A stretch of DNA of 35,703 nt from Pseudomonadota bacterium (GTDB taxonomy: Bacteria > Pseudomonadota > Gammaproteobacteria > Magnimaribacterales > D2472): contig JAOOBR010000011.1 of the NCBI GenBank assembly GCA_028404565.1, forward strand, positions 1 to 35,703, read 5' to 3'. Every line of letters begins with the position of its first letter. Positions within the stretch are counted from its first letter, which is position 1. Shown here one piece after another: positions 1-35,703 of this stretch. The position numbers were made by a program, and so were the translations under genes. A model generated the notes under the pieces. That model saw only the letters and a list, made by a program, of their open reading frames with translations. It was not told where the DNA came from and did no database searches.

Positions 1-152
1 AGTGCTTTTGCATGCCTTGATGAAGTGGCTGATGCAATAATCATTTCATCTGCAAAGGAAGAAATCTTCTTCAAATCGATGCATACAATGTCTTTAGCTT
101 TTAATTCCTCAAGGGAGTTTATGCAGAGTTTTTTTAAAGAAGTTTTTGCCAA
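1..152 (-). CDS. rsfS: Ribosomal silencing factor RsfS (Iojap family), N-terminal part, cut by window edge
   Basis: Reading the reverse strand from 152 to 1 gives 50 codons with no stop, and the gene runs off the left edge. The peptide contains LEELKAKDIVCIDL followed by SSFADEMIIASATSSRHAKA, the characteristic start of RsfS/Iojap proteins. RsfS binds ribosomal protein uL14 on the large subunit and blocks subunit joining in starvation or stationary phase. The start is probably the TTG at 152-150: the frame is closed upstream by TGA and has no in-frame ATG. In many gammaproteobacteria nadD lies directly upstream of rsfS. Here the next gene is divergent (start at 214), so nadD is not in the usual place. 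The family call is firm; the exact start is less certain because of the non-ATG codon and the lack of a clear ribosome binding site. Confidence 0.88.
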   Translation of the reverse strand, partial: MAKTSLKKLCINSLEELKAKDIVCIDLKKISSFADEMIIASATSSRHAKA

Positions 153-213
153 GTTGTTTTTGCTTTTAATTCATTAAGTATATGATAAAAAAAGATATTA
201 TTATTAATTAATT

Positions 214-627
214 ATGCAAAAATATTTGTCAGAAAATCTTGTTGATATATTCTTCCTTCTTGGAATCAGCTCAGTTGTAATTTTAGTAATAAGCGCTCTT
301 TCAATCGGCTACTTTATAAAAAAAATACCACATGACTATTTTTTAGATGATAAGAGAGGCATATCTGAATACAAGAATAAGAATCCTATTTTTTGGATAA
401 TTACATTAGCATTAAAGAATATCATTGGTTATTGCTTGATTATGGGTGGTATTTTAATGCTTGTGCTTCCTGGCCAAGGATTGCTCACGATTTTGGTTGG
501 GCTTATGTTAAGTGACTATCCAGGAAAATTTAAGTTGGAAAAAAGAATTATTAAAACAAACTTGGTTTTAAAAACAATAAATTGGTACAGAATCAAATCA
601 AATATACCGCCATTAATCTTTAAATAA
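214..627 (+). CDS. PGPGW-family inner membrane protein (function unknown)
   Basis: A 137-residue membrane protein. A hydrophobic segment at about residues 12-35 and a longer one at about 60-98 suggest two to three membrane passes, with short charged stretches between and after them. The second hydrophobic region carries MLVLPGQGLLTILVGLML, followed by a DYPGK/LEKRI tail. This matches the PGPGW putative transmembrane family (PF09656), although the usual PGPGW motif is PGQG here. No function is established for the family. The gene is divergent from rsfS (61 bases between starts) and 77 bases upstream of the reductase on the same strand. The ATG start is at the natural boundary of the hydrophobic N-terminus. 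No catalytic residues are apparent. Confidence 0.8.
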   Translation: MQKYLSENLVDIFFLLGISSVVILVISALSIGYFIKKIPHDYFLDDKRGISEYKNKNPIFWIITLALKNIIGYCLIMGGILMLVLPGQGLLTILVGLMLSDYPGKFKLEKRIIKTNLVLKTINWYRIKSNIPPLIFK

Positions 628-704
628 TTCTTTTATTAGAGCTATCTCAAGGTGTATTATTCGACTTAATAATTTATAAAAACTTTATCGGTGGAGGAGT
701 AAAG

Positions 705-1709
705 ATGTCAGTAACAAATACAAAATGGGTCTTAAAAGAAAGGCCTCAAGGTCTTGTCAAGAATGAGAATTTTAAGCTTATAAAAGAAGAACTAAGAGAT
801 ATTCAGGATGGGGAAGTTCTTATAGAAAATCAATATTTATCTTTTGATCCAACACAAAGAATGTGGTTAACAGATTTACCTGGATATCTTCCTCCGGTTC
901 AAATTGATGAAGTTGTAAGATCAGGTGGAATTGGGAAGATTGTTGAATCAAAAAATGAGAATTTTTCTGAAGGCGATTTAGTAAGTGGCATGGTTGGATG
1001 GCAGACCCATCACATTCCCTCAGAAAATGACTTAAAAACAATGCGTAAAGTACCCGATGTTCTTCCCATACCTACTATGTTAAATATCTTTGGATCAACA
1101 GGAATTACTGCCTACTTTGGCTTACTAGATATTGGCAATCCTCAACCTGGTGAGACCGTTGTTGTCTCCGGAGCAGCAGGAGCTACGGGAGCTATGGTTT
1201 GTCAGATTGCTAAAATTAAAGGATGTCATGTAATTGGAATTGCTGGTGGAGATGAAAAATGTTCTTGGTTAAAAGAGTGCGGAGTGGATGATGTAATTGA
1301 TTATAAAAATTCTAATGTTGCAGAAGAGTTAACTAAGCTAGCTAAAAATGGAATAGATATTTATTTTGATAATGTTGGCGGACCTATTTTGGAGTCTGTA
1401 CTGTTTTTAATTAATATTAATGCAAGAATTATTTGTTGTGGAAGTATTTCAAATTATACAGGAGAGCAGATGCCTGTAGGACCAAGAAATCTAACTATGC
1501 TGATAGTAAGAAGAGCTAAAATGCAGGGATTTTTGGTTCTGGATTACTATAGCAGATCAAGTGAAGCAATTGATGATATCTCTAAATGGGCAATGGAAGG
1601 AAAAGTTAAACATCGAGAGGATATCCAAGAGGGAATTGAAAACTGTCCTGAAACATTGAATAGATTATTCACTGGTCAAAATCAAGGAAAACAAATGCTA
1701 AAGATCTAA
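705..1709 (+). CDS. Zinc-independent MDR-type NADP-dependent oxidoreductase (CurA / leukotriene B4 12-hydroxydehydrogenase-like)
   Basis: A 334-residue medium-chain dehydrogenase/reductase. The N-terminal GroES-like part ends in MVGWQTH (about 96-102). TAYFGLLDIG (135-144) precedes the nucleotide-binding glycine motif VSGAAGATGA (154-163), and YFDNVGG follows later; all are typical of the PTGR/CurA/YncB branch. No structural or catalytic zinc cysteine pattern is visible. These enzymes reduce carbon-carbon double bonds of enones using NADPH; the substrate cannot be read from the sequence. A strong ribosome binding site (GGTGGAGGAG) sits just before the ATG at 705, which supports the start. The gene ends with TAA at 1707-1709, immediately abutting the stop codon of the convergent Lon-domain gene. 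Confidence 0.88.
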   Translation: MSVTNTKWVLKERPQGLVKNENFKLIKEELRDIQDGEVLIENQYLSFDPTQRMWLTDLPGYLPPVQIDEVVRSGGIGKIVESKNENFSEGDLVSGMVGWQTHHIPSENDLKTMRKVPDVLPIPTMLNIFGSTGITAYFGLLDIGNPQPGETVVVSGAAGATGAMVCQIAKIKGCHVIGIAGGDEKCSWLKECGVDDVIDYKNSNVAEELTKLAKNGIDIYFDNVGGPILESVLFLININARIICCGSISNYTGEQMPVGPRNLTMLIVRRAKMQGFLVLDYYSRSSEAIDDISKWAMEGKVKHREDIQEGIENCPETLNRLFTGQNQGKQMLKI

Positions 1710-1719
1710 TTAGGTCTTT
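1700..1719. terminator. Hairpin centred on two abutting convergent stop codons; candidate bidirectional terminator
   Basis: Arm AAAGATC (1700-1706) pairs with GGTCTTT (1713-1719), giving 7 pairs including one T-G wobble. The 6-base loop TAATTA (1707-1712) consists exactly of the TAA of the forward gene and the reverse-complemented TAA of the reverse gene. The A-rich 5' flank and T-rich 3' flank are the same on either strand. The stem is short and there is no long U tract, so termination activity is inference. Confidence 0.4.
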
Positions 1720-2300
1720 CTAATTGATTCTAGAATCTTTGATAGTATTTTAAATCTTTGGTCAGCATCAAATGCTGTTAGCAAAGTTTGCTTTTCATCT
1801 GCCGTTAACGGAATTAAATTCCCTAGGTGATATGAGACAGAGTCGGCAGAGTCTAAATCTATATCAAGTTGTAGTGTTTTAATTTCTGGATGCTCTTTAA
1901 GTTTGACTAAAACCTCAATAAGATCTGGATACTTTGCCAGGAGTGATTGGTCGTCAACTTCAGGTTCAGTCAACGGCAGAACCTCGCCGAGATAAGACTT
2001 ATCTTCAAGCTGGACTATGTTGTTTAATGAAACTTTTGATTCAGCCTTTACTGTTATTCCTAATAATCCATTCGGTAAATTATTGAAGTCAATAATCTGA
2101 ACTGATGTTCCGACCTTTTCAATGCCAAAATCAAAATCATCAGATTTATCTGATTTATAGGAAATAACAAAATTTGAAGCGCTAGACATGCATTGCTTGA
2201 CCATATTCAGATAGCGAGGTTCAAAGATTTGTAAGCCTTGAATTGTTCCCGGAAGAACAACTAATTTTAAGGGAAAGATTGGTAAGTTAACTGGCTTCAA
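1710..2300 (-). CDS. Lon N-terminal (substrate-binding) domain protein without protease or ATPase
   Basis: A 196-residue protein. It opens with LPIFPLKLVVLPG (6-18), then LQIFEPRYLNMVKQCM, the signature of the Lon substrate-binding/LAN domain (PF02190). The domain covers essentially the whole protein; there is no Walker ATPase and no Ser-Lys protease domain. Such stand-alone proteins (COG2802 type) are common in gammaproteobacteria and their biochemical role is not settled. Binding or delivery of unfolded or oxidised proteins is a guess from the domain. The start overlaps the end of mpl by 14 bases, so the two genes are probably cotranscribed and coupled. The stop directly abuts the stop of the reductase on the opposite strand. 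Confidence 0.85.
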   Translation of the reverse strand: MKPVNLPIFPLKLVVLPGTIQGLQIFEPRYLNMVKQCMSSASNFVISYKSDKSDDFDFGIEKVGTSVQIIDFNNLPNGLLGITVKAESKVSLNNIVQLEDKSYLGEVLPLTEPEVDDQSLLAKYPDLIEVLVKLKEHPEIKTLQLDIDLDSADSVSYHLGNLIPLTADEKQTLLTAFDADQRFKILSKILESIRKT

Positions 2301-3711
2301 TTAATTCCTTTAATGGTTCAATTATTTTTGTGCTGTCCCTATTTGTCATTATTAAAATAACGTCAAAATCTTTATAGTTCTCAGCAATTGCTTTGTTTAG
2401 TTCATCATGGCTTTGGAATCTATGATAAGTATCATCCTCAAGGCCATACGAATGATCTAACCAAAATATCTTACCATGCTCACGAAAAAATGAATCATAA
2501 TGTTCATCAATATCAAGAAGTTCCATACTGTGGTAACCACTGCTCATTGTGTTTGAACCTAGCTCGATAACATTTAGAATTCTTTTATTCTTATATTTTT
2601 TGTGAACAGAATTAATGGCAAATTTAATTGCTGTTGGATGATGAGCAAAATCTTCAATAATTGTTATTCCATTGGAACTATATTTCTTTTCAAGTCTTCT
2701 TCTAACTCCTTCAAAATCAGATAAGCCATGATATGCATCAGTAAAATTTATCCCATAGGTTACTGCTGCAACTATTGCTGCAGTTGCATTTTCCATATTA
2801 TGCGGCCCATAAAATGGAAGACTATTTAGTTTAACTTCCTTCCCGGTTTCTCTTCCTATGAAAAGACCATGGGATTCAGGATCAAAAATAATCAAATTTT
2901 CGTTCTCAGCAAGATGATCTTCATACTCATCATTCCAACCAAAATAAAATTCCCTTAAGCCAATATTAACTTTTTTAAGATTAGGATAGTGATACCTTCC
3001 AATAATATCGTCAATATGAGGATTTATAGGATCAGTATCAATACCGGGTGAAATGGAAAAACGAATTACTTTTGCATCATCACGCATTATATTTAACAAG
3101 TTCGTGAATTGTTTTTTAATATCTTCAACATCTCTAAATATATCAGCATGATCAAACTCAAGATTATTGATTAAAAGAATATCTGGATGATAGTGAATAA
3201 ACTTAGATCTTTTATCAAAAAAAGCTGAGTCATACTCATCAGCTTCGACCACAAAAACTTCATCAGTTCCAAGCTTTGCTGAAAACTCGAAATTAGGACT
3301 AATACCACCTATTAAAAAGCCAATATCTTTTCCCACTGATTGAAAGATTTTTGAAATCATAAATGATGTTGTTGTTTTTCCATGGGTACCTGAAACAGCT
3401 ATAACGAATCTGTCATTTATTATCTCTCCAAGCATCTCAGGCCCAGACTTAAATGGAAGTTTTTTATTTAAAATTTCTTCAACACATTCGTTTCCTCGAG
3501 AAAGCGCATTTCCAATGACATATAAATCTGCTTCTGGGAGTTTTGATGCCTCATATCCTTTTTCTAGCTGAATTCCTAATTCATTAAGCTGATCAGACAT
3601 TGGAGGATAAAAATTTTGATCTGAGCCACTAACTTTATGTCCAGACTCGATTAGGATTCGAGCTAGCCCACCCATAAATGTTCCGCAAATTCCTAGAATA
3701 TGGATTTTCAT
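2287..3711 (-). CDS. mpl: UDP-N-acetylmuramate:L-alanyl-gamma-D-glutamyl-meso-diaminopimelate ligase (Mpl)
   Basis: A Mur-ligase family enzyme of 474 residues, using the ATG at 3711. It attaches recycled murein tripeptide to UDP-MurNAc in the cytoplasm, feeding peptidoglycan precursors back into synthesis. The N-terminus MKIHILGICGTFMGGLA is the Mpl-type Rossmann start. The ATP-binding P-loop GTHGKTTT is at 108-115, followed by VVEADEYDSAFFD and EDFAHHPTA, which separate Mpl from MurC. The frame is open five codons further upstream, to a start at 3726, but the family begins at the internal Met. The gene overlaps the Lon-domain gene by 14 bases at its end. The MurU-like gene at the far end of the window belongs to the related MurNAc recycling route. 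A divergent phosphofructokinase starts 57 bases away. Confidence 0.95.
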   Translation of the reverse strand: MKIHILGICGTFMGGLARILIESGHKVSGSDQNFYPPMSDQLNELGIQLEKGYEASKLPEADLYVIGNALSRGNECVEEILNKKLPFKSGPEMLGEIINDRFVIAVSGTHGKTTTSFMISKIFQSVGKDIGFLIGGISPNFEFSAKLGTDEVFVVEADEYDSAFFDKRSKFIHYHPDILLINNLEFDHADIFRDVEDIKKQFTNLLNIMRDDAKVIRFSISPGIDTDPINPHIDDIIGRYHYPNLKKVNIGLREFYFGWNDEYEDHLAENENLIIFDPESHGLFIGRETGKEVKLNSLPFYGPHNMENATAAIVAAVTYGINFTDAYHGLSDFEGVRRRLEKKYSSNGITIIEDFAHHPTAIKFAINSVHKKYKNKRILNVIELGSNTMSSGYHSMELLDIDEHYDSFFREHGKIFWLDHSYGLEDDTYHRFQSHDELNKAIAENYKDFDVILIMTNRDSTKIIEPLKELIEAS

Positions 3712-3768
3712 AAATACTTTTAACAATTAGAACATTTTTGTTAGCATAGTTAAATCTTTACTTAAGCT

Positions 3769-5022
3769 ATGAAAAAAAATGCTTTTTATGCTCAATCCGG
3801 TGGTGTAACTTCTGTAATTAATGCAACTGCTGCTGCAGTTATTCAGGAAGCAAAGAAATTCCCAAATCAAATAAATAAAGTTTATGCAGGACAAAATGGA
3901 ATACTTGGAGCACTTCGCGAAAACCTAATTGATACCTCTAAAGAATCAAAAAAACTTATTGAATCATTATATTACAGGCCAGGAGGTGTATTTGGATCAT
4001 GCAGATACAAACTTAAAAGCTTCGAGGAAAATGCAAAAGAATATAAAAGGCTTATAGAGGTTTTTAAAGCTCATGATATTGGTTTCTTTTTTTATAACGG
4101 CGGGAATGATTCTGCAGATACTGCATATAAAGTATCTCAGATAAGTAAAAATCTTGGCTATGATATAACCTGTATTGCAATACCTAAAACAGTTGATAAT
4201 GATTTAGCTGTTACGGATACATGTCCAGGATTTGGGTCAGTTGCAAAATATGTTGCAATATCGACTCAAGAAGCAAGTCTTGATGTTCAATCAATGATGG
4301 AGAGCTCTACAAAAGTCTTCATCCTAGAGGTAATGGGAAGACATGCTGGATGGATTGCTGGATCTTCATCTCTTGCAAAACAAAATAACTCTGATGCTCC
4401 TCATATAATTCTTTTGCCAGAGATTACTTTTAATCAAACTGCTTTTTTAAAAAAAGTAAAAGAAACTGTAACCAAATTAGGTTACTGTGTTGTTGTAGCT
4501 TCAGAGGGAATTAAAAATAATAAAAATAAGTTTCTTGCTGAAGCTGATACAAAAGATGCTTTTGGCCATGCTCAACTTGGTGGAGTTGCTCCTTTTTTAG
4601 CTAATCTTATCTCTCAAAAACTTAAACTTAAAAATCACTGGGCAGTGGCTGATTATCTTCAAAGAAGTGCGAGACATATTTCTTCAAAAGTTGATTTAGA
4701 GCATGCTGAGGCAGTTGGAAGATATGCCGTTAGGTATGCAGTCAAAGGTATGAATGGTGTCATGCCAGTTATTAAAAGAAAAAAGACTTCGAAATATTCT
4801 TGGGAAATAGTTCCTGCGAAACTCTCTAAAATAGCAAATATTGAGAAGAAACTTCCAAAAAGCTTTATTACAAAAGATGGCTTTGGCATAACAAAGAAAG
4901 GTATAGATTATTTTAGTCCTTTGATTCAAGGTGAAGGGCCTATAGATTATAAGAATGGTATTCCAAAGCTAGAAAAACCAAACTTAATTCTTGCAAAGAA
5001 AAAACTACCTAACTGGAAGTAG
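3769..5022 (+). CDS. Pyrophosphate-dependent 6-phosphofructokinase (PPi-PFK)
   Basis: A 417-residue phosphofructokinase that interconverts fructose 6-phosphate and fructose 1,6-bisphosphate. Two residues identify the phosphoryl donor. In GGNDS (111-115), Asp114 replaces the Gly of ATP enzymes (GGDGS). In PKTVDND (139-145), Lys140 replaces the Gly of PGTIDND. Both changes are diagnostic of the PPi-dependent class. The substrate motif MGRHAGW (189-195) is intact. Because PPi-PFK is reversible, the step can serve both glycolysis and gluconeogenesis. No ATP-type PFK is present in the window. The 3' end overlaps the end of convergent parC by 14 bases. No clear terminator is visible, only a weak inverted repeat (GGTTAT/ATAACC, about 5039-5065) inside parC. 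Confidence 0.93.
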
Positions 5023-7261
5023 ATTCAGGTCTTTCAACGGTTATCGATAAAACCCTTTTATAACCTTGAGGAAGAGATCGTCCTCTTTTTGCTCGCTCAA
5101 GTTTAAATCCTTCTAGTTCTTTCGGAGAAAATGCCCTAATATTTCCATTGTCTCTTTGAATATCTAATTTAGAACCTTCGCTAAACGGTTTTACAATAAT
5201 CAATCTTTCCTTCTTCTCAACAAACTGTTTTTTAGGAATATTTATTATTTTAGTACCTTTACCTTTTGCTAGGACCGTCAGCTCATCCAAATTAAAAATT
5301 AACAGCTTCCCAAAATTAGTAACAGCAGCTATATATTTATCGTCTTGCATAATTTTTTCACAAGGAAGAATCTCAGCGCCATCAGGAACCTTCATAAAGG
5401 CTTTTCCCGTTTTCTTGTTGGAGATCATGTCTTCAAAATTTGCGAGAAATCCATATCCAGATGAGTTTGCAATAAGAAACCTATCCTCGCCTTTTCCAAT
5501 TGCAACGCTCATAAATTCAACTCCTGAGCTAGAAGTAACTCTTCCTGTTAAAGGCTCGCCCAGGCCTCTTGCAGAAGGGAGTGTATGCGCAGGCAATGTA
5601 TAAGCTTTACCAAGAGCATCAATAAATACGCAGGGTTGATTATTTCTTCCTCGACTAAAGTCTTTTAATTTATCCTCTCCTCTATAGGAAAGAGTTGATG
5701 GATCTATTTCGTGACCTTTGGCACTTCTAATCCAACCTGCATTTGAAAGGACAATTGTTACAGGATCAGATGTAATGGTATCTTCCTCAGAGAACATCTT
5801 TGCGCTTGAAGATTCAATAATGGTAGAGTTTCTTTCATCTCCAAAGTTTTCCTTTATTTCTTTTAATTCATTTTTAATAAAGGTTTTCAATCTTGCTTTT
5901 GAATTAAGAATCTTCTCTAGATCTTTTTTCTCTTTTTTAAGAACATCTCTTTCTTCTTCTAATTTAATTTGTTCAAGTTTTGCAAGCTGTCTAAGTTTTA
6001 TCTCTAATATTGCATTAGCCTGAATATCAGATATTTTAAATTTTTTAGTGAGTTCTTTTTTGGGATCATCTGATTGTCTGATGATCTTAATTACTTTATC
6101 AAGATCGAGATAGACAATTAATAAGCCTTCTAATATATGTAATCTATCATCTACTTGATCGAGCCTATGTTCGAGCTTTCTGGTTACTGTTGTTTTCCTG
6201 AATGCTATCCAGTCACTTAGAAGATCTTTAATTGAGTAAACCTTAGGTGACCCTTTTAGAGAAATTAAATTAAAGTTACCCCTGTAGTTTTTCTGCAAGT
6301 CTGTCGATGCATATAAATGATTCATGAGATCCTCTGCATTAACTCGATTCGATTTTAAGCTTATTACTAATCTTGTTGGCTCCTCATGATCGCCCTCATC
6401 TCTAAGGTCAACAATCATTGGAAGTTTTTTATTTATCATTTGATTTGAAATTTGCTCTAAAACTTTTGAGCCAGACGTTTGATGAGGAAGGTCAGTTACA
6501 ATGATGTCATTGCCTTCTTTTTTCCAAGCACACTTCATTTTAAAAGCACCTCTTCCAGTGCTATACATTTCATTTAACTCTTCTGGAGACGCAACAATTG
6601 GAGCCTTGTTAGAAAAATCTGGTCCCTTTATATATTTAAGGATTTGATCAACAGAAGTCTTTGGATTTTCTAAAACATGGATAGTTGCATCAATTACCTC
6701 TGTCATATTATGTGATGGGATATCTGTAGCCATACCAACTGCTATGCCTGTAGTTCCATTAAGTAAAATGGATGGAACTTTTGCTGGAAAGATTACTGGT
6801 TCAAGAAGTGATCCATCAAAATTTGGCTGCCAATCCACTGTCCCTTGCTTTAACTCATCTATTAGAAGATCTGAAAATTTTGTTAGTTTAGATTCTGTAT
6901 ATCTCATTGCTGCAAAAGATTTAGGATCATCTTGCGATCCCCAATTTCCTTGACCATCTACAAATGGGTACCTAAATGAAAAATCTTGTGCCATTAAAAC
7001 CATCGCTTCATAAGCAGCACTATCACCATGTGGATGGAATTTACCAATTACATCTCCAACAGTTCTAGCAGATTTCTTGTACTTTGATGAAGCATTTAGT
7101 CCAAGTTCTGACATAGCATATAAAATCCTTCTTTGTACTGGCTTCAGCCCATCTCCAATATTGGGTAAAGCTCGATCCAAAATGACATACATCGAATAAT
7201 TGAGATATGCATTTTCTGCATATTTTTTAATGCTTTGTTTATCTAAATTTTCTTTAGTCAT
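5009..7261 (-). CDS. parC: DNA topoisomerase IV subunit A (ParC)
   Basis: A 750-residue type IIA topoisomerase breakage-reunion subunit, nearly the length of E. coli ParC. ParC2ParE2 decatenates daughter chromosomes. The winged-helix region carries [10 protein letters not shown] (76-85) and the catalytic tyrosine is Tyr121 in AAMRYTE. Ser81 and Glu85 correspond to E. coli ParC Ser80 and Glu84, so the quinolone-resistance-determining positions are wild type. A coiled-coil arm (about 380-470) is followed by a short beta-propeller-type C-terminal domain, consistent with ParC. No clear GyrA-box is visible, and the parE neighbour supports ParC over GyrA. The ATG shares its A with the parE TAA stop (TAATG), indicating translational coupling. 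Confidence 0.95.
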
Positions 7262-9153
7262 TAAATCTCCGCTAAGTTACCTTTCTTTTCAAGCCATTCT
7301 TTTCTATCTGGAGCTCTCTTTTTAGAAAGCAGTAGATCAAATACTGAGTTTGCATTATCAGAACTACTTAAAGTTAGTTGAACTAATCTTCTTGATTCAG
7401 GCTTCATAACCGTCTCTCTTAATTGAGATGGATTCATTTCTCCAAGCCCTTTAAACCTTTGAATATCTATCTTAATTTTCGAGTTCTGTTTTTTAATTTT
7501 CTTAACAATAGATTCTTTTTCATTCTCATCTAGGGCATAAAAAACTTCTTTTGCAGCATCAATCCTATATAACGGAGGCATGGAGACAAAGATTTTTCCT
7601 GAGGTTACTAAATTCTTATAGTGTCTGAGGAATAATGCACATAATAAAGTTGCTATATGCAGTCCATCTGAGTCAGCATCAGCAAGAATACAAATCTTTC
7701 CATATCTCAGGTTAGAAATATCTGTATCTCCTGGTAAAGATCCAATAGCAGTCGCAAGATCTTTAATTTCTTGGGATTTTATTATGTCTGCACTTTCTAA
7801 ATCCCAGGTATTAAGAATTTTTCCTCTTAAAGGCATTATTGCTTGAAATCTTCTATCTCGAGCTTGTTTTGCAGACCCTCCTGCTGAGTCTCCCTCAACT
7901 AAAAATAGTTCACTCTCTTCGATATTATCGCAGTTACAATCTGAAAGCTTTCCAGGAAGAGCTGGACCTTTAAATGTTTTCTTTCTATCAACTTTTGTTG
8001 AACTTTTAATCCTCTTTTGAGCAGCAGCAATTGCAAGATCTGCAATCTTTTCACCCTCTTCAGTATGTTGGTTAAGCCAAATACTTAGAGAGTCTTTTGT
8101 TGAAGATGAAACAAAGCTCATATGATCTTTAGAATCAAGCCTCTCTTTAGTTTGACCAGCAAACTGAGGATTTTTTAATTTTGAGGAAATAACAAAAATG
8201 CAGTTAGCGAGAATGTCATCCGAGTTAATTTTTATACCTTTTGGAATCAAATTCCTGTAGTCACAGAATTCTTTTATTGCCTCAAGAAGACCAGATTTAA
8301 ACCCATTTAAATGAGAGCCACCTAGTGCAGTAGGAATTAAGTTTACATAAGTTTCTTTGAGTAAATTATTTGAGGCCTCTTCAGTCCAATTCACTGCTAC
8401 ATCTAAGGCTTGATCATCAGAAGTCTTAGAAAGAATAATAGTTTCATCAAGAAGTTTCTCATTACAACCTGAGAACTCATCGAGGTAGTCACTCAGCCCC
8501 TCATCAAAAATCCATTTAATTCTCTCATTCTTTTTTTCATCAAAGTAATCTATTTGAAGACCTGGGCAAAGAACTGCCTTCGCCTTTAGTAGATGTTTTA
8601 AGCTCTTTTTGTTTATCTCTAATGTTTCGAAATATTGTTTGTCTGGATAAAATCTAATTGTGGTTCCTGAATTCGTAGCTCCAACATCACCTATTGATTT
8701 CAAATCATTGTCTTTGTCTCCAGCAGAGAAATTTATTTCATACTCTTTTGAATCACGTTTAATTTTTACATTAAGTTTGGTGGATAAAGCATTGACTACA
8801 GAAACTCCAACTCCATGAAGCCCTCCTGAAAAACCATAATCTTCTCCAGAGAACTTTGCTCCAGCGTGAAGCTTACACATAATTAATTCAACGCCTGTTA
8901 GCTTATGCTCAGGATGGACATCAACAGGCATGCCTCGTCCATTATCTGAGACTTCAATGCTATTATCTTTATAAAGATTTACTTTAATGCGCTTGCAATA
9001 ACCTGATAAAGCTTCATCTACAGAGTTATCCAGAACTTCTTGAATAAGATGATTTGGGCATGAAGTATCGGTATACATACCTGGTCTTTTTTTGACGGGA
9101 TCGAGACCCGACAAAACCTCAATTGCTTTTGAATCGTAAGCCTTTTTTGACAA
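7261..9153 (-). CDS. parE: DNA topoisomerase IV subunit B (ParE)
   Basis: A 630-residue ATPase subunit of topoisomerase IV. The GHKL ATPase motifs are [11 protein letters not shown] (38-48, with likely catalytic Glu39 and Mg-binding Asn43), DNGRGMP (70-76) and [15 protein letters not shown] (110-124). The QTK transducer loop is at 334-336. TOPRIM motifs are EGDSAGGSA (420-428) and DADSDGLHI (492-500). The length, close to E. coli ParE and lacking the GyrB insertion, together with the coupled parC, makes this ParE and not GyrB. The start is TTG at 9153: the next residues [19 protein letters not shown] align with the family N-terminus, no in-frame ATG is nearby, and AAGG lies a few bases upstream. 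The gene is divergent from tolC with 148 bases between. Confidence 0.95.
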
Positions 9154-9238
9154 TGTTAGATACCTTTATAAGCGTTGGAACTATTTTACTCTAAGCTTAA
9201 GTAATATAAAGAAAATAATTTCTTAATGTAAAGTTTAC

Positions 9239-9267
9239 TTGACACTTTATATTGACATAGATAGCAT
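9239..9267 (+). promoter_or_regulatory. Predicted sigma-70 promoter for tolC-mutM
   Basis: In the 148-base divergent parE/tolC spacer, TTGACA (9239-9244) is followed after 17 bases by TAGCAT (9262-9267), a perfect -35 with a 4/6 -10. A second overlapping candidate is TTGACA (9252-9257), 18 bases, TTTAAT (9276-9281, 5/6). Either would give a transcript starting 15-30 bases before the tolC ATG. This is prediction by consensus only. Confidence 0.5.
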
Positions 9268-9301
9268 AAAGGTTGTTTAATGCAACCCAATTATTATTGT
9301 T

Positions 9302-10618
9302 ATGTTTAAAAATCTGGTTTTAATATCATTCATTTCTTTGCCTTTAGCATCTGAAAACCTCTTAGATATTTATAATGAAGCTCTTGATAATGATCCTCAA
9401 TATAAATCTTCAGAATATTCTCTTTTAGCCGGTAAAGAATTTGTTGTGCAAGGAAGAGCAGGACTTCTGCCAAATGTTACTTTGAGCGGATCAACAAACT
9501 GGAACGAATATTATCAATTTGATGAGTTGCAAAGCGCTTATAACAACAACTCAGTTACTGCTAGATTAACACAACCTCTTTTTAGACTTGATTCGTGGTT
9601 TAACTTTAAAAGATCAAAAAAACTTACAGATGCTTCTGAAGCTGACTTCGCTTATGCGCAACAAAATTTGATTATTAGAACTGTAGAAAAATATTTTGGT
9701 GTTTTGAGAGCCATTGATAATCTTAATGCTGCTGTTTCAGAGGAAAAAGCAATTAAAAAGCAGCTTGACCAGATCCAGCAGAGGTTTGAAGTTGGGCTTT
9801 CTGCTATTACGGAAGTGCAAGAGGCGCAATTAGCATATGATTTAAGTGTGGCAGCAAAGATTCGTTCTGAAGGTGCGCTTTTTAATGCAAGAGAAGAGCT
9901 CAATTCTTTAATAGGGCGAGAAATATTCTCGATAGATTCTCTTAAGGCAGATATTGTTCCAGAAAATCCTAATCCTACAACTAAACAAGAATGGGTTGAT
10001 ATTGCGCTTAAAAATAACTATAGACTTCAAGCATCAGTTCTTCGAAGAGATGCATCACAAGATTCAGCGAGAAGCTCAGCCTCTGAGCACTTACCAAAAA
10101 TTAATATTGTCGGAACTGAGTCGGAATCAAATACCAATCAATATACATATGAAGGTTTTGAAGATTTAGGTTTTCAAGCTCCCAGTGAGACACAAAGAAA
10201 GAACTATAGCCTCAGCCTTTCAATACCGATCTCTCAAGGTGGTGCTGTAAGTTCTAGAAGAAGGCAGGCCTATGCCGAATACAATAGAGCTGTTGAAGAA
10301 ACACTTTTTGCGCAAAGAACGGTGATTCAAGAAGTTAGATCCGGGTTCTCAAATGTAATTACTCTTGGCGCCAATTTAAAGGCACAAAAACAAGCTGTTG
10401 TTTCAGCTAACAGTGCACTTGAAGCAACAAGAGTTGGATATGAAGTTGGAACAAGAAACATTGTGGATCTTCTCCAAGCTGAAAAGAATCTTTATACCGC
10501 TGAAAAGAATCTAGCAAATGCAAAATATGACTATTTGCTTTCTCAATTAAGTCTTGAATTAGCGGCAGGGACTTTAAGCCCTCAAAGTATTAATGAGATT
10601 AACGGCTATCTCAATTAA
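9302..10618 (+). CDS. tolC: TolC-family outer membrane efflux channel
   Basis: A 438-residue outer membrane factor. The N-terminal 17 or so residues (MFKNLVLISFISLPLAS) look like a short signal peptide ahead of ENLLDIYNEALDNDPQYK, the typical mature start of TolC. Two repeats of long helices and strands follow, with GRAGLLPNVTLSG, the RFEVGLSAITEVQEAQ helix and the matching second-half RVGYEVGTRNIVDLLQAEKNLY. Trimeric TolC forms the outer membrane exit duct for tripartite efflux pumps and type I secretion. No inner membrane pump or adaptor gene is nearby, so this is likely a general-purpose channel. No good ribosome binding site precedes the ATG. The stop TAA shares a base with the mutM ATG (TAATG), so mutM is probably cotranscribed. 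Confidence 0.93.
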   Translation: MFKNLVLISFISLPLASENLLDIYNEALDNDPQYKSSEYSLLAGKEFVVQGRAGLLPNVTLSGSTNWNEYYQFDELQSAYNNNSVTARLTQPLFRLDSWFNFKRSKKLTDASEADFAYAQQNLIIRTVEKYFGVLRAIDNLNAAVSEEKAIKKQLDQIQQRFEVGLSAITEVQEAQLAYDLSVAAKIRSEGALFNAREELNSLIGREIFSIDSLKADIVPENPNPTTKQEWVDIALKNNYRLQASVLRRDASQDSARSSASEHLPKINIVGTESESNTNQYTYEGFEDLGFQAPSETQRKNYSLSLSIPISQGGAVSSRRRQAYAEYNRAVEETLFAQRTVIQEVRSGFSNVITLGANLKAQKQAVVSANSALEATRVGYEVGTRNIVDLLQAEKNLYTAEKNLANAKYDYLLSQLSLELAAGTLSPQSINEINGYLN

Positions 10619-11427
10619 TGCCAGAACTCCCTGAAGTAGAAACCACTAAGAATGCCATCCTCCCTTTCAAGGGCAAGACTCTTAAACGAATAATTGTTAA
10701 TAATCCATCTTTGCGTTGGCCAATAGATGAAAAATTAATTAATAAAATAAAAGATGTAAAAGTATTATCTATTTCCAGGAGAGCAAAATATATATTTTTA
10801 AATCTGGATCAAATGACAATAATAATTCATCTAGGTATGACGGGTACTTTTAGAATACAAAAGCTTGGAAGCAATGAGACAAGAAAGCATGATCATGTTG
10901 TATTTGAGTTCAGCAAAGAAATCCTCATTTTTAATGACCCAAGAAGATTTGGATCTCTCCACATATCAAAAGACCCACAAGATCATTTCTTAATAAAGCA
11001 TCTTGGTCCAGAGCCACTTGAGGATGACTTCAATTCTGAATATCTCTGCAAAAAAATAAAAAAAGCAGGAGTATCCACCAAGAGCTTTTTAATGAATCAA
11101 AAGAATGTAGTAGGTATAGGAAATATCTATGCTTGCGAGATACTATTTAGCTCAGGTATTTCTCCTAAGAGAAAAATTAAATACTTAAATAAAAGTCAAT
11201 GCGAAGAAATAGTCAAAAATACAAAAAGAATTATCAAACAAGCAATAACCAAAGGTGGAACTACTTTAAAAGACTTTTACTCCGCAGATGGTAATAAAGG
11301 TTATTTCAAGATTGAGTTAAACGTTTATGATCGAGAAAATGAAGAATGTAGAGTTTGTAAAGAAAAGATTCTTAGATTTGTTCAGAATCAGAGATCAACT
11401 TTTTATTGTAAGAGCTGCCAGAACTAA
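10618..11427 (+). CDS. mutM: Formamidopyrimidine-DNA glycosylase (Fpg/MutM)
   Basis: A 269-residue bifunctional glycosylase/AP lyase that removes 8-oxoguanine and formamidopyrimidines. It begins MPELPEVET, with the N-terminal Pro2 nucleophile and Glu3. Lys57 lies in RRAKYIF. GIGNIYACEILF (167-178) lies in the helix-two-turn-helix. A C-terminal zinc finger has Cys244, Cys247, Cys264 and Cys267, with Arg259 in the finger hairpin. All catalytic elements are intact. It is coupled to tolC by TAATG and its end overlaps convergent coaD by 4 bases. In Pseudomonas and other gammaproteobacteria mutM and coaD are often near each other, so the junction is a conserved neighbourhood in rearranged form. Confidence 0.96.
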   Translation: MPELPEVETTKNAILPFKGKTLKRIIVNNPSLRWPIDEKLINKIKDVKVLSISRRAKYIFLNLDQMTIIIHLGMTGTFRIQKLGSNETRKHDHVVFEFSKEILIFNDPRRFGSLHISKDPQDHFLIKHLGPEPLEDDFNSEYLCKKIKKAGVSTKSFLMNQKNVVGIGNIYACEILFSSGISPKRKIKYLNKSQCEEIVKNTKRIIKQAITKGGTTLKDFYSADGNKGYFKIELNVYDRENEECRVCKEKILRFVQNQRSTFYCKSCQN

Positions 11428-11437
11428 TGATTTAGTT
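11422..11437. terminator. Weak AT-rich palindrome at the mutM/coaD convergent overlap
   Basis: AACTAA (11422-11427) and TTAGTT (11432-11437) form a perfect 6-base inverted repeat around the loop TGAT. It spans the overlapping stop codons of mutM and coaD. The stem has only one GC pair, so a real terminator role is doubtful. Confidence 0.2.
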
Positions 11438-11906
11438 TCGCTTTAAGAGCCATTTCCACATTTTCATGAACGAATTTTGAAATATCTCCGCCTAGGCTAG
11501 CAATTTCCTTAACCAGACTTGATGATACATAAATAAGTGTGTCCTTGGGAGTTAAGAAAATGCTTTCTATGTCTGGAGCAAGTGATCTATTCATGGTCGC
11601 TAATTGAAACTCATGCTCAAAATCAGATACTGCTCTTAAACCTCTGATGATGGCACATGCATTATTCTCTCTTGCAAGATCAACTGTAAGTTTCTTTTTG
11701 AATGCAACCACCTCAATCTTCTCATTATCAGCATAGATTGAGCTCACTAAGTCTAATCTTTCTTCAGAAGAAAAAAGTGGATTTTTCATATCCGTTTCAG
11801 CAACACTTATAATAACCTTATCAAAAAGGACAGTTGCTCTTTCAACAATATCCATATGTCCAACCGTAATGGGATCAAACGAACCTGGGTATATTGCAAC
11901 TTTCAT
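11424..11906 (-). CDS. coaD: Phosphopantetheine adenylyltransferase (CoaD)
   Basis: A 160-residue enzyme that transfers AMP from ATP to 4'-phosphopantetheine, the penultimate step of coenzyme A synthesis. The N-terminus MKVAIYPGSFDPITVGHMDI contains the TxGH nucleotidyltransferase signature with His17. IIRGLRAVSDFEHEFQLA and YVSSSLVKE are the conserved substrate and nucleotide-binding segments. Length is normal for the family. The gene is convergent with mutM (4-base overlap). It lies 38 bases downstream of the saccharopine-dehydrogenase-like gene on the same strand, so they may share a transcript. Confidence 0.96.
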   Translation of the reverse strand: MKVAIYPGSFDPITVGHMDIVERATVLFDKVIISVAETDMKNPLFSSEERLDLVSSIYADNEKIEVVAFKKKLTVDLARENNACAIIRGLRAVSDFEHEFQLATMNRSLAPDIESIFLTPKDTLIYVSSSLVKEIASLGGDISKFVHENVEMALKAKLNH

Positions 11907-11944
11907 AGCAAAATAATACCTAAATTGTTATCTATTTGGAAATA

Positions 11945-13129
11945 TCAGATTGATTCGAAATGTATATCTGCATTTTTAAGTCTTTCAACTAATATATTTC
12001 CAAGACCTGAGGCGCTTGTCAGGACACCTCCGTAATCTGCACCTCCTGGAAGAGTTTCTGGGTCTTCAAGTAATGATAATGCGCATTCAGCAACAAACTT
12101 AGACGTAACTTTATATCCAGGATCACCTTTACCAAACATTCTATAAAGAGACTTTTGACCATCCTCATTTTCAACTAAATATTTACAATCAAACCAACCA
12201 TTTTCTTGAACCTCCAATGAAGGCCCCTCTCCTGGTTTTCTTAAGAATGATCTAACAATTTTTCTTAAGGGTGATACAAGAGTTAAGCCTAGCAGCCCTA
12301 GTCCTAGCGTTGAAAAAAGAGCTTTACTCCAGCTTTTATGAAAAGCATGTTCCTGATATATGAAATTATTTCCATAAGATTTCTGACGTTCGGTCAATAA
12401 AGCCTCACTTCTCCTTACTACTCTAGTATTAGCACCTGCCATAACAAATGGACCTGTCCATGCATTTAAATCTTTCTGTCTAGAAATCTTAAACATATCT
12501 GAGCTTAATTTCTTTTGCTCATTTGTATATGATCCATCTGGATTGAGAAGAAAAGGATCGCGAATTTCTTTCCCTAGATCTAGATCTCCCATTGCAAACA
12601 TTGTCTCTATAGTTCCACCAGAGGCTTCTCCTTTCCAAGAGTGAAATGAGTCAACTCTTTTTACAGGCTTGTTTGAAGATCTAACAGCAAAGAAAGTTCC
12701 AATATCTGAAGGTATTGAATCAAACCCACAAGATGGAATTATTCTTATCCCTTTTTTTGATGCTTCCTCATGATGTTTCTCAATCAACCCTTTAACCCAA
12801 AAATTCTCACCTGTGATATCAACATAATGCGTTCCATTTTCAACACATGCTGCAACAAGTTTTGATCCATATCTATGAAATGGTCCAGCGGTTGATAAAA
12901 CAACTTTAGATCTTGAGCAAATACTCCTTAATCCTTCTTCATTACTAGAATCAGCAATTAAAATTTCAACATTTGTACCCAGGTTGTTTGCTACATCTTG
13001 CAATTTCTTTGGATTTCTCCCTGCTATTGCCCATTTAATTTCAAGGTCTAATGATTGAAAATATTTAACGCAAAGTTGGCCAGTAAAGCCAGTGGCTCCA
13101 TATATAACTATGTCAATATCTTTTTGCAT
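11945..13129 (-). CDS. Saccharopine dehydrogenase-like NAD(P)-binding oxidoreductase
   Basis: A 394-residue protein with an N-terminal Rossmann fold: DIVIYGATGFTGQL (about 5-18) followed by WAIAGRNPKKL. It also has VVLSTAGPFHRYGSKLVAACVENGTHYVDITGE, which is typical of the saccharopine dehydrogenase-like family (COG3268). That group includes trans-acting enoyl reductases and the human SCCPDH-type proteins; true lysine-pathway saccharopine dehydrogenases are different. The C-terminal half has a hydrophobic stretch (ALFSTLGLGLLGLTLVSPL) that may contact membrane or lipid. A lipid-related reductase role is possible but is inference. It lies between the YHYH lipoprotein gene and coaD, all on the reverse strand. 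Confidence 0.82.
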   Translation of the reverse strand: MQKDIDIVIYGATGFTGQLCVKYFQSLDLEIKWAIAGRNPKKLQDVANNLGTNVEILIADSSNEEGLRSICSRSKVVLSTAGPFHRYGSKLVAACVENGTHYVDITGENFWVKGLIEKHHEEASKKGIRIIPSCGFDSIPSDIGTFFAVRSSNKPVKRVDSFHSWKGEASGGTIETMFAMGDLDLGKEIRDPFLLNPDGSYTNEQKKLSSDMFKISRQKDLNAWTGPFVMAGANTRVVRRSEALLTERQKSYGNNFIYQEHAFHKSWSKALFSTLGLGLLGLTLVSPLRKIVRSFLRKPGEGPSLEVQENGWFDCKYLVENEDGQKSLYRMFGKGDPGYKVTSKFVAECALSLLEDPETLPGGADYGGVLTSASGLGNILVERLKNADIHFESI

Positions 13130-13162
13130 TAGAGGATTTTATCATGGGGTAGTTGGTAATTT

Positions 13163-14392
13163 TTACTTCTGAAAAGAAGAATCAATAGTTCCTTTAAAGC
13201 AATTTAATATATATGGATATCCATCAGTCACATAATATCCATAGCTGCCTTTGAAGATCATACCATTGCATTCATCTAGATCTCCAGCATCCGTCCATTC
13301 CCAATCCTCTTCATATATACCGGAATATGAGCCGCCAGGATTCGAGTTACTTTGAGGACCTCTTGTTCCTTCTTTTAGCGTATAACCGGATAGAACTTTC
13401 CGGAATGAGCCTGTAGTATCATCCAAAATATAAGATCCATATATAGGAAACCCGTCTGCTGCGAATCCAATTAAAGGAGAACCATCTCCAGAAGGGCTAT
13501 CGTCAAACATAGCATTAGGATTCCCATGATAATGATAAGTCCCATCGCCTTGAACATGCGCATTATGTATATCAACTCTAAACATTGATTTATATTCCAA
13601 AGGAACTAAATTCCACTGCGCAGATTGATTGCATCCTGCTGGGATATTTCCATCAGGATTTGCATTTGAACTTGTTGGTGAATAGCAGCCTGCGCTTTTA
13701 AGATCAACCACTACCCCGTTGAGCATTATTGCATCCCAAATGTTTCTCATTATTGGTGAATTTTGTGAAGCTTGTTGTGGAGATCTTTTGATTTGGAAGA
13801 TTCTCTCAATTTCAATAGCATCATGAGCGAAACCTGCTGATGAGTCATTAAAATCATGATTTGGGATATTGTCACTATAAATCTCACAAAACTCTTCAGA
13901 GGAAGCAATATCTACGTAGCCATCAAAATCTAAGACTCTAGTGAGATCTCTTACATTAGAACTATAGTTTTCAACATATTCTGAGCAATCATTACTTCTT
14001 TTTGAAAAAATACTATTCGTTATATCTATACGAGCAACTAAACCAGTCACATTTACAGTTGCGGAACCTGTTACTTTACCTGGTGCTGTGCAGGTTATAG
14101 TGAATGTATTGGTGCCTGTTTTTGCAATAATTACTTCTTCGGTATTCCCTAAGGGGCTTTTGCTTCCTGACCAATCACCTGATGCTATACAAGAATTAGG
14201 AACGGCTCCAGAAACTACATGGGAAATTTCTATGGATTGACCTATCTCAACCTCAGACGCACTTGCAGATATGGTGACAATTATTATATTGTTTGCAAAT
14301 GGTGCTGGTGGAGTGGTTCCCTCACTTCCTCCGCTGCCACATCCAAAAAGCAATAAAAGTGAAGATGAGAATATTAGTATTCTATTTTTCAT
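13163..14392 (-). CDS. YHYH-domain lipoprotein with an N-terminal Ig-like region
   Basis: A 409-residue predicted lipoprotein, using the ATG at 14392. The N-terminus MKNRILIFSSSLLLLFGCGSGG is a lipoprotein signal with a lipobox ending LFGC. An upstream frame extension exists to 14464, but it would bury the signal sequence and overlap the divergent gene. After a Gly/Ser/Thr/Pro linker, residues around 35-120 look like an immunoglobulin-like beta domain (ISASASEVEIGQSIEIS, CTAPGKVTGSATVNVTG). The C-terminal part carries GTYHYHGNPNAM and PLIGFAADGFPIYGSY, the hallmark of YHYH proteins (PF14240). The paired His and acidic residues suggest metal binding, though the family function is not established. 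It is divergent from the CopG-like DUF411 gene with 55 bases between, so a shared metal-related role is plausible but unproven. Confidence 0.82.
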   Translation of the reverse strand: MKNRILIFSSSLLLLFGCGSGGSEGTTPPAPFANNIIIVTISASASEVEIGQSIEISHVVSGAVPNSCIASGDWSGSKSPLGNTEEVIIAKTGTNTFTITCTAPGKVTGSATVNVTGLVARIDITNSIFSKRSNDCSEYVENYSSNVRDLTRVLDFDGYVDIASSEEFCEIYSDNIPNHDFNDSSAGFAHDAIEIERIFQIKRSPQQASQNSPIMRNIWDAIMLNGVVVDLKSAGCYSPTSSNANPDGNIPAGCNQSAQWNLVPLEYKSMFRVDIHNAHVQGDGTYHYHGNPNAMFDDSPSGDGSPLIGFAADGFPIYGSYILDDTTGSFRKVLSGYTLKEGTRGPQSNSNPGGSYSGIYEEDWEWTDAGDLDECNGMIFKGSYGYYVTDGYPYILNCFKGTIDSSFQK

Positions 14393-14432
14393 GAATATTA
14401 AAATTTTAGCATGGTGAAAACTTGATACTTCT

Positions 14433-14448
14433 TGGTATGATAAATAAA
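14433..14448 (+). promoter_or_regulatory. Extended -10 element placing the start site at the DUF411 ATG (possible leaderless mRNA)
   Basis: TGG followed by TATGAT (14436-14441) fits the extended -10 pattern TGnTATAAT with one mismatch. Seven bases downstream is position 14448, the A of the DUF411 ATG. No ribosome binding site is visible in the bases before that ATG. No good -35 lies at the right distance, as expected for extended -10 promoters. This is consensus matching only. Confidence 0.3.
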
Positions 14449-14918
14449 TGAAAATAAATTCCAAAAATCAAATACTCTTTTTATTTACAATTTGCTTATT
14501 ATCGCTGGAAATGCCAAGTGAATCTTTTGAGAGTGAAGAATCTCTTTTAGTTCATAAAACTCCTACTTGTGGATGTTGCAAGATGTGGATTAAGCATTTG
14601 GAAGGAAATGGATTTACTACTTCAATAGAAGACCATAGCAACCTACAAGAAATTAAAGAAAAATATGATATCAAGCCAGAGTTTAGATCTTGCCACACAG
14701 GTGTTTCAAAAGATGGATATATTTTTGAAGGTCACATTCCAAGCAAATATATAACTAAATTCCTCTCAGAAGAGCACCCAAATGCAATTGGTTTATCTGT
14801 TCCTGGAATGCCACTTGGTTCACCTGGGATGGAAGTTGAAGGAATGTTCACGCCTTATGATGTTCTTATCCTTTTTAAAGACGGAACAAGCAAAGTTTAT
14901 GCTGAGGTAAGAAAATAA
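14448..14918 (+). CDS. DUF411 metal-binding protein, CopG-like, exported
   Basis: A 156-residue protein. Residues 1-26 form a signal peptide-like hydrophobic N-terminus. The mature part contains HKTPTCGCCKMWIKHL with Cys41, Cys43 and Cys44, plus Cys82 in FRSCHTG, and then VPGMPLGSPGMEVEG, the full DUF411 pattern. Family knowledge: the DUF411 protein CopG of Pseudomonas is a periplasmic thioredoxin-like protein that binds a small copper cluster through such cysteines and supports copper resistance. By analogy this protein probably handles copper in the periplasm. Its neighbour on the opposite strand is the YHYH lipoprotein, while the next gene downstream (24 bases to its ATG) encodes an S9 peptidase. 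No copper ATPase, CopA/B oxidase or CueR-type regulator is in the window. Confidence 0.88.
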   Translation: MKINSKNQILFLFTICLLSLEMPSESFESEESLLVHKTPTCGCCKMWIKHLEGNGFTTSIEDHSNLQEIKEKYDIKPEFRSCHTGVSKDGYIFEGHIPSKYITKFLSEEHPNAIGLSVPGMPLGSPGMEVEGMFTPYDVLILFKDGTSKVYAEVRK

Positions 14919-14942
14919 CAAGGTATTTTGTGCATTAACTTT

Positions 14943-16979
14943 ATGAATAATAGTTTTATATTAATAGCTCTAGTCTTCCTCGCCTCTCCTTGGGCAGAAG
15001 CTAAAGAAGATCTTAATTACTTTGATCCAATGGATGTTTTCGAGCTTGAATGGGCTTCTGATCCTCAAGTTTCATCTGATGGAGAAACAATAGTTTATGT
15101 AAGAAAATCTAATGACATTATGAAAGACAGAGTTCGATCTAGTCTTTGGAGAATAGCAAAAGATGGAAGAGACCATAGACCTTTGCACTCAGGACTTAAA
15201 AATTCATACTCTCCACGCTGGTCATCAGATAATAAAAGAATTGCTTTTGTTTCAAATAACTCTGGGTCAACCCAGATTCACATGCATTGGGTAGATACTG
15301 GTGAAACTGCGGTAATTTCTCAACTTCAAGAATCGCCATCAAGCTTATCATGGTCACCAGATGGAAAATGGTTGGCATTTACGATGAAAGTAAAAGCTGA
15401 AAGCAAATCCTTCGTTGATGAAAGAGATAAACCTGATGGAGCATCATGGGCAAAGAAACCAATTACAGTTACCACTACAAGATATCAATATGATGGCAGA
15501 GGGATTGTTGAGCCTTCATATCGTCATATATTTGTAGTCCCTGCTGAAGGAGGCTCAGCTCGCCAACTAACCACTGGAGATTTTAATCATTATGGTTCGC
15601 TTTCATGGTCAAAGGATAGTAAAGACATTTTCTTCTCTGCATACAGATCAGATGATTGGGAGCTTGTTAGTAATGAAGCTGATATTTACTCTGTTTCTGT
15701 TTCTAACAATGAATTGAAACAAATTACAAAAAAATCTGGTGAGGAAAGATCTCCAGCCGTATCACCTAATGGGAAAATGATTGCTTTTTACGTGAAGGAA
15801 AGGCGTCCTTTGGCTTACACTCCAAGCAAAATAGCTGTAATGGATCTTCAAAGCAGGGAAATAAAAATAATTACAAAAGACCTCGATGATGATGCAGACA
15901 ATTTATTCTGGTCAGAAGATAGTCAATCTATCTATTTTGCCTTTGATAATAGAGGAGAAAGAACTATTAAACAGATTTCCTTAAATGGAGATTTAAATGA
16001 AATTGCATCAAATGTTGGTGGTACCACAATCGGAAGACCATATATTTCTGGCGGATTTCATATAGCTAATGGGACTGCTGCTTATACCTATGGAAAGCCT
16101 GATAGGCCTGCTGATGTTGGCGTTGCGATAAAGGGTAAAACAAAAGTATTAACCCAATTAAATGAAGATATTCTTGGCTTCAGGAAGCTAGGAAAGGTTA
16201 ATGAAATAATATATAACTCTTCATTTGATACTGAAGAAATACATGGCTGGTATATTACACCCCCAAATTTTGATCCATCTAAAAAGTATCCTTTAATACT
16301 TGAAATCCATGGTGGTCCACATCTTGCTTATGGACCTCACTTCTCAGCAGAGCTTCAAATGATGGCAGCCTCTGGATATATTGTTTTTTATAATAACTAT
16401 AGAGGTAGTTCATCTTATGGTGAGGATTTTGCGTTATTGCTTCAATACAAATATTCAAGTCCAGAAGATTTTGCAGATCATATGTCAGGTATAGATGCCC
16501 TAATTGGTAAAGGTATTGTTGATGAAAATAATCTTTTCATTGCTGGTGGTAGTGCTGGGGGTATAGCTACTGCTTATGCAATAGGTCTAACAGATAGATT
16601 TAATGCAGCCGTATCAGCAAAACCAGTAATTAATTGGTTGAGCAAGCCTTTAACTGCGGATTCCATGGTTGGGCAGATATATCATCAATTCCCTGGACCT
16701 CCGTGGGAACACCTTGAACATTATTGGGAACGCTCTCCTCTTTCTCTTGTCGGAAATGTAACTACTCCAACAATGTTAATCACTGGAGAAGATGATAGAA
16801 GAACTCCAATTTCAGAAACAGAACAGTTCTATCAAGCATTGAGATTGAGAGGTGTTGATAGCGCAATGATACGAATCCCAGATACATCGCATGGCATTGC
16901 AAGTAGGCCGTCAAATCTAATAACTAAGGTTGATCATATACTTGCTTGGTTTGAAAAATATAAGAATGATGTCGATTAA
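14943..16979 (+). CDS. Secreted S9-family peptidase (prolyl oligopeptidase / acylaminoacyl-peptidase type)
   Basis: A 678-residue serine peptidase, using the ATG at 14943. The N-terminus MNNSFILIALVFLASPWAEA is a signal peptide with an AEA cleavage site. An in-frame TTG lies 15 bases upstream, but the ATG gives the better signal sequence. Residues up to about 400 form a beta-propeller with repeated SPDGKWLAF / SWSKDSKDIFF / SEDSQSIYF WD40-like blades. The C-terminal alpha/beta hydrolase has the ILEIHGGPH oxyanion segment and the triad Ser537 (GGSAGG), Asp618 (GEDDRRTP) and His650 (DTSHG). It likely degrades short or acylated peptides in the periplasm. It follows the DUF411 gene closely, but a functional link is not evident. 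Confidence 0.92.
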   Translation: MNNSFILIALVFLASPWAEAKEDLNYFDPMDVFELEWASDPQVSSDGETIVYVRKSNDIMKDRVRSSLWRIAKDGRDHRPLHSGLKNSYSPRWSSDNKRIAFVSNNSGSTQIHMHWVDTGETAVISQLQESPSSLSWSPDGKWLAFTMKVKAESKSFVDERDKPDGASWAKKPITVTTTRYQYDGRGIVEPSYRHIFVVPAEGGSARQLTTGDFNHYGSLSWSKDSKDIFFSAYRSDDWELVSNEADIYSVSVSNNELKQITKKSGEERSPAVSPNGKMIAFYVKERRPLAYTPSKIAVMDLQSREIKIITKDLDDDADNLFWSEDSQSIYFAFDNRGERTIKQISLNGDLNEIASNVGGTTIGRPYISGGFHIANGTAAYTYGKPDRPADVGVAIKGKTKVLTQLNEDILGFRKLGKVNEIIYNSSFDTEEIHGWYITPPNFDPSKKYPLILEIHGGPHLAYGPHFSAELQMMAASGYIVFYNNYRGSSSYGEDFALLLQYKYSSPEDFADHMSGIDALIGKGIVDENNLFIAGGSAGGIATAYAIGLTDRFNAAVSAKPVINWLSKPLTADSMVGQIYHQFPGPPWEHLEHYWERSPLSLVGNVTTPTMLITGEDDRRTPISETEQFYQALRLRGVDSAMIRIPDTSHGIASRPSNLITKVDHILAWFEKYKNDVD

Positions 16980-17005
16980 AGCTAAAAAAATTTATTGGAG
17001 GGTCT

Positions 17006-17635
17006 ATGAAAGGTTATTGGGTCGTTGCTGTTCAGGATGTAATTAAACCAGATACATGGGAACAAGTATTATCGTCATGGGGAAATTATGTAGAAAGATC
17101 TAATGGTGTTGTAAATCCTATATCATTTGGTCTGCCTAAGGCAGTTTATGAATCAGGGATTGAAAAAACAACTGCTGTAATTGAGTTTCCATCGCTTGAT
17201 CAGGCAGTTCACGCAAGAACTAAGGATCCAGACTATTATCAAGGAGTAATTGAAGCTGACGGTACTCCTGTTGAGAACAAAGTAATCAGGGACTTCAGAA
17301 TTATTGAAGTAGAGGGTGGTTGGATGAAGCCAGGTCATGGATATTGGCTTGTTTGGGTAAGAGAGTTTAAAGATAAAGAGAGTTGGTTAGAAAAAGTAAT
17401 GCCAGCTTGGCAGGAATATGTTGCTTCAGGAGCTTGTAAAGTTCATCATCTTAAGCCACCTCATATAGCTGTAGAGGATGGAAGAATGCTTCCTTTTGCT
17501 TTGTGTGAATTTCCCTCTTTACAAGATGCTATCAATGCAAGGAACAGCGATGAATATAACAAAGATGTTCTTGGTGCAGCAGGAAAACCTGTTGAAAAAA
17601 TGGCAATTAGAGATTTCAGGATTATTGAAGGGTAA
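17006..17635 (+). CDS. Tandem DUF1330 (dimeric alpha-beta barrel) protein
   Basis: A 209-residue cytoplasmic protein made of two related halves, about 1-98 and 107-209. Each begins GYWVV/GYWLV and has a conserved Trp region followed by a phenylalanine-proline-serine-leucine segment (EFPSLDQAVHAR / EFPSLQDAINAR). Each ends VIRDFRIIE / AIRDFRIIEG. That is the DUF1330 fold (PF07045), normally a single domain of about 95 residues. A tandem copy probably makes an intramolecular version of the usual dimer. Function is unknown; DABB relatives include small monooxygenases and ligand binders. A strong GGAGG ribosome binding site precedes the ATG. The TAA stop is one base from the 3' end of the convergent tRNA gene. 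Confidence 0.85.
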   Translation: MKGYWVVAVQDVIKPDTWEQVLSSWGNYVERSNGVVNPISFGLPKAVYESGIEKTTAVIEFPSLDQAVHARTKDPDYYQGVIEADGTPVENKVIRDFRIIEVEGGWMKPGHGYWLVWVREFKDKESWLEKVMPAWQEYVASGACKVHHLKPPHIAVEDGRMLPFALCEFPSLQDAINARNSDEYNKDVLGAAGKPVEKMAIRDFRIIEG

Positions 17636-17636
17636 A

Positions 17637-17713
17637 TGGTGGGCCCGGGAGGACTCGAACCTCCGACCAATGGATTATGAGTCCACTGCTCTAACCAACT
17701 GAGCTACAGGCCC
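17637..17713 (-). tRNA. tRNA with CAU anticodon; more likely tRNA-Ile2 (lysidine-modified) than elongator tRNA-Met
   Basis: The reverse strand folds as a complete 77-base cloverleaf: acceptor GGGCCTG with CGGGCCC, D arm GCTC/GAGC, anticodon loop CTCATAA (anticodon at 17677-17679), T arm GGAGG-TTCGAGT-CCTCC, discriminator A and encoded CCA (17637-17639). Start-tRNA features are absent because the first acceptor pair is G1-C72. Pairs C4-G69, C5-G68 and the G27-U43 wobble with a TTGGTC variable region resemble E. coli tRNA-Ile2, which TilS converts to read AUA. E. coli elongator tRNA-Met has U4-A69 and A5-U68. The tRNA call is near certain; the amino acid identity is moderately supported. Confidence 0.95.
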
Positions 17714-17731
17714 TATAGAATTAGGCTGACA

Positions 17732-17737
17732 ATTATA
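17732..17737 (-). promoter_or_regulatory. Perfect -10 box upstream of the CAU tRNA
   Basis: On the reverse strand TATAAT lies 18 bases upstream of the tRNA 5' end (17713). No convincing -35 is seen at 16-18 bases. The adjacent inverted repeat AAGGCA (17738-17743) / TGCCTT (17756-17761), with a 12-base loop, could instead be a hairpin ending the upstream secreted-protein gene, but it has no U tract. Confidence 0.4.
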
Positions 17738-17767
17738 AAGGCAAAATTAATTAAATGCCTTAATTAA

Positions 17768-18133
17768 TTATTTCTTACAGTAAGCCTCATAGTTTTTAGC
17801 ATAATTGGCTGCTAACTCTGCTAAAGCCATTGCATCTAAATAATGCTTATCTGCTTTTTCTTGGTGGCCCATCTTTTCATGTTTTTCACCTTCTTTCATG
17901 GATTCACCAGCAAAATATAAAAAAGCGCCTGATGCTTCACTAACCTTTTTGCAATTTTCAGGCTTCCATCTTCCCCACCTTTCCATCTCTTTCTTCATAT
18001 GGGCTTCTTTCTTCTTCACCATTTCCATTCTTTTCATCTCTTTAGGTGACTTACCTTCTTTTTTGCCATGGTCATCTGCAAGAATCATGAATGGAACTGA
18101 CAAAAAAACTAATAGTGATATTTTTTTAAACAT
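17768..18133 (-). CDS. Small secreted Lys/Met/His-rich protein, function unknown
   Basis: I do not recognise a family. The 121-residue product has a clear signal peptide (MFKKISLLVFLSVPFMILA, then DDHG). Residues 22-60 form a highly charged segment rich in Lys, Met, Glu and His (KEMKRMEMVKKKEAHMKKEM). A C-terminal helical region follows, with ESMKEGEKHEKMGHQEKAD and AMALAELAANYAKNYEAY. Two cysteines, Cys61 and Cys119, flank the helical part and could form a periplasmic disulfide. A GGAG ribosome binding site lies 8-10 bases before the ATG. The Met/His content might suggest metal binding, but the pattern is not a known motif. It lies 67 bases downstream of rpoD and upstream of the tRNA on the same strand. 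Confidence 0.75.
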   Translation of the reverse strand: MFKKISLLVFLSVPFMILADDHGKKEGKSPKEMKRMEMVKKKEAHMKKEMERWGRWKPENCKKVSEASGAFLYFAGESMKEGEKHEKMGHQEKADKHYLDAMALAELAANYAKNYEAYCKK

Positions 18134-18200
18134 ATACTTCTCCGAAAAATACTAGGTATAGTTTAGACTAAAAATAATAAAGGTAGTTCAAAAAACTTGT

Positions 18201-20012
18201 TTAGTCGTCTAAAAAGCTTCTTAAATGACTTGATCTCGCTGGATGCCTAAGCTTTCTTAATGCTTTTGCTTCAATCTGCCTAATTCTTTCCCTAGTAACA
18301 TCAAACTGCTTACCAACCTCTTCAAGAGTATGATCAGTATTCATGCCTATACCAAATCTCATTCTAAGAACTTTTGCTTCTCTTGCAGTTAAAGATGATA
18401 GGACATCATCTGTAGCAAAATGCAGACTTTCGTCCGTTGCATTTTCAAGCGGAGATTCGATAACAGTATCTTCAATGAAGTCTCCTAGGTTTGAATCCTC
18501 ATCATCACCAATTGGTGTTTCCATTGAAATAGGCTCTTTAGCAATCTTTAGTACTTTTCTTACTTTATCCTCAGGCATATCAAGCTCGTTACTTAACTCT
18601 TCTGGTGTTGGTTCTCGTCCCATATCTTGCATCATCTGTCTTGAAACTCTATTCAATTTATTAATAGTTTCAATCATATGAACAGGTATTCTTATAGTTC
18701 TTGCTTGATCAGCAATAGATCTTGTTATAGCTTGCCTAATCCACCAAGTTGCATAAGTACTAAACTTATAACCTCTTCTGTATTCAAATTTATCAACGGC
18801 TTTCATCAGACCAATATTTCCTTCTTGGATTAGATCTAAGAACTGTAACCCTCTATTGGTGTATTTTTTCGCTATAGATATTACAAGTCTTAGGTTAGCC
18901 TCAACCATATCTTTTTTTGCACGTCTCATCTTGGTTTCACCCATAGACATACTTCTATTGATTTCTTTGATTTCTTTTGACGAAAGTCCAACCTTTTCTT
19001 CGAGAGCCTTGATTTCTTTCTGAGAAATCATCACATCTTGTTTCACTTTTTCGAGCAAGTCTTTTTTAAATTTCTTATTTTTAATAAATGACGGCATGAT
19101 TGTCATTTTTGTAAAGTTGTCTTTAAAAGCTTCTATAAAGTCTTTTCTGGGAACTCTTGCACTCTTCACGCATAAAGTCTGAATGATTCTTTCATGGCTT
19201 CTTATTGTTTCAAGGTCATGTCTTGCAATAATGCAAATTTCTTCAAACATTCTTGGACTAAACTTTAAGAACTTAAAAATATTACCAAGTTTTTCGAACT
19301 CCTCTTGGGTTTTCTTATGATTTCGGCCATTTTTATCAAGTACTTTCATTGTTTTGTTGTACTGTCTTTTAAGAGAAGTCATTCTTCTTTGGACTTCTTT
19401 AAAATCTAAATCGCCATCATTTTCATCATCATCTTTTTTATCTGCAAGCTGTTTTGCTTTTTCACTTCCAGGCCCAGCTGAGGGGACTTCTTCCATTTCT
19501 TCCAAGAATCCAGTTAAAAGATCATTGATTTTCTTTTCTTCATCTTTGACAAGCTGAAAGTAGGACAAAACATATTCAACAGTTCTTGGATATTGTGCAC
19601 TTGCAAGAAGAAGATCTCTCATCCCCTCTTCAATTCTTTTAGCGATCTCTATTTCGCCTTCTCGAGTAAGTAAGTCTACAGTACCCATTTCTCTCATGTA
19701 CATTCTTACTGGATCAGTTGTTCTTCCTGTTTCATTTTCAACAGCTACTAGAGCCTCTGCAGCTTGCTCAAGCGCTATATCATCAGTATTTTCTGACTCT
19801 CGAAGCATGAGGGTATCTAAATCAGGAGCTTTTTCATGAACTTGGAGACCAAGATCATTAATCATTCCAATTATTTCTTCTACTTGATCTGGGTCAGAAA
19901 TATCATCAGGGAGATGATCATTTACATCATCATAAGTAAGAAACCCTTGTTCGCGTCCCTTCTCTATAAGTTCAGCTATTTTTGAGCCTTCTTGTTTTGA
20001 AAATTTATCCAC
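18201..20012 (-). CDS. rpoD: Primary RNA polymerase sigma factor RpoD (sigma-70)
   Basis: A 603-residue housekeeping sigma factor. It has an N-terminal region 1.1 ([25 protein letters not shown]), region 1.2 ([21 protein letters not shown]) and an acidic non-conserved insert. Region 2 follows ([57 protein letters not shown]), then region 3 and region 4.2 ([20 protein letters not shown]). All promoter-recognition segments are intact. The start is GTG at 20012: the next residues [18 protein letters not shown] match the family start. It lies 57 bases downstream of dnaG on the same strand, preserving the dnaG-rpoD part of the macromolecular synthesis operon. Confidence 0.96.
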
Positions 20013-20069
20013 TTATACTCTTTTTAATTCTGAAAAACTTCTCTATATCTAGTGACTAATTACGTATTT

Positions 20070-21830
20070 TCAATCCTTTTTTAAAGACAGATTTTTTAAT
20101 AGTATTTTGTCCTCATTATCAATTTCTGATTTCTTAAGAATAAGCTGTTGAAGCTCCCTTCTTTCGGTTTCAGAAATTGACCCGGTATTATACTTTGTTT
20201 TTAAAGATTCCTCTCTATCTTCCTCGTTTTTTAATAACGAGTTCATACAATCGAAAAACATTTTTCTTGCATCTTCTTGCTCAATCTTAATTTCAGAAAC
20301 CATTGCCTGACTAAAAAGTTCTTTTAATGTTTTTGATTTGATGCGTTCAATGAGCTTTGAAACAAGAGTGTCAGATTCAACTTCTATAACTTCTCTTAAC
20401 TCTTTCAAAAAGCTTATCGATGAATCTTCTCTAATCTCATCAAAAATTGGATCTTGTACGAGTGATCTATCAGTAAGAACAGAATGAATTATTAAATAAA
20501 TTGAAGCAATCTGTTTAGTATTGCTGCTTTGGTCTACCTTTACTTCTGATGATGGTTTTGGTTTTGGCTGATTAGGTTTTGATATAAGTTTTTCAAGTGG
20601 TATTTCACATATTTTGCTTGCTTCAGAAATAAATGCCTCCCTTAGTGGGACATTGTTAATTTTTTTTATTAATTCAGATGCATAGCTAGCTATTTTTGAT
20701 CTTCCTTCAAGAGAGTTTATATCATCTACTTTTTTAACCTTTGAAAAGAAAAATTCTGAGAGTGTTTGGCCATCATTTATAAGCTCAATAAAACCTTTTT
20801 CTCCATGCTTGTTAACATAACTATCTGGGTCATCACCTGCTTCAAAAAAAACAAATTTTATTCTTGTATCTTCTCGGATAATTGGAAGTACGTTCTGAAG
20901 CGCTTTCCATGCAGCTTTTTCTCCAGCTAGATCTCCATCAAAAGCAAAGAAAATATAATTTGAATAACGCATTAACTTTGAAAGATGGTTAGATGTGACT
21001 GCAGTCCCTAAAGTTGCAACTGCATTCTTAATTCCCTTTTCATGAAGTGCAATAACATCCATATAGCCCTCTACGACTATAATTGAATCCATTTTTTTTG
21101 TTTCTTTACGAGCTTCATAAAGCCCGTAAAGCTCATTTGATTTATTAAAGAGTTTTGTTTCTGGGGAGTTTAAGTATTTTGGTTCGTCATCAGGATCTAT
21201 TACCCTCCCACCAAATCCAATATTCTGACCTTTTATATTCCTAATAGGAAAGATAACTCTATTTCTAAACCTGTCATAATTCTTTTTATTTTTCTCAAGG
21301 AAAAGTCCTGAGGAGGCTATTACCTTTTGTTCAAATCTTTTTTCAAATGTGGAATAGAGGCTATCCCATGAAACATCAGAAAAACCAAGTTGGAACTTCT
21401 TAGCTGTTGTCCCAGATATATTTCGAGACTTTAAATAATTAATTGCCTTTTTGCTTTCTTTTAAATTCGCTTCAAATACTTTTACTGCTTCATCTAATAT
21501 TGAGTAGTCCTCATCTACTAAATCAATTAATGTTTTTTCATATGGAATTTCTAACCCCAAGGAAGATGCTAATGTTTCTACTGCATCTGTGAAATCAAGA
21601 TTCTCATAATCTCTTAGGAAGTTGATCGAGTTTCCTGATGCCTGACAAACAAAACAATAGTAAAACTGTTTATCCTGATTGACGGCCATTGATGGTTTAT
21701 GATCATCATGAAATGGACAAACACCCCAGTAGTTCGATCCTTTTTTATTCAATTGAACCCTTCTTCCGACCACATCTACGATATCTGTTTGATCTAAGAT
21801 TTGATCAATGAAGCTTTTAGGAATACTCAT
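20070..21830 (-). CDS. dnaG: DNA primase (DnaG)
   Basis: A 586-residue primase that makes RNA primers for DNA replication. The N-terminal CHC2 zinc-binding domain uses Cys38, His41, Cys59 and Cys62 (GVCPFHDDHKPS, YYCFVCQ). RNA polymerase core and TOPRIM motifs include FGGRVIDPDDEPKYLNSPET, VVEGYMDVIALHEKG and FAFDGDLAGEKAAWKAL. A divergent C-terminal helicase-binding region covers about 440-586. The ATG overlaps the end of ruvX by 14 bases. In most gammaproteobacteria rpsU is directly upstream of dnaG; here it is replaced by ruvX, while rpoD follows as usual. Confidence 0.96.
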   Translation of the reverse strand: MSIPKSFIDQILDQTDIVDVVGRRVQLNKKGSNYWGVCPFHDDHKPSMAVNQDKQFYYCFVCQASGNSINFLRDYENLDFTDAVETLASSLGLEIPYEKTLIDLVDEDYSILDEAVKVFEANLKESKKAINYLKSRNISGTTAKKFQLGFSDVSWDSLYSTFEKRFEQKVIASSGLFLEKNKKNYDRFRNRVIFPIRNIKGQNIGFGGRVIDPDDEPKYLNSPETKLFNKSNELYGLYEARKETKKMDSIIVVEGYMDVIALHEKGIKNAVATLGTAVTSNHLSKLMRYSNYIFFAFDGDLAGEKAAWKALQNVLPIIREDTRIKFVFFEAGDDPDSYVNKHGEKGFIELINDGQTLSEFFFSKVKKVDDINSLEGRSKIASYASELIKKINNVPLREAFISEASKICEIPLEKLISKPNQPKPKPSSEVKVDQSSNTKQIASIYLIIHSVLTDRSLVQDPIFDEIREDSSISFLKELREVIEVESDTLVSKLIERIKSKTLKELFSQAMVSEIKIEQEDARKMFFDCMNSLLKNEEDREESLKTKYNTGSISETERRELQQLILKKSEIDNEDKILLKNLSLKKD

Positions 21831-22206
21831 TATTTAACCAACTATCTAAAATTATCTTTGCGGCAACATCATCTATCATTTCAGAATCTTCATCTAATTG
21901 ACGTGCTTCAAAAGACGTTAATCTTTCATCAAAAAATTCAATCTCGATATCTATTATCGATCCAAGCTTTTTTGCAAACGTTTCTACTTTTTCCATAAAA
22001 TCACTTCTAGAACCATCCATATTAAGTGGTTTACCAATAATAATCCTATTCGGCTCCCACTCCATGATCTTTTCTTTTAATTCATCCCAATTAAATCCAG
22101 TCTTTGATTTTTTGATAATTGAAATTGGTGATGAGGTCATTGTTTCGGTGTTGCCTACAGCAAGACCTATTTTCTTTTCACCGTAATCAATGGCAATAAC
22201 TACCAT
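21817..22206 (-). CDS. ruvX: Putative pre-16S rRNA nuclease / Holliday junction resolvase-like protein RuvX (YqgF)
   Basis: A 129-residue RNase H-fold protein. It has AIDYGEKKIGLAVG at the start (first acidic residue Asp7), GKPLNMDGSRSDFMEKV, FFDERLTSFEA and a C-terminal DDVAAKIILDSWL, the four conserved blocks of YqgF. E. coli YqgF takes part in 5' maturation of 16S rRNA; a resolvase role is inferred only from the fold. It sits 3 bases downstream of the tonB-like gene and overlaps dnaG by 14 bases. In Pseudomonas the order gshB-tonB-yqgE-yqgF is known; yqgE is missing here. Confidence 0.92.
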   Translation of the reverse strand: MVVIAIDYGEKKIGLAVGNTETMTSSPISIIKKSKTGFNWDELKEKIMEWEPNRIIIGKPLNMDGSRSDFMEKVETFAKKLGSIIDIEIEFFDERLTSFEARQLDEDSEMIDDVAAKIILDSWLNNEYS

Positions 22207-22209
22207 TGC

Positions 22210-22827
22210 CTATGAACCAAATTTCCAAATTCTATCTACTTGCAAAACTTCATACTCACTTAACATTTCATCTGAAAAAGGCTCGAATGGTGATGCCAGT
22301 CTTACAATTTCTTTAGCTATTTTATCAATTTCTGAGTTTCCTGATGAGTCGATTATTTTAGTTTCAATTAAATTACCTAATGAATCTATGCTAACAACTA
22401 GTCTAAGTTGGGTTAAGTCTAATTGAGAATACTCTTTCTTAAGAACATTATGTCCCACTCTCTCAATTTTTCTTTGCCAAGCATTTAAGTACTTTGACTC
22501 AATAGTGTTTTGATCTGAGTTGGCATCTAACATTTTTACTTTTAGGGTCTTTTGTTTAATCTGATCATCAATCAACTCAGATGATTCTGCGCCATTTCCA
22601 TTTATTATGCTATTAACTTGCAGTAAAAAGTCTGGATCTTGATCTACATCAGCATTTGCTAACTTTATGTTCACTACTGGAGAAGAATCAAAAAGCGGTT
22701 GCTTATAAATAAAAATAAAAGAAACACCGAATATTAAAAAAACATGGATTAATGTCGATAGAAGAAATGATTTTTTAAGGTTAACCCTGTTCTTAATGTT
22801 TTTGTTATAAAGAATGGGATGGCTCAT
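22210..22827 (-). CDS. TonB-like energy transducer (TonB C-terminal domain protein)
   Basis: A 205-residue protein with a short cytoplasmic N-terminus, one membrane helix at about 20-40 (FLLSTLIHVFLIFGVSFIFI) and a periplasmic linker. It ends in a TonB C-terminal domain: KYLNAWQRKIERVGHNVLKKEY, LRLVVSIDSLGNLIETKIIDSSGNSEID, then a terminal VLQVDRIWKFGS. The linker lacks the long Pro-Glu/Pro-Lys repeats of canonical TonB. The protein therefore resembles the TonB3 type found beside gshB in Pseudomonas, which has been tied to twitching motility, not iron uptake. No ExbB/ExbD is nearby. It overlaps gshB by 4 bases (ATGA) and is 3 bases from ruvX. Confidence 0.85.
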   Translation of the reverse strand: MSHPILYNKNIKNRVNLKKSFLLSTLIHVFLIFGVSFIFIYKQPLFDSSPVVNIKLANADVDQDPDFLLQVNSIINGNGAESSELIDDQIKQKTLKVKMLDANSDQNTIESKYLNAWQRKIERVGHNVLKKEYSQLDLTQLRLVVSIDSLGNLIETKIIDSSGNSEIDKIAKEIVRLASPFEPFSDEMLSEYEVLQVDRIWKFGS

Positions 22828-23744
22828 AGAGAATCAAAAATCTTTATTATTGGGTTTTCACCAGTTTGGTCGAAGATTTCAACTGCGCAGGTAGGACTAG
22901 TTATATTTATTTCAGTTAGTTTGTCATCAATTATGTCGATACCAGCAAAAAGTATATTCTCACTTTTTAATTTGATACCAACTTTTTTCCCAATTTCTCT
23001 CTGATTAGGAGTAATTTTCTTTGCAATTCCCTTACCTCCTTGTGCTAAATTTCCTAGAAATGATCCATCCTTTGGTATTCTAGCCAAGCAATACTCAAAT
23101 GGCTCTCCATCTATCACAAGAACCCTAAAGTCTCCTTCATTAATCTTTGGAAGAAATTTTTGACCAATAATCTGTATTTTAGAGCCTTCCGTTAGGTCTA
23201 TTATTTTTCCCAAACTTTTTGGGTCATTAGTTGAAACCTTGTGAATATTATCACCACCCATTCCATTAAGAGGCTTTATGACAATCTCTTCATGAATTTT
23301 TAAGAATTCTTCTATTTTTGTTGAATCTGCTGAAATAATTGTGGGAGGCATAAGATCGTTAAATTCCATAGCAAAAATCTTTTCATTAAAGATTTTTAGA
23401 GCATTTGGATTGTTGATTATATTGGCTCCATCCTGCGATGCTATATTTAATAGATGCAAACAGTTCATGTAGTCTTGATCAACCGGCGGATCTTTCCTCA
23501 TAAAGCAAGATGAAAAACTTGCTAAATCAATTTCATTCTTTTTTGCTGTCTCAAGAATGTCATTATTATTAATAATTTGTGAGCATTGTGATGATAATTC
23601 CTGCTTAAGCGTGAGATCGCTCATCTCACACTGAAAAACCTCAAAATCCCTTCTTAGTGCCTCTTTCATAATAAATATAGAAGTATCTTTTTCTTGTTTT
23701 AGAGAATCAAAGGGATCTGTTATGAATAAAATTGAGTTTCCCAT
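22824..23744 (-). CDS. gshB: Glutathione synthetase (GshB)
   Basis: A 306-residue ATP-grasp ligase, using the ATG at 23744, that joins gamma-glutamylcysteine and glycine. Motifs are SILFITDPFDSLKQEKDTS at the start, CFMRKDPPVDQDYMNCLHLL, VIKPLNGMGGDNIHK (the ATP-grasp loop), GEPFEYCLARIPKDGSFLGN and LTEINITSPTC at the C-terminal metal site. An in-frame TTG at 23762 would add six residues and overlap rsmE; the ATG leaves a 4-base gap and matches the family start. Length is close to E. coli GshB (316). It is followed with a 4-base overlap by the tonB-like gene. Confidence 0.95.
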   Translation of the reverse strand: MGNSILFITDPFDSLKQEKDTSIFIMKEALRRDFEVFQCEMSDLTLKQELSSQCSQIINNNDILETAKKNEIDLASFSSCFMRKDPPVDQDYMNCLHLLNIASQDGANIINNPNALKIFNEKIFAMEFNDLMPPTIISADSTKIEEFLKIHEEIVIKPLNGMGGDNIHKVSTNDPKSLGKIIDLTEGSKIQIIGQKFLPKINEGDFRVLVIDGEPFEYCLARIPKDGSFLGNLAQGGKGIAKKITPNQREIGKKVGIKLKSENILFAGIDIIDDKLTEINITSPTCAVEIFDQTGENPIIKIFDSL

Positions 23745-23748
23745 CAAC

Positions 23749-24471
23749 CTATAATAAACCAAGATTACTTTTAATCACCGATAAAGCAGTTATAGGAGCG
23801 GTTTCTGCTCTTAAAATGTTTTTACCAAGAGAAATATTGTGGCTAGTTATAGCATTGAGAAATTCTCTTTCTTGTTTGCTAAATCCAGATTCAGGTCCTG
23901 TGATTAAGGTAATGTTATCTTCTATGCTCTTGATAGATTGGAAGTCGTTAGTAGCATCCAAATCAAAAAAAACACTAAAACTATTATGATCAATTCCTGA
24001 TGATAGTTCCTCATATATTTGAAAATCAGGAACTATATTTGATCCATTTTGTTCACATGCCTGAGTAATGATTGATAAAGCTTTTTCATTAATTTTTGAT
24101 AAGTCTTTCTTTTTAATGCTTTGATCAATATTGTCCGGTCTGAACAAAGAGATATCACTAACACCGATTTCTGTTACTTTTTGGATAGCAAAGAAAAGGT
24201 TTTCTTTTTTTATATAAGGCATTAAAACCTTTATATTGATTCTTTCTGGTTGCTGAAATTTAGGGTCGCCAATTTTCTCCAATACTATCTTTTTTTTCTC
24301 AAGCGATACTATCTTGCAAATGGATGAATTACCCTCTCCATCAAATACATCTAACTTAGATCCCTCTTTAAGCCTGAGGACATTCCTTAAATGATTAATC
24401 TTAGACTTATTATCAATTGAAATTTTATCTGTTCGACTAAATTCTTTGTAATATACTCTATGGAACTTCAT
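23749..24471 (-). CDS. rsmE: 16S rRNA (uracil1498-N3)-methyltransferase (RsmE)
   Basis: A 240-residue SPOUT methyltransferase, using the ATG at 24471; an upstream in-frame start at 24495 would only add eight atypical residues. The N-terminal PUA-like part reads MKFHRVYYKEF, then HLRNVLRLKEGSKLDVFDGEG. The C-terminal knot carries the SAM-binding LITGPESGFSKQE and SLGKNILRAETAPITALSV. It methylates U1498 in the 30S decoding region. The order rsmE-gshB is conserved in gammaproteobacteria. The gene is divergent from the histidine phosphatase with only 30 bases between start codons, so the two promoters must overlap or lie inside the genes. Confidence 0.94.
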   Translation of the reverse strand: MKFHRVYYKEFSRTDKISIDNKSKINHLRNVLRLKEGSKLDVFDGEGNSSICKIVSLEKKKIVLEKIGDPKFQQPERINIKVLMPYIKKENLFFAIQKVTEIGVSDISLFRPDNIDQSIKKKDLSKINEKALSIITQACEQNGSNIVPDFQIYEELSSGIDHNSFSVFFDLDATNDFQSIKSIEDNITLITGPESGFSKQEREFLNAITSHNISLGKNILRAETAPITALSVIKSNLGLL

Positions 24472-24501
24472 TAAATAATTATAAATTGTTCTCAAACATT
24501 A

Positions 24502-25068
24502 ATGCATAAGAAAAAAATAATCCTCATCCGTCACGGAGAAGCTGCTTCAACTTGGGATGGAGATGACAGGGATCCTGGCTTGAGCAAAAAAGGTGTTGAT
24601 CAGGCTAAATCAATTAATGATTTTACAAAAAGTATTTTTTCAAAAGGATTTGATTTCATCTCAAGTCCAAAAAAAAGAGCAATAGAAACTCTTAATTATG
24701 CCTCTGAGGGTATTGATGTTGATTTTGATATAAATGAAAGTTTTGTTGAGATACCAGCAGAGGATATTGATTCGGATATAAGATTTGAATGGCTTAAGGA
24801 TATTAGTACAAGGAAAATAGAAACGCTTCCTGATGACATTAAAAACTGGAGGGAGCGAATTATTACAAAGACTCTTGGACTTAAAAATAATTCCATAATT
24901 TTTTGTCACTTCATGGTGATAAATGTTCTTGTTGGCTATGCAATCAAAAAAGATAGGTTGTTACATTTTTATCCAGATAACGCATCAATAACTGAGATTG
25001 AAGTAGAAGACGGAAAAATCTCTGTGATCTCGATGAAGGATGTTGAAAAAACTATCATAAATGTATGA
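24502..25068 (+). CDS. Histidine phosphatase superfamily protein (phosphoglycerate mutase-like, SixA-like N-terminus)
   Basis: A 188-residue protein. It begins IILIRHGEA with catalytic His11 in the RHG motif. SSPKKRAIETL supplies the conserved arginine (Arg59), and FCHFMVINVLVG carries the second histidine (His136). The order and spacing fit a small one-domain histidine phosphatase. Substrate is not determinable: the DPGLSKKG segment resembles SixA/PGAM-like proteins, but the length and the C-terminus are not those of a textbook SixA. It is divergent from rsmE and 57 bases upstream of fis on the same strand, so it may be the first gene of the fis-purH-purD-coq7 series. Confidence 0.85.
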   Translation: MHKKKIILIRHGEAASTWDGDDRDPGLSKKGVDQAKSINDFTKSIFSKGFDFISSPKKRAIETLNYASEGIDVDFDINESFVEIPAEDIDSDIRFEWLKDISTRKIETLPDDIKNWRERIITKTLGLKNNSIIFCHFMVINVLVGYAIKKDRLLHFYPDNASITEIEVEDGKISVISMKDVEKTIINV

Positions 25069-25074
25069 AGTGGT

Positions 25075-25114
25075 ATTGATCATTTTTTAATCAATTGTAA
25101 ACTACAAGATCAAT
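25075..25114 (+). promoter_or_regulatory. AT-rich inverted repeats in the fis leader
   Basis: ATTGATC (25075-25081) can pair with GATCAAT (25108-25114). Alternatively its first six bases pair with ATCAAT (25090-25095). The two pairings are mutually exclusive and sit directly before fis. They may be a weak terminator for the upstream phosphatase gene, a palindromic protein-binding site, or chance in AT-rich DNA. Confidence 0.25.
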
Positions 25115-25125
25115 TAATAATTTTT

Positions 25126-25395
25126 TTGCATTTGAAAGAAAATAAGAAAGTTTTAGTAAGCAAAAACAAAAGTCTTAACGAGGATGTAAAAAAGGCCCTT
25201 AAGCTATATTTTAAAAGTTTAGACTCACAGGAGCCCAGAGATGTATATGACTTAGTTATGCGTGAGGTTGAAACACCTTTATTTAATTTTATTCTGCAAC
25301 ATACAAATAATAATCAATCCAAAGCAGCAAAGATTCTTGGTATTAATAGAGGTACTTTTAGAACAAAACTAAAAAAATATGGGATTATAAAGTGA
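25126..25395 (+). CDS. fis: Fis-family nucleoid-associated DNA-binding protein
   Basis: An 89-residue protein whose C-terminus LQHTNNNQSKAAKILGINRGTFRTKLKKYG is the Fis helix-turn-helix (about 65-86). EPRDVYDLVMREVETPLFNFIL precedes it, as in Fis. Fis bends DNA, binds rRNA operon promoters and helps some recombinases. No in-frame ATG is near the start; the call uses TTG at 25126, and another TTG at 25132 is equally possible. In most gammaproteobacteria dusB precedes fis; here dusB is absent. The stop overlaps the purH GTG start (GTGA), so fis is translationally coupled to purine synthesis genes, an arrangement also seen in Pseudomonas (fis-purH-purD). Confidence 0.92.
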   Translation: MHLKENKKVLVSKNKSLNEDVKKALKLYFKSLDSQEPRDVYDLVMREVETPLFNFILQHTNNNQSKAAKILGINRGTFRTKLKKYGIIK

Positions 25396-26927
25396 AGAAT
25401 ATCTCGCCTAAGTCAGCCTTGGTAAGCCTCTCTGACAAAACTAATTTAGATCTTTTGGTGTCATTTCTTGTAGAGAAAAATGTAGAGATCATTTCTACTG
25501 GCGGGACATATAAAGCAATCAAAAAAATTACTGATAATGTAATAGAGGTTTCTGAATATACAGGGCATAAAGAAATGATGGATGGAAGAGTTAAAACACT
25601 TCATCCAAAAATACATGCTGGCATATTGGCTCGCCGTGGAGAAGATACAGACGTATTGAAATCAATGGATTATAAAGAGATTGATATCGTGGTCGTTAAC
25701 TTATATCCCTTCGAGGAAACAATAAAATCTGGATGTTCATTTGAGGAAGCAATTGAGCAAATTGATATCGGCGGTCCAACTATGATCAGGGCAGCAGCAA
25801 AAAACTTCAAAGATGTCTTGGTTTTGAATGATCCAAACGACTATGAAGAAATGATAAGTGAGTGGAATTCAAGGAATGGTATTAGTTACGAGTTCAGAAA
25901 AAAACAGGCTACAAAAGTTTTTAAAAAAATGAGTCAATACAATAGAGCAATTCATCAATATATAGACTCAGAAAATGATGAAAATGTAATTATGGATTTA
26001 TCTAATCCAAAAGTTTTAAGATATGGAGAAAACCCCCATCAAAAAGCAAAACTATATTTAAAAGATTCTTCTCAAAAAAAGAATATAGCTAATGCGGACA
26101 TACTTCAGGGAAAAGAACTCTCATATAATAATATTGCGGATTCAGATGCTGCTTGGGAATGTCTAAAGCAGTTCCAAAAGCCTGCATGCGTGATTGTAAA
26201 GCATGCTAATCCATGTGGAGTTAGTGAATCTGAAGATATTAAAACAGCCTATAGAAAAGCTTTTCAAACTGATCCAACTTCAGCTTTCGGTGGAATAATT
26301 GCAATTAATAAGACACTTGAATCAAGTTTGGCAGAAGAAATACTGGAAAATCAGTTCGTTGAAGTAATAATTGCTCCTAAGTTTGATATAGATGCCCTAA
26401 ATGTCTTAAAGAAAAAAGAGAACATAAGAGTTCTAAGATGTGATCTTGATGGAGATGCAGTTGGTAATCAGTTGAAGGTTGTTTCGGGAGGTGTACTTGT
26501 GCAAGATGAAGACACAAAAGTTATTTCTATAGATGATCTAAAAGTAGTTTCTGATCTTAAACCTTCCCAAGAGCAATTAGATGATTTTATGTTTGCTTGG
26601 AAGGTAGCTAAATTCGTAAAGTCAAACGCTATTGTATTTGCGAAAGATGGGCAAACGATTGGTATTGGAGCAGGTCAAATGAGCAGAGTTATTAGTGCTG
26701 AAATTGCAAGCTTAAAAGCCAAAGAAGAAGGTTTGAATGTTGAAGGATCGTGCATGGCATCAGATGCATTCTTTCCTTTCAGGGATGGTATTGATAAAGC
26801 AGCTAGTAGTGGAATCAAATCAATAATACAACCCGGTGGGTCTGTCAGAGATCAAGAAGTTATAGATGCTGCAAACGAACATAAAATGGTCATGGTTTTT
26901 ACTGGCGTAAGACATTTCAGGCATTAA
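25392..26927 (+). CDS. purH: Bifunctional AICAR formyltransferase / IMP cyclohydrolase (PurH)
   Basis: A 511-residue bifunctional enzyme for the last two steps of IMP synthesis. The N-terminal MGS-like cyclohydrolase domain (about 1-150) has SALVSLSDKTNLDLLVSFL, IISTGGTYKAI and MMDGRVKTLHPKIHAGIL. The larger formyltransferase domain carries KHANPCGVSE, DPTSAFGGIIAIN, SNAIVFAKDG and the C-terminal DAFFPFRDGID and VFTGVRHFRH. The start is GTG at 25392, overlapping the fis stop. Length is close to E. coli PurH (529). purD follows after 3 bases. Confidence 0.97.
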   Translation: MKNISPKSALVSLSDKTNLDLLVSFLVEKNVEIISTGGTYKAIKKITDNVIEVSEYTGHKEMMDGRVKTLHPKIHAGILARRGEDTDVLKSMDYKEIDIVVVNLYPFEETIKSGCSFEEAIEQIDIGGPTMIRAAAKNFKDVLVLNDPNDYEEMISEWNSRNGISYEFRKKQATKVFKKMSQYNRAIHQYIDSENDENVIMDLSNPKVLRYGENPHQKAKLYLKDSSQKKNIANADILQGKELSYNNIADSDAAWECLKQFQKPACVIVKHANPCGVSESEDIKTAYRKAFQTDPTSAFGGIIAINKTLESSLAEEILENQFVEVIIAPKFDIDALNVLKKKENIRVLRCDLDGDAVGNQLKVVSGGVLVQDEDTKVISIDDLKVVSDLKPSQEQLDDFMFAWKVAKFVKSNAIVFAKDGQTIGIGAGQMSRVISAEIASLKAKEEGLNVEGSCMASDAFFPFRDGIDKAASSGIKSIIQPGGSVRDQEVIDAANEHKMVMVFTGVRHFRH

Positions 26928-26930
26928 CAA

Positions 26931-28205
26931 ATGAAAATTTTAGTAATTGGTTCAGGAGGAAGAGAGCATGCTTTGGCATGGAAGTGCTCTACTGATAAAT
27001 TTGTTGAAAAGGTTTACGTTGCTCCAGGAAATGCAGGAACACTTCTTGAAGAAAAAATAGAGAATATTTCCTTGGATATAAATAACAATGAAGATGTCTC
27101 TAACTTCTGTGTTTCAAATAATATTGAACTTGTAATTGTCGGTCCTGAAGATCCTCTAGTTAATGGTTTGGTTGACTTTCTTGAGTCTAAAAATATAAAA
27201 GTGTTTGGGCCCAGAAAGGGAGCTGCTCAGCTAGAGGGATCAAAAACCTTCGCGAAGGACTTTTTTATAAAATATGGCATACCTACAGCAAATTATAAGT
27301 CTTTTGATAATCATCATGATGCCCTGAAGTACCTCGAAAAGATTGACTTCCCATCAGTTGTAAAAGCTGATGGCCTTGCTGCTGGAAAGGGAGTTATTAT
27401 TTGTGATGATCGAGAAGCTGCAGAAAAAGCCCTTGAAGATATATTTGAATCAAATGCCTTTGGGGATGCTGGAAATAGAGTAGTAATTGAAGACTTTTTG
27501 AATGGAGAGGAAGCAAGCTTTATTGCTGTTGTGAGTGATGATCAAATTATTCCTCTTGCAACAAGCCAAGATCATAAAGCTGTTGGAGATGGAGATGTTG
27601 GATTAAATACTGGGGGCATGGGTGCATACTCCCCTGCTCCAGTTGTCACAGATGAGATCCACAAAAGAGTTATCGATGAGGTTATGCTTCCAACAATGGA
27701 TGGATTAAAAGCTGAAGGATTTCCTTATCTTGGTTTTTTATATGCTGGCCTAATGATTGAAGGAGATGAAATTAAAGTCTTAGAATTTAATTGTAGGTTT
27801 GGCGATCCAGAAACTCAGCCAATTATGCTCAGATTAGAATCAAGCCTGACAAATTTATGTCTTGATGCAGTTAATAAAAAACTTGATGCTCATCAAATTG
27901 AATGGTCATCGATGCACTCTTGTGGAGTAGTTTTAGCATCATCAGGTTATCCAGAAGATTATGAAACAAATATTGAAATAGATATAAAAAACCATTTCAG
28001 TGAAAATGAGAAACTGTTTCATGCAGGTACAAAGTTTATAGATAATAAGATCCTCACATCAGGTGGTAGAGTTTTTTGCATGACGGCTTTAGGTGAAACC
28101 TTAGAAATTGCTATAGATAATGCGTATAATGCAATCCCTAAAATTAACTTTGAGGGCATGTTCTTCAGAAATGATATTGGGAAAAAAGGATTGAAGAATG
28201 ATTAA
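26931..28205 (+). CDS. purD: Phosphoribosylamine-glycine ligase (PurD)
   Basis: A 424-residue ATP-grasp ligase making glycinamide ribonucleotide. It begins MKILVIGSGGREHALAWK, followed by VAPGNAGT, VGPEDPLVNGLVDFL and PSVVKADGLAAGKGVIICDD (ATP-grasp). NTGGMGAYSPAPV and LEFNCRFGDPETQPIM come next, all canonical PurD blocks. It follows purH by 3 bases and overlaps coq7 by 8 bases. purH-purD is a standard gammaproteobacterial pair. Confidence 0.97.
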   Translation: MKILVIGSGGREHALAWKCSTDKFVEKVYVAPGNAGTLLEEKIENISLDINNNEDVSNFCVSNNIELVIVGPEDPLVNGLVDFLESKNIKVFGPRKGAAQLEGSKTFAKDFFIKYGIPTANYKSFDNHHDALKYLEKIDFPSVVKADGLAAGKGVIICDDREAAEKALEDIFESNAFGDAGNRVVIEDFLNGEEASFIAVVSDDQIIPLATSQDHKAVGDGDVGLNTGGMGAYSPAPVVTDEIHKRVIDEVMLPTMDGLKAEGFPYLGFLYAGLMIEGDEIKVLEFNCRFGDPETQPIMLRLESSLTNLCLDAVNKKLDAHQIEWSSMHSCGVVLASSGYPEDYETNIEIDIKNHFSENEKLFHAGTKFIDNKILTSGGRVFCMTALGETLEIAIDNAYNAIPKINFEGMFFRNDIGKKGLKND

Positions 28206-28824
28206 TAAATTTGTAAATGAATTAGACATAGCTTTAAAGACTCTTTCTTATAAGAAAAGTGGAACTGATAGGGATTATCCTGCAGATAGAGAATCCAATG
28301 ATGTAAATCTATCAGAATCTGAAAGAAAACTTTCAGAAGCTCTTATGAGAGTAAATTTAGCAGGTGAAGTTGCTGCACAAGCTCTTTATAGAGGACAGGC
28401 AATGGTTTGCAAAGATCCTGAAATAAAAGAGCACCTGATACATGCTGGCGATGAAGAGACTGATCATTTAATTTGGTGTAAAAAAAGATTGGATGAGCTT
28501 GATGGAAAACCTTCAGTTCTAAATCCTATTTGGTATGCAGGATCATTTGCAATTGGAGCAATTTTTGGATCTTTAGGAGAAAAAACTAGTTTAGGTTTTG
28601 TTGAAGAAACTGAGAAACAAGTGGTGAAACATCTCCAAAGACATTTAGATAAAATCTCTGAGAATGATAAAGAGACAATTGAAATATTAAAAACTATGCA
28701 AGAAGACGAAGATTTGCATGCTGGTCAAGCAAATGAATCTGGGGCTGAAGAGTTACAAACTCCCACTAAGAAAGTAATGGAGTTCACAGCTAAAGTAATG
28801 ACATCTACAAGTCATTATATTTAA
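28198..28824 (+). CDS. coq7: Coq7-type 2-polyprenyl-3-methyl-6-methoxy-1,4-benzoquinol monooxygenase
   Basis: A 208-residue non-heme diiron hydroxylase of ubiquinone synthesis, acting at the membrane face. The iron ligand pattern is complete: Glu57 (NLAGEVAAQALYRGQ), Glu87 and His90 (EETDH), a Glu at 136-137 (GFVEETEKQ), and Glu171 with His174 (EDEDLHAGQA). Hydrophobic residues at 111-125 (IWYAGSFAIGAIFGS) probably contact the membrane or quinone substrate. It replaces the flavin enzyme UbiF used by E. coli and implies aerobic ubiquinone synthesis. It overlaps purD by 8 bases and its stop directly abuts the stop of the convergent helicase gene. Confidence 0.95.
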   Translation: MINKFVNELDIALKTLSYKKSGTDRDYPADRESNDVNLSESERKLSEALMRVNLAGEVAAQALYRGQAMVCKDPEIKEHLIHAGDEETDHLIWCKKRLDELDGKPSVLNPIWYAGSFAIGAIFGSLGEKTSLGFVEETEKQVVKHLQRHLDKISENDKETIEILKTMQEDEDLHAGQANESGAEELQTPTKKVMEFTAKVMTSTSHYI

Positions 28825-29994
28825 CTATCTGTCTTGTCTTTTCCAGGAAACTGGCACTCCCTCTTTGTGATATCTCTTTGCTTCTTCCATGAGTTTATCA
28901 AATTCGGTTTTTGATGAATAAACTGTGACAATCAGAGCATTTGGTTTGTTCTCAGTGATTCTTAAAACCCTACCCATTCTTTGAACTCTTTGCCTTTTAC
29001 TTGATGAGGCACTTAATATAAGAGCTCCATCTGCCTCTGGCATATCAAAACCTTCATCCAGAGCAGTACAGGTAACCAATACATTAAGGTTAGCTTTTTT
29101 AAACTTATTTAAGTTTTCTAATCTTTCTGTGCTATCTAAATCAGTATTGTAGAGAGCAGACTTAAAACCCTTTGTATTAATAATTTTGTTAAATTCCTTA
29201 GCCTGTTTTTTATTTTCAGTAAAAACAATCCAACTCTCTCTTTTATATTTTTGAATTAAATCGACGCCATATGGAATTCTGTTTTTTGAATTTTTAATTA
29301 GGCGAGCCCTATTAAACACATGCATTTTAAGTGGATAATCGTCCATATTGTGGCCGCCAATTGTAGCAGCTCTTCTTCTAATAGATTTACTGAAGTTTTC
29401 ATATTTCTTTTCTTCTTCCTTTAATAAAGGTGCATAGGCGTAAAGAAGACTAAAATTTACAATTACTTCATCATCTCTTGCATCAATATAGTCATATTCA
29501 AATATTATATCTCCGAGAATTTTTTTAATGATTACGTAAAAATTATCATCGTAATCTCTTTCTGGTGTTGCAGATAAACCAAGAGTTGCAGACCAGTTAT
29601 TGCTCAGCATATCTCCTCTTTTTTCGGTCCCAATCTTATGACATTCATCAACAATGAGAAGAGAGTTTTCTGCATTTACTAAATCTAAGATATTTTTTAA
29701 AGAATCGATTGTAGTTACAATAATTTTTGCTGACTTATCAACTTTCTCTCCGCCACCATTGAGGACAATCTCTACATTTATATTATTTTTTGAAAGAGCC
29801 TCGTTCCATTGATCAAGGAGAGCAATTGATGGAACAACGATCAATACATCTTTTTCAGGAGAAGTCTTCAGATATTCTTTAATGCAGTGAATAGCAAAAA
29901 ATGTTTTTCCTCCTCCAGTTACAACTTTTATAATGCCTTGTTGTTTTTCCCACCAAAGGGGAAATGCTTCAGCTTGCCAATTTCGTAACTTCAA
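28825..29994 (-). CDS. Compact SF2 DEAD/DEAH-box helicase of the SSL2/XPB-like group (COG1061)
   Basis: A 389-residue helicase comprising little more than the two RecA-like domains. It has the Q-motif Gln7 (LRNWQAEA), Walker A TGGGKT (26-31), VVPSIALLDQW (Ia), DECH (116-119), SATPER (141-146), IVFTENKKQAKEF (IV), VTCTALDEGFDMPEADGALIL (V) and QRMGRVLR (VI). The GDIIFEYDYIDARDDEVIVNF segment between the lobes is typical of the SSL2/XPB-like family. No nuclease, methylase or zinc domain is attached. The ATG overlaps the trpC stop by 4 bases (ATGA), so it is translationally coupled to the trp operon. Its role, probably nucleic-acid remodelling, cannot be deduced from the neighbours. The family call is firm. 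Confidence 0.9.
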   Translation of the reverse strand: MKLRNWQAEAFPLWWEKQQGIIKVVTGGGKTFFAIHCIKEYLKTSPEKDVLIVVPSIALLDQWNEALSKNNINVEIVLNGGGEKVDKSAKIIVTTIDSLKNILDLVNAENSLLIVDECHKIGTEKRGDMLSNNWSATLGLSATPERDYDDNFYVIIKKILGDIIFEYDYIDARDDEVIVNFSLLYAYAPLLKEEEKKYENFSKSIRRRAATIGGHNMDDYPLKMHVFNRARLIKNSKNRIPYGVDLIQKYKRESWIVFTENKKQAKEFNKIINTKGFKSALYNTDLDSTERLENLNKFKKANLNVLVTCTALDEGFDMPEADGALILSASSSKRQRVQRMGRVLRITENKPNALIVTVYSSKTEFDKLMEEAKRYHKEGVPVSWKRQDR

Positions 29995-30755
29995 AAAAAG
30001 TCCCCTTTCATGAGACTTTCGCCAATTAGAAAAACATGAATTCCATTAGATACAAGTGTATCAATATCTTTTTGATTTTTAATACCTGATTCCGCGATAA
30101 AAATATTATCTTTCTTAAATAAATTTCTCATTTTTATTGAGTTTTGTATATCAACTTTAAACGTTTTAAGGTTCCTGTTATTAACTCCGATAATTGCCCT
30201 TGAAAAATTTTCAACTCTTTTTAACTCTTCTTCGTCATGAACTTCAATAATATATTCTAAATTTAAAGACTCAGCTAAAAATGCAAATTCTTCTAGTTGT
30301 TTATCATTTAAAATGCTTGCTATTAAAAGTATGCAATCAGATCCCATCATTTTTGACTCCCATATTTGATATTCATCAAATATAAAATCTTTTCTTAATA
30401 TTGGAAGATTTACATTAGAGTGCAATTTTACTTGTCTATGATGTTCAATTTTGCCAAGAAAATAGTCCTCCTCAGTAAGAATGGAAAGTGCTGAAGCTCC
30501 AAATTTTTTATAACCTCTTGCAATTTTAATTGGGTCGAAGTTTTTACTAATTATTCCAGCGCTTGGAGAGGCTTTCTTAATTTCTGCAATAATTGCCTTT
30601 TTTTTACCGATAAGGCTATTTCTGAATGGATATTTTGAAAAATGACCATGATATGCATCCGCTACTTTTTCTCTTATCTCGTATAAAGGAAGTTGGCCTT
30701 TACGTATTTCTAACCTTTCCTTCTTTTTAACTATAATTTCATCAAGAATATTCAT
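29991..30755 (-). CDS. trpC: Indole-3-glycerol phosphate synthase (TrpC)
   Basis: A 254-residue TIM-barrel enzyme converting CdRP to indole-3-glycerol phosphate. Conserved sites are AEIKKASPSAG (Glu58, Lys60), SILTEEDYFLG, PILRKDFI (Lys122), IIEVHDEEEL, GVNNRNLKTF and FIAESGI near the phosphate site. There is no fused TrpF domain, so phosphoribosylanthranilate isomerase must be encoded elsewhere. Four-base ATGA overlaps join it to trpD upstream and the helicase downstream. Confidence 0.96.
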   Translation of the reverse strand: MNILDEIIVKKKERLEIRKGQLPLYEIREKVADAYHGHFSKYPFRNSLIGKKKAIIAEIKKASPSAGIISKNFDPIKIARGYKKFGASALSILTEEDYFLGKIEHHRQVKLHSNVNLPILRKDFIFDEYQIWESKMMGSDCILLIASILNDKQLEEFAFLAESLNLEYIIEVHDEEELKRVENFSRAIIGVNNRNLKTFKVDIQNSIKMRNLFKKDNIFIAESGIKNQKDIDTLVSNGIHVFLIGESLMKGDFF

Positions 30756-31765
30756 AAGTTATTAGACATTTTTACATAACTTTCAAGTTTTGATTGAGCT
30801 AGGCCTTCACTCATGGCTGACTTAGAAAGCTCAACACCGTCTTTAAGAGACTTAACAATGCCTGAAAGCATTAATGCAGCTGCTGAATTGATAGCTATCA
30901 TATCTTGAACAGAACCTTCTCTGCCTGCAAATGCTAAAGATACTTTTTCAAAGCTTTCTTGTGGAGATGAAGCCTTAATAGATTCAAATTTTCCATAACT
31001 AAGACCAAAATCTTTGGGTGATACCTGATAGTTTTTTATTTTTCCATCCTTGAGTTCGCTTACAAAAGAATCATCAGTAATTGAGATCTCATCTAAGCCA
31101 TCTTTACCATGGACAACAATTACATGCTCCATTTCAAGCTCCTTAGCTACGCTTGAGAAAGTTTCAACCAATGATCGCTTATAAACTCCGATCAGCTGTT
31201 TTTTAGCAGAGCAAGGATTGGTATGCGGTCCTAAAAGATTAAATATAGTTTTCTTTGCGATTTTCTGTCTGGCTGGCATTACGTATCGCATTGATGAATG
31301 ATGTAATGGGGCAAAAAGAAATATAAAACCAGTTTCTTCAAAAATACTCTCTAGTAAACTTCTGTCATGAGAAATATCTGCTCCTGCTTCTAGAAGAAAG
31401 TCAGCACTGCCAGTTTTACTTGAAATGCTTTTATTGCCATGTTTTGTGACCTTTGCTCCACATGCAGCAGCAACAAACGCTGATGCTGTTGAGCAGTTAA
31501 AAATATGAAGTCCAGTTCCTCCTGTCCCACATGTGTCGATATGAGTACCATCTCCAATATTAAATTTAAGAGACTTATCTCTCATCACTGAAGCTGCAGA
31601 AGATATTTCATTAATGGATGCACCCTTTTCATTCATCGCTATAAGAAATTCTTCTATTTCATTATCTTGTAAGCTACCAGACATAATTAAATCCATAACA
31701 TCGAGCATTTCTTGCCTGCTTAAATCAATTTTTCCTTTTAGTTTTTGTAATTCGTTATCAATCAT
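30752..31765 (-). CDS. trpD: Anthranilate phosphoribosyltransferase (TrpD)
   Basis: A 337-residue enzyme joining anthranilate to PRPP. The PRPP loop CGTGGTGLHIFNCSTA starts at residue 79; the usual GTGGDG has Thr in place of Asp here. KHGNKSISSKTGSADFLLEAG (from 108) and FLFAPLHHSSMRYVMPAR with the anthranilate-site Arg follow, then FNLLGPHTNPC. All functional blocks are present. It overlaps trpG and trpC by 4 bases each. It is a separate gene, not fused to trpG as in E. coli. Confidence 0.96.
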   Translation of the reverse strand: MIDNELQKLKGKIDLSRQEMLDVMDLIMSGSLQDNEIEEFLIAMNEKGASINEISSAASVMRDKSLKFNIGDGTHIDTCGTGGTGLHIFNCSTASAFVAAACGAKVTKHGNKSISSKTGSADFLLEAGADISHDRSLLESIFEETGFIFLFAPLHHSSMRYVMPARQKIAKKTIFNLLGPHTNPCSAKKQLIGVYKRSLVETFSSVAKELEMEHVIVVHGKDGLDEISITDDSFVSELKDGKIKNYQVSPKDFGLSYGKFESIKASSPQESFEKVSLAFAGREGSVQDMIAINSAAALMLSGIVKSLKDGVELSKSAMSEGLAQSKLESYVKMSNNL

Positions 31766-32325
31766 GATTTAAGGAAGTTATTAATAAGTTTTTTACCAAA
31801 CTTTGTATCAATAGATTCTGGATGAAATTGCACTCCAAATATGGGTTTTGTTTTATGAGATAGTCCCATGATCATATTTTCATCTTCAACTAAAGTCGCT
31901 GTTATCTCAAGCTCATCAGGAAGATTTTCTGGGTTAACAATTAGGCTATGATATCTAACAACACTGTAGGGATTATCAACATCTTTAAAAACTCCTTTTT
32001 CAATATGATTAATTAATGAGAGCTTGCCATGAATTGGTTCATTAGCCTTAATTATTTCTCCACCAAAAGCTACTCCAATTGCCTGATGGCCTAAGCAAAC
32101 TCCCAAAATAGGTTTTTCAATTGTTTTAATAATTTCTACTGATATGCCTGCTTCTAAAGGTGTACATGGCCCAGGCGAAATAACTATCTTCTCTGGATTT
32201 AGTGCGCTTACTTCTTCACAAGTTATTTCATCATTCCTTTTAACTATTACTTCATATCCAAGCTCTCCAATATACTGGACTAAGTTATAAGTAAAGCTGT
32301 CATAGTTATCTATTACTAAAATCAT
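31762..32325 (-). CDS. trpG: Anthranilate synthase glutamine amidotransferase subunit (TrpG)
   Basis: A 187-residue class I glutamine amidotransferase supplying ammonia to TrpE. The triad is Cys77 (GVCLGHQAIG), His168 and Glu170 (VQFHPESI). The N-terminus MILVIDNYDSFTYNLVQYIGELG and ISPGPCTPLEAG are classical for TrpG/PabA. The subunit may also serve PabB, as in several bacteria, since no separate pabA is seen here. It overlaps trpE and trpD by 4 bases each. Confidence 0.95.
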   Translation of the reverse strand: MILVIDNYDSFTYNLVQYIGELGYEVIVKRNDEITCEEVSALNPEKIVISPGPCTPLEAGISVEIIKTIEKPILGVCLGHQAIGVAFGGEIIKANEPIHGKLSLINHIEKGVFKDVDNPYSVVRYHSLIVNPENLPDELEITATLVEDENMIMGLSHKTKPIFGVQFHPESIDTKFGKKLINNFLKS

Positions 32326-33788
32326 TTAATCATCTCAATGGCATCTAAGAAAACATGAGCTTTTTGAAGACACTCATTCCATTCATTCTCGGGTATTGAG
32401 TCAGCCACAACCCCTGCCCCAGCTCCAACATGAATTTTATTATTTTTAATGACCGCAGTTCTGATAGCTATTGCTGTATCAATGTTTCCATCCCAAGATA
32501 TGTGACCAATTGCTCCTCCATATATGCCTCTTGAGCTTGGTTCTAATTCATTAATAATTTCCATAGCTCTTATTTTTGGTGCTCCAGACAAAGTTCCTGC
32601 AGGAAGAGCAGATTTTAAGACATCAATAAAGCTTAAGTTTTCTTTTTTACTACCTTCTACGTTAGAAACAATGTGCATAACATGAGAATATTTTTCTATT
32701 ACCATTTTTTCAGAAACTTTCACTGTTCCCATTTTAGAAATCTTTCCAACATCATTTCTTCCTAAATCAATTAGCATCAAATGCTCAGCTAACTCCTTGG
32801 GATCTGAAAGAAGGTCTTTGGCATTTTCTTCATCTTCAATCTCGTTTGAACCTCTTCTTCTTGTTCCTGCTATTGGTCTTAAGGTTATTTGATCCCCTTG
32901 AAGTCTTACTAAGATCTCTGGAGATGCTCCTACTACTTGACAAATTCCAAAGTTTAGAAAGTACATGTAAGGTGATGGATTTAAAAATCTAAGCGCCTGA
33001 TATAAATCAAAAGGCTCATGAGTGAACTCCTTTGAAAAGTCTTGAGCTAGAACAACTTGCATTACATCACCATCAACAATGAAGTCTTTAGCTACAGATA
33101 CGGCTTTTAAGAAATCTGCTTTAGAAAAATTTGAATCAAAAACTTCCTCTGATGCCTTTAATGAGAAATCTTTAGGTTCAAAGTTGTTTTCTTTTTTAAG
33201 TTCATCTTCAATGTGGACAATTTCTTCAATTGATTGATCATATGATCCAGTATCTAAAAAAGTATTAATTATTATTTTTATTTTGTTGCTAAAGTTATCG
33301 AAAACAACTAGTTTTTTTGCCTTCACAAGGAAAATATCTGGCATATTCTCATCAAATTTCGATGGCTTTTCTTTCAAGCTTTCAATCCTTTTCTCTGCAT
33401 ATTTTGAGCTTTCATATGCAAAGAAGCCTACATAACCACCAAAAAATCTAGGCAAATCATCAAATTTTGCACAGTTATATTTTTCTATCTTCTCTTTTAT
33501 AAGATCTAATGGACTTTCAGAATGAAAAGAAGTTTGTTGATTATTTTCAGAACTAATAACTTCATTTCCAGAAATCTTGAAATAATCATGACAGTCGAGA
33601 CCAATAATTGAGTATTGAGCCCACTTATTTCCTCCTTCAACTGACTCTAAGAGAAAAGAGTTCTTTGTTCTTAGAAAAGTATTAAAAACAGATAATGGTG
33701 AAGCATTTGTGAGAGATATTTCTTTCACAATTGGTATTACGTTAAAACCTCTATCTTGTAGAGTATTGAATTCTTCCTTTGTAATCAT
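32322..33788 (-). CDS. trpE: Anthranilate synthase component I (TrpE)
   Basis: A 488-residue chorismate-using enzyme making anthranilate, the first committed step of tryptophan synthesis. The N-terminal LLES motif (46-49, SFLLESVEGG) is the tryptophan feedback site. The catalytic domain has DVMQVVLAQ, LRPIAGTRRRG, HLMLIDLGRNDVGK, KYSHVMHIVSNVEG, LPAGTLSGAPKIRAMEII and RGIYGGAIG. These support TrpE over PabB, together with the trpG-trpD-trpC neighbours. The start overlaps the DUF192 stop by 4 bases, which leaves no space for a trp leader peptide or attenuator. Confidence 0.95.
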   Translation of the reverse strand: MITKEEFNTLQDRGFNVIPIVKEISLTNASPLSVFNTFLRTKNSFLLESVEGGNKWAQYSIIGLDCHDYFKISGNEVISSENNQQTSFHSESPLDLIKEKIEKYNCAKFDDLPRFFGGYVGFFAYESSKYAEKRIESLKEKPSKFDENMPDIFLVKAKKLVVFDNFSNKIKIIINTFLDTGSYDQSIEEIVHIEDELKKENNFEPKDFSLKASEEVFDSNFSKADFLKAVSVAKDFIVDGDVMQVVLAQDFSKEFTHEPFDLYQALRFLNPSPYMYFLNFGICQVVGASPEILVRLQGDQITLRPIAGTRRRGSNEIEDEENAKDLLSDPKELAEHLMLIDLGRNDVGKISKMGTVKVSEKMVIEKYSHVMHIVSNVEGSKKENLSFIDVLKSALPAGTLSGAPKIRAMEIINELEPSSRGIYGGAIGHISWDGNIDTAIAIRTAVIKNNKIHVGAGAGVVADSIPENEWNECLQKAHVFLDAIEMIK

Positions 33789-34222
33789 TTTATTTGTGAG
33801 CTTATTACAGTATCACCGAGAGTTATTTCATTTTCTTTAAACCAACCCCTATTCACCTCTAGAGCATATTTAACTTTATCTGTTGAGCATACGGATAATG
33901 TCGAAAATGGATAAAGATTATAAATGTCTGAGATTACCCCTTCTTCTTTGATAAAAGCAATGCTAAGAGGAATAGAAGTATTTTTCATCCACATACATTG
34001 TATTTCTTCTTTATCCCAAATAAATAACATACCAAAATCTTTATCAATATTATCTCTATACATTAAGCCTTTCTTACGTTTTGAATAGTTGTCGGCAATC
34101 TCCATATTGGATAAAAGCTTTTCTATATCTACTTCTTTTGAAGCTACTACTTCAGTATTGAAAAAAACCAGTATTACAAAGCTAAGAAGCCAGCTTTCTA
34201 AATAAGGAGATTGTTTCTTCAT
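33785..34222 (-). CDS. DUF192 family exported protein
   Basis: A 145-residue protein with an N-terminal signal-like segment ([18 protein letters not shown], ending near residue 28). The DUF192 core follows (PF02643, COG1430): [48 protein letters not shown] and [20 protein letters not shown]. The family function is unknown; most members are small and exported. The ATG at 34222 lies 41 bases inside the end of rpe and has no clear ribosome binding site, so translation may depend on coupling to rpe. A later start would remove the signal sequence. It sits between rpe and trpE with a 4-base overlap to the latter. Confidence 0.88.
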
Positions 34223-34844
34223 AATTATTGCTGTTAAAAATAGCTGAGCCAGCTACAAACGTATCTGCCCCTGCGCTATATGCTGATGCAATAGTATCCT
34301 TATTAATGCCGCCATCAATTTCTAATTTAATGTCTTTACCAGACGAATCAATCATTTTCCTTACTTTTTCGACCTTTTTAAGCGATGACTCAATAAAAGA
34401 CTGTCCGCCAAATCCTGGATTAACACTCATTATTAAGACTAGATCTAAATCTTCTAATACATCTTCTAATACATTTACTTGAGTTGCAGGATTAAGTACT
34501 AATCCGGCTTTGCAACCTCTATCTTTAATTGCTGATACTGATCTATGCACATGTTTTGAAGCCTCAGGATGAAAGCTTACAAGTGATGCGCCAGCATCGA
34601 CAAAGTCTTGCGCAAGCCTGTCGACTGGATCAATCATCAGATGGACATCTATAAAAGCATCAATCCCAAAATCTCTCAGACTCTTACAAACCATGGGTCC
34701 AATGGTTAGGTTTGGTACATAGTGATTATCCATGACATCAAAGTGCACCCAGTCGGCGCCAGCCTTAAGTACATCTTTTACTTCATCACCAAGTCTTGCA
34801 AAATCTGCTGACAATATCGATGGTGCAATAATTATTTTACTCAT
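34182..34844 (-). CDS. rpe: Ribulose-phosphate 3-epimerase (Rpe)
   Basis: A 220-residue TIM-barrel epimerase of the pentose phosphate pathway. It has [38 protein letters not shown] (metal ligands His34 and Asp36), [12 protein letters not shown] (His68), [14 protein letters not shown] and [12 protein letters not shown] with the catalytic Asp. All active-site residues are intact. In Pseudomonas rpe lies upstream of gph and trpE; here gph is replaced by a DUF192 gene. It overlaps DUF192 by 41 bases and starts 4 bases after the end of the nucleotidyltransferase gene. Confidence 0.96.
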
Positions 34845-34848
34845 GGTG

Positions 34849-35661
34849 CTAATTCTCTTCTTTTAACATCTCATTAGCAAGCTTTAATCGATTGGGTGTT
34901 CCAACATCTATCCATTTGCCACCATAACCAAAAGCAGCTACCTTTCTTTGTTGAATCAACGGCTTTATTATTTTACTCCAGCTATCAAATGGGCTTTTTA
35001 TATTAACTTTAAAATCATCAAAAACACTTCCATGAATGAATGAAATTCCAGACCAAGTAAAACTATGTTCAATGATTGAAACATTTTTATCTCCATCACT
35101 AGTATTTACAAGACGATATGGCTCATCGAAAATAGACTCATCATCAACTCTTACAATGCCCATCGAACCCCTCGAATACTTCTCGTAATGTTGTTGGCCT
35201 GCCCTTTCATACTGATATTCAACACCAAAATCACCATTTTCATTATGATGGGGATTAAGTACACCAACCAAATAAGCTTTAATCTGCCTATTTGAGGAAT
35301 CCTTTTTTAGTTCTGATCTGAGATGCATTAAATCTACATCGCAGAGAATATCTGCATTAATTACAAGAATCCAGTCATCATTATTAAAGTGTTTTTTAGA
35401 TGCGTTTATAAGAGCACCTCCTGTTCCAAGAGGTTTTTTTTCTTCAATTATGGTTATGTTATTCACATAGTTTTTCTCAACATGTTTTTTAATTTTGTCT
35501 CCAAGATGAGATACATTAACAAAGATGTCATCAAACCTTGCATCTAACAACTTATTTAAATGTATATCTAAAAGTGTTTCGCCACCAACTTTTAATAATG
35601 GCTTTGGAGTTTTTTTTGTTAAAGGCATCATTCTTTTCCCATACCCAGCTGCAAGAACCAT
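34849..35661 (-). CDS. Sugar-phosphate nucleotidyltransferase, probably MurU-like (MurNAc-1-phosphate uridylyltransferase); start may lie outside the window
   Basis: A nucleotidyltransferase of at least 270 residues. [21 protein letters not shown] is the nucleotide-binding signature, [13 protein letters not shown] the second nucleotide site and [12 protein letters not shown] the metal/sugar site. The short length and the [16 protein letters not shown] end fit MurU/COG1208 proteins, which make UDP-MurNAc in the AmgK-MurU recycling route. Mpl in the same window fits cell-wall recycling. An in-frame ATG is at 35661, but the frame stays open to the window edge (14 further codons) and no good ribosome binding site precedes that ATG. 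The true start, or a fusion to an upstream kinase, is therefore not excluded. GlmU-type and RmlA-type functions are less likely from length. Confidence 0.8.
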
Positions 35662-35703
35662 TGCCTGATTTGATGTTAAGGGATTGCCTATGATTTCAGA
35701 AAC

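Follow-up and report, generated by a model that had tools for sequence, protein, structure and literature searches.

Two exported proteins, one carrying a DUF411 domain and one a YHYH domain, are encoded back to back at the locus studied here, and the question that this arrangement raises is whether they work together on copper. The locus lies in a 35,703-nucleotide stretch of DNA, here called the window, which is contig 3 of a 1.08-Mb, 31-contig, 79% complete assembly. The window belongs to the SAR86 cluster of ocean bacteria, and its YHYH protein is 96% identical to the copy of the uncultured SAR86 cluster bacterium isolate AG-447-G17. A preliminary description had read the pairing as a small copper-handling unit. 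We propose, with a probability of roughly three in four, that the locus as a whole is best explained by a CopG-type DUF411 protein and a YHYH protein with a separate role, which are neighbours in a shared gain-and-loss slot and not an obligate unit.

Table 1. Features of the window that bear on the gene pair and on the slot in which it lies
Feature	Coordinates	Strand	Details
Saccharopine dehydrogenase-like protein, left slot border	11945-13129	-	PF03435 E 7.2e-16
YHYH-domain protein	13163-14392	-	409 aa from ATG; PF14240 residues 199-401, E 1.3e-46, 159.5 bits, cut-off 25
Divergent spacer, possible shared promoter region	14393-14447	.	55 bases, ATG to ATG
DUF411/CopG-like protein	14448-14918	+	156 aa; PF04214 E 1.1e-20, 73.5 bits, cut-off 27
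S9 prolyl oligopeptidase-family peptidase, downstream of DUF411, slot member	14928-16979	+	PF00326 E 1.3e-47
DUF1330 protein, slot member	17006-17635	+	PF07045 E 5.1e-9
121-aa hypothetical protein, right slot border	17768-18133	-	no Pfam match
rpoD, right slot border	18201-20012	-	

Coordinates and Pfam matches agree with the preliminary description in placing the two genes back to back across a 55-base spacer. PF14240 and PF04214 each have one match in the window's genome, both over the Pfam curated cut-offs; NCBIfam gave no model for either protein. The pair is also found intact, in the same divergent order and with the same spacer length, in two other genomes of the genus (G006 and G008; the window's own genome is G000), and therefore does not reflect a chance reading of open frames. 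An alternative, earlier TTG start of the YHYH gene at 14464 would create an overlap with the DUF411 gene. The wider surroundings are mostly core genes, with topoisomerase subunits, tolC, mutM and coaD on one side and rpoD, dnaG and ruvX on the other.

The link of DUF411 to copper through CopG, which the preliminary description had drawn, is well supported. Residues 33-153 of the DUF411 protein match PDB 6wis at E 7.8e-27 (phmmer), and the alignment pairs the CGCC, CHTG and Met-rich GMPxGSPGME segments of the two proteins. The Cys-x-Cys-Cys site described earlier is found as C41-G-C43-C44; it falls outside Pfam's short PF04214 model, which spans just residues 80-128, yet it is aligned in 6wis. 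In all 33 aligned SAR86 copies, chosen from 57 matches in 55 genomes, C41, C43, C44, H50, C82, H83, H96, M121 and M128 are invariant. The N-terminus is hydrophobic, as judged by eye. Passages of PMC7558416 and PMC8456105 identify 6wis, by its listing a DUF411 domain-containing protein, as CopG. They depict CopG as a thioredoxin-fold protein of the periplasm whose CxCC and two Met hold a tetranuclear copper cluster, and propose that it oxidises Cu(I) and hands copper on. A passage of PMC6444534 likewise places a P. aeruginosa protein with DUF411 homology in the response to copper stress. We infer that M121 and M128 are the Met pair that serves as cluster ligands here. Based on homology and conservation, the product of the DUF411 gene would be a CopG-type protein of the periplasm in which CxCC, C-H and two Met ligands most likely bind copper, and it would buffer or redox-cycle periplasmic Cu.

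For the YHYH protein copper is not indicated. Its N-terminus, MKNRILIFSSSLLLLFGC, is lipobox-like by eye, and the gene probably specifies an exported, lipid-anchored protein. Across 72 aligned YHYH domains H279, H287, H289, D274, D313, D363, D373 and six Cys are invariant, and a distant Deinococcus copy keeps the same His and Asp and just two of the six Cys. This His/Asp set makes a metal site plausible; nothing found ties YHYH to copper. Residues 120-409 give a confident structural model (pLDDT 96.1, pTM 0.93) for which Foldseek returned no match in the PDB (best E 0.72) and VIA-align none at Z of at least 2 among 383 chains, although a missing match of this kind does not prove a new fold. 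Among PDB sequences, the YHYH profile found no match with E below 1, and the whole protein found a single weak one, 7quz (E 0.0055), to its N-terminal residues 31-123. We also observed that the YHYH domain of three SAR86 genomes (G040, G043 and G044; L062:6324-7985, L065:7723-9396 and L068:1963-3273) is interrupted by an insert some 150 residues long, which is weakly ricin-lectin-like in L062, the one scanned (Pfam 22.6 bits, cut-off 29).

Relatives of the domain occur in viruses. Seven viral models match the YHYH model at E 0.001 or below, of which five, from cyanophages, an uncultured phage and giant viruses, are named YHYH proteins and two are nameless. Queried with the single YHYH protein, viral contigs gave no relative; queried with alignment A1, they gave 32 YHYH loci, none with DUF411. 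Passages of PMC7824862 propose that the YHYH domains of jumbo phages are tail-associated Zn-dependent hydrolases with a role in peptidoglycan, and predict a Zn site of three His and one Asp. In the relevant passage of PMC11992049, YHYH is named merely in a list of diatom families.

The partners of YHYH elsewhere point to a job other than copper. Our set of YHYH loci comprises the best 80 of 467 confirmed matches to a SAR86-led query and so is not a random draw; up to 10 kb was taken on each side, and nine loci have less than 2 kb on one side. Within this set, a sulfatase-type domain is fused in front of YHYH in 19 loci (L107, L108, L109, L110, L112-L115, L118, L119, L122, L123, L126, L127, L130, L131, L139, L148 and L149), seven of them from Colwellia, and by Pfam the fusion was counted in 13 of the 63 scanned. 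Such a domain lies within 400 bases of YHYH in four more (L088, L103, L143 and L150). The canonical sulfatase nucleophile motif is C-x-P-x-R. All seven fused proteins inspected carry C-[TS]-T-T-R at this place; of two unfused neighbours inspected, L103 has the C-[TS]-T-T-R variant and L088 the canonical form. A sulfatase-YHYH fusion is not stated in the passages on the YHYH domain or PF14240 that the literature offered, and putative arylsulfatases are present in all SAR86 families (PMC11582366). Because the sulfatase-type partner recurs, it suggests what to assay for YHYH. Reasoning from these fusions, we tentatively suggest, at slightly worse than even odds, that YHYH is exported and either binds polyanionic or glycan substrates or acts on them as an enzyme, probably in a metal-dependent way.

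Proteins of the HupE/UreJ type form a second group of neighbours. The HupE/UreJ family holds metal permeases. Among the best 80 of 467 loci, such a protein lies directly downstream of YHYH in six Granulosicoccaceae/Bermanella loci (L089-L094; Pfam on L093), and one is also annotated downstream of YHYH on a Deinococcus plasmid (L076:8596-9690). Because of these neighbours, YHYH may yet have a metal link.

If YHYH and DUF411 formed a unit, their distributions should be linked, and the preliminary description had named co-occurrence and adjacency as the check. Both came out against it. In a family sample of 107 genomes, most of them incomplete so that some absences may be assembly gaps, YHYH was found in 8 and DUF411 in 55; both occur in 5, where chance would give 4.1 (P 0.39). 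Adjacent copies were seen in 3 of the 107, namely G000, G006 and G008, all of one genus. In G040 they lie 4.2 kb apart in the same rpoD-side region, with GcvT-like and DAO-GcvT-like genes between them, and in G043 they are about 155 kb apart. In G041, G042 and G044 YHYH is present and DUF411 was not detected, the YHYH gene of G044 being on a 3.3-kb contig. A class sample of 369 genomes, drawn evenly, has YHYH in 20, DUF411 in 101 and both in 3, including the window's genome. Without the latter, DUF411 occurs in 2 of 19 YHYH genomes against 5.2 expected (P 0.07 for so few), and in neither case is it adjacent: in G166 the genes are on different contigs and in G346 they are 19 kb apart.

The YHYH loci give the same picture. 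DUF411 lies in the flanks of three of the best 80 of 467 (L077, L078 and L080), all SAR86; since these loci coincide with the contigs of G006, G008 and G040, they are not new cases. It is absent from the fetched flanks of the 76 loci other than L077-L080, which were searched with a local DUF411 profile that recovered each of 10 distant DUF411 copies taken out of the class sample. Outside one SAR86 genus, then, neither these flanks nor the class sample gave adjacency beyond chance. Among plasmid records, YHYH occurs in two, and no DUF411 is annotated in their 8-kb flanks, as far as the incomplete gene table goes. Neither PF14240 nor PF04214 was found in the 14 control genomes.

The two genes also appear to have separate histories. 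In G008, the YHYH protein shares 81% identity with its counterpart in G040, a genome of another genus, and just 68% with the one in G000, of the same genus, whereas the DUF411 protein is 64% identical to G040 and 92% to G000. The YHYH gene of G008 thus looks to have been exchanged with another SAR86 genus, and the neighbouring DUF411 gene does not. At the level of loci, this YHYH copy (L061:9224-10432) is 81% and 79% identical to L062 and L064, and 68% within the genus. The spacer keeps its 55 bases in G000, G006 and G008. Between G000 and G008 it is 89% identical, as against 69% for the YHYH gene (DNA) and 92% for DUF411. A spacer better kept than the YHYH gene is also what a shared control region would give, though DUF411 is equally well kept. 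A promoter scan of 14300-15000 was uninformative (4 promoter-like matches, 2.4 expected), with one match on each strand overlapping the spacer. The shared spacer may co-regulate the two genes locally without making them an obligate unit.

What brings the genes together is, we propose, the site itself. Its left border, the saccharopine dehydrogenase-like gene, is complete or almost so in 8 of the 10 genomes of the genus, including the window's own, and from there up to rpoD these eight hold differing subsets of CobW, YHYH, DUF411, S9 peptidase and DUF1330. G000 and G006 have YHYH, DUF411, S9 and DUF1330; G008 has CobW, YHYH, DUF411 and DUF1330; G003 has CobW and DUF411, YHYH being absent; G002 has CobW, S9 and DUF1330; G004 and G005 have S9; and G009 has none of the five. 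The S9 peptidase gene comes and goes independently of DUF411 within the genus. Given these varying contents, the YHYH-DUF411 pair is a local combination in a gain-and-loss site, and what makes the two genes adjacent in one SAR86 genus is that both occupy this slot, which runs from the saccharopine dehydrogenase-like gene to rpoD. In 33 DUF411 contexts, which are hand-chosen stretches and not a random draw, rpoD lies within four genes of DUF411 in 20; other neighbours are GcvT-like (12), CobW (5), S9 (5) and YHYH (4), and, as named by eye, aldehyde dehydrogenase-like (10) and old-yellow-enzyme-like (11) genes.

Two residents of the slot deserve a word of their own. A CobW/COG0523-type GTPase with a CICC motif is found at L059:7662-8867 (the copy with a Pfam assignment), L061:8009-9214 and L056:7448-8653; in L059, 31 bases separate its end from the DUF411 gene, which follows on the same strand, and the two are likely an operon. 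The 121-aa protein next to rpoD is kept in 8 of 8 slots compared, is Met/Lys-rich (composition taken from the 96% identical L055 copy) and looks exported by eye; it could be metal-related.

The copper equipment of the lineage as a whole bears on what DUF411 may do. The preliminary description had remarked on the missing copper ATPase at the locus, and this is true of the sampled family, not of the locus alone: the P-type ATPase domain PF00122 passes the cut-off in 0 of 107 genomes of the family and 0 of 10 of the genus, against 14 of 14 controls, and a single sub-threshold match in the family sample (E 6.9e-4) has a stop inside. Laccase-like oxidases (PF07732; 0 of 107, 8 of 14 controls) and PCuAC (0 of 107, 3 of 14 controls) likewise gave no match over cut-off. 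Sco was found in 89 of 107 family genomes and in all 19 that are of high quality (at least 90% complete, at most 5% contaminated), against 6 of 14 controls, although it was not detected in the window's own incomplete assembly. DUF411 is present in 11 of the 19 high-quality genomes. From these 107 genomes, SAR86 appears to be a streamlined lineage that lacks the P-type ATPase transporter class. The passages among the listed matches for SAR86 with P-type ATPase or copper do not state this absence: in PMC4771312 the two terms appear in passing and in references only, as far as its matching passages go, and the words 'copper', 'metal' and 'P-type' are absent from the main text of PMC11582366.

Other readings of these data can be weighed. 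DUF411 in SAR86 could serve mainly to deliver copper to cytochrome c oxidase together with Sco, replacing PCuAC, and not as a tolerance device. Sco in 89 of 107 genomes and in all 19 of high quality, with PCuAC in 0 of 107, argues for this reading, as does the fact that neither a P-type ATPase nor a laccase-like oxidase that DUF411 could serve passed the cut-off. However, DUF411 was undetected in 8 of the 19 high-quality genomes, all eight of which have Sco, so DUF411 looks dispensable for oxidase delivery; furthermore, a passage of PMC8456105 reports that CutG, a DUF411 homologue, is dispensable for another oxidase, CutO of R. capsulatus. We consider this reading unlikely, though worth keeping in mind. 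Broader still would be a metal-homeostasis island beside rpoD made up of CobW/COG0523, DUF411, YHYH and the small Met/Lys-rich protein. CobW sits in the slot of G002, G003 and G008 and is a neighbour of DUF411 in 5 of the 33 contexts, and the 121-aa protein fits the theme, but the S9, GcvT-like, aldehyde dehydrogenase-like and old-yellow-enzyme-like residents counted above have no metal theme, and such an island seems to us improbable.

We judge the two-gene copper unit to be just as improbable. Here some SAR86 would use DUF411 to take up or oxidise periplasmic copper and the YHYH lipoprotein to capture or pass it on, under one divergent promoter. The divergent order and 55-base spacer hold in 3 of 3 genus genomes with YHYH, H279, H287, H289 and D313 are invariant in 72 of 72 aligned domains, both genes share the rpoD-side region in G040, and YHYH has HupE/UreJ neighbours elsewhere; a compensating device would also be wanted because no copper ATPase was found in the lineage. 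Against this stand co-occurrence not above chance, adjacency confined to 3 of 107 genomes of one genus with none found outside SAR86, the exchange of YHYH in G008 independently of DUF411, and DUF411 without YHYH in G003. The YHYH protein lacks a Met-rich or CxxC copper motif, by eye, and the six Cys conserved throughout resemble those that form disulfides in an exported domain. Since the evidence runs against it, a two-gene copper module would matter little. A co-inherited YHYH-DUF411 unit, taken as a candidate by itself, is rejected on the chance-level co-occurrence, the lone DUF411 of G003, the discordant identities in G008 and adjacency found in SAR86 only.

With the preferred reading, a CopG-type DUF411 protein beside a YHYH protein of separate role, each gene could matter in its own right. 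SAR86 is an abundant surface-ocean lineage that seemingly lacks the standard copper export ATPase, yet keeps a CopG-type protein in 55 of 107 genomes; therefore a stand-alone role of CopG becomes testable. YHYH is an uncharacterised exported domain whose confidently modelled fold has no PDB match. A more ambitious proposal joins the two: SAR86 would manage its copper with neither P-type ATPases nor laccase-like oxidases nor PCuAC, a free-standing periplasmic CopG-type protein being a main copper device, and YHYH would be a metalloenzyme, of a fold new to the PDB, that acts on sulfated or phosphorylated extracellular substrates. Taken jointly, these statements are doubtful.

Compared with CopG and CutG (PDB 6wis, 6wje), the SAR86 DUF411 protein is alike in the match of residues 33-153, with its CxCC, CHTG and Met-rich segments; by eye, its N-terminus could also be one of an exported protein. 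It differs in its company. Passages of PMC7558416 and PMC8456105 often link CopG and CutG to cueO or cutO, copA or cusCBA, beside which they are found, whereas in the 107 SAR86 family genomes no match to a P-type ATPase, a laccase-like oxidase or PCuAC passes the cut-off; DUF411 would act here alongside Sco, without CopA, a CueO-type oxidase or PCuAC. The proposed His triad and Asp of jumbo-phage YHYH domains fit H279, H287, H289 and D313 of the SAR86 protein, an assignment that we make here, although most of the phage matches carry names of baseplate wedge or other structural proteins. Within the PF14240 family the SAR86 protein is a full-length domain match (E 1.3e-46) with the invariant His/Asp set; it stands solo beside DUF411, whereas its relatives may carry a fused sulfatase-type domain (19 of the best 80 of 467 loci) or be found in phage structural proteins.
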